Source: Lysobacteraceae bacterium SCN 69-320
GTDB lineage: Bacteria > Pseudomonadota > Gammaproteobacteria > Xanthomonadales > Rhodanobacteraceae
Assembly: GCA_001725155.1 (NCBI GenBank)
Contig: MEFP01000012.1
Location: 496,001-560,000 of the forward strand
DNA length: 64,000 nucleotides
Reading direction: 5' to 3'
In this document: positions 1-64,000 of the stretch, piece after piece
Position numbering within the stretch: the stretch's first letter is position 1
How the letters are laid out: each line of letters starts with the position of its first letter
Made by a program: the position numbers and the translations under genes
Notes under the pieces: generated by a model
What the model was told of the DNA's origin: nothing
Database searches by the model: none
Seen by the model: only the letters and a program-made list of their open reading frames with translations

Positions 1-249
1 CCGGTCCAGCGCCGCCGCGTCGAGGCGGCCGAGCTCGCGGCCCAGCGCGACCACGTTGCCCTGGTCAGGCTGCAGCAGCCCGCTCAACAACGCGAGAAGC
101 GTGCTTTTTCCACAACCCGACGGCCCGACGACGAGGCACAGCTCGCCCGCGCGCAAGGTCAGCGACAGTCCGCGCAGCACCGGCGTGACGATGCGGCCGC
201 TGCGATACGACTTGCTCAGGCCGCTGGCGACGATCGGGTCGGTGCTCAT
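1..249 (-). CDS. ABC transporter ATP-binding protein, partial
   Basis: N-terminal part only; the gene runs off the left edge of the window. From the ATG at 249 it reads MSTDPIVASGLSKSYRSG, then a beta-sheet region and a Walker A motif GPSGCGKST near residues 38-46, as in LolD/MacB/DevA-type ATPases that power export across the inner membrane. The Walker B and signature motifs would lie outside the window. Its ATG shares one base with the TGA of the permease gene upstream, so the two are translationally coupled. Together with the permease and the outer-membrane factor it should form a tripartite efflux or export system. No periplasmic adaptor gene is visible here; it may lie beyond the edge. 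The substrate cannot be told. Confidence 0.85.
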   Translation of the reverse strand, partial: MSTDPIVASGLSKSYRSGRIVTPVLRGLSLTLRAGELCLVVGPSGCGKSTLLALLSGLLQPDQGNVVALGRELGRLDAAALDR

Positions 250-1376
250 CAGCGCAGCAGCACGATGGGATCGGCCTGGCGCAGCGAGCGCATCGCCGCC
301 AGCCCCGAGCCGATGGCGACCAGCAGCACGAGCAGGCCCACGACGACGGCGCCGAGCACGTCGATGGCTACCGGTACGGCTGCCGCCGCGGCGATGGCCA
401 GCAGCACCGCGCCTATGCCGGCGGCCAGCAGCAGACCGCCGCAGCCGACCCACAGCGCCTGCTCCAGCACCACCCGGCGCAGCGCCGCCTGGCTGACGCC
501 GAGCGCGCGCAGGGTCGCGTATTCACGCAGGTTGCCCGACACCGCGCCGACCAGCGACTGGCTCGTCACGACCGTGCCGACCAGCGCGACCAGCAGCGCG
601 CCGAACACGAAGGCGAGGCCGGCGCCGGTATCGAACAGCCAGAAGCGCACGGCGCGCGTGGCGAACTCGTCGCGCGGCCACACCGCATAGCGCGGATTCG
701 CCGTGCGCGGCTGCAGCCGCTGCGCGACCGCGGGCGCCTGCAGCGGATCGGCCAGCTTCAGCAGCAGATAGCTCGGCGTGGCGCCGCCGGCCGGATCCAG
801 CACGCGCGCCGTGGCCAGCGAGACCAGCACGTTGATGCCGCCGAGCGCCCGCAGCCCGGCGACCGCATCGACCACGCGCACATGCCGGCCGTTGATTTCC
901 GCCTGGCTGCCGACGCGGGCGCCGAGCTTGTCGAGATCGGCTGCGTCGACGATGACCGCGCCGGGCTCCTGCAGCGCCGTGCGCTGCGCCGGGCTCAGCA
1001 CGCGCGCGAAGGCGAGCCCGGCGCCGGCCGGGTCGATGCCGCTCAGATAGACCGACACGCCGCCGCGCGTCTGCGTGCCGCGCCAGTCGCCTTCGCCCCA
1101 GTACAGCGGCTCCACGCGCACGACGGCCGGGTCCAGCCGCGCCTGCAGTTCGGCCACCGCCGGGATCGGCCGGCCCATGTCCACGCTCTGCGTACCCGGG
1201 AAACCGATCCAGAGTTCGCCGGCGGAAGCGGTCACGTAGACGCTGGCGCCGGCGAACACGCCGAGCACGAGCGCGGCCTGCACGAGGATCAGCAGCGCGG
1301 AGAACGCCACGGCCAGCGCCGCCGGCAGATAGCGTCGCCACTCGTAGCGCAGGGTCTTGCGCGCCAGTCCCATCAT
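249..1376 (-). CDS. ABC transporter permease, DevC/FtsX type
   Basis: The 375-residue protein has one hydrophobic segment near residues 17-40, a large periplasmic domain of about 210 residues, and three C-terminal membrane segments. This is the MacB/DevC (FtsX) topology. The conserved cytoplasmic-loop pattern with LREYATLRALGVS lies between the last membrane segments, and the end reads RQADPIVLLR, typical of DevC proteins. The start is one of two adjacent ATG codons; the outer one overlaps the preceding stop by four bases (ATGA). The product would sit in the inner membrane and couple ATP hydrolysis by the downstream ATPase to substrate transfer through the outer-membrane factor encoded upstream. 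Family assignment is firm; the substrate is unknown. Confidence 0.85.
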   Translation of the reverse strand: MMGLARKTLRYEWRRYLPAALAVAFSALLILVQAALVLGVFAGASVYVTASAGELWIGFPGTQSVDMGRPIPAVAELQARLDPAVVRVEPLYWGEGDWRGTQTRGGVSVYLSGIDPAGAGLAFARVLSPAQRTALQEPGAVIVDAADLDKLGARVGSQAEINGRHVRVVDAVAGLRALGGINVLVSLATARVLDPAGGATPSYLLLKLADPLQAPAVAQRLQPRTANPRYAVWPRDEFATRAVRFWLFDTGAGLAFVFGALLVALVGTVVTSQSLVGAVSGNLREYATLRALGVSQAALRRVVLEQALWVGCGGLLLAAGIGAVLLAIAAAAAVPVAIDVLGAVVVGLLVLLVAIGSGLAAMRSLRQADPIVLLR

Positions 1377-2803
1377 GGCGCGGCCTCCAGCGGCGGCGGC
1401 GCGCCGCCGAGCGCCTTGTACAGCGCAACCAGCGCCTGCAGCGCCGTGGCCTGGGCGTCGAGGCGCTCGGCGTCGAGTTCGATCTCGGCACGCTCGGCCT
1501 CCGCCAGCCCGCTCGCATCGGCCAGCCCCAGCGCCTGCAGCCGAGTGATGCGCGCGAGCCGTTGCGGCGCCTCGGCCACGCGCGCGGCCAATGCCGCATG
1601 GCGTTCGCGCGCGGTCTGCAGCGCGGCCAGGCTGTTCTGCACTTCGGCGGCGCCGTCGACGACGGCCGCGCGGTAGCGGATCACCGCCGCCGCCAGCAGT
1701 TCGCCGTGGGCCACGGCCGCAGCGCGGCGCATGCCCCAGTCCAGCAGCGGTATCGAAATCATCGGCCCGATGGAGACGATGCTGGTCGGCGGCAGCAGTT
1801 CGTCGCCGTCGAGCTTGCTCGCATAAGTCAGCGAGCCGCCGATGTTGAGCTGCGGCCACAGCTCGGCGCGGGCGATGCCGAGTTCGCCGGCGGCGCGCTC
1901 CACGGCCCATTCCGCCCGGCGAATCTCCGGTCGCGTGCGCAGCAGTTCGGCCGGCGCCGGCGCGGCCGCGGCGGCCGGCACGACCGGCAGCGGCGCCGGT
2001 TGCAGCCAGTCCAGGTCAATCTGCGTGCGCCCGAGCAGTTGGGCGAGCGCCTGCGCCTGCGCCGGCGGCAGCCCGGCCAGCTGGGCCGCGCGCGCCTGCT
2101 CGGACTGCCAGGCCGACTGCGCTTTGTCCACTTCGGTACTGCCGCCGAGCCCGAGGGCCTGCAGACGCCGGGCGCGCTGCAGCGTCGCCTGGGCCGCCGC
2201 GAGCTGGCGCCGCTGCACGTCGCAGCGCGCCTGCGCCGCGCGCAGTTCGAGGTAGGTGCGTACCGTCTCGGCCACGACCGAGACGCGCGCGGCGGCGACG
2301 TCGGCGTCGGCCTGCGCGACATCGGCCGCGGCGACCTGCTTTTCCGCGTCGCGGCGCCCGAACAGACCGAGCTCCCAGCTCGCGTCGAATCCGACCTGGA
2401 AATAGCTGGCCGTGCTCTCGACGTTCGGCGCCGACAGGGTGCGCGCATTGAGCTGCGGCACGAAGCGCAGACGCGTGGCTTCCGACTGCGCCCGGGCGGC
2501 GCGCAGCCGGTGCTGCGCTTCGGCCAGGCCGAGGTTCTGCGCCAGCGCCGCGTCGACGAGCGCGTCGAGTGCAGGATCGCCGAGTTCGCGCCACCAGCGG
2601 GCCGGATCCGCAGTCGCTGCGGCGCCGGCCGGCGCGCCGCGCCAGGACTGCGGCAGCGGCACCTCGCGATCCGGCTGCGTCGGCAGCGGCGCGCAGGCGG
2701 CGAGCACGGCCGCAAGCAGCGACGCGGCGGCGGCGCGGGCGCAGCCGCGCAGCGACCGGTGCCTGACCGAACTCGCTCCCTGTCTGCAGCGGATCCCTGT
2801 CAT
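1373..2803 (-). CDS. Outer-membrane efflux lipoprotein, NodT/OprM family
   Basis: The start at 2803 was chosen because AGGAG lies four bases upstream and because it places a signal peptide and lipobox (LLAAVLAAC) at residues 23-31. The mature protein of about 445 residues shows the two-fold repeated helical pattern of TolC-like channels, including DPALDALVDAALAQN and later an LxxRPEIRRAEW motif seen in nearly all NodT proteins. It forms the outer-membrane duct for the permease/ATPase pair that follows and overlaps the permease start by four bases. The first gene of a tripartite operon is often the outer-membrane factor in this family. The 284-base gap upstream holds its promoter and that of the divergent gene at 3088. 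Confidence 0.88.
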   Translation of the reverse strand: MTGIRCRQGASSVRHRSLRGCARAAAASLLAAVLAACAPLPTQPDREVPLPQSWRGAPAGAAATADPARWWRELGDPALDALVDAALAQNLGLAEAQHRLRAARAQSEATRLRFVPQLNARTLSAPNVESTASYFQVGFDASWELGLFGRRDAEKQVAAADVAQADADVAAARVSVVAETVRTYLELRAAQARCDVQRRQLAAAQATLQRARRLQALGLGGSTEVDKAQSAWQSEQARAAQLAGLPPAQAQALAQLLGRTQIDLDWLQPAPLPVVPAAAAAPAPAELLRTRPEIRRAEWAVERAAGELGIARAELWPQLNIGGSLTYASKLDGDELLPPTSIVSIGPMISIPLLDWGMRRAAAVAHGELLAAAVIRYRAAVVDGAAEVQNSLAALQTARERHAALAARVAEAPQRLARITRLQALGLADASGLAEAERAEIELDAERLDAQATALQALVALYKALGGAPPPLEAAP

Positions 2804-3087
2804 CGGCTCCTGACCTCTGCGGCGCTGACGCGGCCGGGCATGGCCTGCTCCTGCGACCGGGGCGAATTCTTGCACCGGGCTGCCCGGTCGGATTCTTACC
2901 ATAGGGCAAGGGTTCCCGTGAAAGCCTCGGCTTGCAGGGTCGGACAAAGCTGCCTAAGGTGCGCCGTCGGCAACGACAGGCAGGAACGCGTGCAGATTCG
3001 AGTCATCGGCCCCGACCCGGCGCCGCCGCATGCCGGCCGTCGACCATCGCAGCCCTGCTGCGCCGCGGCGCCGGCCGGAGCCGCCGC

Positions 3088-4200
3088 ATGAATGCGGCCG
3101 CGTCGAGCGGCGGTGCCGCGCTCGCCGATGCTTCGCTGGTCGAACCGGTCAGCCTCGTCGAACATTTTCTCGCTCATCCTCCCGACGGCTTCGAGGCGCG
3201 CGTGCTCCGCGGCGGCGTGCCTTACTTCGTCGCGCCGTTCGACCTGCTGACCACGGCCGACGACGCGCTGCGCCGGCGCGTGCAGGGCCTGCCCGGGTAC
3301 GGCTGGTGGCAGCGCGCGCTGCGCTGGCGCGCCGGCTTCGTCGGCACCACGGTCAGCGAATACGCGGTGCTGCCGGCCGATCTGGACGTGCCCGCCTTCG
3401 TGGACGCGCTGATGCGCGGACCGGCGCGCGAACACGCGCTGCTGATCGTCAAGGATCTGCCGCAGGAGTCGCCGCTGCTCGCGCCGCGGCACAACGCCGT
3501 CGCACGGCGTCTCGGCGACGCCCTGGTCGCGCGCGGCTGCGTGCTGCTCGAAGGCCAGGCGCTGGCCTGGCTGCCGATCGAGTTCGCCGACGCGGACGGC
3601 TGGCTGCATTCGCTGTCGGCCTCCCGGCGCAAGGATCTGCGGCGCAAGCTGCGCGCGCGCGCCGAACTGGACATCCGCAGCATTGCCACGGGCGCGGCCT
3701 GTTTCGACGACGACGCCGTGGTCGACGCCTACTACGCGCTGTACGACGCCGTCTACGCGCAGAGCGAGATCCATTTCGACCGCCTGAGCCGCGCGTTCTT
3801 CGCCGCCGTGCTGCGCGATGCGGCCAGCCGGGGCCTGGTGTTCGAATACCGCCACGGCGACACCCTGCTCGGCTTCAACCTGTGCTACGTCGCCGGCGAC
3901 GCGCTGGTGGACAAGTACATCGGCCTGCGCTACCCGCAGGCGCGCGAGTTCAACCTGTATTTCGTCAGCTGGGCGCACAACCTCGACGAGGCCTGCCGGC
4001 GCGGCCTGCGCCGCTACATTGCCGGCTGGACCGATCCGACGATCAAGGCCTATCTCGGTGCGCGCTTCACCCTGACGCGGCACGCGGTCTATCTGCGCAA
4101 TCCGCTGCTGCGCGTGCTGCTGCGCCGCATCAGCGGCCTGTTCGAAAGCGACAGTCACTGGCAGGAGGATTCCGGTGCGGCCGATCGTCCTGGATCTTGA
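3088..4200 (+). CDS. BioF2/FemAB-like GNAT acyltransferase
   Basis: The protein has 370 residues. Its second half resembles the Acetyltransf_6 (BioF2-like) domain of FemAB-related enzymes: SASRRKDLRRKLRAR near residue 180, a helix with YYALYDAVYAQS, then FEYRHGDTLLGFNLCY and DKYIGLRYP in the acyl-CoA or aminoacyl-tRNA binding core. Such enzymes transfer acyl or aminoacyl groups to amines, for example in peptidoglycan or lipid modification. No signal peptide or membrane helix is seen, so it acts in the cytoplasm. GGAG lies eight bases before the ATG. Its last 26 bases overlap the arginase-like gene, which points to coupled expression. The actual acceptor is unknown; the facing genes for an aminotransferase and small flippase-like proteins suggest an amino-modified envelope compound. 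Confidence 0.6.
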   Translation: MNAAASSGGAALADASLVEPVSLVEHFLAHPPDGFEARVLRGGVPYFVAPFDLLTTADDALRRRVQGLPGYGWWQRALRWRAGFVGTTVSEYAVLPADLDVPAFVDALMRGPAREHALLIVKDLPQESPLLAPRHNAVARRLGDALVARGCVLLEGQALAWLPIEFADADGWLHSLSASRRKDLRRKLRARAELDIRSIATGAACFDDDAVVDAYYALYDAVYAQSEIHFDRLSRAFFAAVLRDAASRGLVFEYRHGDTLLGFNLCYVAGDALVDKYIGLRYPQAREFNLYFVSWAHNLDEACRRGLRRYIAGWTDPTIKAYLGARFTLTRHAVYLRNPLLRVLLRRISGLFESDSHWQEDSGAADRPGS

Positions 4201-5029
4201 CGGCTCGGTGCAGCTGGAGGGCGCGCAGGTGCTGGACCGGCGCGACTGGCAGGAGACCGTGCGCTTCGCCTGCTCGCGCCGCGCGCTCGACGCGTTCGAC
4301 GCGACCCTGCCGGCGACGTTCGGCGAACCGTTCGCGCCGGTGTTCTTCGGCAGCGGCGATTTCCATCACCTGAGCCTGCCGCTGATCCGCCGCGCCGCGC
4401 GGCGGCAGCCCTGCCGCGTGGTCGTGTTCGACAACCATCCGGACAACATGCGCTTTCTCGCCGGCATTCACTGCGGTTCCTGGGTCAGCCGCGCGGCGGC
4501 CTTGCCCGGCGTACTCGGCATCGACGTGGCCGGCATCACTTCCCCCGACGTGGATGCGGCGCATCTGTGGGAAAACCGCTGGAGCCCGCTGCGCCGCGGC
4601 CGGCTGCGCTACTGGTGCATCGGCGCGCCGAACCGCTGGGCCGCACGGCTGGGTCTGGGCCATGCCTTCCACGCGTTCGCCGATGCGCCGGCCCTGATGG
4701 CCGCGCTGCACGCGCAATGGTGCAGCGACACGACGCCGGTCTATCTGTCCATCGACAAGGACGTGCTGCATCCGGACGACGCGCAGACCAACTGGGACCA
4801 GGGCAAACTGCGCGCCGACCAGCTCTGCGCGGCAGTCCGCGCGCTCGCGCCGCGCCTGGTCGGCATGGACGTCAACGGCGAGGTATCCCGCTACGTCTAT
4901 CGCAGTCGCTGGAAACGCTGGCTCAGCGCGGTCGACGGCCAGCCGGCGATTCCGCCAGAACAGCTGCAGCGCTGGCAGGCCGACCAGGCCGCACTGAACC
5001 GGCGCCTGCTCGCCGCGCTCAGCGGCTGA
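4175..5029 (+). CDS. Arginase-fold (ureohydrolase-like) protein
   Basis: The 284-residue product starts at a GTG six bases after a perfect AGGAGG. It shows the order of arginase-family metal motifs: GSGDFHH near residue 66, VFDNHPDNM near residue 89 (in place of the usual DAHxD), and YLSIDKDVLHPD near residue 193 (corresponding to SxDxDxxDP). Most of the metal-binding aspartates and histidines can therefore be matched, but the second motif has Asn in place of the second Asp of the pattern. True members hydrolyse C-N bonds of arginine, agmatine, formiminoglutamate or acetylated polyamines. This one is diverged and may act on a different amidine or amide. It overlaps the acyltransferase gene by 26 bases and overlaps the end of the opposing aminotransferase gene by 11 bases. 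Confidence 0.6.
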   Translation: MRPIVLDLDGSVQLEGAQVLDRRDWQETVRFACSRRALDAFDATLPATFGEPFAPVFFGSGDFHHLSLPLIRRAARRQPCRVVVFDNHPDNMRFLAGIHCGSWVSRAAALPGVLGIDVAGITSPDVDAAHLWENRWSPLRRGRLRYWCIGAPNRWAARLGLGHAFHAFADAPALMAALHAQWCSDTTPVYLSIDKDVLHPDDAQTNWDQGKLRADQLCAAVRALAPRLVGMDVNGEVSRYVYRSRWKRWLSAVDGQPAIPPEQLQRWQADQAALNRRLLAALSG

Positions 5030-6224
5030 GCACGCGCTGCAGGGTCGCCAGCACGCGCGCGAACGCCGCGTCGTCGCACCAGAGGCTGTTGGTGAGCGTC
5101 AGCGAAGAGGCCGCCAGTGCGCGCGCCTGCGGCACGTCCGCTTCCGCGTCGACGATTCCGCGCAGGTAGGCATAGTCCGGCAGCGCATGCGCGTACAGGC
5201 GCGTGGCACCGAGGCGCAGCCCGATGAGCGCGCGCAACGCCGCATCGCGCGCGGCCGCATCGGCCAGACGCAGCCAGAGAAACGGCCAGGCGCCGCGGTC
5301 GCCGTCGCGGTCGGTGAACGCCTGCACACCCGGCAATGCCTGCAATGCCGGCAGACGGCGCAGAGCCTGTTCACGCAGCGCGGCCGCATAGGCCGGCCAG
5401 CGCCGCGCCGCGCGCTCGCCGACGCGGCGCCGCCAGGCGCCGACGCCGTGCAGCGGAATGCGCGCGTCGAAATCGTCGCCGATCGCAGCGATCCAGTCGC
5501 CGCGACGCAAGGCGCGCCGCTGCGGCCAGCCATAGGCCAGGCGCAGGCCCGGCGGCCGGTACAGCAGGTGATACGCGAGCAGTTCGCCGCTGCGTCGCAG
5601 CTCCCAGCCCGCACGCGGCGGCGCGGTCAGTGCCGCCTGCACGGTCAGCGCCGCACGCAGCGGCGCATCGCGCGCGACGAGTAGGCCGCCTTCGTACACG
5701 GTGATGCCCTTGCCGACGGCCAGGCTGAAAAAGCCGATGTCGCCGACGAGGCCGAGCGGCGTATCGCCGTGATACCCGCCCCAGGCCTGCGCGGCATCCT
5801 CGATCAGCACGGCACCGGCCGCATCGGCAGCCGCACGCGCGGTCGCCAGATCCGCGACGCGGCCGCCGAGATGGGTGACGACGACGGCCAGGGTGTCGGC
5901 ACCGCAGACCTGCGCCAGAGCGGCGCCGTCGAAGTCGAGACTGCCCGCAGCGAGATCGCAGAGCCGCAGCCGCAGCCCGCAATGGGCGACGGCCAATGCA
6001 ACCAGCGGACAGGTATAGGCCGGCACCACGACTTCGCGCCGCGCGCTGCGCTGCTGCAGGGTCTGCAGCGCCACGACGAGCGCGGCCGTCCCCGAACACA
6101 GCAGCGCGGCTGCGTCGCCGACTCCCGGCGGAAGCAGCGGCACGCGCGCGCCGAACGGCCACAGGTCGGCCCAGCGCGGCGGCAGGCCGGCGGTCGGCGG
6201 CAGCTCGGCCCAGGATTCAGGCAT
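5019..6224 (-). CDS. DegT/DnrJ/EryC1/StrS-type aminotransferase
   Basis: The protein has 401 residues and the fold-type I PLP motifs of sugar aminotransferases: CSGTAALVVALQ near residue 43, VVPAYTCPLVA near residue 65, an EDAAQAWGG segment with the PLP-binding Asp near residue 143, and FFSLAVGKGITVYEGG near residue 165, where the Lys is the expected Schiff-base residue. Known relatives such as ArnB convert keto-sugars to amino sugars using glutamate. The C-terminal third is less typical. The start overlaps the preceding small transporter gene by eight bases, so the three minus-strand genes form one operon. Context suggests amination of a sugar or similar building block that is then carried across the membrane by the two small transporters. 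Confidence 0.75.
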   Translation of the reverse strand: MPESWAELPPTAGLPPRWADLWPFGARVPLLPPGVGDAAALLCSGTAALVVALQTLQQRSARREVVVPAYTCPLVALAVAHCGLRLRLCDLAAGSLDFDGAALAQVCGADTLAVVVTHLGGRVADLATARAAADAAGAVLIEDAAQAWGGYHGDTPLGLVGDIGFFSLAVGKGITVYEGGLLVARDAPLRAALTVQAALTAPPRAGWELRRSGELLAYHLLYRPPGLRLAYGWPQRRALRRGDWIAAIGDDFDARIPLHGVGAWRRRVGERAARRWPAYAAALREQALRRLPALQALPGVQAFTDRDGDRGAWPFLWLRLADAAARDAALRALIGLRLGATRLYAHALPDYAYLRGIVDAEADVPQARALAASSLTLTNSLWCDDAAFARVLATLQRVLSR

Positions 6225-6609
6225 CCGCCAACTCGGCTTCGGCTTCCGCCTCGCCGCGCGCGAGACACAGAATGCCGGCGACGATGGCCGCGCTGCCGAG
6301 CCACTGCAGCGGCGTCAGACGCTCGCCGAACAGCCAGGCCGACAGCAGCAGCACGCTGACGATTTCCAGATGAGACGCCGCGAACGCCGGGCCGACCGGC
6401 GCGCGCGTCAGCAGCACCATCCAGCTGAAGAAAGCGCCGATGTAACCGATGATCGCGCCATAGATGTAAGGCTGCGCGAACACGCGCAGCAGCCACGGCA
6501 GATCGAAGGTCGGATCGCCGCCGTGCAGCCCGGCCCACTTGAAGGACAACTGCGCCAGCGTATCGAAAGCCATCAGCAGGCCGAAGCCGATCAGGTAGAA
6601 GCGCTTCAT
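6217..6609 (-). CDS. Small EamA/ArnE-F-like membrane transporter subunit A
   Basis: A 130-residue, strongly hydrophobic protein with four predicted membrane helices (about residues 5-22, 46-66, 74-92 and 100-117), ending in a short acidic tail. This size and topology match the four-helix half-EamA proteins such as ArnE/ArnF and EmrE rather than the ten-helix DMT transporters. The segment GPAFAASHLEIVSVLL followed by FGERLTPLQWLG is the conserved EamA end. It overlaps the next small transporter gene by four bases (ATGA), so the pair probably forms a heterodimer, as ArnE and ArnF do. The likely role is flipping a lipid-linked or amino-modified compound across the inner membrane. The substrate is inferred only from neighbours. 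Confidence 0.7.
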   Translation of the reverse strand: MKRFYLIGFGLLMAFDTLAQLSFKWAGLHGGDPTFDLPWLLRVFAQPYIYGAIIGYIGAFFSWMVLLTRAPVGPAFAASHLEIVSVLLLSAWLFGERLTPLQWLGSAAIVAGILCLARGEAEAEAELADA

Positions 6610-6965
6610 CGGCCGAGCCCCACGAGTGCGACGCCACAGGCGATCAACGCGACGCCGGCCACGCGCCAGGGCGTGAGCTTCTCCTGGAAACGCCAGCGTC
6701 CGATCAGCATCAGCACGACGATATTGAAACAGCCCAGCAACACGCCTTCGGACAGCGGCAGCAAGGTGAGGAAGGCCAGCCAGACCACGAACTCCAGCAC
6801 GAAGCAGCCGATGCCGACCCAGAGCCAGGGCTGCGCCGCCATGCGCCACCAGTGCTGCGCTTCGATGTCCTCGCGCCCGCCGGCCGCGGCGATCTTGAAG
6901 GCGACATGGCCGACGGTGTCCAGCACCAGATTGGACGTCCAGAGAAACAGCGGCAGATAGCTCAT
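6606..6965 (-). CDS. Small EamA/ArnE-F-like membrane transporter subunit B
   Basis: A 119-residue protein with four predicted membrane helices and the start MSYLPLFLWTSNLVLDT. The pattern ending FQEKLTPWRVAGVALIACG is again the EamA C-terminal half. It is the first gene of the minus-strand operon and its stop overlaps the start of the second small transporter. The two subunits differ in sequence, which fits an asymmetric heterodimer like ArnE/ArnF. A TATAAA hexamer about 35 bases upstream of the ATG is a plausible -10 box. No periplasmic or cytoplasmic domain is present, so substrate specificity must lie in the helices and loops. Confidence 0.7.
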   Translation of the reverse strand: MSYLPLFLWTSNLVLDTVGHVAFKIAAAGGREDIEAQHWWRMAAQPWLWVGIGCFVLEFVVWLAFLTLLPLSEGVLLGCFNIVVLMLIGRWRFQEKLTPWRVAGVALIACGVALVGLGR

Positions 6966-7306
6966 TCGGTGTGTCGCAGCCCGAGGCGAAAGCGCGTTCT
7001 TTATAGCAAATGATTCCGACCGACTCGCCGATGAGCAGCAGCCATGCGCAACGCGCCGGGAAACCACTTCCGAAAATGCAGCCGGCTCCAAAAAATACAG
7101 GCAGTCGGTGTGATCGCTGCGCGGCTTTCCGCGCTGCCGCCGTTTCGAACGGCCGTCACGACCGGCCGGCGATCGCGCCGCCGTCCCGCCGACGACCGGC
7201 ACATGCCAGCAACGTGCCGGCTTCCATTTCCACATTGCGTGCCCATCGCGACCCGGCGCCGCTCGCCGCGCCGGCCGCGCCCCTTCCCCGCCGCCGAGGT
7301 TCCGCC
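6966..7306. other. Intergenic region, divergent promoters
   Basis: This 341-base gap separates the minus-strand transporter/aminotransferase operon from the plus-strand secreted-protein gene. The part next to 6966 is less G+C-rich than its surroundings and holds the likely operon promoter. The rest, up to the start of the secreted-protein gene, is G+C-rich. I see no terminator, repeat or convincing small gene. Confidence 0.5.
7000..7005 (-). promoter_or_regulatory. Candidate -10 box of the small-transporter operon
   Basis: Read on the minus strand this is TATAAA, 35 bases before the ATG at 6965, in one of the few A+T-rich spots of the area. No good -35 match stands 16-18 bases upstream, so the call rests on the -10 box and its position only. 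Confidence 0.3.
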
Positions 7307-7849
7307 ATGCATCTGACCGTCCGCAGCCGCCGCGACGTCGGCGCCGCCGCCGTCGCCGTCCTGCTGTCGCTGCCGCTCGCCGACGCCGGTGCCCAGAGCT
7401 GCGCCGCGCCGACGCCGCTGGTCGCCAACGGCATGCAGTTCGTGAATACCTGTTTCGGCGACGCGTCGCTGGTGGCTGCCTGCTGGAGCACCTTCGCGCT
7501 GGCCGGCCGTGCCGGTGTGCTGAACCTGTCGCTGCCCTATCCGGCCGGCACGATCACCGTCACGCCGCAGAATGTCGGCTACGATCCGGCCGTGTTCCTG
7601 CTGCCGATGCGCTGCAACAGCACGGCCGGCTGCGCAACGGCGGTCGACAGCTCCGGCCCCGGCGTCAGCGAGAGCGTGAGCCTCAGTCGCGTCGACAGCG
7701 GCAACTACTACCTCGTCATCGCGCCGCTGCAACCCGCGCTGGTCGACTGCGGCCAGGTCATGGTCAGCTACGGCGTCACGCCGCAACAGCAGGGACTGAT
7801 CGCCGAGGGTCTGTTCCGCGGCACGATCAACGGGCTGCCGCCGCACTGA
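7307..7849 (+). CDS. Secreted PPC-like domain protein, function unknown
   Basis: The 180-residue product begins with basic residues (RSRRD) and a hydrophobic stretch ending LADAGAQS, a good Sec signal peptide with cleavage after AGA. The mature part has about seven cysteines and a beta-rich pattern: TITVTPQNVGYDPAVFLL, then CNSTAGCATAVD, then ESVSLSRVDSGNYYLVI and CGQVMVSYGV. This order resembles the bacterial pre-peptidase C-terminal (PPC) domain found at the ends of secreted enzymes, but here it stands alone. The start was set at the ATG following GAGG because it gives the signal peptide; the frame upstream is open but not protein-like. It is probably periplasmic or extracellular with disulfides. 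No neighbour gives a role. Confidence 0.65.
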   Translation: MHLTVRSRRDVGAAAVAVLLSLPLADAGAQSCAAPTPLVANGMQFVNTCFGDASLVAACWSTFALAGRAGVLNLSLPYPAGTITVTPQNVGYDPAVFLLPMRCNSTAGCATAVDSSGPGVSESVSLSRVDSGNYYLVIAPLQPALVDCGQVMVSYGVTPQQQGLIAEGLFRGTINGLPPH

Positions 7850-7882
7850 CGATGCGGCACCGCCCGGCCACCGCAGGCGAAC

Positions 7883-8275
7883 TCAGCATTCGTCGCATGC
7901 GGCGAGTCCGGACCGAGCCGCCGGACTCCGGCGGCGCAGCTCGACCCAGTCGAGCAGCGCCGCCAGTGCCGGCCCCAGCGCGCGACCGAGATCGGTCAGC
8001 GCGTATTCGACCTTCGGCGGCACCTGCGCATGAACCGTGCGGCGCACGATGCCGTCACGCTCGAGTTCGCGGAGCTGCTGGGCCAGCATTTTCTGCGTGA
8101 TGCCGGCGGCGAGGCGTTCGAGTTCGGAAAAGCGCAAGGTGCCCAGCGCGAACAGCTGGGACAGGAGCGTCATCTTCCATTTGCCCTCGATGCAGCGCAG
8201 CGCTTCGCTCGCAGCACTCGCGCAGGCCGCGCGGAACTGTGCGTCTTCGCAAGGCCAATGCCGTCGGGCGCCCAT
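7883..8275 (-). CDS. HxlR-family transcriptional regulator
   Basis: A 130-residue winged-helix protein with the full HxlR pattern: a Cys near residue 21, EGKWKMTLLSQL, LRFSELERLAAGIT, QKMLAQQLRELERDG, then PPKVEYALTDLGRAL, and a closing helix with DWVEL. GGAGG lies five bases before the ATG. Members are dimeric, often respond to aldehydes, quinones or oxidative electrophiles, and usually control a divergent oxidoreductase gene. That arrangement is found here: the start lies 96 bases from the divergent NADP-binding reductase gene, and the shared region would hold the operator. No clear inverted repeat was recognised in it. Confidence 0.88.
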   Translation of the reverse strand: MGARRHWPCEDAQFRAACASAASEALRCIEGKWKMTLLSQLFALGTLRFSELERLAAGITQKMLAQQLRELERDGIVRRTVHAQVPPKVEYALTDLGRALGPALAALLDWVELRRRSPAARSGLAACDEC

Positions 8276-8371
8276 GCTTACCTCCAGGTAGGTGACTGAG
8301 ACCGGCGTGCGTTCTTGTGCGCGCCGCGACTTTCCGCGAAAAAAGGCGCCCCTTCCTGTGAGCAGCACGCC

Positions 8372-9124
8372 ATGAATATCGGCATTGTCGGCGCCGGCCA
8401 GATCGGGTCAATCCTCGCGCGCCGATTGAGCGAGTCCGGTCATGTCGTGCGGCTGGCCAACTCGCGCGGCGCCGACGCGGTACGCCCGATCGCCATCGAG
8501 GTCGGCGCACGAGCCGCCGACGTAGCCGAGGCGTTGCGCCAGTCGCAGCTCGTCATTCTCGCGATTCCCGAGCACCGCATTCGCGTGCTGCCGCGCACGC
8601 TGTTCGCCGCCGTCCCTACCGCAACGATCATCGTCGATGCGGGCAACTACTATCCGGGCGCAGCCGACGAAGCGATCGCCGAGATCGAAGCCGGAATGCC
8701 GCACAGCGAATGGGTGGCCCGGCAGATCGGCCGTCCCGCGATCAAGGCGTTCAATACGATGCTCGCCGAGAGCCTGGCCACCAGGGCCAGACCCGCCGCC
8801 GCCGTCGACCGCATCGCCCTGCCCGTCGCCGGCGACGACGCCGCTGCCCGGCAGACTGTCATGGCGCTGATCGACGCGCTCGGCTTCGATGCCGTCGATG
8901 CCGGCCCCCTGGCCGAATCCTGGCGCCAGCAACCGGGCACGCCGGCCTGCTGCACCGATCTCGACGCAGCGACCTTGCGCCACGCCTTGTCGCTGGCGCA
9001 ACACGCCCAGAGCGCGCCGCGGCTCGCGCAGATCTTCGAGCGCATGAGCCAGTTGCCGGATACGGCCACAGGCGGCGATCTCGTACGCATCGCGCGGTCG
9101 GTGCACGGATTGCGATGGCCGTAG
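8372..9124 (+). CDS. NADPH-binding F420/dinucleotide reductase-like protein
   Basis: A 250-residue protein starting MNIGIVGAGQIGS, a Rossmann motif GxGxxG at residues 7-12. LANSRGAD around residues 28-35 is the typical spot for NADP phosphate binding. It then has VILAIPEHRI and KAFNTMLAE, a hallmark of the NADPH-dependent F420 reductase-like (F420_oxidored) family. The enzyme should be a soluble NADP-linked reductase of unknown substrate; outside archaea and actinobacteria these members do not necessarily use F420. It lies divergent from an HxlR regulator, which suggests induction by a reactive small molecule. The start is fixed by the Rossmann motif; the ribosome-binding site is weak. Confidence 0.75.
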   Translation: MNIGIVGAGQIGSILARRLSESGHVVRLANSRGADAVRPIAIEVGARAADVAEALRQSQLVILAIPEHRIRVLPRTLFAAVPTATIIVDAGNYYPGAADEAIAEIEAGMPHSEWVARQIGRPAIKAFNTMLAESLATRARPAAAVDRIALPVAGDDAAARQTVMALIDALGFDAVDAGPLAESWRQQPGTPACCTDLDAATLRHALSLAQHAQSAPRLAQIFERMSQLPDTATGGDLVRIARSVHGLRWP

Positions 9125-9413
9125 ACAGTGCCGGCTGCGGAATGCCGGCCGCCTTCGCGGCCTCAGTCAGCCGCCCGCAGAATCGCCGGTGGGCCGGACT
9201 TCCACGACTGCCCAGCGGGCGGCGTCGAAGGACGGACAGTCGCTTCACGACCCGCGACGGCGCGCGCGAATCGACCCGGCAGACGAAGGGCAAAGCAAGT
9301 GCCATCAGCCCGCCGGCAGGGCCGCTTCGGTCCCCTTGCACCGTGCCCGCGGCGCGACTACGGTCTACGCGCTTGCGCCCGGCAAGCAGCCTGTCCTGAC
9401 TGTGGAGTTCCCC

Positions 9414-10073
9414 ATGTCGCTCGCGCTATACGGCCATCCGTTTTCCTCGTACACGCAGAAAGTGCTGATCGCGCTGTACGAGAACGCGCTGCCGTTCGAG
9501 TTCCGCTGCCTGGGCCCGGACACGCCGCAGCACGCGGCCGACTGGCTGCGGCGCTGGCCGCTGGGCAAGTTCCCGCTGCTGCTGGACGGCGAGCACGAAG
9601 TCGTCGAAACCAGCATCATCATCGAATACCTGCAGCTGACTCGTCCGGGCACCGTGCCGTTGCTGCCGGGCGACGCCAGGGTCGCACTGGACGTGCGCTT
9701 CCTCGACCGTTTCTTCGATCTGCACGTCATGAGCCCCGTACAGCATGCGGTCAATGGCGCGCTGACGGGCGATCCGGCCAAGCGCGACGAAGCGCGCGCC
9801 TTCGCCGGAAACAAGCTCGAACTCGCCTATGCCTGGCTGAACCAGGCACTGGCCGGACGCACCTGGGCGACGCACGCCGGTTTCACGCTGGCCGACTGCG
9901 CCGCCGCTCCCGCGCTGTTCTACGCCGACTGGACGCACCGGATCTCCGAGGACTATCCCGTGCTGCGCGACTATCGCGCGCGCCTGCTCGCGCGGCCGTC
10001 GTTCGCACGCGCCGTGGAGGAAGCGCGGCCGTACCGGCCGCTGTTTCCGCTCGGTGCGCCGGACCGCGATTGA
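9414..10073 (+). CDS. Glutathione S-transferase family protein
   Basis: A 219-residue protein with an N-terminal thioredoxin-like GST domain, MSLALYGHPFSSYTQKVLIAL, in which a Ser in PFSSY is the probable catalytic residue. GKFPLLLDG and VETSIIIEYL form the glutathione gamma-glutamyl site. The C-terminal all-helical domain contains AGFTLADCAAAPALFYADW, the GST N-capping region. It is cytoplasmic and likely conjugates or reduces electrophiles with glutathione. GGAG stands eight bases before the ATG. The 289 bases upstream carry no gene I can support. Confidence 0.88.
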   Translation: MSLALYGHPFSSYTQKVLIALYENALPFEFRCLGPDTPQHAADWLRRWPLGKFPLLLDGEHEVVETSIIIEYLQLTRPGTVPLLPGDARVALDVRFLDRFFDLHVMSPVQHAVNGALTGDPAKRDEARAFAGNKLELAYAWLNQALAGRTWATHAGFTLADCAAAPALFYADWTHRISEDYPVLRDYRARLLARPSFARAVEEARPYRPLFPLGAPDRD

Positions 10074-10287
10074 AGCGGCCGCGCGCCCTGCAATCGCATC
10101 TCTCGCAGCGATGGACATTCCCGCACGTCGCCGGCGCATGCAGTCCACAACTGTCCGCGGCTTAACGAAATGCTAATCGCCGGCAGATAAAGATGACGGA
10201 CTGTTGCATTCACCACGGCTGATTTTCGCGGCGAGATTCGCGAGCGCAGCAACGCTCCCATCGACTGGTGCGGACACAGGGGTAGCC

Positions 10288-11436
10288 ATGTCGAGCGACT
10301 ACAGCATCGGTGTCGAGGAAGAATTCTTCCTGACCGAAACGTCTTCGGGTCTGATCGTCCCGCAGATGCCCGCGGGCTTCGTACGCGCCTGCAACCGCCA
10401 TGTCGCCGGCGAGGCGACCTACGAACTCATGCAATCGCAGATCGAGACCACGACGCCGGTCTGCCGCGATCCCGGCGAGCTGCGCCAGATGCTGGTCGCG
10501 CTGCGGACGGGGCTGGCCGACGTCGCCGCCGATTTCGGCCTGTCGCTGGTCGCCGCGGGTACGCATCCGCTGGGCGAATGGCGCGAACAGATCACCACCG
10601 TCGCCCCGCGCTATGAACGCATGATCGAGGACTTCCAGATCATCGGCCGGCGCAATCTGCTCTGCGGTCTGCATGTCCACGTCGCGCCGCCCGGCGGCGT
10701 GGACCGCGTCGACGTCATGAACCGGATCGTGCCGTGGCTGCCGCTGCTGCTCGCGCTGAGTACGTCATCGCCGTTCTGGTCGCGTCAGGACACGGGGCTG
10801 GCTTCGTACCGGCAGGCGGCCTACGACGAATGGCCGCGCACCGGCATTCCGGACCATTTCGGCGGTCAGGCCGAATACGACGCGTTCGTGCAGGGGCTGC
10901 TGAAGGCCGGCGTCATTCCCGATGCGAGCCAGCTCTGGTGGGCGATACGCCCGTCCGCGCGCTTTCCAACCCTGGAGCTGCGGCTCTGCGACAGCTGCAC
11001 GCACGTCGACGATGCACTGTGCATCGCCCACCTGTTCCGCTGTCTGGTCAGGGCGCTTACGCGCCAGCCGGAAGCCGGCCGCGCACGCACTCCGCTGACC
11101 CGCATGCTGGTCGAGGAAAACCGCTGGCAAGCCAAGCGCCAGGGCGTACGCGCGCAGTTCGTCGACGAAATCCACGGCGGCCGGCGCGAACCGTTGGAAG
11201 ACGCCTTGCAACGGCTGCTGGACTTCATCGAACCCGACATCGCTCATTTCGGCTGCCAGGCGGACGCACGGCACGCGCGCGCGATCGTCCGTCGCGGCAC
11301 CAGTGCGGATCTGCAGCGTGCGATCTACCGATCCCGTCGCGACGCCGGCGCCCCGCGGCGGGAGGCCTGTCAGGACGTCGTGCGCTGGCTGGGCGAAGCC
11401 ACGCGCGTGTCCGTGGGCGTCAGTCAGGCGGCCTGA
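10288..11436 (+). CDS. Carboxylate-amine ligase, YbdK/GCS2 family
   Basis: A 382-residue enzyme of the glutamate-cysteine ligase type 2 superfamily. The opening YSIGVEEEFFLTE carries the conserved EEE metal-binding group. Further family blocks are LMQSQIETTTPVC, LVAAGTHPLGEW, LCGLHVHVAPP, and LELRLCDSC near residue 230. E. coli YbdK has weak glutamate-cysteine ligase activity; the natural substrates of most members are unknown. The ATG at 10288 follows AGGGG by five bases and is preferred over an upstream ATG, since family members start right before the IGVEEE block. It is a single-gene unit as far as spacing shows. Confidence 0.85.
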   Translation: MSSDYSIGVEEEFFLTETSSGLIVPQMPAGFVRACNRHVAGEATYELMQSQIETTTPVCRDPGELRQMLVALRTGLADVAADFGLSLVAAGTHPLGEWREQITTVAPRYERMIEDFQIIGRRNLLCGLHVHVAPPGGVDRVDVMNRIVPWLPLLLALSTSSPFWSRQDTGLASYRQAAYDEWPRTGIPDHFGGQAEYDAFVQGLLKAGVIPDASQLWWAIRPSARFPTLELRLCDSCTHVDDALCIAHLFRCLVRALTRQPEAGRARTPLTRMLVEENRWQAKRQGVRAQFVDEIHGGRREPLEDALQRLLDFIEPDIAHFGCQADARHARAIVRRGTSADLQRAIYRSRRDAGAPRREACQDVVRWLGEATRVSVGVSQAA

Positions 11437-11549
11437 CGGCGAAACCGTCGCCGCTGTCGCGAAAGCCGCTCCTCGCCTGATGCGTGGATCCGGCTGAATC
11501 CGCTGCGCAGTCCGGCCGGGTTCGCATCGAGCTCGCCGCAGTCGCCCGA

Positions 11550-11939
11550 TCAATGCGGCTTCTTCTCCGCCGGGCTTTCGGTGTGCATGACGCAGCGCCA
11601 GTCGCCGTCGACCTTCACCCAGGTCGAGGTATCGTAGACGTTCATCTGCACCGGCTTGCCCTGCATCTCCATGCGCTGGTCGACCTGATACGTCGCGATG
11701 GCGACGTCGTGGCGCGGGAAGATCACGTCCATGTTCGAGATCGAATACTCCACGAGCTTGTAGCGGTCGTCCCTGGCCATGCGCGTGTAGGCCGCATGAT
11801 CGAATTTGTTCGCCCCATGCCCGCTGACCATGACGGCCGGCTCGGTCAGCATGCCGGTGGCGACCTCGGGCTTGCCGGCTACAAGAGAATCCCAGAATGC
11901 CCGCTCAAGCTTCTCGATTTCACCCTGACGCTTGTTCAT
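11550..11939 (-). CDS. NTF2-like (DUF4440-type) protein
   Basis: A 129-residue protein with the NTF2-like cone pattern: an N-terminal helix IEKLERAFWDSLVAGK, then strands AVMVSGHG, DVIFPRHDVAIATYQVDQ and MNVYDTSTWVKVDGDWRCVMH. The end DGDWRCVMHTES is typical of SnoaL/DUF4440 proteins. These bind or turn over small hydrophobic molecules, or act as stress-related accessory proteins; the role here is unknown. No signal peptide. The start follows GGAGTCAGG. The gene is flanked by unrelated genes and appears monocistronic. Confidence 0.7.
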   Translation of the reverse strand: MNKRQGEIEKLERAFWDSLVAGKPEVATGMLTEPAVMVSGHGANKFDHAAYTRMARDDRYKLVEYSISNMDVIFPRHDVAIATYQVDQRMEMQGKPVQMNVYDTSTWVKVDGDWRCVMHTESPAEKKPH

Positions 11940-12297
11940 GACCTGACTCCGGAAGCAACACAGGATCAAACAGATAAATGGCGCGGCGTTAGCGACAGGT
12001 GAGCGCTACGGCAACAGCCATCTAACGGTCGATTGCCGCTGACATTGCTTCTTCGTTCGATCCGGCGCGATTCCGCGCGATCGTGTCTGTCGTCCGTGTC
12101 GAAAGGCCGCCGCCGCGGCGCCGGACGCAACGGCCCTGCAAACCCCGGTGAGAGAACGCGGCCGACCGCGACAGTGTGATGGCGGAATGCGCCCGCCTTT
12201 CGTCCGACTGCGGGACGAAAGCTGGAAAAACCATCAGCCGCGCACGTCCACGCGACCATGGCTCATGTCGCTGCGACTGCCGGATACGGAGATAGAT
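11940..12297. other. Intergenic region with a 9-bp hairpin
   Basis: This 358-base gap lies between the NTF2-like gene and a divergent secreted-protein gene and should hold both promoters. A perfect hairpin with arms CTTTCGTCC and GGACGAAAG and a 7-base loop spans 12196-12220, about 80 bases before the plus-strand start. It lacks a T run, so it is not an intrinsic terminator; it may be a leader structure or an operator. Nothing else was recognised. Confidence 0.5.
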
Positions 12298-12792
12298 ATG
12301 ACGCTGCGCTCTTGTCTGCCGGTTCTCGCGCTATCCATGCTGTCGGTATCCGCCGACGCGGCACTCGTGACGACCGCTCCGGGCGAAACCTGCGCCCTGT
12401 TGAAGGGCGTGGGTCTGGCAACGAGAGGCTGGAAGAACCAGTACGAGGATCAGTTCGGCTGCTCGTCTCCGTACAAGGAAATCGGCACCGCCTTTCCGTT
12501 GGCCAACAATCTCGCGTACTACGTGGACGGCGGCCCGACGACCGCCAGCCGGGCGAAGCTCGTGCTGAACGTCAACGACAGGGAATCCGCAGTTCCTGCG
12601 CATGACGAGCTGCTGAAGGCCGCGCAGATCCTGAGCGCGAAAGTGATCGGAATACCGCTGCCGAGCGAGATCGCCGCGGCGATCGCCAGCGGAACGAGCC
12701 TGTCGAAGTCCGCGGGAAGGGCAACCGTCGAAGTGCTGCGCACCGACTGGCCGACGGGCAAGGGTTATGAGGTGAAGATCGTTTTCGAATAG
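12298..12792 (+). CDS. Secreted protein of unknown function
   Basis: A 164-residue product with a clear signal peptide (MTLRSCLPVLALSMLSVSADA). The mature part of about 143 residues has two cysteines (in GETCALL and QFGCSSPY) that could form a disulfide. It includes LANNLAYYVDG, an extended strand AKLVLNVN, a helix HDELLKAAQILSAKVIG, and the end KGYEVKIVFE. I do not recognise the family. GGAGA sits six bases before the ATG. Composition is slightly less G+C-rich than the neighbours. It is probably periplasmic; the neighbouring genes give no hint of a role. Confidence 0.65.
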   Translation: MTLRSCLPVLALSMLSVSADAALVTTAPGETCALLKGVGLATRGWKNQYEDQFGCSSPYKEIGTAFPLANNLAYYVDGGPTTASRAKLVLNVNDRESAVPAHDELLKAAQILSAKVIGIPLPSEIAAAIASGTSLSKSAGRATVEVLRTDWPTGKGYEVKIVFE

Positions 12793-12915
12793 GAAGCAGT
12801 CGCCGGAACCGCCTCGCCAGCGCGCTCGCGAGCCTGGTCGGAACCATCCGCCTGGCGTCCGTCACGAATTCGGCAACCGCAGGCGACCGAGCGACACGCA
12901 GGTGCCCGCTTGCGG

Positions 12916-14202
12916 CTAACGCCCCCGCCTGTCATTCCACCAGTCCGCCGCCTGGTACCACCAGTAGCTGGCCTGCGCACCGAGGAATCCGGCCGGCCGC
13001 ATCGCCGAGACGAGCCCGAACGGTGCGAACCGCTGCCAGGCCGTGTCGTCCTGGGCGATCGCTGCGGAGAGCAGTTCGCCGGCGACGGTCGTCGGCGCCA
13101 CGCCGTGTCCGCCGAAGGCCTGCGCGTACCAGATCCCGTTCGGCTTGCGGCCGATCTGCGGCATCTGATGACGTGCGTAGCTCATGAGGCCGGACCAGGC
13201 GAAGTCGATGTGCGTGCCGGCGAGCTGGGGATAGACCTTCAGCAGGTCGCGGTAGAGCAGATCGCGCACGCGTGCAGGCGAGCGGTCGCGGACCGAGATG
13301 CGGCCGCCCCAGAGCAGGCGCGAGTCGGGCAGCGGGCGGTAGTAGTCGAACGCGAAGCGCGTGTCGTAGACCGCGGCGCGGGTATTGATGCATTCGCGCA
13401 GGCGCGGGCCCAGCGGCTCGGTGACCATGACGTAGGTCGCGATCGGCAGCACGGCCCGGTCGACCTGGCCGTCGAGGCCGGCGAGATAGCCGCCGCAGCA
13501 CAGCACGACGTGTTCGGCTTCGATGTCGCCGCCGGCGGTGCGGACGCGCCAGCCTTCGCCGTGGCGCGCGAGCGCGGTGACCGGCGAGTGTTCATGAACG
13601 GCTACGCCCTTCTCGGCCGCCGCCCTGGCGAGCCCTATCGCATAGTTCAGCGGGTGCAGATGCACCGCGTTGCGTTCCCACAGCGCGTCGCTGTAGCGCT
13701 CGGTGCGCAGCAGTTCGCGCACGGTGGATTTCGGCACCCAGTCCCAATGCACGCCGAACTGCTCGGCCAGAAATTCCTGGCGCTCGCGCAGGATGCGCGG
13801 ATCGTGGAACCAGTTGGCCCAGATCACGCCCTCGTCGACCATGGCGCAGGGGATGCGGTATTTGCCCACGCGCGAGCGGATCAGCTGCACGCCGCCCAGG
13901 GTACTCAGGAACAGCGCCTTGGCATTGTCCTGGCCGAGCTCGCGCACGAGCGCCTGCTCGCCGCGCGAGTAGCCGGCGAACACGAAGCCGCCGTTGCGGC
14001 CCGACGCGCCGAAGCCGACGGTTTCGCTTTCGAGCAGCGCGACATCGCCGACACCGCGCTCGGCCAGGCCAAGCGCGGTGTTGAGACCTGCATAGCCGCC
14101 GCCGATCACGACCACGCGCTTGGCATGGCGGCCTGCCAGCGGCGCGAAGCCGCCGTAGGCCGTCGCCGTCGCGCGGTAGTAGCTGGCGGGCAAAGCGGTC
14201 AT
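12916..14202 (-). CDS. FAD-dependent oxidoreductase, PuuB/DAO type
   Basis: A 428-residue protein of the D-amino-acid-oxidase/glycine-oxidase fold. VVVIGGGYAGLNTALGLAE near residue 30 is the FAD Rossmann motif, followed by LLESETVGFGASGRNGGFV. Near the C-terminus SGLMSYARHQMPQIG and WYAQAFGGHGVAPT are the second FAD-binding block. The closest recognisable class is gamma-glutamylputrescine oxidase-like enzymes, which oxidise secondary amines with release of hydrogen peroxide. The start overlaps the stop of the lipoprotein gene by four bases. It is the last gene of a minus-strand run that starts at least at the PLP enzyme. The substrate is not known. Confidence 0.75.
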   Translation of the reverse strand: MTALPASYYRATATAYGGFAPLAGRHAKRVVVIGGGYAGLNTALGLAERGVGDVALLESETVGFGASGRNGGFVFAGYSRGEQALVRELGQDNAKALFLSTLGGVQLIRSRVGKYRIPCAMVDEGVIWANWFHDPRILRERQEFLAEQFGVHWDWVPKSTVRELLRTERYSDALWERNAVHLHPLNYAIGLARAAAEKGVAVHEHSPVTALARHGEGWRVRTAGGDIEAEHVVLCCGGYLAGLDGQVDRAVLPIATYVMVTEPLGPRLRECINTRAAVYDTRFAFDYYRPLPDSRLLWGGRISVRDRSPARVRDLLYRDLLKVYPQLAGTHIDFAWSGLMSYARHQMPQIGRKPNGIWYAQAFGGHGVAPTTVAGELLSAAIAQDDTAWQRFAPFGLVSAMRPAGFLGAQASYWWYQAADWWNDRRGR

Positions 14203-15164
14203 TGCGCGCGCGTGTCCCGCGCGGTGTTTTCGACTTCGAGGCCGACCTGCAGCCAGCCCAGACTCAGACCGATGCGCCTGGCATCGGGATCGGCCCAGAC
14301 ATAGCTCAGCATGCGGCCGCTGGCGTCTTCGATCACGCCCAGGCGCAGCACCTCGGTATTGCTCTCGCGATAGGTCAGCCGCGCGAGTTCCAGCGAATAG
14401 CCCGAAGCAGCGCCGTCGCGGAATTTCAGCGGCATGCGGCCGCCTTCGCTGTGCAGGCGCAGATCGCGGCGCAGGTGCCAGTCGTTGTTGTCGGGCAAAG
14501 CTTTCACGCCGCCGCCGTTGAGCGCATCCCAGCCGGTGAACCAGCGCACGCGCTGCGACAGGGTGGCCGCATCGACGCCGCGGGCCTGATCGGCGACCAT
14601 CACGACGCGCAGGCGGTCGTTGACGAGTTCGAAGCGCAGCGGCAGCAGCGCGGCAGTGGCGCCGATGCCCGGCAGCAGTGCGCTGCAGGCCGAGGGATCG
14701 GCGGCGAAGGCCAGGCCGTTGCGCGTGGCGGCAGCTTTCAGCATGCAGGCATTCAGCGGCGCCCAGGACTTGTCGTCGATGCGCACGTTCTTGACCGGAT
14801 TCAGGAACACGGCTTCGGCGTCGGCCGTCAGCGGCCGGTACGGCAGGAAGCCGTTGCCTTCGCTGATCAGAAGCCAGCGCGCCTCCTGCACCGGCGTGGT
14901 ATCCGGCAGCACGACGCGCCAGAGCAACTGCTTCCTGTCGCCGCCCGGGTGGGTCAGCCAGTGATGGATGGCCGGCGCCGCATTGGTCGCCGGCGCCTGT
15001 TTGCCGCCGGCCGACGCATTCCAGCGCTCGGCATGATTGTCGTACTCGCCGGCCAGTTCCTGCGGCACGGACACGGCCGACTCGGAAGTCGTGCGCGCCG
15101 GCAGCGCGCCGCAGGCGGACAGCAGCAGCGCGGAAGCCGCGAGCAGGCAGAACGGTAAGCGCAT
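14199..15164 (-). CDS. CpcT/CpeT-like lipoprotein
   Basis: A 321-residue protein with a signal peptide ending in the lipobox LLLSAC (Cys near residue 18), so it is a membrane-anchored periplasmic lipoprotein. After it, VPQELAGEYDNHAERWN and an HHWLTH block followed by LLWRVVLP resemble the CpcT/CpeT fold (a lipocalin-like beta barrel). Cyanobacterial members attach phycobilins, but proteobacterial relatives have no known bilin substrate. GGAGG lies four bases before the ATG. The stop codon overlaps the start of the FAD oxidoreductase gene, so the two are likely coupled. The family assignment rests on a short motif and should be taken as moderate. Confidence 0.5.
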   Translation of the reverse strand: MRLPFCLLAASALLLSACGALPARTTSESAVSVPQELAGEYDNHAERWNASAGGKQAPATNAAPAIHHWLTHPGGDRKQLLWRVVLPDTTPVQEARWLLISEGNGFLPYRPLTADAEAVFLNPVKNVRIDDKSWAPLNACMLKAAATRNGLAFAADPSACSALLPGIGATAALLPLRFELVNDRLRVVMVADQARGVDAATLSQRVRWFTGWDALNGGGVKALPDNNDWHLRRDLRLHSEGGRMPLKFRDGAASGYSLELARLTYRESNTEVLRLGVIEDASGRMLSYVWADPDARRIGLSLGWLQVGLEVENTARDTRAQ

Positions 15165-15191
15165 GTTTCCTCCGAAAGCGTTGATGCAACC

Positions 15192-16376
15192 CTACACGCG
15201 ATCCAGGGCCTGGGCGAGATCGGCGATCAGTACGTCGGCGTCTTCCAGGCCGATCGAAAGCCGCACGAGATTGACCGGCACCTGCCCTGCCCGCGCCTCG
15301 GCCACGCGCGTATCCGGCGGATACACGGCCGCCACCGGAAACAGCAGCGATTCGTAGCCGCCCCAGGATACGGTCATCAGGAACCGTCGCAGCGCATCGC
15401 AGAACCGTTCGATGCTGCGCGTGCTGTCGCAGCGAATGGTGAACGACAGCAGACCGCTGGCGCCGCTGGTCTGGCGCCGGCTCAGGTCGTATTGCGGATC
15501 GTCGGCGTCATGCGGATACCAGACGCGTTCGACTTTCGGATGCGCCTTCAGATACGCCACGACGGCCTGCGTGGTCTCGGCGATCTGACGCAGTCGCACG
15601 GGCAATGTCCGCAGTCCGCGTATCATGAGCCAGGCGTCGTGCGGCGACAGCATCGCGCCCAACGTCATGTACGGTCCGCTGAACACTTCGCGGATCAGCG
15701 CCTTGCTGCCGCAAAGCACGCCGGCGACGACGTCGCTGTGGCCGTTGAGATACTTCGTCGCCGAATGCGCGACGAGGTCGATGCCCAGCGCGATCGCGCG
15801 CTGATTCAGCGGTGTCGCATAGCTGTTGTCGAGCAGGGTACGGATGCCGCGGCTGCGGGCGAGCGCGGCGACGGCGGCCAGATCCTGCTGCTCGTAGGTC
15901 ATCGTGTTCGGGCTTTCGAGCACGATGAGCCGCGTCTGCGGCGTCACGGCGGCAGCGATCGCCGCGGTGTCGCGCGCATCGACGAAGCTGTGGCTCACGT
16001 TGAAGCGCGCAAGGAAATCGCGCAGCAGGCCGCGCGTCCACGAATACGGCTTCTGCACGCAGATCACGTGGTCGCCGGACCTTAGCCCGGCTATCACGCC
16101 GGCAGCGATCGCCGCGGCGCCCGAGCCGAACAGCAGGGCGTCCTCGGCGCCTTCGAGCGCAGCCAGCTTCTTGCGCAGGATTTCGACGGTCGGATTGTTG
16201 CCGCGCGTGTACAGCGTGTTGTCGAGCTCGTCGCCGAAAGCCGCACGCATGCGCGCGACGGTCTCGAACGCGAAGATCGAACTCTGGTAGATCGGCGGCG
16301 CGACGGCGCCGCGATGGCGCGAGCGATCCTCCTCGCCGAGATGGTTCAGGATGTAGCTCAGATCGTGCTCGTGCAT
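15192..16376 (-). CDS. Cystathionine gamma-synthase-family PLP enzyme
   Basis: A 394-residue enzyme of the Cys/Met metabolism (MetB/MetC) family. It shows APPIYQSSIFAF at the start, YTRGNNPTVEILRKKLAALEG, FGSGAAAIAAGV, and the PLP-lysine block HSATKYLNGHSDVVAG near residue 203. Near the C-terminus SWGGYESLLF and NLVRLSIGLEDADVL bind the substrate carboxylate. It may make or split cystathionine, or act as a homologous lyase; the sequence alone cannot decide between these. GGAAGG lies seven bases before the ATG. It follows galU by 24 bases and precedes the lipoprotein gene by 27, so it is likely part of the same transcript. Confidence 0.8.
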   Translation of the reverse strand: MHEHDLSYILNHLGEEDRSRHRGAVAPPIYQSSIFAFETVARMRAAFGDELDNTLYTRGNNPTVEILRKKLAALEGAEDALLFGSGAAAIAAGVIAGLRSGDHVICVQKPYSWTRGLLRDFLARFNVSHSFVDARDTAAIAAAVTPQTRLIVLESPNTMTYEQQDLAAVAALARSRGIRTLLDNSYATPLNQRAIALGIDLVAHSATKYLNGHSDVVAGVLCGSKALIREVFSGPYMTLGAMLSPHDAWLMIRGLRTLPVRLRQIAETTQAVVAYLKAHPKVERVWYPHDADDPQYDLSRRQTSGASGLLSFTIRCDSTRSIERFCDALRRFLMTVSWGGYESLLFPVAAVYPPDTRVAEARAGQVPVNLVRLSIGLEDADVLIADLAQALDRV

Positions 16377-16400
16377 CGCGGCCTTCCGTGCGCCCTGCGC

Positions 16401-17270
16401 TTACTTGCCGGCGACGAACTCGCGCGTGGCGGCGGCCAGGGCCGGGTCCTGCAGCGCGAAGTGCATCGTGGCCTTCACGAGCCCGAGCTTGTTGCCGCAG
16501 TCGAAACGCTCGCCTTCGAAGCGATAGGCCAGCACGCGTTCCTGCTTGAGCAGCGCGTCGATCGCGTCGGTCAGCTGGATTTCGCCGCCGGCGCCGGGCC
16601 TGGTCGATTCCAGCAGCGAGAAGATGCGGCCCGGCAGCACGTAGCGGCCGACCACGGCCAGATTCGACGGTGCGTCCTCGGGCTTGGGCTTCTCGACCAT
16701 GAGCTTGATCAGCGCGGCGCGGTCGTTGATCGGCGTCGCGTCGACGATGCCGTACTTGTTGGTCTGCTCGCGCGGCACTTCCTCCACGGCGATCACACCG
16801 GAGTTCTCGAACGCGGCGAGTTCGGCCATCTGGCGCAGCGCGCTCGCGCCGCTGTTCCAGATCAGGTCGTCGGGCAGGATCACGCCGAACGGTTCGTTGC
16901 CGACGACGGGCTTGGCGCACAGCACGGCGTGGCCCAGGCCCAGCGCTTCGGGCTGGGTCACGAACACGCAGCGCACGTGCTTGGGCAGCACGTTCTGCAC
17001 CAGCGACAGCAGCTCCTTCTTGCCGGCCTGTTCCAGCTTGGTTTCCAGTTCGTAGGCCTTGTCGAAATAGTCGGCGATCGCGTGCTTGTAGCGGTTGGTC
17101 ACGAAGATCAGCGTGTCGGCGCCGGCATCGACGGCTTCGTCGACGGCGTACTGGATCAGCGGCCGGTCCAGCACCGGCAGCATTTCCTTGGCCACGACCT
17201 TGGTCGCCGGCAGGAAGCGCGTGCCGAGACCGGCGACCGGGAAGACGACCTTGCGTAGACGTTGCGACAT
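16401..17270 (-). CDS. galU: UTP-glucose-1-phosphate uridylyltransferase
   Basis: A 289-residue GalU. KVVFPVAGLGTRFLPATK at the start is the nucleotide-binding loop, followed by KEMLPVLDRPLIQYAVDEA. VTQPEALGLGHAV, FGVILPDDLIW, and GGEIQLTDAIDALL are also hallmarks. It makes UDP-glucose from UTP and glucose-1-phosphate for surface polysaccharides and lipopolysaccharide. The start at 17270 follows AGGAG by six bases and gives the usual length of 290-300. It follows the WbpM-type dehydratase gene after 157 bases; that gap contains a short GGGGAATGGGGAA run but no gene. Confidence 0.95.
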   Translation of the reverse strand: MSQRLRKVVFPVAGLGTRFLPATKVVAKEMLPVLDRPLIQYAVDEAVDAGADTLIFVTNRYKHAIADYFDKAYELETKLEQAGKKELLSLVQNVLPKHVRCVFVTQPEALGLGHAVLCAKPVVGNEPFGVILPDDLIWNSGASALRQMAELAAFENSGVIAVEEVPREQTNKYGIVDATPINDRAALIKLMVEKPKPEDAPSNLAVVGRYVLPGRIFSLLESTRPGAGGEIQLTDAIDALLKQERVLAYRFEGERFDCGNKLGLVKATMHFALQDPALAAATREFVAGK

Positions 17271-17427
17271 GCGGACTCCTAGCGGATCAGGCAATCGGGG
17301 AATGGGGAACGAAGCGGAAGCGCCGTGCGGTGGCAGCGCAGCGCGATGACAGCGGGAAGAAGCCGCATGGCCCCGTGCCGCGGCGAGATCGGGCCGGAAT
17401 CGACTGGCCGCATTGGCGAACAGGACA

Positions 17428-19317
17428 CTAGCGCTGCTGCCGCTCGAACGCGACGACGGCGGCCTCCTCGGCCGTGCGCGCGAAATCCGGCAGCAGCGTC
17501 GCGACGCAGCGGCGCAGCGCGTCCTCGTCGAACTCCTGCACGGCCTGGGTCGCGCGCGCCAGCTGTGCGTTCAGCAGCTCCCAGCTCATGCTGCGCGGCT
17601 GGGCCAGGAAGATCTTGGCGTGGGCCGTGTTGCGGTAGTTCTCCAGCGGATGGAACAGCTCTTCGAACAGCTTCTCGCCGGGGCGCAGTCCGGTATAGGC
17701 GATCTGGATGTCGCGGCCGGGGATCTTGCCGGTGAGCCGTATCATCTGCTCGGCGAGATCGCGGATGCGGATCGGCTCGCCCATGTCCAGCGCGAAGATC
17801 TCGCCCCCCTTGCCGAGCACCTCGGCCTGCAGGATCAGCTGGCAGGCTTCCGGAATCGTCATGAAATAGCGCGTGATCTCCGGATGGGTCACGGTGACCG
17901 GACCGCCGTTCCTGATCTGCTCGCGGAACAGCGGCACGACCGAACCGGCCGAATCCAGTACGTTGCCGAAACGCACGGTCATGAAGCGCGTGCGCGAGCG
18001 GCCGGCGAGGTTCTGGCAGTACAGCTCGGCGATGCGCTTTGACGCACCCATGATGCTGGTCGGATTCACCGCCTTGTCGGTGGAGATCAGCACCATGCAT
18101 TCCACGCCGTGACGGTCGGCGGTATCGGCGACGCAGCGCGTGGCCAGCGCGTTGTTGCGCACGGCCTCGCGCAGCTGGCCCTGCAGCAGCGGCACGTGCT
18201 TGTAGGCTGCCGCATGGAAGACGACCTGTGGCCGCGTCGCCGCAAAGACGTGTTCGCAGGTGGCCGGATCGCCGGCATTGCCGATGCGCGCATCGAGGAT
18301 CAGGTCGGGCCAGGCCGCGCGCAGCTCCTGCTCGATGCGGTAGAGGTTGTATTCGGACAGTTCGAGTATCGTCAGCGAACTCGCGCCCAGGCGCGCGACC
18401 TGGCGACAGAGTTCCGAACCGATCGAGCCGCCGCCGCCGGTCACGAGCACGCGCTTGCCGGTCAGGCCGCTGCGGATCGCGGTCCAGTCCAGCTCCACCG
18501 GATCGCGGCCGAGCAGATCCTCGATCGCGACTTCCTTGAGTTCATTGAACTGCGAACGCCCCGAGACCACGTCGTCCAGACGCGGCACGGTGCGGAACGC
18601 GAGGCCGGTGGACTCGCACAGCTCGACGACGCGGCGCATCTGCGCGTTGCTCGAGGAGGGCATCGCGATCAGCAGCATCTGCGCGGCGACTTCGGCGGCG
18701 ATCTGCGGCAGCTTCTCCAGAGTGCCCAGCACCGGTACGCCGTGGAGCTTGGCGCCGCGCAGCTGGGCGTTGTCGTCGACGAAGCCGACGACGCGATAGC
18801 GGTTCTCGCGCTTGAGATCGCGCACCAGCGCCTCGCCGGCGCGGCCGGCACCGAGCACGAGCACGCGCTGGCTCGGACTGTCGTTGAACAGATCCAGCCG
18901 CGAATCCTTCCAGAAGCGATAGCCCAGGCGCGGCGCACCGAGAAAAACGACAAGCGCCGCCGGATAGATCAGCAGCACGCCGCGCGGCACCGTCGCGAGG
19001 CGGTTGTAGAGGAACAGCGTGATCGCCACCAGCACCGCGCCGATGGCGCCGGCGCGCACGATGTTCCACAGATCCGGCAGGCTGGCGAAGCGCCAGAGCC
19101 CGCGGTAGAGCCCGGTCCACCAGAACACCGCGGCCTGCACGGCCAGCAGCACGATCACTTCGGGACCGAACCAGATCACCGGCTGCGGTTCGGGCAGCAG
19201 CGCATTGCGGATCGCATAGGTCGCGATCCAGGCGAGCCACACCATCAGCAGATCGTGGCCGACCACGGCCAGGCGCGGATGGATCAGACCGATGCTTCGA
19301 CGCAGGAGATCAGGCAC
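17428..19317 (-). CDS. WbpM/CapD/PglF-type nucleoside-diphosphate-sugar 4,6-dehydratase
   Basis: A 629-residue membrane protein starting at GTG 19317, which overlaps the stop of the glycosyltransferase gene by eight bases. Four membrane helices lie at about residues 15-135. A CoA-binding-like Rossmann domain starts at RVLVLGAGRAGE (151-162). The catalytic short-chain dehydrogenase domain starts at LVTGGGGSIGSE (291-302). The active-site region is STDKAVNPTSIMGASKR (412-428), in which Met replaces the usual SDR Tyr, as in all WbpM/PglF enzymes. It converts UDP-GlcNAc to the 4-keto-6-deoxy sugar, the first step to bacillosamine, QuiNAc or FucNAc. It follows a WecA-type transferase and precedes galU, so a lipid-linked surface glycan is the likely product. 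Confidence 0.9.
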   Translation of the reverse strand: MPDLLRRSIGLIHPRLAVVGHDLLMVWLAWIATYAIRNALLPEPQPVIWFGPEVIVLLAVQAAVFWWTGLYRGLWRFASLPDLWNIVRAGAIGAVLVAITLFLYNRLATVPRGVLLIYPAALVVFLGAPRLGYRFWKDSRLDLFNDSPSQRVLVLGAGRAGEALVRDLKRENRYRVVGFVDDNAQLRGAKLHGVPVLGTLEKLPQIAAEVAAQMLLIAMPSSSNAQMRRVVELCESTGLAFRTVPRLDDVVSGRSQFNELKEVAIEDLLGRDPVELDWTAIRSGLTGKRVLVTGGGGSIGSELCRQVARLGASSLTILELSEYNLYRIEQELRAAWPDLILDARIGNAGDPATCEHVFAATRPQVVFHAAAYKHVPLLQGQLREAVRNNALATRCVADTADRHGVECMVLISTDKAVNPTSIMGASKRIAELYCQNLAGRSRTRFMTVRFGNVLDSAGSVVPLFREQIRNGGPVTVTHPEITRYFMTIPEACQLILQAEVLGKGGEIFALDMGEPIRIRDLAEQMIRLTGKIPGRDIQIAYTGLRPGEKLFEELFHPLENYRNTAHAKIFLAQPRSMSWELLNAQLARATQAVQEFDEDALRRCVATLLPDFARTAEEAAVVAFERQQR

Positions 19318-20362
19318 GGTGGCGCACTCCGGCGAGTACGGCCCGACGCGCACGCCACCACAGCGCGAAGCCGGCCGTATAGACAACCAGTACCGCCGCG
19401 GCGGCGGTACCCGCGTCGTGCCTCAGCGCGACGAGCACAGCCAGCGGTGCGACCAGCAACAGATTCCACGCCATGTAGTAGCCCACGACCCGGGCATGCG
19501 AGCAGCCGCTGCGCACGAGCCACTGATAGAGATGTTCGCGGTGCGCACTATACCAGCGGCGTCCGCGCGCGATGCGATGCAGCAAGGTCGCCGTCGCGTC
19601 GACGGCGAAGCTGCTGGCCAGCAACAGACCGGCAGCAAGCCAGCGCGGTTCCGTCAGCGCCGCGCAGGCCAGCATCGCGACGATCAGGAAACCCAGCGCG
19701 CCGCTGCCGACATCGCCGAGGAAGATGCGCGCGAACGGGAAATTGAACGGCAGGAACGCGACGCAGGCCGCCGCCAGCGCGGCCGGCACGGGACCGAGAC
19801 CATGCGGCAGCCCCACGGCACCGAGCAGCGCGACCAGGCCGAACACGAAGGCGGACTGGGCCGTCAGCAGGCCGTTGATGCCGTCCATGAAGTTGTGCAG
19901 GTTGATCGACCAGGCGGCGGCCAGCACCCCGACGACGGCCAGGGCGAGGCACAGCTGCGACGGCAGATCGTTGCGCCAGGCCGCCCAGCCGGACGCCGCC
20001 TCGCCGGTGACGGTCCAGAACCACAGCGCCGCGACCAGCAGCGCGCCGGCAGCCAGGTGCACGGCCAGCCGGGTCAGTGCGCGCAGCGGCCGGTGATCGT
20101 CCCACCAACCGATGCCGGCGACGAGCAGCAGGCCGAGCATCAGCAATGCGGCCGGCAGCGGCTGGGCCGGCCGCAACGCCAGCGCGAGCACCGCCGTCGC
20201 CGCGACGACGATGCCGATGCCGCCGCCGCGCGGCGTCGGCATGGCGTGCGAACGGCGTCGGCCCGGCTGGTCGAGCAGCTGGCGATGATGCGCGTAGCGG
20301 ATCGCCGCCTCGGCGACGAGGGCGCAGATCAGCGCGGCGAGCGGAATGAGCCAGGCGTCCAT
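19310..20362 (-). CDS. WecA/MraY-family phospho-glycosyltransferase (GT4)
   Basis: A 350-residue polytopic membrane protein with about ten helices. Family motifs are RSHAMPTPRGGGIGIV after the first helix, WWDDHRPL (the Asp pair that binds Mg), HNFMDGINGL near residue 152, FPFARIFLGDVGSG, and AHREHLYQWLV (the carbohydrate-recognition His loop). Such enzymes transfer a HexNAc-1-phosphate from UDP to undecaprenyl phosphate, starting O-antigen or related glycans. It starts 14 bases after lapB and overlaps the WbpM-type dehydratase gene, so glycan priming and sugar synthesis are co-expressed with LapAB. The sugar specificity may be an N-acetyl-6-deoxyhexosamine made by the next enzyme. Confidence 0.9.
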   Translation of the reverse strand: MDAWLIPLAALICALVAEAAIRYAHHRQLLDQPGRRRSHAMPTPRGGGIGIVVAATAVLALALRPAQPLPAALLMLGLLLVAGIGWWDDHRPLRALTRLAVHLAAGALLVAALWFWTVTGEAASGWAAWRNDLPSQLCLALAVVGVLAAAWSINLHNFMDGINGLLTAQSAFVFGLVALLGAVGLPHGLGPVPAALAAACVAFLPFNFPFARIFLGDVGSGALGFLIVAMLACAALTEPRWLAAGLLLASSFAVDATATLLHRIARGRRWYSAHREHLYQWLVRSGCSHARVVGYYMAWNLLLVAPLAVLVALRHDAGTAAAAVLVVYTAGFALWWRARRAVLAGVRHRA

Positions 20363-20376
20363 GGCCGCGGCCGTCC

Positions 20377-21549
20377 TTATTCGTTGGCGACGCCGTGGAT
20401 CGGCCGCACCGAGCCCCAGCTCTTGCAGCTCGGACATTGCCAGTGGTGCGCCTTGGCACCGAAGCCGCAACGGTTGCAGCGGTACATGGCCTGCCCTTCG
20501 ACGAGCTTGCGCGCGAGGTCCTGCAGAATCAGCAGGTTCTCGCGCGCCTCGCCGGTGGCGCTGTGCAGGGTCGCATTGATCAGCGCCATCAGGCCGCGCA
20601 CCGACGGACGCTGGCGCAGCTGGCGGGTCAGGAAATCCACCGCGAACGGTTCGCCGCGGCTGCGCGCATAGAGCTTGGTCAATGCGAGCACCGGCGAGAT
20701 GCCGTGATAGCGCTCGATGATCTGGCGCAGGAATTCCTCGGCGCGCTGCATCTGCTGGCTCTTGGCGTAGGCATCGAGCAGCAGCGGCAGGATCTCGGGC
20801 ACGAAGTCCACGTCGTGCTCGGCGACGCGCTCGAACGCGGTCACGGCTTCGGCATAGTGTTCCTGGTCGGCCAACACCTGCCCCTGCAACATGCTCGCAC
20901 GCACGTTGCGCGGCGCGCAGTCGAACGCCGCCTGGATCTGCCCGGCGGCATCGGCGAAACGCTTCTGCGCGCGCGCCTCGGCAGCCAGTTCGCAGTGGAA
21001 CTGGGCGATCAGCGCGCACTGCGACTCGCCGGTCATCTGCTCGAGCATGCGCGCGTGGGCAATGGCCTTGTCCCAGTCGCGCTCGTGCTGGTAGATGCCG
21101 ATCAGGTGCCGGAGTGCCGATGGCGCATGCGCGCGCATCGCGACGAGGTCGGAGAACAAGGTCTCGGCGCGGTCGAGCAGGCCGGCGCGCATGTAGTCCT
21201 CACCGAGCTCCAGCAGCGCGACCGTCTTCATCGCGTCGTTGAGATCCTCGCGCGCGATGAGGTTCTGATGCACGCGGATCGCGCGGTCGACTTCGCCGCG
21301 GCGGCGGAACAGGTTGCCGAGCGCGAGATGGGTCTCGACCGTGTCGCGGTTGATCTCGGCCAGCTTGACGAAGACTTCGATGGCCTTGTCCTGCTGTTCG
21401 TTGAGCAGGTAGTTCAGACCGCGGAAATAGGTGCTGGACAGCGCACTGACGCGCTCGCCCGAGGTGCGTGCGCTCGATCGCCGCGCGATCCACCAGCCGG
21501 AGAAGGCGGCGACCGGCAGCAGCAGGAACAGCAGGTAGAGCGGATTCAT
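20377..21549 (-). CDS. lapB: Lipopolysaccharide assembly protein LapB (YciM)
   Basis: A 390-residue protein with one N-terminal membrane helix (residues 4-22) anchoring a cytoplasmic body. STYFRGLNYLLNEQQDKAI is the first of several TPR repeats. A rubredoxin-like zinc domain forms the end: YRCNRCGFGAKAHHW followed by CPSCKSWGS. LapB guides FtsH to degrade LpxC and so balances LPS with phospholipid synthesis. Length and domain order match E. coli LapB. It follows lapA by ten bases, the standard pair. Confidence 0.95.
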   Translation of the reverse strand: MNPLYLLFLLLPVAAFSGWWIARRSSARTSGERVSALSSTYFRGLNYLLNEQQDKAIEVFVKLAEINRDTVETHLALGNLFRRRGEVDRAIRVHQNLIAREDLNDAMKTVALLELGEDYMRAGLLDRAETLFSDLVAMRAHAPSALRHLIGIYQHERDWDKAIAHARMLEQMTGESQCALIAQFHCELAAEARAQKRFADAAGQIQAAFDCAPRNVRASMLQGQVLADQEHYAEAVTAFERVAEHDVDFVPEILPLLLDAYAKSQQMQRAEEFLRQIIERYHGISPVLALTKLYARSRGEPFAVDFLTRQLRQRPSVRGLMALINATLHSATGEARENLLILQDLARKLVEGQAMYRCNRCGFGAKAHHWQCPSCKSWGSVRPIHGVANE

Positions 21550-21559
21550 GCCGTGGCTG

Positions 21560-21832
21560 TCATTCCGCGGTCCGGGGCGGCGCGGCGGCGCGCAGGGCGA
21601 GTTCTCGGCGCTGGCGCGCGAGGCGCCGGCGCAGCGGCATGACCACGGCCAGCCAGAGGATAAGGCCGCCGACCAGCCAGCCCGCCAGCAAGGCGGCGAG
21701 CAGCGCCGCGGCCTTGGGCACGGTCACGGCGACGACATAGAAATCCAGCGCCACTTCGCCGCCGTTGAGTGCGCCGAACACGGCGCCGGCGGCGGCGAAC
21801 AACAGCGCGACAACTATCCAGACGACACGCAT
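21560..21832 (-). CDS. lapA: Lipopolysaccharide assembly protein A (DUF1049)
   Basis: A 90-residue inner-membrane protein with two hydrophobic segments (about residues 3-20 and 38-62) separated by NGGEVALDFYVVAVTVPKA, the conserved LapA centre. A basic, helical tail follows (LRRRLARQRREL). It works with LapB in LPS assembly control. It lies 52 bases after ihfB and just before lapB, the arrangement found in many gammaproteobacteria. Confidence 0.9.
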   Translation of the reverse strand: MRVVWIVVALLFAAAGAVFGALNGGEVALDFYVVAVTVPKAAALLAALLAGWLVGGLILWLAVVMPLRRRLARQRRELALRAAAPPRTAE

Positions 21833-21884
21833 GGGAAATCCGCTTCAGGGTGCCGGCGCGCACGCGCCGGACACGGACGGGAAC

Positions 21885-22181
21885 TCAGCGTATGGGTTCC
21901 TCGGACTGGTTCACGCGCTCGCGCAGTTCCTTGCCGGGCTTGAAATGCGGAACGTGCTTGCCGGGCAGGGCCACTGCGGCGCCGGTCTTGGGGTTGCGCC
22001 CCATGCGCGGCGGACGGAAATGCAGGGAGAAACTGCCGAAGCCGCGGATTTCGATGCGCTCGCCGCCCGACAGGGCCTGGCTCATCTGTTCCAGCAGATT
22101 CTTAACCGCGAGTTCGACGTCGTTGAACGCAAGATGCTTCTGCCGGTCGGCCAGGGCCTCGATCAGCTCGGACTTGGTCAT
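21885..22181 (-). CDS. ihfB: Integration host factor subunit beta
   Basis: A 98-residue HU/IHF protein. [14 protein letters not shown] forms the N-terminal helices, [17 protein letters not shown] the beta core, and [31 protein letters not shown] the DNA-binding arm with the proline that intercalates at the bend. With IHF-alpha it bends DNA for transcription, replication and recombination. The ATG at 22181 gives the usual length for IhfB. It follows rpsA and its terminator, the conserved gene order. Confidence 0.95.
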
Positions 22182-22268
22182 GGTGGGTTCGGCTCCGCCG
22201 GGTAGAGTTCCGTTACGGAACGCGAGCTTAGCGCATTCCGCGAATCCATTCACGCATTACTGCACTGC

Positions 22269-22303
22269 AAAAAAAAGAATGGCGGCACGGGGCCGCCATT
22301 CTT
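22269..22303 (-). terminator. Intrinsic terminator of rpsA
   Basis: A perfect 11-bp stem (arms AGAATGGCGGC and GCCGCCATTCT, 5-base loop) followed on the minus strand by eight T. It stands just after the rpsA stop codon and separates it from ihfB, which then needs read-through or its own promoter. Confidence 0.92.
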
Positions 22304-22326
22304 CGACTTCGATGCAGCGGAACGGC

Positions 22327-23991
22327 TTACTTCTTCAGCTGTTCCTTGAGCAGCGCGCCGAGCTTGGCGGTGCCCAGCGTGCTCGACTGGTATTCCTCGA
22401 GCACCGAGGCCAGCTCTTCCTCGTCCTTGGCGCGGATCGACAGCTGCAGGGTGCGGCCCTTGCGGTCCATGCCGATGAACTTGGCTTCGACCTTGTCGCC
22501 GACCTTCAGGTGCTGGGTCGCATCGTCGATGCGTTCCTTGGCGATGTCGTTCGCACGCAGGTAGCCTTCAACGCCGTCGCCGAGGTCGATGGTCGCGCCG
22601 CGCGCGTCCACTTCCTTGACGGTACCGGTCACGATGCTGCCCTTCGGCGAGCCGGCCATGAACTGACCGAACGGATCCTGCTCGAGCTGCTTGATGCCCA
22701 GCGAGATGCGCTCGCGCTCCGGATCGACGGCCAGCACGACCGCTTCGACCTCGTCGCCCTTCTTGAACTGGCGGACCAGGTCTTCACCGGTGGCCTGCCA
22801 GGAGATGTCGGACAGGTGCACCAGGCCGTCGATGCCGCCTTCCAGGCCGACGAAGATGCCGAAGTCGGTGATCGACTTGATCTGGCCACGGACCTTGTCG
22901 TTCTTCTTGTGGACGGCCGCGAAGGTCTCCCACGGGTTCGACTGGGTCTGCTTGATGCCGAGCGAGATGCGGCGGCGCTCTTCATCCACGTCGAGCACCA
23001 TGACCTGCACTTCGTCGCCGACCTGGACCAGCTTGCTCGGGTTGACGTTCTTGTTGGTCCAGTCCATTTCGGAGACGTGGACCAGGCCTTCCACACCCGG
23101 CTCCAGCTCGACGAAGCAGCCGTAGTCGGTGACGTTGGAGACCTTGCCGAACAGGCGGGTGCTCGGCGGATAGCGGCGGGCGATGTTGACCCACGGATCC
23201 TCGCCCATCTGCTTGAGGCCGAGCGAGACGCGGTTGCGCTCGCGGTCGAACTTCAGCACGCGGACGTCGAGCTCGTCGCCGACGTTGACCACTTCGGACG
23301 GGTGACGGACGCGCTTCCACGCCATGTCGGTGATGTGCAGCAGGCCGTCGATGCCGCCGAGGTCGACGAACGCACCGTAGTCGGTGAGGTTCTTGACCAC
23401 GCCCTTGATGACGGCGCCTTCCTGCAGCTTCTCGAGCAGCGACTCGCGCTCGGCGCTGAATTCGCTCTCGACCACGGCGCGGCGCGAGACCACGACGTTG
23501 TTGCGCTTGCGGTCGAGCTTGATGATCTTGAACTCGAGTTCCTTGCCCTCGAGATAGACCGGATCGCGCACCGGACGCACGTCGACGAGCGAGCCCGGCA
23601 GGAACGCGCGGACGTCCTTGATGTCGACCGTGAAACCGCCCTTGACCTTGCCGCTGATGCGGCCGGTGACGGTGGCGTTGGCCTTCTGGGCCTCTTCGAG
23701 TTCGTCCCACACGAGCGAGCGCTTGGCTTTCTCGCGCGAGAGCACGGTCTCGCCGAATCCGTTCTCGAGCGAATCGAGAGCGACCTTGACCTCGTCGCCG
23801 ATGGCCACCTCGAGCTCGCCGCGATCGTTGCGGAACTGCTCGATCGGCACGATGCCTTCGGACTTGAGGCCGGCGTTGACGACGACGACGTCCGACTTGA
23901 TGTCGACGACTACGCCGGTAACGATGGTGCCAGGCTTGAACTTGATCCCGGCTTCGCTTTGTTCAAACAGTTCGGCAAAACTTTCAGTCAT
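22327..23991 (-). CDS. rpsA: 30S ribosomal protein S1
   Basis: A 554-residue protein with six consecutive S1 (OB-fold) domains of about 70 residues each. The first two are diverged and bind the ribosome; domains three to six show the repeated pattern [18 protein letters not shown], and [13 protein letters not shown]. The C-terminus is [14 protein letters not shown] followed by a short tail. S1 brings structured mRNA onto the 30S subunit. The ATG at 23991 gives the standard N-terminus [12 protein letters not shown]. It lies between cmk and ihfB as usual, with its own probable promoter in the 156-base gap after cmk. Confidence 0.97.
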
Positions 23992-24111
23992 GTTGATTCC
24001 AGAATGGAAAAAAGCCGCAGCGCGTACGCCGTGACGGCGCCGTTGCAGCCGGCTTGCCTGTTGGGGCGCCCGATCCGGGCACCATGGAGTTCCCCGCGAA
24101 ATTGCGGGACC

Positions 24112-24117
24112 TTTATA
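24112..24117 (-). promoter_or_regulatory. Candidate -10 box of rpsA
   Basis: Read on the minus strand this is TATAAA, in an A+T-rich patch about 120 bases before the rpsA ATG. Transcription would begin near 24105 and the leader would start with a small hairpin (CCCGC with GCGGG). A long structured leader is expected for an mRNA under translational autocontrol by S1, as in E. coli. The -35 box is weak. Confidence 0.4.
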
Positions 24118-24147
24118 CCTTTTGCGAAATATCGAAGAAGGCAACGC

Positions 24148-24834
24148 TCAGGCGGTCTGGATCAGGCTCAGCACCTTGTCCACGACGGCGTCGACGGGCA
24201 TTCCGGTCGAGTCGATCAAGACGGCGTCCGCTGCCGGCTTCAAGGGGGCGACGGGACGCGCCGCATCGCGGGCGTCGCGCGCTTCGATCTCGCGCAAAAG
24301 GGATGCAAGTGTAACGGCAAGGCCCTTGTCCTTCAACTGCTTATAGCGCCGCTTCGCACGCTCCTCGGCGCTGGCCGTCAGGAACACCTTGAACGCCGCG
24401 TCCGGGAAGATGACCGTGCCCATGTCGCGGCCGTCGGCAACCAGACCCGGCTGGCGGCGGAAGCTCAGCTGCTTGTCGACCAGGGCCGTGCGCACGTCCG
24501 GAATCGCCGCGATGGCGGACGCGACCGCACCGACAGTCTCCGTGCGTAGCTCGTCGGTCGCGTCGTGGGAATTCACGTAAACCCTTGTTTCGCGGCCGTC
24601 TTTCGGATCACGGAAAGTGATCTTCGTGGTTTCGGCGCAGCGCGTCATCGCTTCCGCGTCGGACAGATCCAGGCCGGCCATCGAGGCCGCGTAACCGACC
24701 GCACGGTACAGCGCCCCGGAGTCCAGCAGATGCCAGCCCAGCCGCTCGGCGATGATCCGCGCGATCGTGCCCTTGCCCGAGCCGGACGGCCCGTCGATGG
24801 TCAAAACGGGTACCGGCTTGTCGGATCGGCTCAT
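24148..24834 (-). CDS. cmk: Cytidylate kinase
   Basis: A 228-residue (d)CMP kinase. The P-loop [12 protein letters not shown] is at residues 12-23. [13 protein letters not shown] follows, and the CMP-binding block is [15 protein letters not shown] near residue 130, with the lid [13 protein letters not shown]. It phosphorylates CMP and dCMP. The ATG at 24834 gives the P-loop its normal spacing. The usual neighbour aroA is separated here by a two-gene insertion; rpsA follows as in other gammaproteobacteria. Confidence 0.96.
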
Positions 24835-25043
24835 GGTGCTCTGGCTCGCGGAACAAACTTTGCGAGTTTAGCAGTTCGGCACAGCGCTGGGCTCGCCAGC
24901 ATGACGGGCAGAACATCAGGACCAGGCGAGCGGCTGCGAGTCTGCGCGGAAGAAATGCCGCGCGGGAAAAACCGTTGGCCGCGCGCGACGAGACGGCGCG
25001 GCGCTGAAGCCGGGATTCCGCGCCCCGCAGGCGGTCGAGCCTC

Positions 25044-26159
25044 CTACCTCGCCGTCAACGATGCCGGATCGCGATCCGGCGACCGCGCCAGCGCGACGGC
25101 CAGACGCCGCTTCCAGTCCTCGACATCGCCCGCGACGTCAGGGTATTCGCGGCGGAAGTTCTCCCAGTCCACGTCCCATTCGTCGATTTCCGGCGGCAAC
25201 GGCATCGGTTGCTCGCGCGCGGCGGCCGCGGCCTGCGTCACGACGGCTTCCAGCAGACCCGGCGGCAGCCGCGTGCACTCGGCCAGCAGCACGGCGTCGT
25301 ACAGGTCCTTGCCCTGCGGATGAATGTCGTTGCCGAGCCAGAGCAGCTTCCAGCACAGCGACAGCGCCGGAGACGCGGCCAGCAGTTCGACCGTCGCGCC
25401 GCTGCCGAGGGTGACCGCGGTCTCTGCAGGCGCTTCGGCGAGTGGCTCGCCGTAGACGAAATCCTGTTGCAGCGTGCCCGGCGGCAATCCGTCCACCGAC
25501 CAGGTGAAGGTCAGGCGTCTGCCTTCGGCGCGTTCATAGGTCCAGATCGCGCCGATGGCGTAGCGCTCCGCGTCGATCGTGGTGCCGGCATCGACCTGCG
25601 GCCGCGAGCCGACGAGGCGTGCGATGTCGTCGATGATCTCGCGGCCGGACGGTGAATTCGCCGCGAGTGCCGGCGGCAGCACGACCCAGTCGATATCGCC
25701 GGGCCGGCGCGCCGCGGCGCCGAGCTGAGTGCGCAGCAGTGCACTGCCGCGCAGCACCAGCCGCGACTGCCAGGGCGAGCGCGCAATCAGGCCGAGCACG
25801 TGGTCCATGACGCGCTGACGCGCGGCCAGCCAGCGCTGCCGGTCCTCGGCCTGGACGAATACCGGTTCCGCATGCCGGAACGCACAGCGGTAGTGCTGTA
25901 CCGCCGGATCGAAAAACTCGGGTCCTTCGCTCCCGAGCAGCCGATAGCCCGGCGGCAAGGTCTCCGGCGGCCGCGGCGCCCCTCTGGCCGGCGGAAAAAT
26001 GTAAGGCCGCTGGTCCGCGTATATCCGGCGCCAGTCGACCGGAACCCCCGAGCGTTCGGGCGACGGCGGCCGCGAATCCTCGGAAGGCGGTGTATCCGGA
26101 GGCGGCGCAGGCTTCGCTCTGGCGCCGCCGCGGAGCAGTTCGAGCAGGCGGAACCACAT
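25044..26159 (-). CDS. AbiEii-like nucleotidyltransferase-fold protein
   Basis: A 371-residue protein. After a proline-rich stretch (residues 15-40) comes a nucleotidyltransferase core of the AbiEii/AbiGii type: LVLRGSALLRTQLG near residues 148-161 and RRPGDIDWVVLPP at about 166-178, giving the GS...DxD arrangement of the minimal nucleotidyltransferase fold. A later helical part with LAASPALSLCWKLLWL and GKDLYDAVLLAECT matches the AbiEii feature in which a Lys after the helical block supports catalysis. AbiEii is the toxin of type IV toxin-antitoxin and phage-abortive systems. The ATG shares one base with the stop of the upstream partner gene. The partner is not an AbiEi-type antitoxin, so a defence or RNA-modifying role is only a guess. 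Confidence 0.65.
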   Translation of the reverse strand: MWFRLLELLRGGARAKPAPPPDTPPSEDSRPPSPERSGVPVDWRRIYADQRPYIFPPARGAPRPPETLPPGYRLLGSEGPEFFDPAVQHYRCAFRHAEPVFVQAEDRQRWLAARQRVMDHVLGLIARSPWQSRLVLRGSALLRTQLGAAARRPGDIDWVVLPPALAANSPSGREIIDDIARLVGSRPQVDAGTTIDAERYAIGAIWTYERAEGRRLTFTWSVDGLPPGTLQQDFVYGEPLAEAPAETAVTLGSGATVELLAASPALSLCWKLLWLGNDIHPQGKDLYDAVLLAECTRLPPGLLEAVVTQAAAAAREQPMPLPPEIDEWDVDWENFRREYPDVAGDVEDWKRRLAVALARSPDRDPASLTAR

Positions 26160-26839
26160 CAGCTGCCGCCGTCCATCCAGCCCGCATCCAGGGCCTGGTT
26201 GCTGTCGTAAACCACGAACTCCAGTTCGCTGCGCAAGGGCGCATGCCCCAGCGCGGTCAGCGCCGCGGCCAGCGCGTCCATTCCGGCGCGGGCCCGCCGC
26301 AACCCGGCGCCGGGCAGACGCTGGGTCACGAAACGCTGCTCGCACCCGCCCTCGTCACGGCGCAAGGCATTGCGCGACAGATGCGCCGCATGGCGCTGCG
26401 CCAGCGCGGTCACGGCGGCGATGTCGTCGCCGCCCGCCAGCGCGATCTTGAGATGGCTTTCGAAGTACTGGTCCGGCCCCGGGAATTCATCCTGCGGAAT
26501 GCCGGCATTGTCCGGTGCCGCCTCGATCTTGCAGCGCGTCACGTGATGCCCCGCCTGCTGCAACCGAGCACCGCGCCGGGCGGCGAGCTCGCGCACCACG
26601 CTCAATTCGCCTCGATCACGCCAGCTCAGCATCGGCTGCGACGGCGCCTGTCCGCGCGGCAGCACGATATGCAGGAAACGCGCACCGAGTCCGGCCGCCA
26701 GCGTCTGCAGCGCGGCGAAGTCCGATGCGGCGGCGGCCACGGTCAGATGAGTCTCGAAATCACCGCGAAAGCTGCGCGCGTCGCCGTTGCCCTGCACTGC
26801 CCTGCCCCGTATCGCGACGCGCGCCTGACCGGCGAGCAT
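26159..26839 (-). CDS. Conserved partner of the nucleotidyltransferase, function unknown
   Basis: A 226-residue soluble protein of unknown function. It shows FETHLTVAA near residue 28, LHIVLPRGQAPSQPML, CKIEAAPDN, QYFESHLKIAL, HLSRNALRRDEG, RFVTQRLPGAG, and the end SELEFVVYDSNQALDAGW. The repeated HLTV/HLKI strand pattern suggests two similar alpha-beta halves with conserved His, Lys and Glu residues that could form an active site (for example two-histidine phosphoesterase-like). From memory a similar pair with a nucleotidyltransferase occurs in actinobacteria, but this should be verified. It lies 32 bases after aroA and overlaps the nucleotidyltransferase start by one base. The ribosome-binding site at this ATG is weak, so a slightly later GTG start is possible. 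Confidence 0.55.
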   Translation of the reverse strand: MLAGQARVAIRGRAVQGNGDARSFRGDFETHLTVAAAASDFAALQTLAAGLGARFLHIVLPRGQAPSQPMLSWRDRGELSVVRELAARRGARLQQAGHHVTRCKIEAAPDNAGIPQDEFPGPDQYFESHLKIALAGGDDIAAVTALAQRHAAHLSRNALRRDEGGCEQRFVTQRLPGAGLRRARAGMDALAAALTALGHAPLRSELEFVVYDSNQALDAGWMDGGS

Positions 26840-26871
26840 CGCGCACGCTGCCGACCTTGTCGATGGCGGGT

Positions 26872-28182
26872 TCAGCCGAGCCGGAAGCCGCAGCCATTGG
26901 CCAGCGCGAGGAAACCCGGGAAGGAGGTCGCCACGTTGGCGCAGTCGGCGATATGGATCGCTCCGTCGGCGATCAGGCCGGCCACGGCGAAGCTCATCGC
27001 GCAGCGGTGGTCGCCGGCGCTGTCGACCTCGCCGCCGGCCAGGCGGCCGCCCTCGATGATCGCGCCGTCGGGCGTCTCCTCGATGCGCACGCCGAGTGCG
27101 CGCAGGCCGCGCGCCATCACGGCGATGCGGTCGGATTCCTTGACGCGCAGCTCGGACGCGCCGCTGATGCGCGTCGTGCCGCTGGCCGCGGCCGCGGCCA
27201 CGAACAGGGCCGGAAACTCGTCGATCATGTCGGGCACCAGCGCTTCGGGCACGTTGACGCCGTGCAGCGGCGCGTGGCGCACGCGCAGGTCGGCCACGGC
27301 TTCGCCGCCGAGTTCGCGCGGGTCTTCCGCCGTGATGTCCGCCCCCATGAGGCGCAGCGCATCGAGCAGGCCCGTGCGGCGCGGGTTGATGCCGACGTCG
27401 CGCAGCAGCAGATCCGAACCCGGCACGAGGCTCGCCGCAACGAGAAAGAAGGCGGCCGAGGAAAAGTCCGCCGGCACGACGATGTCCGTCGCGCGCAGCG
27501 CATGGCCGCCGGCAAGGCTGGCCGTGCCGGCCGAGAACGCGATCGGCCAGCCGAACGCGGCGAGCATGCGCTCGGTGTAATCGCGGGTCGGATGCGGCTC
27601 GCGGATGGTCGTTTCGCCCTTGGCATACAGGCCGGCCAGCAGCAGCGCCGACTTGACCTGGGCGCTGGCCACCGGCAGCGCATAGTCGATGCCGCGCAGC
27701 TCACGGCCGCCATGCACGCGCAGCGGCGGCAGTCCGCCGTCTTCCGAGGCTATCTGTGCGCCCATGCGCGTCAACGGTTCGATCACGCGGCGCATGGGCC
27801 GGCGCGACAGGGATTCGTCGCCGATGAGCGTGCTGTCGAAGGCCTGGCCGGCGAGGATGCCGGTCAGCAGGCGCATGCCGGTGCCGGCATTGCCGCAGTC
27901 GATCGCCGCAGCCGGCGCATGCAGGCCGTGCAGACCGGCGCCGTGGACGATGCGCACGCTGGCCGACGGCTGCTCGATGCGCACGCCCATCGCGCTGAAC
28001 GCGCGCGCCGTCGCGCGCGTATCCTCGCCTTCGAGAAAGCCGCTGACCTGCGACACCCCGTCGGCCAGTGCCGCGAACATGACCGCGCGGTGCGAGATCG
28101 ACTTGTCGCCGGGCACGCGGACATCGCCGCCGAGCGCCGCGACTGCGCGTCGGCTGGTCCAGGTCTCGTTGCCGCCGCTCAT
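26872..28182 (-). CDS. aroA: 3-phosphoshikimate 1-carboxyvinyltransferase
   Basis: A 436-residue EPSP synthase. VPGDKSISHRAVM near residue 24 and the GNAGTGMRLL motif (about residue 97) bind phosphoenolpyruvate and shikimate-3-phosphate. SQVKSALLLAGL and the second-half motif LRVKESDRIAVM are also present. The GNAGTG motif (rather than GNAGTA) and the SAQVKSA block fit the class II form. It makes EPSP on the way to chorismate. The start overlaps the hisC stop by four bases, so pheA-hisC-aroA is one translationally coupled operon. Confidence 0.96.
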   Translation of the reverse strand: MSGGNETWTSRRAVAALGGDVRVPGDKSISHRAVMFAALADGVSQVSGFLEGEDTRATARAFSAMGVRIEQPSASVRIVHGAGLHGLHAPAAAIDCGNAGTGMRLLTGILAGQAFDSTLIGDESLSRRPMRRVIEPLTRMGAQIASEDGGLPPLRVHGGRELRGIDYALPVASAQVKSALLLAGLYAKGETTIREPHPTRDYTERMLAAFGWPIAFSAGTASLAGGHALRATDIVVPADFSSAAFFLVAASLVPGSDLLLRDVGINPRRTGLLDALRLMGADITAEDPRELGGEAVADLRVRHAPLHGVNVPEALVPDMIDEFPALFVAAAAASGTTRISGASELRVKESDRIAVMARGLRALGVRIEETPDGAIIEGGRLAGGEVDSAGDHRCAMSFAVAGLIADGAIHIADCANVATSFPGFLALANGCGFRLG

Positions 28183-29297
28183 GCCAGCGCCTCCAGCAAT
28201 CGTTCGTTCTCGGCGCGCGTACCCACGCTGATGCGCAGGCAGGTCGGCAGGCCGTAGCCGGCCATCGGTCGCACGACGACGGCATGGCGGAACAGTTGCG
28301 CTTCGACCTCGCGCGCATCGCGGCCGAAATCCACGAGCACGAAATTGGTCTGCGACGGAAACACGCGCAGGCCGCGCGCGCGCAGCTGCGCCGCCAGCCA
28401 TTCGCGTTCGGCCGCGGTGAATTCGCGGATGTGCCGTGCGTGCGCCGTATCGGCCAACGCGGCTTCGGCCGCGACCAGGGCCAGGCTGTTCACGTTGAAG
28501 GACTCCCGCAGGCGTTCGAGCACGGCGATGGCCGCGGTCGAGCCGACTGCATAGCCGACGCGCAGTCCGGCCAGCGCATAGGCCTTGGAAAACGTACGCG
28601 TGACGATGAGATTGTCGTGACCGCCCTGCCCCGCACGCAGCAGGCGCACGGCCGAACCGGCGCCCGGCGCGGTCATGTATTCCGCATAGGCCTCGTCGAC
28701 GACGACGACCACATGCTCCGGCAGCCGGGCGAGAAAACGATCGAGCGCCGCGTCGTCGAACCAGGTGCCGGTGGGATTGTTCGGATTGGCGACGTAGACC
28801 AGACGCGTGTCCGCACGCACGGCCGCGGCGATCGCATCGAGGTCATGGCCCAGCGGCGCGACCGCGTGATCGGCCGGCAGGGCCGGCACGCAGACCGGCG
28901 TCGCGCCGGCAGCGGCCGTGGCGATCGCAAACACGGCGAAGCCGTACTGCGAATAGACCACCGAAGTCTGCGCGTCGGCGAAGCACTGCGCGATCAGCAT
29001 CAGCAATTCGTGCGAACCGTTGCCCAGCGCGATGTGCGCGCTGTCGAGGCCGAGCTGCGCGGCCAGCGCGCGCTTGAGCGCGCCGCCCTTGGGATCGGGG
29101 TAGCGGTAGATCTCGGGCAGGGCCGCGCTGATCGCGGCCGCCACGGCCGGACTGGCGCCGAGCGAGGTTTCGTTGGAGCCGAGCTCGACGAGGCGCGCGC
29201 CGTATTCTTCACGCAGCGCCGGCAGATCGTGGCCCGGATCGTAGGCGCGCAGCCTGGCCGTTGCCGCGTTGGCGAGACTGAGAATGTCCGCGCTCAC
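28179..29297 (-). CDS. hisC: Histidinol-phosphate/aromatic aminotransferase
   Basis: A 372-residue class I/II PLP aminotransferase starting at GTG 29297. ELGSNETSLG at the start, YRYPDPKGGALKRALA, ANPNNPTGTWF, VVVDEAYAEYM and RTFSKAYALAGLRVGYA (PLP lysine) are the HisC signatures. In this position, between pheA and aroA, it often acts on both histidinol phosphate and phenylpyruvate or arogenate precursors. The start overlaps the stop of pheA by four bases (GTGA). Confidence 0.93.
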   Translation of the reverse strand: MSADILSLANAATARLRAYDPGHDLPALREEYGARLVELGSNETSLGASPAVAAAISAALPEIYRYPDPKGGALKRALAAQLGLDSAHIALGNGSHELLMLIAQCFADAQTSVVYSQYGFAVFAIATAAAGATPVCVPALPADHAVAPLGHDLDAIAAAVRADTRLVYVANPNNPTGTWFDDAALDRFLARLPEHVVVVVDEAYAEYMTAPGAGSAVRLLRAGQGGHDNLIVTRTFSKAYALAGLRVGYAVGSTAAIAVLERLRESFNVNSLALVAAEAALADTAHARHIREFTAAEREWLAAQLRARGLRVFPSQTNFVLVDFGRDAREVEAQLFRHAVVVRPMAGYGLPTCLRISVGTRAENERLLEALA

Positions 29298-30394
29298 AGC
29301 AGGGCCACCGGGTAGGAGCCGAGTACCTTGACCTCGGCCGCGCGCGCGCTGGCCTGCTCGATCGCCGCGGTGACGCGCGCGTCCTCGACATGGCCTTCTA
29401 TTTCGACGAAGAACACGTATTCCCACTTGCCCGTGCGCGCCGGACGCGATTCGATCTTGGTCATGGACAGGCCCTGGTCGGCGAACGGGGTCAGCAGCTC
29501 GTACAGCGCGCCGGGCTTGTCCTTGACCGACATCAGCAGCGAGGTCTTGTCGTGGCCCGAGGCCGGGAACAGTTCGCGGCCGATCACGAAGAAGCGCGTG
29601 GTGTTGTCGGGGCGATCCTCGATCTGCCGCGCGAGCACCTTGAGGCCGTAGACATGCGCGGCGGTCTCCCCGGCGATCGCCGCGGCGTCGTCGGCATTGC
29701 GCGCGCGCCGCGCGGCCTCGGCATTGCTGGACACCGGAATGCGCTCGGCCTTGGGCAGGTTCGCGCGCAGCCAGGCCTTGCACTGGCCCAGCGACTGCGG
29801 GTGCGAATAGACGCGCTCGATGTCCTCCAGCCGCGTCGTGCGCGCGAGCAGATGCTGGTGCACGCGCAACTCGATCTCGCCGCAGATCTTCAGCGGCGAA
29901 GTCACGAACAGGTCCAGCGAGGAATTGACCGTGCCCTCGCTGGAATTCTCGATCGGCACGACGCCGAAATCCGCGCTGCCGGCGGCGACTTCCTGGAACA
30001 CTTCGTCGATCGTCGCCAGCGGCAGTCCCTTGATCGAATGGCCGAAGTGCTTGAGCACGGCCTGCTGGCTGAAGGTGCCCTCGGGACCGAGGAAACCGAT
30101 CTTCAGCGGCTCCTGCTGAGCCAGGCAGGCCGACATGATCTCGCGGAACAGCCGCACCATTTCCTCGTTGCTCAGCGGGCCGCCGGCGTTGCGGTCCACG
30201 ACCATGCGCAGCACCTGCGCCTCGCGCTCGGGGCGGTAGTAGTCCACGGCGGCCTTGAGCTCGCCCTTGGCCTTGCCGACCTGCTGCGCCCAGCGCGCGC
30301 GCTCGGCGATGAGCTGCTGGATCTCGCGGTCGATCGCGTCGATGCGCAGGCGCGTCTCGGCCAGATTCAGCGGGGTTTTCTGTTCACTGTTCAT
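29294..30394 (-). CDS. pheA: Bifunctional chorismate mutase/prephenate dehydratase
   Basis: A 366-residue P-protein. The chorismate mutase domain (residues 10-95) has LRIDAIDREIQQLIAERA and YYRPEREAQVL. The prephenate dehydratase domain starts at KIGFLGPEGTFSQQAV and contains the VVPIENSSEGTVNSSLD block and NTTRFFVIGRE, with the conserved catalytic Thr of TRF. The ACT domain (from about 280) shows SVKDKPGALYELL and TKIESRPAR, the phenylalanine-binding ESRP motif. It turns chorismate into phenylpyruvate and is feedback-inhibited. It leads the pheA-hisC-aroA operon; serC, usually just upstream, is separated here by three genes. Confidence 0.96.
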   Translation of the reverse strand: MNSEQKTPLNLAETRLRIDAIDREIQQLIAERARWAQQVGKAKGELKAAVDYYRPEREAQVLRMVVDRNAGGPLSNEEMVRLFREIMSACLAQQEPLKIGFLGPEGTFSQQAVLKHFGHSIKGLPLATIDEVFQEVAAGSADFGVVPIENSSEGTVNSSLDLFVTSPLKICGEIELRVHQHLLARTTRLEDIERVYSHPQSLGQCKAWLRANLPKAERIPVSSNAEAARRARNADDAAAIAGETAAHVYGLKVLARQIEDRPDNTTRFFVIGRELFPASGHDKTSLLMSVKDKPGALYELLTPFADQGLSMTKIESRPARTGKWEYVFFVEIEGHVEDARVTAAIEQASARAAEVKVLGSYPVALL

Positions 30395-30497
30395 TGCGGT
30401 CTCGGAATTCGACTGCCCAGCTTATACGCGACCCGTCCGCGCCGGCTCATATGCGGATGCGCGATATGCGCGGCCGCCCCCTGCCGCCCGCGGCCGG

Positions 30498-31880
30498 TCA
30501 GAACAACTTGCCCGGATTCATGATGCCGTTCGGGTCGAGCACGGCACGGATGCCGCGCATCAGGGCGATTTCTCCGCTGCTGCACGCGCTGCCCAGATAC
30601 GGCTTCTTGACCAGACCGATGCCGTGCTCGGCCGAGATGCTGCCGCCGTGGCGCACGAGCACCTCGCAGAGGCGCTCGGTCACGCGTTCGCACTCGGCGA
30701 TGAACGCGGCGTAGTCGTAGCCCTCGGGCTTGACGATGTTGATGTGCAGGTTGCCGTCGCCGATATGGCCGAACCAGATCACGTCGAAGTCCGGGTATTC
30801 GCGGCTCAGCAGCGCCTGCATGTCGTGAAGGAAGGCCGGCACCGCGGCGATGCGCACGGAGATGTCGTTCTTGTAGGGCTTGTGCGGCGCGAGGCTTTCG
30901 GTGATGCCCTCGCGCAGACGCCATAGGCTTTTCGCCTGCGCCTCGCTCTGCGCGATCACGCCGTCGGTGACCCAGCCCCGTCCCAGGCAATGCTCGAACA
31001 CGGCCAGCGCCTCGGTCTGCTGCGCGTCGTCGGCAGCGTCGAACTCGGTCACGACGTAGTACGGCGAACTCTCGGCGAACGGCTTCTGCGCACCATGGGC
31101 GACGACATGGTGCAGCGCGCGGTCGGTGAAGAACTCGAACGCGCTCAGGGTCAGGCGCGAACGGCAGGCGCCGAATACCTGCATCAGCGCATCCATGTGC
31201 GGCACGGCGAACAGCAGCACCTGCGACGGCGGCGGCGCGTCGGTCAGCGCCAGGGTCGCTTCGACGACGATGCCGAGCGTGCCTTCCGAGCCGATGAACA
31301 GATGGCGCAGGTCGTAGCCGGTCGCGTTCTTGATCAGGCCGCGGTTGAGGCTCAGCCGCTCGCCGCTGCCGGTGACCACCTCCAGCCCGGCGATCCAGTT
31401 GCGCGTATTGCCGTAGCGGACCACACGGATGCCACCGGCATTCGTCGCGATGCTGCCGCCGATCTGGCAGGAACCGCGCGCGCCGAAATCCACCGGATAG
31501 ATCAGACCGTGCTCGCGCGCGGCGTTGTGCACGGCTTCCAGCGCGATGCCGGGCTGCACGGTCAGGGTGCGGTCCACCGCATCGAAGCCGACGACGCGGT
31601 TCATGCGCCCCAGGCTGACGACGAGCTCGCCGTTGGCGGCGACCGCACCGCCGGACAGACCCGTGCGCCCCCCCGACGGCACGATCGCGACACCGTACGC
31701 ATTGGCCCAGCGCACGATGGCCTGGACCTCATCGGCGTCGGCCGGCAGGGCAATGGCCAGCGGCGCCGGCGTCCAGCGCCGGGTCCAGTCGCGGCCGTAA
31801 TGCTCCAGGTCGGCGGGCTCGCTCAGGAGCTTCAGTCCCGGCAGCATCTGGCGCAGCGCATCAAGGGTGGCGTCGTTCAT
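30498..31880 (-). CDS. D-2-hydroxyglutarate dehydrogenase-like FAD oxidoreductase
   Basis: A 460-residue FAD-linked oxidase of the VAO/D-lactate dehydrogenase family. VPSGGRTGLSGGAVA near residue 66 and GGSIATNAGGIRVVRYG near residue 136 bind FAD, with FIGSEGTLGIVVEATL following. The C-terminal domain has VIWFGHIGDGNLHINIV and HGGSISAEHGIGLVKK, with the metal-binding histidines of D-2-hydroxyglutarate/D-lactate dehydrogenases. In pseudomonads an enzyme of this type next to serA re-oxidises the D-2-hydroxyglutarate made by SerA, and the divergent serA here fits. D-lactate or another 2-hydroxyacid remains possible. An inverted repeat sits just before its start codon. Confidence 0.8.
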   Translation of the reverse strand: MNDATLDALRQMLPGLKLLSEPADLEHYGRDWTRRWTPAPLAIALPADADEVQAIVRWANAYGVAIVPSGGRTGLSGGAVAANGELVVSLGRMNRVVGFDAVDRTLTVQPGIALEAVHNAAREHGLIYPVDFGARGSCQIGGSIATNAGGIRVVRYGNTRNWIAGLEVVTGSGERLSLNRGLIKNATGYDLRHLFIGSEGTLGIVVEATLALTDAPPPSQVLLFAVPHMDALMQVFGACRSRLTLSAFEFFTDRALHHVVAHGAQKPFAESSPYYVVTEFDAADDAQQTEALAVFEHCLGRGWVTDGVIAQSEAQAKSLWRLREGITESLAPHKPYKNDISVRIAAVPAFLHDMQALLSREYPDFDVIWFGHIGDGNLHINIVKPEGYDYAAFIAECERVTERLCEVLVRHGGSISAEHGIGLVKKPYLGSACSSGEIALMRGIRAVLDPNGIMNPGKLF

Positions 31881-31913
31881 GCAGGCTCGTCTCGCAGGGT
31901 CTGGCGAGCCTGC
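31881..31913 (-). other. Inverted repeat at the flavoprotein start codon
   Basis: Perfect 9-bp arms (GCAGGCTCG and CGAGCCTGC) with a 15-base loop. On the mRNA the 3' arm ends right at the ATG at 31880, where the ribosome-binding site must lie. It could hide the start region or be an operator. No strong Shine-Dalgarno sequence is free outside the arm. Confidence 0.5.
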
Positions 31914-32036
31914 CAGTGATGTCATTGGCCGTCCAGTGTTGCATTGCGGCAGACTGCTTCCCGGGCGCATAGTCCCTGTTTACCGGCCGCCGGCGCGGCA
32001 TTGGCCCTTACCTCAATTTCCTGACGCGATCAAACA

Positions 32037-33272
32037 ATGAAGAAGACGTCTTACCCCAAACAGGACATCCGCGTGCTGTTGCTCGAGGGTGTCAGCCGCA
32101 GCGCCGTCGAGACCTTCCACAACGCCGGCTATTCGCAGATCGAGTTCCACGAAAAATCCCTGCCCGAAGCCGAGCTCAAACAGCGCATCGCCGAGGCCCA
32201 TCTGGTCGGCATCCGCTCGCGCACCCAGCTCACGGCCGACGTGCTCGAACACGCCAAGCGCCTGATCGCGGTCGGCTGCTTCTGCATCGGCACGAACCAG
32301 GTCGATCTGGCCGCGGCCAAAGCGGCCGGCATTCCGGTCTTCAACGCGCCCTACTCCAACACGCGCAGCGTGGCCGAGCTGGTCATCGCCGAAGCCATCC
32401 TGCTGATGCGCCGGATTCCGCAGAAGAATGCCGAATGCCATCGCGGCGGCTGGTCCAAGTCCGCGGCCGGCAGCTTCGAGGTCCGCGACAAGGTGCTCGG
32501 CATCGTCGGCTACGGCCACATCGGCACCCAGGTCGGCCTGCTCGCCGAAGGGCTCGGCATGCGCGTGATCTATCACGACATCGAGACCAAGCTCGCGCTC
32601 GGCAATGCACGCTCGGCGCTGAGCCTCAACGACCTGCTCGGCCGCGCCGACATCGTGACCCTGCACGTCCCCGAGACGCCGGCGACCCAGCTCATGATCG
32701 GCGCCGATCAGCTTTCGCGCATGCGCCCGGGCAGCGCGCTGATCAACGCCTCGCGCGGCACGGTCGTGGACATCGACGCACTGGCCGCGACGCTGCGCAG
32801 CGGCCATCTGTCGGGCGCCGCGGTCGACGTGTTCCCGGTCGAGCCCAAGGGCAACGATGACGCGTTCGTCTCGCCGCTGGTCGGCATGGACAACGTGATC
32901 CTGACGCCGCACATCGGCGGCAGCACGCTGGAAGCCCAGGACAACATCGGCATCGAAGTCGCCTCCAAGCTCGTGCGCTACAGCGACAACGGCTCCACCC
33001 TGTCGGCGGTCAACTTCCCGGAAGCCTCGCTGCCGGAACATCCGCACAGCCGCCGCCTGCTGCACATCCACCGGAACGTACCCGGCATGCTCTCGCGCAT
33101 CAACGACCTGTTCTCGCGCGAGAACGTCAACATCGACGGCCAGTACCTGCAGACCGACCCGCAGGTCGGCTACGTCGTCATCGACGTGTCCATGCCCGAG
33201 GAACGCGCGGCCGCGCTCAAGGACGCGCTCGCCGCGATTCCGGGCACCCTGCGCGCCCGCGTGCTGTACTGA
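32037..33272 (+). CDS. serA: D-3-phosphoglycerate dehydrogenase
   Basis: A 411-residue enzyme of the E. coli-like type. KVLGIVGYGHIGTQVGLLAE near residue 152 is the NAD Rossmann motif. The conserved catalytic set is NASRGTVVD with its Arg, the Glu of VFPVEP, and the His of LTPHIGGSTLEAQ. The C-terminal ACT domain (from about 340) has HRNVPGMLSRINDLF and the serine-binding loop ENVNIDGQYLQ, so feedback inhibition by serine is expected. Enzymes of this type also reduce 2-oxoglutarate to D-2-hydroxyglutarate. The divergent flavoprotein may recycle that product. The 156-base gap to that gene holds both promoters. Confidence 0.95.
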   Translation: MKKTSYPKQDIRVLLLEGVSRSAVETFHNAGYSQIEFHEKSLPEAELKQRIAEAHLVGIRSRTQLTADVLEHAKRLIAVGCFCIGTNQVDLAAAKAAGIPVFNAPYSNTRSVAELVIAEAILLMRRIPQKNAECHRGGWSKSAAGSFEVRDKVLGIVGYGHIGTQVGLLAEGLGMRVIYHDIETKLALGNARSALSLNDLLGRADIVTLHVPETPATQLMIGADQLSRMRPGSALINASRGTVVDIDALAATLRSGHLSGAAVDVFPVEPKGNDDAFVSPLVGMDNVILTPHIGGSTLEAQDNIGIEVASKLVRYSDNGSTLSAVNFPEASLPEHPHSRRLLHIHRNVPGMLSRINDLFSRENVNIDGQYLQTDPQVGYVVIDVSMPEERAAALKDALAAIPGTLRARVLY

Positions 33273-33281
33273 GAACGGCGG

Positions 33282-33306
33282 GGGCGGGGCACGACTGGCC
33301 CCGCCC
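33282..33306 (+). terminator. Possible terminator of serA
   Basis: A perfect 9-bp stem (GGGCGGGGC and GCCCCGCCC, 7-base loop) nine bases after the serA stop. The T stretch after it is poor (TCTTTCC about eight bases on), so it may act with Rho or as an mRNA-stabilising hairpin. Confidence 0.5.
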
Positions 33307-33386
33307 GCGCTGTCTTTCCCGCCGGCGCGCCGGACGGCAGCCGGCGCACTTGCTAGAATCGCCGGTTTTGCCCCCTCGGCCGCCCC

Positions 33387-34982
<1,596 letters not shown>

Positions 34983-35029
34983 ACTGTGCTCACCAAAACC
35001 TACGGCACCGCGCTTCTCGCCGCGTCGGC

Positions 35030-36112
35030 TCAGCCGTAACGCCGCGCGAAATCGCGCATGAACGCGACGAGCGCGTCGACGCTGTCCTGGGTGACCGCGT
35101 TGTACAGCGAGGCGCGCATGCCGCCGACGAGCTTGTGGCCCTTGAGCGCCAGCAGGCCGGCGTCCTTGGATTCCTGCAGGAACAGCGCATCGAGCCCGGT
35201 GCGCGGCAGGGTGAACGGCACGTTCATCCACGAGCGCGCGGCGGTCTCGACCGGATTGGCGTAGAAGCCGGACTCGTCGATGTAGCGGTACAGGGTCTGC
35301 GCCTTGCGCCGGTTGCGCTGTTCCATGACGGCGAGACCGCCCTCGGCCTTGAGCCACTGGAAGATCAGGCCAGCCAGATACCAGCCGAACGTGTTCGGCG
35401 TGTTCAGCAGCGAATGCTGCGCCGCGTGCTCGGCGAAATTGAAGATCTTCGGCATGTCGGCCGGGCAGCGCGCGAGCAGATCCTCGCGCACGATGACGAC
35501 GACGATGCCGGAAGGGCCGATGTTCTTCTGCGCGCCGGCGTAGATCAGGCCGAAGCGCGATACGTCGATGGGTCGCGACAGGATGGTCGAGGACATGTCG
35601 GCGATCAGCGGTACGTCACCGACGTCGGGAATGTCGAAGAACTCCACGCCGCGGATCGTCTCGTTCGGCGTGTAGTGCACATAGGCCGCGTTCGGATCGA
35701 GATCCCAGTCGGCGCGCGGCGGCAGCGTCGTGAAGTTGCCGGCGGCGGAACTCGCCGCCACATGCACCTGCGCCAGCGAGCGCGCTTCGCGCACGGCTTT
35801 CTCGCCCCAGTCGCCGGTCACGACGTAGTCGACACGCTGATCGCGGCGCGCCAGATTCATCGGGATCTGCGCAAACTGCTGGGTCGCACCGCCCTGCAGG
35901 AACAGCACCTTGTAGTCGGCCGGGATCGCGAGCAGTTCGCGCAGGTCGGCCTCGGCCTGCTCGGCCATGGCCATGAATTCCTTGCCGCGATGGCTGACTT
36001 CCATGACCGAGGCGCCGCTGACGCCCCATTCCAGCAGCTCCGCCTGGGCCCGGCGCAGCACGGCTTCCGGCAGCGCCGCGGGACCGGCACTGAAATTGTG
36101 ACCACGGCTCAA
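35030..36112 (-). CDS. serC: Phosphoserine aminotransferase
   Basis: A 360-residue class V PLP aminotransferase starting at a TTG codon nine bases after GGAG. HNFSAGPAALP opens the protein. LFLQGGATQQFAQIP, ADMSSTILSRPID and LIYAGAQKNIGPSG (PLP lysine) follow, with WMNVPF and KGHKLVGGMRASLYNA near the end. It converts 3-phosphohydroxypyruvate to phosphoserine, the step after SerA. A CATAAT -10-like hexamer lies about 35 bases upstream on the minus strand. In many gammaproteobacteria serC leads directly into pheA; here serA, its divergent flavoprotein and an ABC-F gene intervene. Confidence 0.95.
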   Translation of the reverse strand: MSRGHNFSAGPAALPEAVLRRAQAELLEWGVSGASVMEVSHRGKEFMAMAEQAEADLRELLAIPADYKVLFLQGGATQQFAQIPMNLARRDQRVDYVVTGDWGEKAVREARSLAQVHVAASSAAGNFTTLPPRADWDLDPNAAYVHYTPNETIRGVEFFDIPDVGDVPLIADMSSTILSRPIDVSRFGLIYAGAQKNIGPSGIVVVIVREDLLARCPADMPKIFNFAEHAAQHSLLNTPNTFGWYLAGLIFQWLKAEGGLAVMEQRNRRKAQTLYRYIDESGFYANPVETAARSWMNVPFTLPRTGLDALFLQESKDAGLLALKGHKLVGGMRASLYNAVTQDSVDALVAFMRDFARRYG

Positions 36113-36217
36113 GGGACAGTCTCCGTCGAAGGCGAATGTCGATTATGCCGCAGCGAAACCGTCGAAATAGGGCCAATTCGGCATAAACGCGGCCCGTTTC
36201 GGGGCAATTCCATGCCA

Positions 36218-39200
36218 TTACGCTCGGCGCTGCAGCACCGATCCGGAGGCGAGCAGCCGCTCCATTTCCTCGGCGGGCAGCGCCGGCGCATAGAGAAAGC
36301 CTTGCGCCGTGCCGCAGCCCATGGCCATCAGCAGTTCGGCCTGGGCCTGGGTTTCCACGCCTTCGGCGGTCAGGGCCAGGCCGAGATCCTCGGCGAAGCC
36401 GGAAATCGTGCGCACGATCGCGCGATGGCGGCGGTTGGATTCCATGTCGCGCACGAAGCTGCGGTCGATCTTCAGCGCATCGAACGGCGAGGACGCGAAT
36501 GAATCCAGCGACGAGTAGCCGGTGCCGAAATCGTCGACGACGAGACTGACGCCGAGTTGCTTGACCTCGGCCAGTATCGCCTCGGCCTGGCCGCGGCCGG
36601 CGCGGAACACGGTCTCGGTGACCTCGATCGCGAGCGACGCTGCGTCCAGGCCGGTGCGCCCGAGCACGCGGCCTATGCCGGCGGCGACGTCGCGTTCGGC
36701 AAACTGGCGGTCGTCGACGTTGACGTTCGCGCGCAACGCGGCGAACGCCGGATAGCGCTGCTGCCAGGCGCGCAGCTGGGCACAGGTCTGCTCCAGCACC
36801 CACCAGTCGATCGCGACGATGAGGCCGGTCTCCTCGGCCGCGCCGAGAAACTGCGGCGGCTGCAGCAGGCCGCGCTGCGGATGGCGCCAGCGCAGCAGCG
36901 CTTCGCAGCCGACCACCGCGCCGCTGCGCAGATCGACCAGCGGCTGGTAGTGCACGCGGAACTCGGCGCGCTCCACCGCTTCGCGCAGGTCGGTTTCCAG
37001 ACGCAGGCGCTCGCGCGCGGCCCGATGCATGGCCTCGTCGAAGACCACGCAGGCGGCCTTGCCGCGCGCCTTCGCGCGGTACATGGCCGTGTCGGCGTCG
37101 CGCAGCACCTGCTCGGGCGTCGCGTAGGCAGCGCGGCCGGTCACGATGCCGAGACTGGCGCCCGAATACAGCCGGTGCCCGCCCAGCGCGAACGGCTCGG
37201 CCAGCGCCTGCAGCAGGCGTTGCGCCAGCTGTTCGGCGGCGGCCTCGCCGCAGACGCCGGCCGGCAGCACCGTGAATTCGTCGCCGCCGTAGCGCGCGAG
37301 CACCGAGCCCGGCGGCACGGCCGCGCGCAGCCGCGCCGTGATCTCCACCAGCAGGCGGTCGCCGACCGCATGGCCGAGGCTGTCGTTGACGAGCTTGAAG
37401 CCGTCCAGATCGAGAAACAGCACCGCATAGTCGAAGTTGCCGGCCGCATGCGCCTCGCGCAGGCGCTCGGTCAGATGACGCTCGAACAGCACGCGGTTCG
37501 GCAAGCCGGTCAGCGCGTCATGGGTCGCGTTGTGCTCGAGCTCGGTCTCGAAGCGATGGCGCTCGGTCACGTCGCGCGCAGTGCCGCTGAAATAGTCGCC
37601 GTCGTCCAGTCGTATCGGCCCGGCGCTGACGCTGACGCGCAGCTCGCGTCCGTCCTTGCGTTTGAGCAGGGTTTCGTATTCGGCCGGCACGCTTTCGCCG
37701 CGACGGCGCGCCTCCAGACGGCTCTCGATGATCTGCCTGCCGCTGTCGGTGGTCAGCTCGGTCCAGTGCATGCCGATGAGCTCGCGCTCGTCGTAACCGG
37801 CCAGCGCCGCGAAGCGCTGGTTGACATAGATGTAGCGGCCGTCGCGCATGACGTAGACGCCGATCTGCGCGTGCTCGACGAGGGTACGGTAGCGCTCCTC
37901 GGAGCTGAGCAGCGCGCGCTCGGCGTCGCGTCGCGCAGTGATGTCCTGGATCGAACCTTCGAGACTCTGCGGGCGGCCGTCGGCGTCGCGCACGAGATGC
38001 AGATTCAGCGAGATCCAGATCGGACGACCGTCGCGCCGGCGCAGACGTACCTCCTCGTCGCTGACCTGGCCGTTGGCCTGCAGCAGAGCAAAGATGCGCT
38101 GGTAGGTGTCGGTATCGACCTGCAGGTCGTCGATATGCCGCAGCGACTGCAGCAGCTCCAGCCGCGAGCCGAAGCCGAGCAGCCGCGCCAGCGCCGCGTT
38201 CGCCTCGACCACGCGGCCATCGGGACCGGTCTGGAACAGGCCGACGACGGAGTGACGGAACAGCTTGCGGTACTTGCGCTCGGCTTCGGCCAGAGCCTGC
38301 TGCCCGGCGCGCTCCTCGGTCACGTCGCGTGCCGTGCCGGTACTGGCGATGTCGCCGTTGTAGACCACGGGATCGGCGCGCACCTGCACGAGCCGGTGTG
38401 AGCCGTCGCGGCACAGCATGCGGATCTCGTAGTCCTGCACTTCGCGCGAGCCGCTTTCGCGCGAGACGCGCCGCTGCCCCTGCGCGACGCGCGATTCGGG
38501 CGCGACCAGGTCCATGTATTCGCAGCCGGTCAGTTCGTCGACCGCGTAACCGAGCATCTGCGCCATGGCCTCGTTGATGAAGACGACCTTGCCGCGCTGG
38601 ATCAGGAATACGCCGTCGCGGCAGTTGTCGACGAGCGTGCGATAGAGCTCCTCGGACTGGCGCAGCGCCGCGGCGGCGGCCACTTCGCGCGTGATGTCGA
38701 CGACGGAGCCCTCATGGAACAGCAGCCGTCCGCTGCCGTCGCAGACCGAGCGCAGATTCTCGCTGATCCAGATCAGGCTGCCGTCGCGGCGACGCACGCG
38801 CGAACGGCGGTTGCTCAGCACGCCGGTCGCATGGATCTCGGCGGCCATGCGCTCGTAGTCGTCCTGATCGACGTAGACGTGGCGTGCGGAACGCTCGAAC
38901 TCGCGCAGCATCTGCTCCGGCGAGTCGTAGCCGAAGATCTGCGCCATGGCCGGGTTCACGTCGATCAGGCCGCCGCGCGGCAGGCTGCGATAGATGCCTT
39001 CGGCCGCGGCCAGGAACAACGAGCGGTAGCTCGCCAGATCCGGATCGGCGTTCGTGCTCTGCGCGATCTCGCCGATCTCGCGGCCGATGCAGATCACCAG
39101 GGTGCGGCCGCCGAAATCGAACATCTCGCAGTTGGACAGCACATGCAGGATGCGGCCGTCGCGCGCGACGAACTCGAACGGCTGATCGCACAGACGCCCC

Positions 39201-39424
39201 TGGCTGCGCAGGTTGGCCCAGAGCAGCGCGCGTTCGTCGAGATTGCGCCAGAGGCCGACGTCGATCGGACGCTGGCCGAGGAGTTCGGCCACGTCATAAC
39301 CGAGCGCGGCCGACACGGCCGGACTGACGTCGACGATGCGGCCGTCGCCGGCGTCCAGCACGACGATCAGGCTGGCCGAGTAACGAAACGCCGCTGCTAT
39401 GTGAGGTTCCCCGCGCACCGTCAC
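36218..39424 (-). CDS. Multi-PAS GGDEF/EAL cyclic-di-GMP protein
   Basis: A 1068-residue cytoplasmic sensor with no membrane helix. About five PAS/PAC units fill residues 10-620 (each ending in patterns such as GSVVDITRE, GTARDVTEE and GSIQDITAR). A GGDEF domain follows with NATHDALTGLPNR and an intact RYGGDEF; the RxxD inhibition site expected just before it is absent. The EAL domain has CEALLRW, DFGTGYSSL and DALKIDRSFV, and a late AEGVET, so phosphodiesterase residues are intact. Both making and breaking of c-di-GMP are possible; the intact EAL set favours hydrolysis. The start appears to be GTG. It is a single-gene unit and the signals sensed are unknown. Confidence 0.92.
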   Translation of the reverse strand: MTVRGEPHIAAAFRYSASLIVVLDAGDGRIVDVSPAVSAALGYDVAELLGQRPIDVGLWRNLDERALLWANLRSQGRLCDQPFEFVARDGRILHVLSNCEMFDFGGRTLVICIGREIGEIAQSTNADPDLASYRSLFLAAAEGIYRSLPRGGLIDVNPAMAQIFGYDSPEQMLREFERSARHVYVDQDDYERMAAEIHATGVLSNRRSRVRRRDGSLIWISENLRSVCDGSGRLLFHEGSVVDITREVAAAAALRQSEELYRTLVDNCRDGVFLIQRGKVVFINEAMAQMLGYAVDELTGCEYMDLVAPESRVAQGQRRVSRESGSREVQDYEIRMLCRDGSHRLVQVRADPVVYNGDIASTGTARDVTEERAGQQALAEAERKYRKLFRHSVVGLFQTGPDGRVVEANAALARLLGFGSRLELLQSLRHIDDLQVDTDTYQRIFALLQANGQVSDEEVRLRRRDGRPIWISLNLHLVRDADGRPQSLEGSIQDITARRDAERALLSSEERYRTLVEHAQIGVYVMRDGRYIYVNQRFAALAGYDERELIGMHWTELTTDSGRQIIESRLEARRRGESVPAEYETLLKRKDGRELRVSVSAGPIRLDDGDYFSGTARDVTERHRFETELEHNATHDALTGLPNRVLFERHLTERLREAHAAGNFDYAVLFLDLDGFKLVNDSLGHAVGDRLLVEITARLRAAVPPGSVLARYGGDEFTVLPAGVCGEAAAEQLAQRLLQALAEPFALGGHRLYSGASLGIVTGRAAYATPEQVLRDADTAMYRAKARGKAACVVFDEAMHRAARERLRLETDLREAVERAEFRVHYQPLVDLRSGAVVGCEALLRWRHPQRGLLQPPQFLGAAEETGLIVAIDWWVLEQTCAQLRAWQQRYPAFAALRANVNVDDRQFAERDVAAGIGRVLGRTGLDAASLAIEVTETVFRAGRGQAEAILAEVKQLGVSLVVDDFGTGYSSLDSFASSPFDALKIDRSFVRDMESNRRHRAIVRTISGFAEDLGLALTAEGVETQAQAELLMAMGCGTAQGFLYAPALPAEEMERLLASGSVLQRRA

Positions 39425-39685
39425 TCGACATGGCCTGATTTTTTCGCAGTATAGCGGCGGCTAACGGCATGGCCAGCGGCGGACAGATGCCGCGCCCGCG
39501 CGTCCGGCGCCCCGACAGCCGGCGGGTTCCGGAGCGCTGAGGCGGCCTTTCCCGGGACGAACGGCGCGGAAACGGCCGTGCCCGACTTTCACGCGCCATA
39601 AGGGTGCCCTCGCGGCATCATGGCCACGGACCGGTGAAAGATCCGGGCGGACCTGCCGGTCTGCTCGGCAAAGCGAGGGTGACCG

Positions 39686-40669
39686 ATGAAACGCTACCGC
39701 GTACCGACTGTCGCCGGCTCGGAGATCACGCCGGAATCCATCTACCTGCAGCGCCGCCATTTCCTGCGCAGCCTGAGTCTGGCCGCGCCGCTGCTGGCCA
39801 GCGGCTGCAGCCGCGGCGAGGAAACCGCGCCGACGGCCGCCGCCGGGCCCGTCGGCAAGCCGCTGCCGGCGCCGCGCAGCGAGCGCTGGAAGACCGACGA
39901 AGAACTGACGAGCTGGAACGACGCGACGCAGTACAACAACTACTACGAGTTCGGCACCGGCAAGGGCGACCCGGCGCGCAACGCCGGCCGCTTCAAGCCG
40001 CAGCCCTGGACGGTCGAAGTCGCCGGGCATGCGGAAGTCACAGGCCGCTTCACGCTGGAAGACCTGCTCAAGCCGCACGCGCTCCAAGAGCGCGTCTACC
40101 GCCACCGCTGCGTGGAGGCCTGGTCCATGGTCATTCCCTGGGTCGGCATTCCGCTCGGTGCCTGTCTCGCGCGCTTCAAGCCGACCTCGCGCGCGAAGTA
40201 CGTCGCGTTCACGACGGTGCAGCGGCCGGCAGAGATGCCCGGCATCGCCTATCCGGTGCTCGACTGGCCGTATCGCGAGGCGCTGCGCATCGACGAAGCC
40301 ATGCATCCCCTGAGCCTGCTCGCCGTGGGCCTGTACGGCCGCGAACTGCCGAACCAGAACGGCGCGCCGCTGCGCCTGATCGTGCCGTGGAAATACGGCT
40401 TCAAGGGTGCGAAATCCATCGTGCGCATCGAATTCTGGGAGCGCCAGCCGGTGACCTCGTGGAATATTGCCGCGCCGACCGAATACGGGTTCTATTCCAA
40501 CGTGAATCCTACCGTGGATCATCCGCGCTGGACCCAGGCCAGCGAACGGCGCATCGCCGGCAACGGCGGCAACCTGTTCGCGCGTCGCATCGCGACCCTG
40601 CCGTTCAACGGTTATGCCGAGGACGTGGCCTCGCTGTACGCCGGCATGGATCTGCGCGCGAACTTCTGA
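39686..40669 (+). CDS. msrP: Methionine sulfoxide reductase catalytic subunit MsrP
   Basis: A 327-residue molybdopterin protein. A Tat signal RRHFLRS at residues 23-29 directs folded export to the periplasm. The conserved [15 protein letters not shown] block holds the Cys that binds the Mo cofactor, and [15 protein letters not shown] is typical of the C-terminal part. It repairs oxidised methionine in periplasmic proteins, taking electrons from MsrQ. The signal ends LLASGC, which might allow lipidation, although the lipobox is imperfect. Its stop codon shares one base with the msrQ start. Confidence 0.95.
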
Positions 40670-41334
40670 TGAAGAAGCCGACCGAGACGACGATCGTCGT
40701 CGCCAAGATCCTCGTCTTCGCCCTGTGCCTGCTGCCGCTGGGGCATCTGATCTGGGACGTCGCGCAGCAGACCCTGGGACCCGATCCGGTCGCCGCACTC
40801 GAACACCGCAGCGGCGACTGGGCGCTGCGGCTGCTGCTGCTCACGCTCGCGATCACGCCGCTGCGCCGGTTCAGCGGCGTCGCCGCGTTGATCCGCCTGC
40901 GCCGCATGCTCGGCCTGTTCGCGTTCTTCTATGCGACCTTGCACCTGACGGTCTATCTCGCGATCGATCTCGGCGGGTTCTGGCGCCAGCTGTTCAGCGA
41001 GATCGTCAAGCGTCCCTACATCACGGTCGGCTTCCTGGCCTGGCTGTTGCTCGTGCCGCTCGCGCTGACCTCGACCAAGGGCATGATGCGGCGACTCGGC
41101 CGCCGCTGGGGACAGCTGCACAAGCTGGTCTACCCGATCGGCCTGCTCGCCGTGCTGCACTATCTCTGGCAGGTCAAGTTCGGGCAGAAGATCGCCGTGC
41201 GCGAGCCGCTGGTCTACCTGGCGATCTATTTCGCGCTGATGGCCGCACGCCTGCCGTGGCCGGCCTGGTTCACGCGGCTGCGCGGCCAGCCGCAACCCGA
41301 ACCCGTGCGCGCGTCGCGCAAGCCGGGGGCGTAA
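40669..41334 (+). CDS. msrQ: Heme-binding membrane subunit MsrQ
   Basis: A 221-residue protein with five to six membrane helices of the ferric-reductase-like family. The helices contain the heme-ligand histidines in FYATLHLTVYLA and WGQLHKLVYPIGLLAVLHYLW, and the hallmark ALTSTKGMMRRLG lies between them. It carries electrons from the quinone pool or flavins to MsrP across the inner membrane. Its stop codon lies inside the left arm of the foldback element that follows. Confidence 0.94.
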   Translation: MKKPTETTIVVAKILVFALCLLPLGHLIWDVAQQTLGPDPVAALEHRSGDWALRLLLLTLAITPLRRFSGVAALIRLRRMLGLFAFFYATLHLTVYLAIDLGGFWRQLFSEIVKRPYITVGFLAWLLLVPLALTSTKGMMRRLGRRWGQLHKLVYPIGLLAVLHYLWQVKFGQKIAVREPLVYLAIYFALMAARLPWPAWFTRLRGQPQPEPVRASRKPGA

Positions 41335-41435
41335 TCGGAGGGACACGCCCCCTCGCCGGGCCGTCAAGGCGCCGGCGAGGGCGAGATAACTCGACCAGGC
41401 AAGAACGAGAGGGCGAGTCCATCCGATTACGCCCC
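41326..41435. repeat. 110-bp foldback (nested inverted-repeat) element
   Basis: The outer arms 41326-41344 and 41417-41435 match over 19 bases with one mismatch (core GGGGCGTAATCGGA and TCCGATTACGCCCC). Inside, 41350-41359 and 41372-41381 form a second perfect 10-bp inverted repeat (CCCTCGCCGG and CCGGCGAGGG). The element lies between the convergent msrQ and FHA genes and overlaps the msrQ stop codon. There is no T run, so it is not a classic terminator. It could be a small mobile palindrome or a bidirectional termination and processing structure. Confidence 0.75.
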
Positions 41436-41456
41436 GACGGTCGTTCGCGTCTGCGA

Positions 41457-42344
41457 TCAGAAACCGAACAGCAGCAGCAGCGCGATGGCGCCGCCGATCA
41501 GGGCGGCGGCGGCGATCAGCCACCAGATCTCGTTGCGGCTCGCGGCGGATTCGGCCGCCGGCGCCGCGGTCGGCCTGGGCTTGCCGGCGCTTGGATCCGG
41601 CAGGGTCACGGCCTGCATGGTCTGGGTGATGGCCGGCGCATGGACCGGACTGCGTTCCTCGGCCAGTTCGCCGCGCAACGGCAGGCCAGGCGCTTCAAGG
41701 AGGAAGCGGTTGCGGTCGAACGCGATCTGGTCGCCCGGATGCAGCACGGCATCGCGTACCTGCACGCCGTTGACGAAGGTGCCGTTGGCCGAGCCGAGGT
41801 CGCGCAGGTAGATGCCGTCGCCGTTGTTCTCGATCAGCGCATGGCGGCGGGACATTTCCGGTTCGTCGAGGGTCAGGTCGCAGTCGCTGCCGCGGCCGAT
41901 GGTCAGACGCCCTCGCACCGGCACGATGCGGCCGAACTGGGCGCCGGACACGCCGCGCAGCACGACCTTGGGGGGAATCGTGCGGACGCGCGTCTCCGCA
42001 TCGGAAGACGCCGGCGCCTCGCTGGGCACGGCGGTGCGGATGACCTCGTCGCGCTCGGGCTTGACCAGGATCTGCACGGTGTCGACGCTGAGCACGTCGC
42101 CGAGGCGGACTATGCCCTTCTCGCGCACCGGCCGCGCATTCAGATGGGTATGAGCGCGCGGGTCGAGCACGCTCAGGGTCAGGCCGCGTCCGTCGACTTC
42201 GAGGCGGGCGTGATGAGGGGCGATGCCGCCGCCGCTCAGCACGATCTGGTTGTCCCGGTCGGAGCCTATTCCACAAATGCCGGGTGCCAGCACGAAGTCG
42301 GAGTGCTCGCCGTTCGGAAAGCTCAAGCGCGCGCGAATTTCCAT
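41457..42344 (-). CDS. Double-FHA membrane protein
   Basis: A 295-residue protein with two forkhead-associated domains and one C-terminal membrane helix. FHA1 spans residues 20-95 with GIGSDRDNQIVLSGGGIAPHH, a diverged form. FHA2 spans about 130-205 with LTIGRGSDCDLTL, EMSRRHALIE and LGSANGTFVNG, an intact phosphothreonine-binding pocket (R, S, N). A proline-rich linker leads to the helix IWWLIAAAALIGGAIALLLL. It should dock phosphorylated proteins at the inner membrane with the FHA domains in the cytoplasm. A Ser/Thr kinase gene lies two genes upstream, which suggests it reads that kinase's output. Confidence 0.85.
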   Translation of the reverse strand: MEIRARLSFPNGEHSDFVLAPGICGIGSDRDNQIVLSGGGIAPHHARLEVDGRGLTLSVLDPRAHTHLNARPVREKGIVRLGDVLSVDTVQILVKPERDEVIRTAVPSEAPASSDAETRVRTIPPKVVLRGVSGAQFGRIVPVRGRLTIGRGSDCDLTLDEPEMSRRHALIENNGDGIYLRDLGSANGTFVNGVQVRDAVLHPGDQIAFDRNRFLLEAPGLPLRGELAEERSPVHAPAITQTMQAVTLPDPSAGKPRPTAAPAAESAASRNEIWWLIAAAALIGGAIALLLLFGF

Positions 42345-42406
42345 CAGCTGACCGACCCACTCCGTTGAATGACGCGGTGGCAATTTAGCATGAGCGCCCC
42401 CGGGGA

Positions 42407-43525
42407 TTACCAGCGCGCAGCCAGGTCGAACAGGATGCGGTCGGTATGCCGCGGCAGGCCGTTGCGCTGCTCGCGGAACGCGGCCAGGCGCAGGTTCCAG
42501 CGTTCGTCCAGGCCGTAGCCTATCCACGGCATGAAGCCATGCGTGAAGCTGTGGAACCACCAATCATCCTCGTTGAACGCGGCCAGCACGGCGTCGCGCT
42601 GTATGCGCTGGTTGGAATAGCCGAACTCCCAGCCGCCGGGCCGCAGCCGCGAGCCGAGCACGAGGCTGAAGCGGGCGCCGTCGCGCTGGTCGTCGGCGCC
42701 GAGGTTGCGCACGAGGTCCAGGCGCGCCTCCAGCGGCCAGTCGCCGACCGCACTGCGCCCGACCAGCTGCAGATCGACCAGGCGGTAGTCGCTGAGCAGC
42801 AGGCCGCTGCCCGGTACTCGCCGATTGGTCCGGGTCAGGCCCTCGCGCGTGAGCTGGCCGAGGTCGGAGAAATCCAGATAGCTCAGCAGCACCGTGGCAC
42901 TCGTCGGCGCGCCTTCGCGCCAGCGCCAGGCCAGCTGCACCGCGGCCAGGCGGGTATCGTCGTCATACAGATGCTGTGCGGCAAAGCCGCCGACGACGAG
43001 TTGCAGCCGGCTGTAGTCGCCGAGGGCCATGGACTGGTCCAGGCTGATTCCGGCCGGACGCAGATCCGCGTCCCAGGTCAGCGGCGACAGTTCCAGCGGC
43101 AACGGCGCCTTGCCGAGGAGCACGCGGGTCTGTTCGGCCGGCTGCCAGCGCAGCCAGAACTGGTCGAGATTGCCGCCGTCGCTGCGCTCGTTGTCATTGT
43201 TGATGCGGTTGTCGGCATTGCGGTCGCTGCCCTGGGCCAGCTCGATCGCCGCGCCGAACGTCAGTTCCGGCATGGCCGCGAATTCGGCGCCGACGCGGCC
43301 GCGGCTGCGCCAGCGGCTGACCGTGCGGTCGTTCGGCAGCCCCTCGACATGGTCGTAGCGCAGCAGCAGTTCGCCGAACCAGCTCCAGCGCGAGGCCGGC
43401 GCGGCATCGGCCTCGGCCGCGCCGTCGAGGATGCCGTCCTGGGCGCGGGCCGGCGCTGCGACAACGGCGGCGAATGCCAGCAGCCACCAGGCCGACACCG
43501 CGAACAGGGGACGACAGGCGCGCAT
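42407..43525 (-). CDS. Putative outer-membrane beta-barrel protein
   Basis: A 372-residue protein with a signal peptide (to about residue 28, ending APARAQ). The rest is rich in alternating amphipathic strands and aromatic ends (for example FGELLLRYDHVEG, DQFWLRWQPAEQ, WEFGYSNQRIQR and a final ILFDLAARW with a terminal aromatic residue), as in outer-membrane barrels. RINNDNERSDGG is a polar loop. It is alginate-export/porin-like by general character, but no exact family is recognised. It starts two bases after the kinase stop codon, so it is strictly co-expressed with the kinase; a transported substrate or sensor role is possible. Confidence 0.65.
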   Translation of the reverse strand: MRACRPLFAVSAWWLLAFAAVVAAPARAQDGILDGAAEADAAPASRWSWFGELLLRYDHVEGLPNDRTVSRWRSRGRVGAEFAAMPELTFGAAIELAQGSDRNADNRINNDNERSDGGNLDQFWLRWQPAEQTRVLLGKAPLPLELSPLTWDADLRPAGISLDQSMALGDYSRLQLVVGGFAAQHLYDDDTRLAAVQLAWRWREGAPTSATVLLSYLDFSDLGQLTREGLTRTNRRVPGSGLLLSDYRLVDLQLVGRSAVGDWPLEARLDLVRNLGADDQRDGARFSLVLGSRLRPGGWEFGYSNQRIQRDAVLAAFNEDDWWFHSFTHGFMPWIGYGLDERWNLRLAAFREQRNGLPRHTDRILFDLAARW

Positions 43526-43527
43526 GC

Positions 43528-46224
43528 TCAGGCCCTCAACTGAGCCAGCGCCGCCGCGAGCTCGGCCGCACTGGCCGGCCGCTCGGCAATGCTGCGCTTG
43601 AGGCAGCGCAGGATCAGCGTCTCGAGCTCGGGCCGGATTTCCGGCCACAGTGCCGACGGCCGCGCGGGCTCGGCTTGCATCTGCGCCATGTAGATCTCCA
43701 TGGTGTTGGAACCGCTGAACGGCAGCGCGCCGCAGAACATCTCGGTCATCAGAACGCCGCAGGAATAGATATCCGCACGTTCGTCGACTTCCTCGCCGGC
43801 CAACTGCTCGGGCGCGCAGTAGTTCGGCGTGCCGAGGAAGGTGCCCGGCTGGGTGAATCCCGGCGTGGCGCGGCGCGCCGGCCGGGCAATGCCGAAGTCC
43901 ATGAGCTTGGCGTTGCCGTTGGCTTCGAGGATCAGGTTTTCCGGCTTGATGTCCCGGTGCAGCACGCCGACCTCGTGGGCCGCGGCGAGGCCGGCGGCGA
44001 GCTGGCGCGCGATGCGCAGGCCGGCCGAATACGGCACGCGCCGCGCCTCGCTCAGCAGATAACGCAAGGTCATGCCGCGCACGTATTCCATCGAGATGTA
44101 TGGCAGGCCGTTGACCTCGCCGAAGTCGAAGGTGCGCAGCACGTTGGGATGGGTGATGCGGCGCGCGAGCTTGATCTCGCTCTTGAGCCGGTCGAGCTGT
44201 TCGGCATCGAGCAGCGCGCCGGGCTTGAGCATCTTGAGCGCGACGACGTCGTCGAGTTCCAGGTCATGCGCCTTGTAGACCACGCCCATGCCGCCGGCGC
44301 CGAGCACCGAAAGCACGCGGTAGCGCCCGCCGAGGGTCGCGCCGGGCGCAAGCTCGCCGCCGTCGCGTCCACGCCCGGCCGTGACCGGCGCGGCCGGTGC
44401 CGGGCGCGGCGTCGTCGCGACGCCGCGCGGCACGGTTGCATTGTCGATGTCCGCCGGCGCGGCTGCGGCCGGCAGCCGCTGCAGCAGTTCGGGCACGGCG
44501 GCGTAGTACTGCTTGCTGCTGAAACCGCCGGTCGCGACGGCGACCGCATCGGCGCCGAATTCGCTGCGCAGGCTCTCGCCGCTGGTGCGTCCCGCCAGCG
44601 CCTGGCCCGGCGCTGCGTCGCAGAGCAGACGGTCGATCTGCACCTGCACCGCGCCGACCAGGCGCGTGCCCTCGCTGCCTTCGGCCAGGACGACCGGACC
44701 GTCGGCCAGCGCAGCGGCCGGCGGCGATGCGCTGGCGAGCTCGTCGCGCAGCAGCTGCAGCGCCTGCAGCAGACGCTGCGGCCCGCTGAAGGCCAGGGTC
44801 CAGCGCGCGCCGGGGCCGCGCAGGCACAGTGCGCCGGCCGCCGTCGCGGCAGCGCCCAGGCGTGCGTCGATCGCGCTGCTGGCGTCGACGATCTGTTCCG
44901 GCGCGGTCTGCGCCGGCAGGGTCAGCAACTGGCGGTATTCCAGCCCCAGCAGCACCGCGTCCTGGCGCCGCGGCGGCACGGTGGCCGGCGGCGGCGGCGT
45001 ATGCACAGGCAGGCCCGAACCTTCCTGGCCCGGTTCGGGCAGGAAACGGGCGAGATTGCCGACATAGCCTTCCATGTCGCTTTTCTCGCGCAGGTCCGAC
45101 AGCAGCGAGTCGAACGCACGCGACAGTCGCGCGAGCTCGTCGCTGCCCTGCGTGCCCAGACGCGTCTGGAAGTTGCCGGCGGCGGCCTGCTCGGCCGCGC
45201 TGGCCATGGCCGAAACCGGGCGCAGGATGCCCTTGGAGATCAGGTACGACAGCGGCAGGGCCAGCAGCAGGGTGATCAGGCCGCCGAGCAACACGCTGTT
45301 GAGAATCGCGCGATAGCTCGCGACGACCTGTTCAGACGACGCCAGCACCATGACCTGACCGAGGTCTGCCGCGTCGGCGGCCGCGGTCGGCGCAAGCCGC
45401 GCGACCCAGTCCTGGCCGCCGAGGTCCAGATGATGTCCGCCGGTAGCCGCGGTCGGTGCCGGCAGACCGCCGGTAGCGGCCAGCGCCTCGCGCAGCTGGC
45501 CGGCCTGGGGCGCTTCCAGTGAGCTGGCCACGAGCGCGGGCTTGCCGCCGACCGGCATCCAGAACGCGATTTCCGCACCGCTGACCTGGGCCACCTTGCG
45601 CGCGAGCGCGTCGTCGACCGATTGCGCGAGCAGCAGATAGCCGACGACGTTCTGGTCCTGCGCGAGCGGCACGATCGCGGCCTGGTACAGTTGGTTGGCC
45701 AGACGCCAGTAGCCGCTGAGTGGCCGCGCCTCGGCCAGGGCCGGCGCGACCAGCGGGTCGGCGGCCAGGGATTCGGTGAAGGCCTCGGTCTGGTCGGTGC
45801 GCGCAAGCACCTCGCCCTTGCCGTCGAGCAGGATGCCGAGGCTGAAGCCGATGTCCTTCTGCCGGTCGCCGAGCAGGTCGCGCATGGACATGGTGTCGGG
45901 TGCCGCGTCGCCGCCCAGCCCGGGCAGATTGCTCGCGCTGTTCGCGTCGGCGATGTACTTGACGAAGCTCGCGTCGGAAGCGACGAGGCGCAGGCTCAGT
46001 TCCAGCTGCTCCAGGCGGTGCTGCTCGAACTCGCGCTGCGCCGCCTCGCTCGTGGTCAGGGTTCTGCCGATCGCGCGGTCGGCGATGCGCTCGCCCTGCA
46101 CGTAGGTCACGACGATGGCCGCGCTGACCGCGAGCAGGATCAGGACCGCCGTGGCAAGAAAGAAACGGATCGCCAGCGGCAGCGCGAATCCGGCCTGGCG
46201 TCGCGAAGCCTCAATAGCCGCCAT
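43528..46224 (-). CDS. Membrane Ser/Thr protein kinase with Cache-like sensor, HAMP and degenerate cyclase-like domain
   Basis: An 898-residue protein. Membrane helices at residues 17-41 and 309-330 flank a periplasmic sensor of about 265 residues. A HAMP domain follows (331-385), then a proline-rich linker. A region at about 420-575 resembles a nucleotide-cyclase domain without its metal-binding aspartates. The kinase domain (634-895) is intact: LGAGGMGVVYKA, Lys in VALK (664), HRDIKPEN (756-763) and DFG (776-778). The kinase is a Hanks type and lies in the cytoplasm behind a transmembrane sensor. The start overlaps the cupredoxin gene by 14 bases. The FHA protein downstream is a likely target or adaptor. 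The signal is unknown but may involve copper or redox state. Confidence 0.88.
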   Translation of the reverse strand: MAAIEASRRQAGFALPLAIRFFLATAVLILLAVSAAIVVTYVQGERIADRAIGRTLTTSEAAQREFEQHRLEQLELSLRLVASDASFVKYIADANSASNLPGLGGDAAPDTMSMRDLLGDRQKDIGFSLGILLDGKGEVLARTDQTEAFTESLAADPLVAPALAEARPLSGYWRLANQLYQAAIVPLAQDQNVVGYLLLAQSVDDALARKVAQVSGAEIAFWMPVGGKPALVASSLEAPQAGQLREALAATGGLPAPTAATGGHHLDLGGQDWVARLAPTAAADAADLGQVMVLASSEQVVASYRAILNSVLLGGLITLLLALPLSYLISKGILRPVSAMASAAEQAAAGNFQTRLGTQGSDELARLSRAFDSLLSDLREKSDMEGYVGNLARFLPEPGQEGSGLPVHTPPPPATVPPRRQDAVLLGLEYRQLLTLPAQTAPEQIVDASSAIDARLGAAATAAGALCLRGPGARWTLAFSGPQRLLQALQLLRDELASASPPAAALADGPVVLAEGSEGTRLVGAVQVQIDRLLCDAAPGQALAGRTSGESLRSEFGADAVAVATGGFSSKQYYAAVPELLQRLPAAAAPADIDNATVPRGVATTPRPAPAAPVTAGRGRDGGELAPGATLGGRYRVLSVLGAGGMGVVYKAHDLELDDVVALKMLKPGALLDAEQLDRLKSEIKLARRITHPNVLRTFDFGEVNGLPYISMEYVRGMTLRYLLSEARRVPYSAGLRIARQLAAGLAAAHEVGVLHRDIKPENLILEANGNAKLMDFGIARPARRATPGFTQPGTFLGTPNYCAPEQLAGEEVDERADIYSCGVLMTEMFCGALPFSGSNTMEIYMAQMQAEPARPSALWPEIRPELETLILRCLKRSIAERPASAAELAAALAQLRA

Positions 46225-46900
46225 CGCTGCTCCTGCCGTAAGGCTTGCCGAACTTGTTCATGTGCGGCGGAATCTTGCGCTGCGCCAGTTCCAGCGTGAT
46301 CGCCAGCGGCTCGGCCCTGCCGGCGACCAGGGACTGATGCCAGGGTGTCGCACGATCCAGCCAGACCACGAGGTCGCCCGTGCCGGCCGGCAGATCCTTG
46401 AGCCGGAAGCGCCCCTGCGCGTCGGGCCGTACGAAGTACGGCGTGTCGAGCACGAGGATGTGACCGACCATCGAGTGATGCACGTTGCAATAGACCCGCA
46501 CGTAGCCCGCATGGTCGAAGCGCTGCGCCTTGCCCTCGCCCTGGCCGTAAAGACCGATGTCGAAGCCGTTGTCTTTCGAGGTCGAGAACGCGTTGTGCAG
46601 GATCGGATCCTGATTCGGGAAGCGCACTTCACTGCCGACGGTGATCGGCAATATCCGCGGCGAAAACTGCTTGCGCAGCGTGACCATCTCCAGCGGCTGC
46701 CCGGCCGGCACCACCGTGGTCGGCGCGGCCGGCCGGAAATACACGACGGCTTCGGCGGCTTCTTCGGGGCGCAGCGCCTTGCCGTCCAGGGTCAAGGTGA
46801 TCTGACCTTCTATCGTCGCGGCCGATATGGCGCAGGGCGCCAGCGCGACGGTTGCCCACAGCAGCGCTCTCCGATGCACGTGCCCTACCCCATTGTCCAT
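46211..46900 (-). CDS. Secreted cupredoxin-like copper protein
   Basis: A 229-residue periplasmic protein with a signal peptide (RRALLWATVALAPCAISA). The central part has the type I copper ligand set: FPNQDPILHNAFS (His), then VYCNVHHSMVGHI, holding Cys, His and Met in CxxxHxxM spacing. C-terminal FRLKDLPAGTGDLVVWLD is a carboxypeptidase-regulatory-like beta domain. Such proteins are often named methylamine utilization protein without proof. The ATG at 46900 was chosen; a GTG at 46879 with an upstream GGGGTAGGG is an alternative and would also keep the signal peptide. It leads the kinase operon and may supply the redox or copper signal. Confidence 0.75.
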   Translation of the reverse strand: MDNGVGHVHRRALLWATVALAPCAISAATIEGQITLTLDGKALRPEEAAEAVVYFRPAAPTTVVPAGQPLEMVTLRKQFSPRILPITVGSEVRFPNQDPILHNAFSTSKDNGFDIGLYGQGEGKAQRFDHAGYVRVYCNVHHSMVGHILVLDTPYFVRPDAQGRFRLKDLPAGTGDLVVWLDRATPWHQSLVAGRAEPLAITLELAQRKIPPHMNKFGKPYGRSSDGGY

Positions 46901-47053
46901 GTCGCCGCCGGCGAGGCGGCCCGCTTGAAAGGCGCTCCCCGGGCGCCAACCTGATCGCATGCGGCACTGCGTCACGCCGACTGCGCGGTCTCGGGCATCA
47001 TAGTGCAAAGCTCCCGGGCCACAAGCCCGCCAACACCAACGCGGAACCCAGCA

Positions 47054-47335
47054 ATGCCGTCGATCGACATACGCCACAAGCACGCCAAACCCGTCAAGGA
47101 AGCCAAGATCGCCGTCACCGAGGTGGCCGAGGAAATTTCCAGGAAGTTCGACCTGACCTGGGGCTGGAAAGGCAATACCCTGCATTTCGAGCGCTCGGGC
47201 GTGAACGGCAAGATCGCGTTGGAGAAGGACCAGGTCCACGTCACCGCCGAACTCGGCTTCCTGCTGTCCATGCTCAAGCCTGCGGTCGAGAAGGAAATCG
47301 AGAAGCGCCTCGTGCAGCACTTCGGCACGGTCTGA
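47054..47335 (+). CDS. Polyhydroxyalkanoic acid system family protein
   Basis: A 93-residue basic protein of the PHA_gran_rgn family. IDIRHKHAKPVKEAKIAVTE at the N-terminus, FDLTWGWKGNTLHFER, and VHVTAELGFLLSMLKPAVEKEIEKRL at the end are the family pattern. Members are found with polyhydroxyalkanoate granule genes; biochemical function is unknown. It is divergent from the cupredoxin operon and is followed after 88 bases by the patatin gene and then a phasin gene, so a storage-granule cluster is likely. Confidence 0.8.
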   Translation: MPSIDIRHKHAKPVKEAKIAVTEVAEEISRKFDLTWGWKGNTLHFERSGVNGKIALEKDQVHVTAELGFLLSMLKPAVEKEIEKRLVQHFGTV

Positions 47336-47423
47336 CCGGCTGCGCGAGATACGACCAACGGCCAGCCCCGACCGCCGCGGTGGCTGACTACAATCCGGCC
47401 GACCGCCGCCACTCCGGATCATC

Positions 47424-48689
47424 ATGCTCGTCATCCAGGCCGCCGGCCGCCCGCTCAAGCCGCGCCGCACTCCCCGCATAGGACTGGCCGTCGCCGGCGG
47501 CGGTCCGCTCGGCGGCATGTATGAACTCGGCGCGCTGCGCGCGATCGAGGAAGCCACACGCGGGCTCGCGCCGAACGAACTCGACGTCTATGTCGGCGTG
47601 AGTTCGGGCGCCTTCATCGTCGCCGGTCTGGCCAACCGGCTGAGCCCGGCGGAGATGTGCCGCATCTTCCTGACCAACGAATCGCAAGAGGCGCGCTTCC
47701 GGCCCGACGTGTTCGTGCAGCCGGCGCTGCTGGAATACCTGCGCCGCGTGTGGCGCGCGCCCGGCGTCATGTTCGACTGGCTCGTCGACGTCGCGCGCCA
47801 TCCGCTGCAGCAGAGCGTCACCGACAACCTCATGCGTCTGGGCCGGCTGCTGCCGACCGGGCTGTTCGACAACGAGGCCGTCGAGCTGTTCCTGCGCGGC
47901 ATCTTCACGCGCAACGGCCGCAGCAACGATTTCCGCACCCTCGCCCGCAAGCTCTACGTGATCGCCGTGGAACTCGACAGCGGCAGGATCGTGCGCTTCG
48001 GCGCGCCGGGCTTCGACGACGTACCGATCTCGCGCGCGATCCAGGCCAGTTCGGCGCTGCCCGGCCTGTACCCGCCCGTGCGCATCGGCGACGCGTTCTA
48101 TGTCGACGGCGCGCTGCAGCGCACCCTGCACGCCTCGGTCGCGCTCGACGAGGGCGCCGACCTCGTCATCGGCATCAATCCGCTGGTGCCGTTCGATGCG
48201 AACCGCGCCGACGCCGCCGGCGGCGGCATCGGCAGCCTGACCGAGCTCGGCCTGCCGGCCGTGCTGTCGCAAACCTTCCGTACCCTGCTGCAATCACGCA
48301 TGCAGGCCAGCCTGTCCAAGTACCGGCGTCATTACGAGAATGCCGACGTCGTGCTGTTCGAGCCGAACCCCGACGACGTGCAGATGTTCTTCACCAACGT
48401 CTTCAGCTACGACAACCGGCTGCAGGTTGCCGAGCACGCCTATCGCTCGACACGGGCCGATCTGCGTGCGCGGCGCGCCGAACTCGCGCCGGTGTTCGCC
48501 CGTCACGGCCTCGCGCTCGACGACGCGGTGCTCGACGACGATACGCGCAGCCTGCGCGATGCGCTCGGCACTGCGCCGCCGCCGCGCAGTACGGCGACGG
48601 CGCGACTGCGAACGGCGCTGGACGAGCTCGAGAGCGCGGTCGCCGCACCGCGACGACGCACGGGCAGCCGCAAGAATGCAGCGAAATAG
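47424..48689 (+). CDS. Patatin-like phospholipase
   Basis: A 421-residue serine lipase of the patatin fold. The oxyanion loop is GLAVAGGGPLGGMYELG (residues 20-36). The nucleophile lies in GVSSGAF (Ser of GxSxG near residue 59). The catalytic Asp is in FYVDGALQ near residue 229, forming the Ser-Asp dyad. No signal peptide is visible, so it is cytoplasmic. The N-terminal extension and the long C-terminal part (to a basic tail RRRTGSRKNAAK) differ from small secreted patatins. Its position between two PHA-granule proteins suggests action on granule-surface lipid or polymer, which is inference only. Confidence 0.85.
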   Translation: MLVIQAAGRPLKPRRTPRIGLAVAGGGPLGGMYELGALRAIEEATRGLAPNELDVYVGVSSGAFIVAGLANRLSPAEMCRIFLTNESQEARFRPDVFVQPALLEYLRRVWRAPGVMFDWLVDVARHPLQQSVTDNLMRLGRLLPTGLFDNEAVELFLRGIFTRNGRSNDFRTLARKLYVIAVELDSGRIVRFGAPGFDDVPISRAIQASSALPGLYPPVRIGDAFYVDGALQRTLHASVALDEGADLVIGINPLVPFDANRADAAGGGIGSLTELGLPAVLSQTFRTLLQSRMQASLSKYRRHYENADVVLFEPNPDDVQMFFTNVFSYDNRLQVAEHAYRSTRADLRARRAELAPVFARHGLALDDAVLDDDTRSLRDALGTAPPPRSTATARLRTALDELESAVAAPRRRTGSRKNAAK

Positions 48690-48845
48690 ACAAAGCCATT
48701 TATCGACGAGAACCGGCGCACGATCGGCGCCGGCGCGCCGCTGGCGGCGCGTTTGCATAGTGTGAATATTCTAGCCCCGGCCCCGAGACTGCCGCGCAAT
48801 CTTGGACGTATTGGCGTACCGGGAATCTTCCACGAGGAGCGTCGC

Positions 48846-49358
48846 ATGAGCAAACCCAAACTGAAAGCCAAGGCCAAGGGCAAGTCGGCGCCGAAGACGG
48901 CGGACAACCTCGGCAAGTCCATCATGGAATCGGCCCAGCAGATCTGGCTGGCCGGCCTCGGCGCTTTCGCCAAGGCGCAGGAAGAAGGCACCAAGCTGTT
49001 CGATACCCTGGTACGCGAAGGCGTCAGCCTGGAGCAGAAGACGCGCAAGCTCGCGCTCGGCAAGGCCGACGAAGTCCGCGGCGCCGTCGAGACCGGCGTC
49101 AGCCAGGTCAAGGAACGCACGCAGGAAACCTGGGACAAGCTCGAGAAGGTGTTCGAGGAACGCGTCTCCCGCGCCCTCGGCAAGCTCGGCGTACCGGGCC
49201 GCAAGGAACTCAACGAAATCGCCGAGCGCGTCGAAGCGCTGTCGCGCGAGATCCGCAAGCTGAACCCCAAGCCCGCCCGCGCCGCCGCCAAGCCGGCCGT
49301 CGCGACCAAGGCCAAGCGTCAGACCAAGGCCAAGCCGGCGGCCACCGCGGCGGAATGA
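48846..49358 (+). CDS. Phasin family protein
   Basis: A 170-residue protein. The N-terminus is basic (KPKLKAKAKGKSAPK). The core has the phasin pattern ESAQQIWLAGLGAFAKAQEEG followed by FDTLVREG, then a long amphipathic coiled-coil (VSQVKERTQETWDKLEKVFEE). The C-terminus is a Lys/Ala/Pro-rich tail (AAKPAVATKAKRQTKAK) like that of PhaF, which also binds DNA. It coats polyhydroxyalkanoate granules and may tie them to the nucleoid. GAGGAG precedes the ATG. Two terminator-like structures follow the gene. Confidence 0.88.
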   Translation: MSKPKLKAKAKGKSAPKTADNLGKSIMESAQQIWLAGLGAFAKAQEEGTKLFDTLVREGVSLEQKTRKLALGKADEVRGAVETGVSQVKERTQETWDKLEKVFEERVSRALGKLGVPGRKELNEIAERVEALSREIRKLNPKPARAAAKPAVATKAKRQTKAKPAATAAE

Positions 49359-49383
49359 TCCGCTGACCGATTCATCGCACTAC

Positions 49384-49409
49384 CGGCCGCCGCCCGGCGG
49401 CCGTTTTTT
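49384..49409 (+). terminator. Intrinsic terminator of the phasin gene
   Basis: An 8-bp G+C-rich stem (CGGCCGCC and GGCGGCCG, 4-base loop) followed directly by six T. It begins 25 bases after the phasin stop codon. Confidence 0.9.
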
Positions 49410-49410
49410 C

Positions 49411-49473
49411 AGCCCATCAATCGCCAACGACTCCGGGATCCCTCCCCCTGGTTTCTGGTTGATGGGCTTTTTT
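49411..49473 (+). other. Second inverted repeat ending in a T run
   Basis: Perfect 10-bp arms AGCCCATCAA (49411-49420) and TTGATGGGCT (49459-49468) with a 38-base loop, ending in six T. It follows one base after the T run of the phasin terminator. It may be a back-up terminator, or the 3' end of a short RNA that starts in the loop or before it. Confidence 0.55.
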
Positions 49474-49687
49474 GTGCGCGACAGTCCGGCCCGCCGGCCG
49501 GGACAGATTGGCCCGTTCAGTCGCCGAACCAGGCCATCCGATCCGGCTGGCCGTGGTACGCCGCGACCACAGCCGTCGAGTCCGGCAAGCTGCCGCGACA
49601 GATCCTGGCGCGAATCCCCGCGCCGCGACGATGCCGTCGCCTGCCCGGACGTTCGCGTTGACGGCGTCGTGGCCGGCAAGAGCCCGG

Positions 49688-49722
49688 AAAAAAAAACCGC
49701 CTCTGCACGGGCAGAAGCGGCT
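49688..49722 (-). terminator. Intrinsic terminator of dnaJ
   Basis: A 10-bp stem with one G-U pair (CCGCTTCTGC and GCAGAGGCGG on the minus strand, 4-base loop) followed by nine T. It lies 42 bases after the dnaJ stop and closes the heat-shock operon. Confidence 0.9.
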
Positions 49723-49763
49723 TTCGGAGAGGCCGGCGTTACGGCGGTCGCGAACGACCGGAC

Positions 49764-50891
49764 TTACGACGTCATGCGTTCCCAGAACTGCTTGACGCCG
49801 TCGAACCAGGAGCTCGCGCGCGGCGTATGCGCGCCGGGTTCGGCGCCTTCGATCGTGCTTTCGAGCTCTTCGAGCAGTTCACGCTGGCGCCGCGTCAGCT
49901 TGACCGGCGTCTCCACGACGACGCGGCAATGCAGATCGCCGAGACGCCCCGAGCGCACGTTGCGCACGCCCTTGCCGCGCAGGCGGAACAGCTTGCCGGT
50001 CTGGGTTTCTGCCGGCAGGCTGATCACGGCATCGCCGTCCAGCGTCGGCACGCGCAGCTCGGCGCCGAGCGCGGCCTGGGCGAAGCGGATCGGCACTTCG
50101 CAGTAGAGGTCGTCGCCTTCGCGCTGGAAGATCCCGTGCTCGCGCACGCGCACTTCGACGTAGAGGTCGCCGGGCTCGGTGCCGGCCGGGCCGGCTTCGC
50201 CCTGACCGCTCAGGCGGATGCGGTCGCCGGAATCCACGCCGGCCGGGATCTTGACCTGCAGCGTGCGCTCGTCCTCGACGCGGCCTTCGCCGCGGCAGTC
50301 CTTGCACGGATTGGCGATGCTCTGGCCGGTGCCGGCGCAATGCGGACAGACCTGCTGCACCGAGAAAATGCCCTGCTGCATGCGCACGCGGCCGTGGCCG
50401 CGGCAGGTCGTGCAGGTGGACGTCTTGCCGTCCTTGCTGCCAGAACCGTCGCAGGTCTTGCAGGCGACGAGGGTCGGCACTTCGATCGTGCGCTCGATGC
50501 CGAACACGGCTTCCTCGAGATCCAGTTCGAGGACGTAGCGCAGATCGGAACCGCGACGCGGCCGGCCGCCGCCGCGGCCACCGCCGAAGATGTCGCCGAA
50601 AATATCGCCGAAGATGTCGCCCATGTCGGCACCGTGGAAGCCGCCGCGGCCGCCGCCCATGCCGCCCTGCTCGAACGCCGCATGGCCGTACTGGTCATAG
50701 GCCGCGCGCTTCTGCCGGTCGCAGAGCACTTCGTAGGCCTGCTTGGCCTCCTTGAATTTCTCCTGCGCATCGGCGTCCGGATTGCGATCCGGGTGGTACT
50801 TCATCGCCAGACGGCGAAAGGCTTTCTTGAGATCGTCCTCGTCCGCCGTCTTTTCGACGCCGAGGATTTCGTAGTAGTCGCGCTTGGCCAT
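49764..50891 (-). CDS. dnaJ: Chaperone protein DnaJ
   Basis: A 375-residue class I Hsp40. The J domain has [10 protein letters not shown] with the HPD that triggers DnaK. A Gly/Phe-rich linker ([14 protein letters not shown]) follows. The zinc domain has four CxxCxGxG units ([24 protein letters not shown] and CKDCRGEG). The C-terminal substrate-binding domains end in a short tail. It stimulates the DnaK ATPase and holds unfolded clients. It is the last gene of the hrcA-grpE-dnaK-dnaJ block, 111 bases after dnaK. Confidence 0.97.
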
Positions 50892-50949
50892 GATGATCGT
50901 CGCCGGCGTGCCGGCTTTCCCCTTGAATCGCTACTGCCACGCCGATAAA

Positions 50950-50982
50950 CAAAACGGACAGCCATGCGGACTGTCCGTTTTG
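50950..50982 (-). terminator. Intercistronic hairpin after dnaK
   Basis: A perfect 12-bp inverted repeat (CAAAACGGACAG and CTGTCCGTTTTG, 9-base loop). On the minus strand the 3' arm carries T residues and is followed by TTTATC. It may partly end transcription after dnaK or protect the dnaK mRNA 3' end, lowering dnaJ relative to dnaK. Confidence 0.7.
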
Positions 50983-51002
50983 CGTTTCAGCGGCCTTGCG
51001 GC

Positions 51003-52916
<1,914 letters not shown>

Positions 52917-52970
52917 TGCTTAGCTCCTCGAAGTGGTTCGGCGATCCTGCCGGATCGCTGCTGCCGCGGT

Positions 52971-52998
52971 ATCTGTAGCCGCGCAGCGGTTATTCAAG
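52971..52998 (-). promoter_or_regulatory. Candidate heat-shock promoter of dnaK
   Basis: On the minus strand CTTGAA (52998-52993) matches the -35 core of sigma-32 promoters. After a 15-base spacer comes TACAGAT (52977-52971) in the -10 position. The -10 differs from the sigma-32 CCCCAT consensus and looks more like sigma-70. The site is about 55 bases upstream of the dnaK ATG. Confidence 0.35.
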
Positions 52999-53038
52999 AT
53001 GGCCTCCGGGCAAACTGCCCGACCGCCCGGAATTCCGC

Positions 53039-53578
53039 TCAGTTGGCGACGACGACCATGGCCGGCCGCAGCAGCCGGTCGTTGAGCACATAACCCGTCT
53101 GCAAGGTGTTCACGACGGTACCCGAGGCGTGCGCCGGGCTGTCGACCATGCTGACGGCCTGATGCAGCGCCGGATCGAAGGCCGCATTGGTCGGCCTGAC
53201 CGCCTTGAGTCCGTTGGCCTCGGCGACCTTGAGCAGCGCCTTCAGGGTCAGATCCAGCCCCTGGCGCATCGAGGCGACGTCGGTGGTTTCCACGGCCAGT
53301 CCGCTTTCGAGGCCGTCGCAGACCGGCAGCAGATCCGACAGCAGGCGTTCGTTGGCGAACTTGCGTGCCTGTTCCAGATCGCGCTGCAGGCGGCGGCGCT
53401 GGTTTTCCAGTTCGGCGCGCTCGCGCAGCAGCACGTCGCGCATCTCGGCCACGGCGGTCTCGGCCTGGGCCAGCTGTTTGCTCAGGGCGTCCATGTCGGC
53501 GTTGAGGGCCGCTTCGGCGGCAGACATGCCTTCGGCTCCCTGTGCCCCTTCGGGCGCGGTCGATTCGGTGTTTTGCAT
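53039..53578 (-). CDS. grpE: Nucleotide exchange factor GrpE
   Basis: A 179-residue protein. An acidic N-terminus and a long coiled-coil (LSKQLAQAETAVAEMRDVLLRE with following RAELENQRRRLQRD) form the dimer stalk. The C-terminal beta domain has FDPALHQAVSMVDSP and GTVVNTLQTGYVLNDRLLR, the GrpE signature PAMVVVAN closing it. It releases ADP from DnaK. It stands between hrcA and dnaK with gaps of 103 and 122 bases, so each may have its own expression signals. Confidence 0.96.
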   Translation of the reverse strand: MQNTESTAPEGAQGAEGMSAAEAALNADMDALSKQLAQAETAVAEMRDVLLRERAELENQRRRLQRDLEQARKFANERLLSDLLPVCDGLESGLAVETTDVASMRQGLDLTLKALLKVAEANGLKAVRPTNAAFDPALHQAVSMVDSPAHASGTVVNTLQTGYVLNDRLLRPAMVVVAN

Positions 53579-53681
53579 TCCAACTCCAGCGAGTAGCTTC
53601 CCGTCCCCACGGGCGCGGGATGTCCTAGGAACCGGTCACCCGCGAAAAGCGCGGCATGATACGGGTTGACAAGCCCGCTTG

Positions 53682-54746
53682 CTATTGGGGCGCCTGATTC
53701 CGGTTCAAGGCGCCGGACAGGATCTGCGCGGTGGCCTGGACCAGCGGGATGACCCGCTCGTAGGCCATGCGGGTCGGGCCGATCACGCCGAGCACGCCGA
53801 GCACACGCCCTTCCACGCCGTAGGGCGCCGTGATCAGGCTGTACTTGTCCAGCGCCGCAAAGCCGGACTCCTCGCCGATGAACAGGCGCACGCCCTCGGC
53901 GCGGGCGCAGCGTTCGAGCACGGCGAGCAGGTCGCGCTTGCGCTGGAACGCCTCGAACAGCTCGCGCAGGCGGTCCATGTCCGACAGGTCGTGCACGCCC
54001 ACGCCCATGAGATTGGTCTGGCCGGCGACGAACATGTCCGGCTGCGGCGCCGTCTGGAATGCGGCCTGGGCCAGCTCCACGGTCGAGGCCATGAGCCGGT
54101 TCATCTGGTTGCTGGTTTCCTGCATGTCGCGCAGCAGGCGCAGGCGGATCTCGTCCAGGCGCTGGCCCGAGAACTGGGCGTTGAGGAAATTGGCGACCTG
54201 TTCGAGCTCGCCGGCCGTATAGGCCCGTTCCAGCTCGATGACGCGGTTCTGCACCTGACCGTCGACGAAAACCAGGATGACCAGGGTGCGGCGCTGGTCC
54301 AGCGGCACGAAGTCGATGTGCCGGAACGGCACCTCCTGGTGCTGCGGCACGGTCACCACGCCGACGAAATGGGTGACCTGGGACAGCAGGGACGAGGCGC
54401 TGTTGAGCAGGTCCGGTGTCGTCGCCGTGGCCGGCAGTTCCCGGCGCAGCTCCTCGACCTGCGGCTCGCCGAGCGGCCGCACCTCCAGCAGGGAATCCAC
54501 GAACACGCGGTAGCCCTGTACGGTCGGCACGCGCCCGGCGGAGGTATGCGGCGCGGCGACCAGGCCCAGTTCCTCCAGGTCCGACATCACGTTGCGTATC
54601 GTCGCCGGGCTGACGTCCAGGCCCGAAGTCCGCGCCAGCGCACGCGAGCCGACCGGCTGCCCGTCGGCCACGTATTGCGAGACCAGGGCGCGCAGCAGCT
54701 GGCGCGCGCGCGCATCGAGCGGGAGGCGGGGGACATGTCGCGACAT
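53682..54746 (-). CDS. hrcA: Heat-inducible transcription repressor HrcA
   Basis: A 354-residue repressor. The N-terminal winged helix has RQLLRALVSQYVADGQPVGSR and LDVSPATIRNVMSDLEELG (recognition helix). HTSAGRVPTVQGYRVFVD follows, and the GAF-like regulatory domain ends GVLGVIGPTRMAYERVIPLV. HrcA represses chaperone genes at the CIRCE operator and is kept active by GroEL. No CIRCE inverted repeat is visible upstream of hrcA, grpE, dnaK or dnaJ here, so its targets may be elsewhere (for example groESL). Confidence 0.95.
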   Translation of the reverse strand: MSRHVPRLPLDARARQLLRALVSQYVADGQPVGSRALARTSGLDVSPATIRNVMSDLEELGLVAAPHTSAGRVPTVQGYRVFVDSLLEVRPLGEPQVEELRRELPATATTPDLLNSASSLLSQVTHFVGVVTVPQHQEVPFRHIDFVPLDQRRTLVILVFVDGQVQNRVIELERAYTAGELEQVANFLNAQFSGQRLDEIRLRLLRDMQETSNQMNRLMASTVELAQAAFQTAPQPDMFVAGQTNLMGVGVHDLSDMDRLRELFEAFQRKRDLLAVLERCARAEGVRLFIGEESGFAALDKYSLITAPYGVEGRVLGVLGVIGPTRMAYERVIPLVQATAQILSGALNRNQAPQ

Positions 54747-54838
54747 GCGGCCAGCATAGCAGGCCGCGGCCGGCGTCTTGGGCCCTGAGACAGCTTCGCG
54801 CTAGAGTGCGCGCCCTCGCCATGCCGCCAGGAAACGCG

Positions 54839-56512
54839 ATGCTGCGCTCGTTGTACGTCAAGGACTTTGCCATCGTCGGCGAGGCCGACATCGCTTTCCG
54901 GACCGGTCTGAGCGTGGTTACCGGCGAAACCGGTGCCGGCAAGTCCCTGCTCGTGGACGCCCTGCTGCTGCTCAGCGGCGGCCGCGCCGACGCCGGGGTG
55001 ATCCGCAGCGGCTGCGAACGCGCCGAGCTGACCGCCGAATTCGACCTGACCGCCGCGCCGGCTGCGCGCGACTGGCTCGCGGCCGAGGAGCTCGACGACG
55101 ACGGCGCCTGCCAGCTGCGTCGCGTGATCCGCGCCGAAGGCAGCTCGCGCGCCTGGATCAACGGCCGGCCGGTCACCCTGGCGCAGCTGTCGGCGCTGGC
55201 CGAACGGCTGATCGAGATCCACGGCCAGCACGAACACCAGGCCCTGCTCGACCGCGGCCATCAGCTGCAATTGCTGGACGCATTCGGCAACCATGCCGCC
55301 GAACTCGCCGCCGTGCGCGAGCCGGCGCGGCGCTGGCGCGAGCTGGGCCAGCGCATGGCCGATCTCGGCGCCGGCGACGACAACGGCGAGCGCCTGGCCC
55401 TGCTCGCGCGCCAGCTGGAGGAGCTGGACCGCCACGCGCTCGGCGAAGCGCAGCTGGCCGAACTGAACGAACTGCACAAGCGCCTGGCCAACGCCGGCCA
55501 GCTCGTCAGCGGCAGTGCCGGCGTCGCCGACCTCGTCGACGGCGACAGCGAGTTCGCGCTGCGCCGCTCGCTGGCCCGGGCGCGCCAGGAACTGATCCGC
55601 CTGGCCGAGCTCGACCCGGCGCTCGCGGCGACCGCGGAAATGGTCGAAAGCCTGGAAATCCAGCTCGGCGAAGTCGCCGACGCACTGTCGCGTTACCAGG
55701 ACGGCCTGGAGCTGGACCCCGAGCGCCTGGCCGAAGCCGAGGCGCAGCTGTCCAAGCTGCACGAGCTGTCGCGCCGCCACCGCCTGCCGATGCACGAGCT
55801 GCGCGGTCGCGCCGAGGAACTGCGCAGCGAAGTCGAGGCTCTGCGCGACGCCGGCTCGCTGCGGGCCACGCTCGAACGCGAACGCGCGACCGTCGCCCAG
55901 CAGTACCGCGAGGCCGCGCGCCGGCTGAGCGAACGCCGTGCCGCGACCGCACAGCGCCTGGCCGGCGAAATCAGTGCGCTGATGGGCGAGCTCGGCATGG
56001 CCGGCGGCCGCTTCGAGGTCGCACTGGAACCGGCGACGAAGTCGGACCCCGACGCACTCGGCGCCGAACGCTGCGAATTCCTCGTCAGCGCCAATCCGGG
56101 CCAGCCGGCTCGCGCACTGCGCAAGGTCGCCTCCGGCGGCGAGCTGTCGCGCATCAGCCTGGCGATCGAAGTCGCCGCGCTCGGCCTCGACGACGTCGCG
56201 ACCATGGTCTTCGACGAAGTCGATTCGGGCATAGGCGGCGCCGTCGCCGAAGTCGTGGGCCAGAAACTGCGCCGCCTCGGCAGCGCACGCCAGGCGCTCT
56301 GCGTGACGCATCTGGCCCAGGTCGCCGCACAGGGACATCAGCATTTCCGCGTCAGCAAGAACAGCGTCGACGGCCAGACCTTAACGCGCATCGAAGCGCT
56401 CGACGACAAGGCCCGCCGCGACGAGATCGCGCGCATGCTCGGCGGCATCGAAATCACCCGCGAAACCCTGGCCCATGCGCGGCAGATGCTGGAGCGCGCG
56501 CAGGCGGGCTGA
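54839..56512 (+). CDS. recN: DNA repair protein RecN
   Basis: A 557-residue SMC-like ATPase. The N-terminal part has LYVKDFAIV and TGETGAGKSLLVDALLLL (Walker A), followed by IEIHGQHEHQALLD. Long coiled-coil arms fill the middle. The C-terminal part has ASGGELSRISLAIEV (signature) and TMVFDEVDSGIGGAVAE (Walker B), then CVTHLAQVAA. It acts in double-strand-break repair. The start at 54839, with AGGAA seven bases upstream, fits the family N-terminus MLRSLYVKDF. It is divergent from hrcA, the order seen in Xanthomonadales. Confidence 0.96.
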   Translation: MLRSLYVKDFAIVGEADIAFRTGLSVVTGETGAGKSLLVDALLLLSGGRADAGVIRSGCERAELTAEFDLTAAPAARDWLAAEELDDDGACQLRRVIRAEGSSRAWINGRPVTLAQLSALAERLIEIHGQHEHQALLDRGHQLQLLDAFGNHAAELAAVREPARRWRELGQRMADLGAGDDNGERLALLARQLEELDRHALGEAQLAELNELHKRLANAGQLVSGSAGVADLVDGDSEFALRRSLARARQELIRLAELDPALAATAEMVESLEIQLGEVADALSRYQDGLELDPERLAEAEAQLSKLHELSRRHRLPMHELRGRAEELRSEVEALRDAGSLRATLERERATVAQQYREAARRLSERRAATAQRLAGEISALMGELGMAGGRFEVALEPATKSDPDALGAERCEFLVSANPGQPARALRKVASGGELSRISLAIEVAALGLDDVATMVFDEVDSGIGGAVAEVVGQKLRRLGSARQALCVTHLAQVAAQGHQHFRVSKNSVDGQTLTRIEALDDKARRDEIARMLGGIEITRETLAHARQMLERAQAG

Positions 56513-56569
56513 CGGCGCGCCGCCGTCCGCGCTGGCCGTAGCTCCCCTCGCCTGCTACCATCCGCGCGC

Positions 56570-56747
56570 TTTCAGGTGGCGCGACGACGTTTGGACGTCC
56601 GAACGCTTAAACGGGAAGCCGGTGGAAATCCCGGCACTGCCCCCGCAACGGTGAACGAGTCAAACGCGGCATTACGCCACTGGATCAATCCGGGAAGGCG
56701 CCGCGCCGGAGCAAGCCTCCACTCGTGAGTCCGGAGACCGGCCTGCA
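56570..56747 (+). promoter_or_regulatory. Cobalamin riboswitch
   Basis: The conserved AdoCbl riboswitch pieces appear in order: GGGAAGCCGGTGGAAATCC, CACTGCCCCCGCAACGGTGA, a GCCACTGG stem, GGGAAGGCG, and the B12-box region GAGTCCGGAGACCGGCCTGC. It precedes btuB by about 155 bases. On binding cobalamin it should block expression of btuB and the salvage genes that follow. The B12 box carries an extended CCGG core compared with the common form, but pairing is kept. Confidence 0.95.
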
Positions 56748-56901
56748 GCGGTCAGGCTCGCGCAGCGAGCCGGGCCTGGTGGTGTCGCGGAGGGCGACGC
56801 CGCGGCGAACGTGCCCCCGGCCCCGTCTCCGCTGCCGTCATCCTTCCGCGAACCGGACTTTTCGCCGTTTCGACCGCGCGGGTGAGCGCGGAGGAAGACT
56901 C

Positions 56902-58749
56902 ATGCATCGCAAAACGCTTTGCGCGGCCATTGCCGCGCTCCTGACCCTGCCCGCCGCGCCGCTGCTGGCCGAACCCGCGCCGCATACGCCAGAGCTCGAC
57001 GACATCATCGTCACGGCCACGCGCACCGCCGTGACCGTCGACGACAGCCTCGCGCCGGTCAACGTGATCACGCGCGCGGACATCGAGCGCCTGCAGGCGC
57101 GTTCCCTGCTCGACCTGCTGCGCGGCCTGCCCGGCGTGTCGCTGTCGAGCAACGGCGGTCCCGGCAAGCAGACGTCGGTCTTCCTGCGCGGCACCGAATC
57201 GGATCATCTGCTCGTGCTGATCGACGGCGTGCGCATCGGCTCGGCCACGGCCGGCAGCGCCGCGTTCCAGGATCTGCCGGTCGAGCAGATCGAACGCATC
57301 GAGATCGTGCGCGGCCCGCGTTCGAGCCTGTACGGCTCCGAAGCGATCGGCGGCGTGATCCAGATCTTCACGCGCCGCGGCCACGGCCAGGGCCTGCTGC
57401 CGCAGTTCAGCGCGACCCTGGGCAGCCACGACACGCGCGAGGCGACCGCGGGCCTGAGCCTCAACGGCGAACAGGGCTGGCTGTCGGCCAACCTCGCCCA
57501 CAGCGACACCGACGGATTCAATTCCTGCCGGCCGAACCTCAGCGCCGGCTGCTTCACCAACGAGCCCGACGCCGATCCTTATCGCAACTCCTCGCTGACC
57601 CTGAGCGGCGGCTGGCGCTTCGACGAGGCCGGCGATCTGCAGGCCAATGCGCTGCGTGCCGAAGGCCGCAACACCTACGACGGCAGCTTCGTCGACGAAT
57701 CGATCTACCGCCAGCAGGTCGTCGGCGGCAAGCTGCGCCTGCAGGCGCACGAGCGTCTCGTCGTCAGCCTCGGCGCCGGTCGCAGCGAAGACTACTCGGA
57801 CAACTATAAGAGCGGCCTCTTCCAGAGCAAGTTCGACACGCGCCGCGACAGCTACACCCTGCAGGGCGACATCGGCCTCGGCACCGCGCAGCTGCTCAGC
57901 GTCGGCGTGGACTACCTCGACGACCGCGTCGACAGCACGACGCCGTACGACGAGCGCTCGCGCGACGTGACCGGCGTGTTCGCGCAGTACCAGGGCAAGT
58001 TCGGCGCCCACGACGTGCAGGCCAGCCTGCGCAACGACGACAACGAGCAGTTCGGCACGCACGGCACCGGCAGTCTGGCCTGGGGCTATGCGCTCAACAA
58101 CGATCTGCGTCTGGTCGCGAGCTACGGCACCGCGTTCAAGGCGCCGACCTTCAACGAGCTGTACTTCCCGGGCTTCGGCAATGCCGCGCTCAAGCCCGAG
58201 GAGTCGCGCAGCGTCGAAGTCGGCCTGCGCGGGCGCGCCGGCGAAGGCCGCTGGGAACTGCATGCGTTCCAGACCCGGGTCGACGATCTGATCGCCTACG
58301 ACGCGGCGACGTTCGCGCCCGGCAACATCGACGAAGCGCGGATCCGCGGCATCGAGGCCAGCTGGGCGACGACCCTGGCCGGCTGGAACGTCGACAGCAG
58401 CGTGACCCTGCTCGATCCGAAGAACGACGGCGCCTCGGCCAACCACGGCAACGAGCTGCCGCGCCGCGGACGCCAGTCGGCGCGCATCGATCTGGACCGC
58501 CGTTTCGGTGCATTCGGCCTCGGCGCGACCGTGAACGCCCAGGGCAGGCGCTACGACGATCTGGCCAACCGCACGCGGCTGGGCGGCTACAGCACGCTGG
58601 ATCTGCGCGCCGACTACGCGCTGTCGCCGGACTGGCTGCTGCAGGCCCGCGTCGAAAACGTCGCCGATCACGACTACGAGACCGCCGCGTTCTACAATCA
58701 GCCCGGTCGCAGCTATTTCGTCACCCTGCGCTACCGTCCGGCCCGCTGA
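56902..58749 (+). CDS. btuB: TonB-dependent vitamin B12 receptor BtuB
   Basis: A 615-residue outer-membrane receptor. Signal peptide ends LPAAPLLAEP. The TonB box is LDDIIVTATR near residues 32-41. The plug domain has LLDLLRGLPGVSL, VFLRGTESDHLLVLIDGVRIG and IEIVRGPRSSLYGSEAIGGVI. The barrel follows and ends YFVTLRYRPAR near the C-terminus, slightly past the usual terminal aromatic residue. It imports corrinoids. Control is by the riboswitch upstream. GGAGGAAG precedes the ATG by six bases. The gene leads the B12 operon. Confidence 0.94.
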   Translation: MHRKTLCAAIAALLTLPAAPLLAEPAPHTPELDDIIVTATRTAVTVDDSLAPVNVITRADIERLQARSLLDLLRGLPGVSLSSNGGPGKQTSVFLRGTESDHLLVLIDGVRIGSATAGSAAFQDLPVEQIERIEIVRGPRSSLYGSEAIGGVIQIFTRRGHGQGLLPQFSATLGSHDTREATAGLSLNGEQGWLSANLAHSDTDGFNSCRPNLSAGCFTNEPDADPYRNSSLTLSGGWRFDEAGDLQANALRAEGRNTYDGSFVDESIYRQQVVGGKLRLQAHERLVVSLGAGRSEDYSDNYKSGLFQSKFDTRRDSYTLQGDIGLGTAQLLSVGVDYLDDRVDSTTPYDERSRDVTGVFAQYQGKFGAHDVQASLRNDDNEQFGTHGTGSLAWGYALNNDLRLVASYGTAFKAPTFNELYFPGFGNAALKPEESRSVEVGLRGRAGEGRWELHAFQTRVDDLIAYDAATFAPGNIDEARIRGIEASWATTLAGWNVDSSVTLLDPKNDGASANHGNELPRRGRQSARIDLDRRFGAFGLGATVNAQGRRYDDLANRTRLGGYSTLDLRADYALSPDWLLQARVENVADHDYETAAFYNQPGRSYFVTLRYRPAR

Positions 58750-58756
58750 GCCGGGC

Positions 58757-58784
58757 GACGGCGGCGGCTCTGGCCGCCGCCGTC
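58757..58784 (+). other. Strong hairpin between btuB and the next gene
   Basis: A perfect 12-bp stem (GACGGCGGCGGC and GCCGCCGCCGTC, 4-base loop) seven bases after the btuB stop. Five T occur only about 13 bases after the stem, so termination would be weak. It may stabilise btuB mRNA and let a fraction of transcripts continue into the salvage genes. Confidence 0.6.
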
Positions 58785-58820
58785 ACAGCGCCCCCCCTTT
58801 TTGCCGCCAGGAGTTAGTCC

Positions 58821-59402
58821 ATGAAGTTCCTGCCCACCGCCAAGCAATCGCTGATCCTGTTCGCCCTGATGGCACTGATGCTGGTGACGCGCTATCACCA
58901 CCTCGGCAGCACCCTGCATCTGCCGGATGCGTCGATGGCGATCTTCTTCGTCGCGGGCTTCTATCTGGCGGGCACGGTCGCGCTGCCACTGCTGCTGCTC
59001 GAGGCGGGCCTCATCGACTACATCGCGATCAGCCTGGCCGGCGTCAGCGACTTCTGCGTGACCCCGGCCTACTCGATGCTCGTGGTCGCCTACGGCGTGC
59101 TCTGGTACGGCGGTGCGTTGTACGCGAAGAAACTGTACAAGCCGCAGCCGTCGACCCTGCTGACGGCCGGCCTCGTCGCGCTGGCCAGCTGCCTCGTCTC
59201 CTTCCTCGTCTCCAACGGCTCGTTCTACTGGATGGGCGGCCGCGTCGCCGACACCGGCCTGGCCGACTACGTGCAGAACTTCCTGCGCTACATGCCGAGC
59301 TTCGTCAGCGTCGCGATGGCCTACATCGCCGTGTTCGGCCTGGCCCATGCGATCGGCGTGATCGCGCTCGGCGAACGCCACGCCGGGGCCAGGCAGGCGT
59401 GA
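58821..59402 (+). CDS. Riboswitch-controlled membrane protein of unknown function
   Basis: A 193-residue integral membrane protein with five to six helices (about residues 9-24, 38-71, 84-104, 115-133 and 155-182). It has TRYHHLGSTLHLPDASMAIFF near the start, with a His pair, and DFCVTPAYSMLVVAYG in the third helix. The size and six-helix-like topology resemble S components of energy-coupling-factor transporters, but no sequence signature for a known B12 or cobalt transporter is recognised. It stands between btuB and cobO in the riboswitch-controlled operon, and overlaps cobO by four bases. A role in moving corrinoid, cobalt or a DMB precursor across the inner membrane is likely but unproven. 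Confidence 0.7.
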   Translation: MKFLPTAKQSLILFALMALMLVTRYHHLGSTLHLPDASMAIFFVAGFYLAGTVALPLLLLEAGLIDYIAISLAGVSDFCVTPAYSMLVVAYGVLWYGGALYAKKLYKPQPSTLLTAGLVALASCLVSFLVSNGSFYWMGGRVADTGLADYVQNFLRYMPSFVSVAMAYIAVFGLAHAIGVIALGERHAGARQA

Positions 59403-60016
59403 GCGACGCCGAAGACGCCGCGCTGGCGCAACGCCACCGCGAACGCATGCAGCGCAAGAAAGCCGTCGTCGACGCGGGCATTGCCCGCGCGACGATCGAA
59501 CGCGGCGTCGTCGTGGTCACGACGGGCAACGGCAAGGGCAAGAGTTCCTCGGGCTTCGGCATGGTCGCGCGCGCGCTGGGCCACGGCCTGCGCGTGGGTG
59601 TCGTGCAGTTCATCAAGGGCAGCTTCGCCACCGGCGAGGAAGCGTTTTTCCGGCGCTTCCCCGACGAGGTCAGCTACCACGTCATGGGCGAAGGCTTCAC
59701 CTGGGAAACCCAGGACCGCGAACGCGATCTGCGCGCCGCGGCCGCGGCCTGGGACAAGGCCGCCGCGATGCTGGCCGACGCCGACGTCGATCTCGTGCTG
59801 CTGGACGAGCTCAACATCGCGCTGAAATACCAGTACGTCGATCTCGCCGCCGTGCTCGCCGCGCTCGCGGCGCGTCCGCCGCTGCAGCACGTCGTCATCA
59901 CCGGCCGCGCCGCGCCGCCGGCGCTGATCGAGGCCGCCGACACGGTCACCGAGATGAACGTCGTCAAGCACGCCTACGAAGCCGGCATCAAGGCGCAGAA
60001 AGGCATCGAGCTGTAA
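59399..60016 (+). CDS. cobO: Cob(I)yrinic acid a,c-diamide adenosyltransferase
   Basis: A 205-residue CobO/BtuR enzyme starting at GTG 59399. VVVVTTGNGKGKSSSGFG is the unusual P-loop of the family. VGVVQFIKGSFATGEE and WETQDRERDLRAA follow, with LVLLDELNIALKYQY as the Walker B-like block and HVVITGRAAPPALIEAAD near the end. It adds the adenosyl group to cob(I)alamin or cobinamide. The start overlaps the stop of the membrane-protein gene (GTGA). Confidence 0.95.
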   Translation: MSDAEDAALAQRHRERMQRKKAVVDAGIARATIERGVVVVTTGNGKGKSSSGFGMVARALGHGLRVGVVQFIKGSFATGEEAFFRRFPDEVSYHVMGEGFTWETQDRERDLRAAAAAWDKAAAMLADADVDLVLLDELNIALKYQYVDLAAVLAALAARPPLQHVVITGRAAPPALIEAADTVTEMNVVKHAYEAGIKAQKGIEL

Positions 60017-60037
60017 GCCCGGTCGCCGGAGATCGGC

Positions 60038-60946
60038 ATGCCCGCACTGCTGCTCGGACTGTTGCTGGACCATCTGCTCGGCGAACCGCGGCGCTGGCAC
60101 CCGCTGGTCGGCTTCGGCCGCCTGGCCAGAACCATCGAAACACGCCTGCATCGCCAGAGCCGCCTCGCCGGCGCGACTGCGTTGATACTCGCAGCCGCGC
60201 CGTTCGTGCTGCTCGCGGACTGGCTGCAGTCGCTGCCGTTCTACGGTCCGTTCTTCGCCGCGTTCGCGCTGTATCTGGCCCTGGGCCTGCGCAGTCTGCG
60301 CGAGCACGCCGGACCGATCGCCGCTGCGCTGGATCACGGCCAACTCGATACGGCGCGCGCCGCAGTCGGCCGCATCGTCAGCCGCGACACGGCCGCGCTC
60401 GATGCGACGCAGGTCGCCACGGCGGCGACCGAGTCGGTGCTGGAGAACGGCAACGACGCCGTGTTCGGCGCCCTGTTCTGGTTCGCCGTTGCCGGCGCGC
60501 CCGGCGTCGTCGCCTACCGTCTCGTCAACACGCTGGATGCGATGTGGGGCTATCGCAACGAACGCTACGAACACTTCGGCTGGGCTGCGGCGCGGCTCGA
60601 CGATCTGCTGAACCTCGTGCCGGCGCGACTGACTGCCCTGTCCTATGCGCTGGTCGGCCGCTTCACCACGGCGATGGCGTGCTGGCGACGGCAGGCGCCG
60701 CAGTGGGACAGTCCGAACGCCGGGCCGGTCATGGCCGCCGGCGCCGGCGCGCTCGGCGTCCGGCTCGGCGGTGCCGCCCCCTACGACGGCATCTGGCACG
60801 AACGGCCCGTGCTGGGCTCGGGCGACGCGCCCGACGCCGGGGCGATCCGCCGCGCGATCCGGCTGGTCCATTGCGCGGTCGCACTGTGGCTTGCGGCCCT
60901 GTTGCTGATTGACCTCGCCCGCCTGCGCCTGATCGAGGGATTCTGA
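60038..60946 (+). CDS. cbiB: Adenosylcobinamide-phosphate synthase
   Basis: A 302-residue membrane protein (CbiB/CobD). [20 protein letters not shown] at the N-terminus, [33 protein letters not shown], and [15 protein letters not shown] are conserved blocks. The C-terminal part has [19 protein letters not shown]. It attaches aminopropanol phosphate to cobyric acid. GGAG precedes the ATG. Synonym cobD in the aerobic pathway. Confidence 0.93.
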
Positions 60947-61013
60947 ATGCCGCCGCATGTTCCTCGATCGAATCCGCCGTCGTCGGTGCCCTGCGTCGCA
61001 GCGGAGCTGTCCG

Positions 61014-63773
61014 GTGCTTGAGCACGGCGGTCGCCTGCAGCGCGCCGCGGCGCAGTACGGCATACCGGTTGCGCGGTGGCTGGATCTGTCGACCGGCATC
61101 AACCCGCGGGGATGGCCGCTGCCGCCGATACCGCGCGAGGTCTGGACGCGGCTGCCCGAGGACGAGGACGGACTCGAAGCGGCCGCCTGCGACTACTACG
61201 GCTGCCGTGCGCTGCTGCCGACGGCGGGAACGCAGGCCGCGATACAGACGCTGCCAGGCTTGCGCGGCCCCTCGCGCGTCGCCGTGCCCGCCCCGGCGTA
61301 TGCCGAGCACGCGCACGCGTGGCGGCGCGCCGGCCACGACGTCGTCGCGACGGAGGCGGCGTCGCTGATCTCCGGCGAGGTCGATGCGGACGTCGCCGTG
61401 ATCGTCAATCCGAACAATCCGACCGGCGCACGCTTCGGCCTCGACGCGCTGCTCGCGCTGCATGCGCGCCTCGCTGCGCGCGGCGGCTGGCTCGTCGTCG
61501 ACGAGGCCTTCATCGACATGACCCCCGAATGCAGTCTCGCCGCGCATACGGGCCGCGCAGGTCTCGTCGTGCTGCGCTCGCCCGGAAAGTTCTTCGGCCT
61601 GGCCGGCGCGCGCGCGGGTTTCGTCCTCGCCGCAGAGCCGCTGCTCGCGGGGCTGCGCGAACGGCTGGGCCCCTGGACCGTCGCCGCGCCGACGCGCTGG
61701 CTGTTGCAGCGCGCATTCGCCGATCGCGACTGGCAGACCGCCGCGCGCGCGTCGCTCGCCGCGGACGGCCTGCGCCTGCGCCGCCTGCTCGAACAGCATG
61801 GCCTGTCCGGGAGCTGCGGAACGGATCTGTTCCAATGGATACAAATTCCCAATGCATCGCGGTGGCACGACGCGCTCGCGCGCGAGGCCGTGCTGACGCG
61901 CCGCTTCGACGCACCAGCCAGCCTGCGTTTCGGTCTGCCGGGCGACGAGGCGGCGTGGCAGCGGCTCGAGGCGGCGCTTGCGCAGGTGACCGCGGGACAC
62001 GCATCGACGGCGCACAGAACCCCATCCCCACCCAACCCTCCCCTTGAAGGGGAGGGCTTCCAGGCACCCTTCTCCTCCCTTGAAACGGAGGGCTTCCAGG
62101 CACCTCTCTCCTCCCTAGAACGGGAGGGCTCCCAGGCACCCTTCTCCTGGAGAGAGGAACCGGCCGACAAACCCTCCCCTTCAAGGGGAGGGCATGGGAG
62201 GGGATGGGTTTCCCCCGCAACGCCGACCGCAACGCCCACCGCAGCTCCCGCGGCAACTCCGACCGCCACCCCGACAGCAACGCCCGAACGCCGCGCCGGC
62301 GTGCTCATGGTCCAGGGCACGACCTCCGATGCCGGCAAGAGCACGCTCGTCGCCGGCCTGTGCCGCTGGCTGCATCGCTGCGGCGTCGCCGTCGCGCCGT
62401 TCAAGCCGCAGAACATGGCCCTGAACTCGGCCGTGACCGTCGATGGCGGCGAGATCGGCCGCGCCCAGGCCCTGCAGGCCCAGGCCGCGGGGCTGGAACC
62501 GCATACCGACTTCAATCCGATCCTGCTCAAGCCCGACAGCGATCTCGGCGCCCAGGTCATCGTGCATGGCCGCGCGATCGGCAAGCTGCAGGCGGCGCAA
62601 TACCACGACTACAAGCGGATCGCGATGGACGCGGTGCTGGCCTCGCACGCGCGTCTCGTCGAACGCCATGCCGCCGTCGTCGTCGAAGGCGCCGGCAGTC
62701 CGGCGGAAATCAATCTGCGCGCCAATGACATCGCCAACATGGGCTATGCGGAAGCCGTCGACTGTCCGGTGATCCTGATCGCCGACATCGACCGCGGCGG
62801 CGTGTTCGCCCATCTCGTGGGCACGCTCGCGCTGCTCTCGCCGAGCGAGCAGGCGCGCGTGCGCGGGTTCGTCATCAACCGCTTCCGCGGCGACCTGGCC
62901 CTGCTGCAGCCGGGCCTGGACTGGCTCGAACGCGAGACCGGCAAACCCGTGCTCGGCGTGCTGCCCTACCTGCACGGCCTGGATCTCGACGCCGAAGACG
63001 CGCTGCCGCGCGAAACCGGCCGCGACGCCGCCTTGCGCGTGGTCGTGCCGGCGCTGCCGCGAATCAGCAACCACACGGATTTCGACGCATTGCGCCTGCA
63101 TCCGTCCGTGGACTTGCGCTATGTCGGTCCGGGCCAGACGCCGCCCGCCGCCGATCTCATCGTACTGCCCGGCTCCAAGTCGGTGCGCGCCGACCTGGCC
63201 TGGCTGCGCGGCAACGGCTGGGAAGCGGCGCTGCAGACCCATCTGCGCTACGGCGGAAAACTGCTCGGCATCTGCGGCGGACTGCAGATGCTTGGCCACG
63301 CCATCCACGATCCGCACGGCATCGAAGGTACGGCCGGCAGCAGCGCCGGCTTCGGCCTGCTCGATCTGCAGACCACCCTGGAACCCGACAAGCAGCTGCG
63401 CCGCGTACACGGCGAGCTGCGCCTGGCCGGCACGGCGGCCGCAGTCGACGGCTACGAGATCCATTGCGGCGTCAGTGCCGGCGCGGCGCTCACGCGGCCG
63501 CTGCTGCGGCTAGCCGACGGCCGCGCCGACGGTGCGCTGTCGGCCGACGGACGCGTCGCCGCGACCTATGTGCATGGCCTGTTCGACACGGCCGCGGCCT
63601 GCGCGGCGCTGCTGCGCTGGGCCGGCCTGGCCGATGCGCAGGCCGTGGACCGTGCCGTCCTGCGCGAACGCGCGCTCGACCGTCTGGCCGACGCGATCGA
63701 ACAGCATCTGGACCTCGCCGCACTGCGACGCCTGCTCGACCAGGCGTCTGGAGAAACACCATGCGCACCCTGA
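61014..63773 (+). CDS. cobC-cobQ: Fused threonine-phosphate decarboxylase (CobC) and cobyric acid synthase (CobQ)
   Basis: One uninterrupted frame of 919 codons from GTG 61014 (homology sets this start; ATG 60957 is possible). Residues 1 to about 330 are Cob[37 protein letters not shown] and the PLP lysine in [15 protein letters not shown]. It makes aminopropanol phosphate. Residues 432-919 are Cob[19 protein letters not shown] (P-loop), [13 protein letters not shown], and the glutamine-amidotransferase part with [21 protein letters not shown] (catalytic Cys) and a YVHGLF His. It amidates the corrin side chains. Both halves look complete. Residues 335-399 are encoded by an inverted-repeat element and 400-431 by a Pro/Thr/Ala minisatellite. 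Separate translation of CobQ from GTG 62301 or ATG 62307 is possible, but no good ribosome-binding site precedes them. Confidence 0.8.
62018..62211. repeat. REPIN-like inverted-repeat element with 36-bp tandem units
   Basis: Each end carries a 21-base palindrome (CCCTCCCCTT, one base, AAGGGGAGGG) at 62036-62056 and 62172-62192. They are flanked by CCCATCCCC on the left and GGGGATGGG on the right, so the two ends are inverted copies of each other. Between them three 36-base units begin GGAGGGCT and contain CAGGCACC (from 62051, 62087 and 62123). The whole is open in the cobC-cobQ frame and encodes three 12-residue units that start EGFQAP or EGSQAP. Confidence 0.85.
62220..62285 (+). repeat. 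Degenerate 12-bp minisatellite encoding a Pro/Thr/Ala linker
   Basis: About five units of the pattern ACN CCN ACN GCN, encoding TPTA repeats with APAA variants, directly before the CobQ half. Third codon positions differ between units while the residues stay alike, which suggests the stretch is translated and kept as a flexible linker. Confidence 0.75.
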
Positions 63774-64000
63774 TCCTCGGCGGCGCCCGCTCGGGCAAGA
63801 GCGCGCTGGCCGAACGCCTGGCCGCGACTCACGATGCCGTGCTGTACGTTGCCACCGCTGCCGCCGGCGACGACGAGATGGCCGCGCGCATCCTGCATCA
63901 CCGCGCGCGGCGGCCGGCGCACTGGCGGCTGTGCGAGGCACCGCTGCAGCTGGCCGATACCCTGCGCCGTGAAGCGCATGCGGCGCGCTGCGTCCTCGTC
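63761..64000 (+). CDS. cobU: Adenosylcobinamide kinase/guanylyltransferase, partial
   Basis: The first 80 residues of a CobU/CobP enzyme; the gene runs off the right edge. [18 protein letters not shown] holds the P-loop GGARSGKS, followed by [18 protein letters not shown] and [16 protein letters not shown], all typical. It phosphorylates adenosylcobinamide and adds GMP. The ATG lies inside the end of the cobC-cobQ gene (13-base overlap), with GGAG eight bases upstream, so it is coupled to it. Confidence 0.93.

Follow-up and report, generated by a model that had tools for sequence, protein, structure and literature searches.

A cobC-cobQ fusion gene in Tahibacter that probably predates the palindromic repeat in its linker

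CobC makes aminopropanol phosphate, CobQ makes adenosylcobyric acid, and CbiB joins both. Rickettsia palindromic elements lie in frame inside protein-coding genes. Passages of PMC8123684 agree with these roles of CobC, CobQ, and CbiB and also name BluB/CobT fusions of Actinobacteria, and proteins bearing the Rickettsia palindromic element (RPE) are listed in PMC2635572. Short-overlap gene pairs are enriched for subunits of heteromeric complexes, according to PMC10666635. A known fusion close to the one reported here is CobBC (NF053748), a bifunctional hydrogenobyrinic acid a,c-diamide synthase/CobC. We found no published CobC-CobQ fusion in the titles and abstract starts of the papers listed or in passages of PMC8123684, PMC2700814, PMC3541065, and PMC6461909, a body of literature that mostly leaves out subscription papers.

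The window, that is, the whole stretch of 64,000 nucleotides that we analyzed, is part of contig C12 in a 5.71 Mb genome (G000) of a genus called Tahibacter here. An earlier sequence-only reading had seen a complete CobC, a linker, and a complete CobQ in a single frame without stop, and profile searches bore this out over 919 codons (Table 1). TIGR01140 (CobC/CobD-type threonine-phosphate decarboxylase) matched over profile positions 1-331 of 331 at 350.3 bits (cut-off 290.55), and NF001989 (cobyric acid synthase) over positions 2-479 of 480 at 661.5 bits (cut-off 273). TIGR00313 (CobQ/CbiP) scored 463 against a cut-off of 309.9, and the Pfam matches were Aminotran_1_2, CbiA, AAA_26, and GATase_3. 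With both domains complete and zero in-frame stops between them, the gene encodes a fusion protein. Its longest open form begins at ATG 60957 (60957..63773, + strand, 938 aa, stop at 63771-63773); the CobC-type start is GTG 61014, giving VLEHGGRL where relatives have MLEHGGRL, and is preceded by a Shine-Dalgarno-like site with a duplex energy of -5.8 kcal/mol. The conserved CobC motif lysine, presumably the PLP-binding lysine, is present both in G000 and in T. caeni BUT-6 (G005), and the CobQ half retains the LLGICGG motif, whose cysteine we take to be the amidotransferase cysteine. AlphaFold2 modeled two mostly confident domains (mean pLDDT 82.0, pTM 0.65). The best Foldseek matches of the model were CobC and CobD structures, the nearest solved structures of the CobC half being CobC 9jfb/9jff and Salmonella CobD 1lc5; a structure-sequence search with the fusion protein at 1e-5 returned relatives of the CobC half only. 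The genome held no second copy of comparable score, the next best whole-protein match reaching 38.6 bits.

The fusion gene sits in a cluster that runs from a cobalamin riboswitch through a TonB receptor gene, a gene whose protein has no Pfam match, cobO, cbiB, cobC-cobQ, and cobU to cobT and, last, an alpha-ribazole phosphatase-like gene (132.5 against a cut-off of 162.9). The start of cobU and the 3' end of cobQ overlap by 13 nt (63761-63773). TP_methylase (PF00590), the single family on which we base this point, gave three matches in the G000 genome and was positive in 14 of 14 control genomes, which suggests that the corrin ring may not be synthesized here and hence that late precursors would be salvaged.

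Table 1. Positions of the fusion gene, its parts, and its neighbors in the window
Feature	Position	Strand	Basis and remarks
Cobalamin riboswitch heading the gene cluster	56557..56760	+	RF00174, 98.7 bits
TonB-dependent receptor, BtuB-like by context	56725..58749	+	PF00593, PF07715
cobO/btuR, corrinoid adenosyltransferase	59399..60016	+	PF02572
cbiB (cobD), expected user of both products	60038..60946	+	PF03186; immediately upstream of cobC-cobQ
cobC-cobQ fusion gene	61014..63773	+	919 codons + stop; ORF, profile matches, orthologous fusion in T. caeni
CobC domain, threonine-phosphate decarboxylase, ~326 residues	61014..61991	+	TIGR01140, structures, motif
Linker, ~103 codons	61992..62300	+	pLDDT <50 at residues 335-422 of 919
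Composite palindromic repeat	62018..62210	+	inverted 42-nt arms, 36-nt tandem units between
12-nt tandem units encoding ATPTATPT-like residues	62212..62283	+	tandem-repeat family D1
CobQ domain, adenosylcobyric acid synthase, 490 residues from VLMVQG	62301..63770	+	NF001989, TIGR00313
cobU/cobP start	63761..64000	+	runs past window end

A repeat could mislead assembly; however, the fusion is seen in separate genomes of seven species, and we regard an error of sequencing or assembly, or decay into a pseudogene, as extremely improbable. Between G000 and T. caeni, dN/dS was 0.29 for CobC (326 codons) and 0.20 for CobQ (490 codons); both values lie under 0.3, which together with the intact motifs speaks strongly against a pseudogene. 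The linker gave a dN/dS of 0.48 (dS 1.15) over 71 poorly aligned codons.

The linker consists in part of a dispersed palindromic element, as had been proposed. The arms of the repeat (62018-62059 and 62169-62210) are 79% complementary and enclose three copies of the 36-nt unit, and two exact 21-nt palindromes lie in the linker at 62036 and 62172 (0 in 100 shuffles of the window). Allowing up to three mismatches, the genome contains 103 sites of the 21-nt palindrome and none of its reversed control. At up to two mismatches we counted 93 sites in G000, 52 in G002, 13 in G005, 11 in G003, and 1 in G001, and no sites in G004, G006, G007, G014, G016, or G239, with the reversed control giving 1 in G002 and 1 in G239. 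Many short palindromic copies, also as an inverted pair, make the repeat REP/BIME-like, and one long similar copy lies elsewhere in the genome (C16:65533-65763, 73%). The RNA of 62010-62220 has a predicted folding energy of -124.3 kcal/mol (z -7.05). A hairpin is no general trait of such linkers: 7 of 13 fused linkers fold at z between -0.8 and +1.4; the other six lie between -8.1 and -2.6, and CobC control stretches span -2.6 to +2.4. The linker of G239 bears a repeat and has a z of only -0.4. A 117-codon stretch that includes the CobC tail was stop-free in 40% of 400 dinucleotide shuffles, so the open frame alone is weak proof, and conservation in relatives is the real support.

We also considered repeat copies within other genes. 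About 46 distinct exact palindromes occur in the loci examined, and 13 ORF rows span one with at least 90 codons on each side. A Pfam search of six of these rows returned no match; the remaining seven comprise the fusion, its antisense frame, three rows overlapping searched places (L057, L007, L052), and L045 and L051, which are one place with low GC3. By Pfam on six palindrome-spanning ORF rows, we thus found the repeat in frame in no gene besides the fusion.

CobC and CobQ domains were present in all eight Tahibacter genomes and in one frame in seven (G000-G003 and G005-G007); G004 has two genes with the usual ATGA overlap, and its cobQ begins MTARVLMVQG. The family search gave matches at 1e-30 in 81 of 233 genomes, and ten of the 81 were fused: the seven Tahibacter, G014 (Fulvimonas soli), G016 (Frateuria sp. 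Soil773), and G239. This count combines the open-frame column of the rows listed with a DNA reading of each CobQ frame of at least 750 aa. The order search (32 of 250 genomes matched) added no further fusion by the open-frame column. Three of the 105 genomes matched at 1e-60 in the class search (out of 369) were fused, namely the window's own, G485, and G621; the latter two are one genus of another family, and the G621 contig ends inside cobC. Among the 80 named loci listed, at least four are fused: L083, L084, and L088 (the same as G005, G014, and G016) and L085 (L085:4007-6751), the fused gene of a Nitrosomonadales MAG. Six of the 80 went unjudged, cobC being absent from the same strand of the stretch examined, and genes split across contigs would be missed in all fusion counts unless read like G621.

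Several candidates were rejected as fusions. In G550, G630, G490, G679, and G704 from the class search, cobC was not found nearby or lay on the opposite strand or in another frame, and the long CobQ frames of G117, G112, G107, G146, G135, and G061 from the family search were likewise rejected. At L235 (G704:C7:1668500-1674500), cobQ is broken into two parts read in different frames, through a frameshift or sequencing error. In a plasmid collection (best 20 of 148 matching records), the sole record covering more than 80% of the query (H1) carries two annotated genes.

Trees were built from CobC and CobQ without the linker, first with 78 rows and then as a careful tree of 33 rows. The six fused Tahibacter G000, G001, G002, G003, G005, and G006 formed one clade (support 98/97), the fused G007 was sister to the unfused G004 (99/95), Fulvimonas, G239, and Frateuria formed a fused clade (100/99), and L085 was sister to an unfused Gallionellaceae row (100/99). 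The branches starred on the tree force four changes of fusion state. A single clade of all ten fused Lysobacterales rows was rejected (p-AU 1.4e-7); for the seven fused Tahibacter as one clade, a grouping that we defined only once the first tree was known, p-AU was 0.017. If separate genes are ancestral, the tree would call for at least three fusions. G485/G621 are apparently a further origin, judging from their other family, and the total would be about five independent-looking fusions with G007 counted apart.

Since G004 has separate genes and is sister to the fused G007, the genus needs a second event. This event might be a split: one fusion for the whole genus, later divided into two genes in G004, takes two events, equal to two separate fusions, and would suit a genus in which seven of eight genomes are fused. 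A reversal, however, must rebuild both the ATGA overlap and the MTARVLMVQG start of unfused relatives. In addition, no other linker in the genus is built like that of G007, which is made up of the pattern GGGAGAGGG-N-GGGGTGAGGG in two copies inverted to each other; 109 sites of this pattern occur in the G007 genome, against 0 to 27 in the seven remaining Tahibacter genomes. We consider a single fusion followed by a split possible though rather doubtful and count G007 apart. It is also possible that the fusion shared by the six species is several independent fusions, their linkers being unalignable, at the cost of more events.

We then compared the linkers within the six-species clade. Measured from the same CobC position, they span 117 codons in G000, 90 in G005, 80 in G002, 73 in G001, 67 in G006, and 34 in G003, where only 63 nt separate the ends of CobC and CobQ homology; that these lengths are in frame is no separate evidence, as "fused" was already defined as in frame. 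The window's palindrome is present in the G000 linker and decayed in that of T. caeni (CCCTTCCCTTGAAGGGAGGGG). The window's palindromic element was not seen in the linkers of G001, G002, G003, and G006. Another hairpin in the G001 linker (z -3.4) is the sole hint of a decayed repeat among these four repeat-free linkers, and those of G002 (-0.8), G006 (-0.7), and G003 (0.4) have no hairpin. Because four fused members of the clade are without the repeat, the tree and parsimony indicate that the fusion is most likely older than the repeat in the window's lineage.

The sequence-only reading had assigned the fusion to the palindromic element itself, which on insertion at the junction would have removed the cobC stop. 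In favor of this, the element, 193 nt at 62018-62210 with borders uncertain by some bases, is 1 modulo 3 and would turn frame offset 2 into 0. G007, G014/G239, and L085 likewise have palindromes where the two genes are joined, and a remnant of the repeat is common to the window's genome and T. caeni. However, G001, G002, G003, and G006 are fused without the element and group with these two genomes (98/97), so that creation of the fusion by this element is improbable here and the claim is not upheld. Among the relatives' junctions that were read, for which the same reading had called, none had the window's repeat together with a stop between the genes.

Among 101 distinct pairs of separate genes, a 4-nt overlap is the usual state, with 87 cases, and the frame offset of cobQ is 2 in 96. 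An ATG, GTG, or TTG lies within six codons before the LMVQG motif in 96 of the 101 and within 12 codons in all of them. The six codons before VLMVQG are free of start codons in all ten fused Lysobacterales genes, two of which (G003 and G007) have a GTG further upstream, at nine codons. L085 keeps an ATG four codons before the CobQ motif with a weak Shine-Dalgarno sequence (-3.1), and in G485 and G621 a start codon is absent within 12 codons before the motif. The anti-Shine-Dalgarno energy before cobQ had a median of -5.8 in separate genes, with a random background of -2.4; the 11 fused rows gave 0.1, 1.9, 0.4, -1.7, -2.5, 2.7, -2.5, -3.8, -4.3, 0.1, and -3.3, taken before the nearest start codon or, if absent, before the V of VLMVQG. 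At the cobQ starts of the Pseudomonas loci L144, L116, and L149, we noted a tandem MVQGAT-like N-terminal stretch or extra leader residues.

Because the usual cobQ start codon and Shine-Dalgarno sequence are lost in the window's fused gene, CobQ most likely depends on read-through from CobC, and the obligatory co-translation proposed earlier looks right on these sequence features. The gene could be fused and still yield two working proteins, through cleavage of the linker, which is predicted by AlphaFold2 to be disordered, or through an additional start of CobQ. In the window, GTG 62301 and ATG 62307 persist in frame at the CobQ start, as does the upstream GTG in G003 and G007. However, GTG 62301, to which the energy figure applies, is without a Shine-Dalgarno sequence (+0.1 kcal/mol, against -5.8 at the cobC start), and the close start codon is absent from all ten genes. 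Two separate products are therefore unlikely; the fusion mRNA may be processed at the linker hairpin.

Palindromes are found at other joints too. G014 and G239 have 92 and 54 GGGAGAGGG-N-GGGGTGAGGG sites, respectively, and both carry the pattern in the linker, and G016 has three sites and only a possible remnant in its linker. There are 222 sites in G027 and 60 in G020, both of them unfused, so repeat abundance alone is insufficient for fusion. The L085 linker contains a 17-nt palindrome pair. Palindromes, or a likely remnant, thus occur at three of about five joints, namely those of G007, of Fulvimonas/G239 with Frateuria, and of the Nitrosomonadales MAG. They are of two kinds, one shared by G007 and Fulvimonas/G239 (GGGAGAGGG-GGGGTGAGGG) and another in the MAG, and the window's is a third. 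A palindrome of the right length modulo 3 in the 4-nt overlap would remove the upstream stop and add an open, disordered linker. For G007, Fulvimonas/G239, and the MAG, the repeat is a candidate cause that may equally have arrived later, and its role in the origin of these fusions is a fair hypothesis. We put forward only tentatively the broader idea that the cobC-cobQ junction is a place where palindromic repeats repeatedly build bifunctional enzymes; if true, palindromic repeats would be agents of gene fusion, here of two enzymes whose products act together towards CbiB.

Inserts were also noted away from the joint. The CobQ of L085 has a second insert, between domains, besides its palindromic linker. 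By eye, the unfused cobQ of a betaproteobacterial MAG (L151:4993-6477) has an in-frame palindromic insert between two domains (PLPHAGEG), and the unfused cobC of Luteibacter sp. SG786 (L139:4025-5083) carries some 27 additional residues in frame, encoded by an insert whose inverted repeat looks derived from a REP.

Overall, we hold with reasonable confidence that the window carries a true fused gene, probably for a bifunctional B12 enzyme, in which the fusion came before the repeat and from which CobQ is translated solely as the C-terminal portion. Ancestrally, cobC and cobQ would have shared 4 nt (ATGA/GTGA), cobQ being read at frame offset 2. Before the six Tahibacter diverged, a net junction change of 1 modulo 3 would have abolished the cobC stop and brought the two genes into a common frame. 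Through decay, cobQ would then have lost its start codon and ribosome-binding site, leaving CobQ solely as the C-terminal half of CobC-CobQ, and linker length would have drifted freely between 34 and 117 codons with the frame kept. Later, before the window's genome and T. caeni parted, the composite palindromic repeat would have inserted and lengthened the existing linker in frame.

We infer that the protein is made, kept uncut, and active in both halves, and that a 1:1 supply is of benefit. The two enzymes would probably work independently on a flexible tether, and the likely role of the fusion would be a tethered, equal supply of both CbiB substrates. Its recurrence fits a benefit of equal amounts or proximity and speaks indirectly for joint action of CobC and CobQ, or at least for a gain from equal amounts, before CbiB. 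At this locus, moreover, a gene fusion and its internal repeat can be dated relative to each other, and the relatives supply natural linkers of differing length for one enzyme pair.

Compared with known systems, the fusion resembles CobBC in joining a B12 amidating synthase to a CobC-type PLP enzyme. It differs in that the partner in NF053748 is CobB and the CobC part is C-terminal there; the window's protein scored 80.8 bits against a cut-off of 950, over profile positions 509-789 of 797, with its CobC part only, and lies outside that family. The BluB/CobT fusions named in PMC8123684 likewise join two lower B12-assembly enzymes, but these are other enzymes in another lineage. Unfused cobC-cobQ is of the same type as the 4-nt-overlap pairs with coupled translation in the excerpts of PMC10666635, whereas the window's pair is one chain. 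As in Rickettsia, a dispersed palindrome is read in frame as protein; here, however, in Lysobacterales, the repeat sits where two enzymes have been joined.
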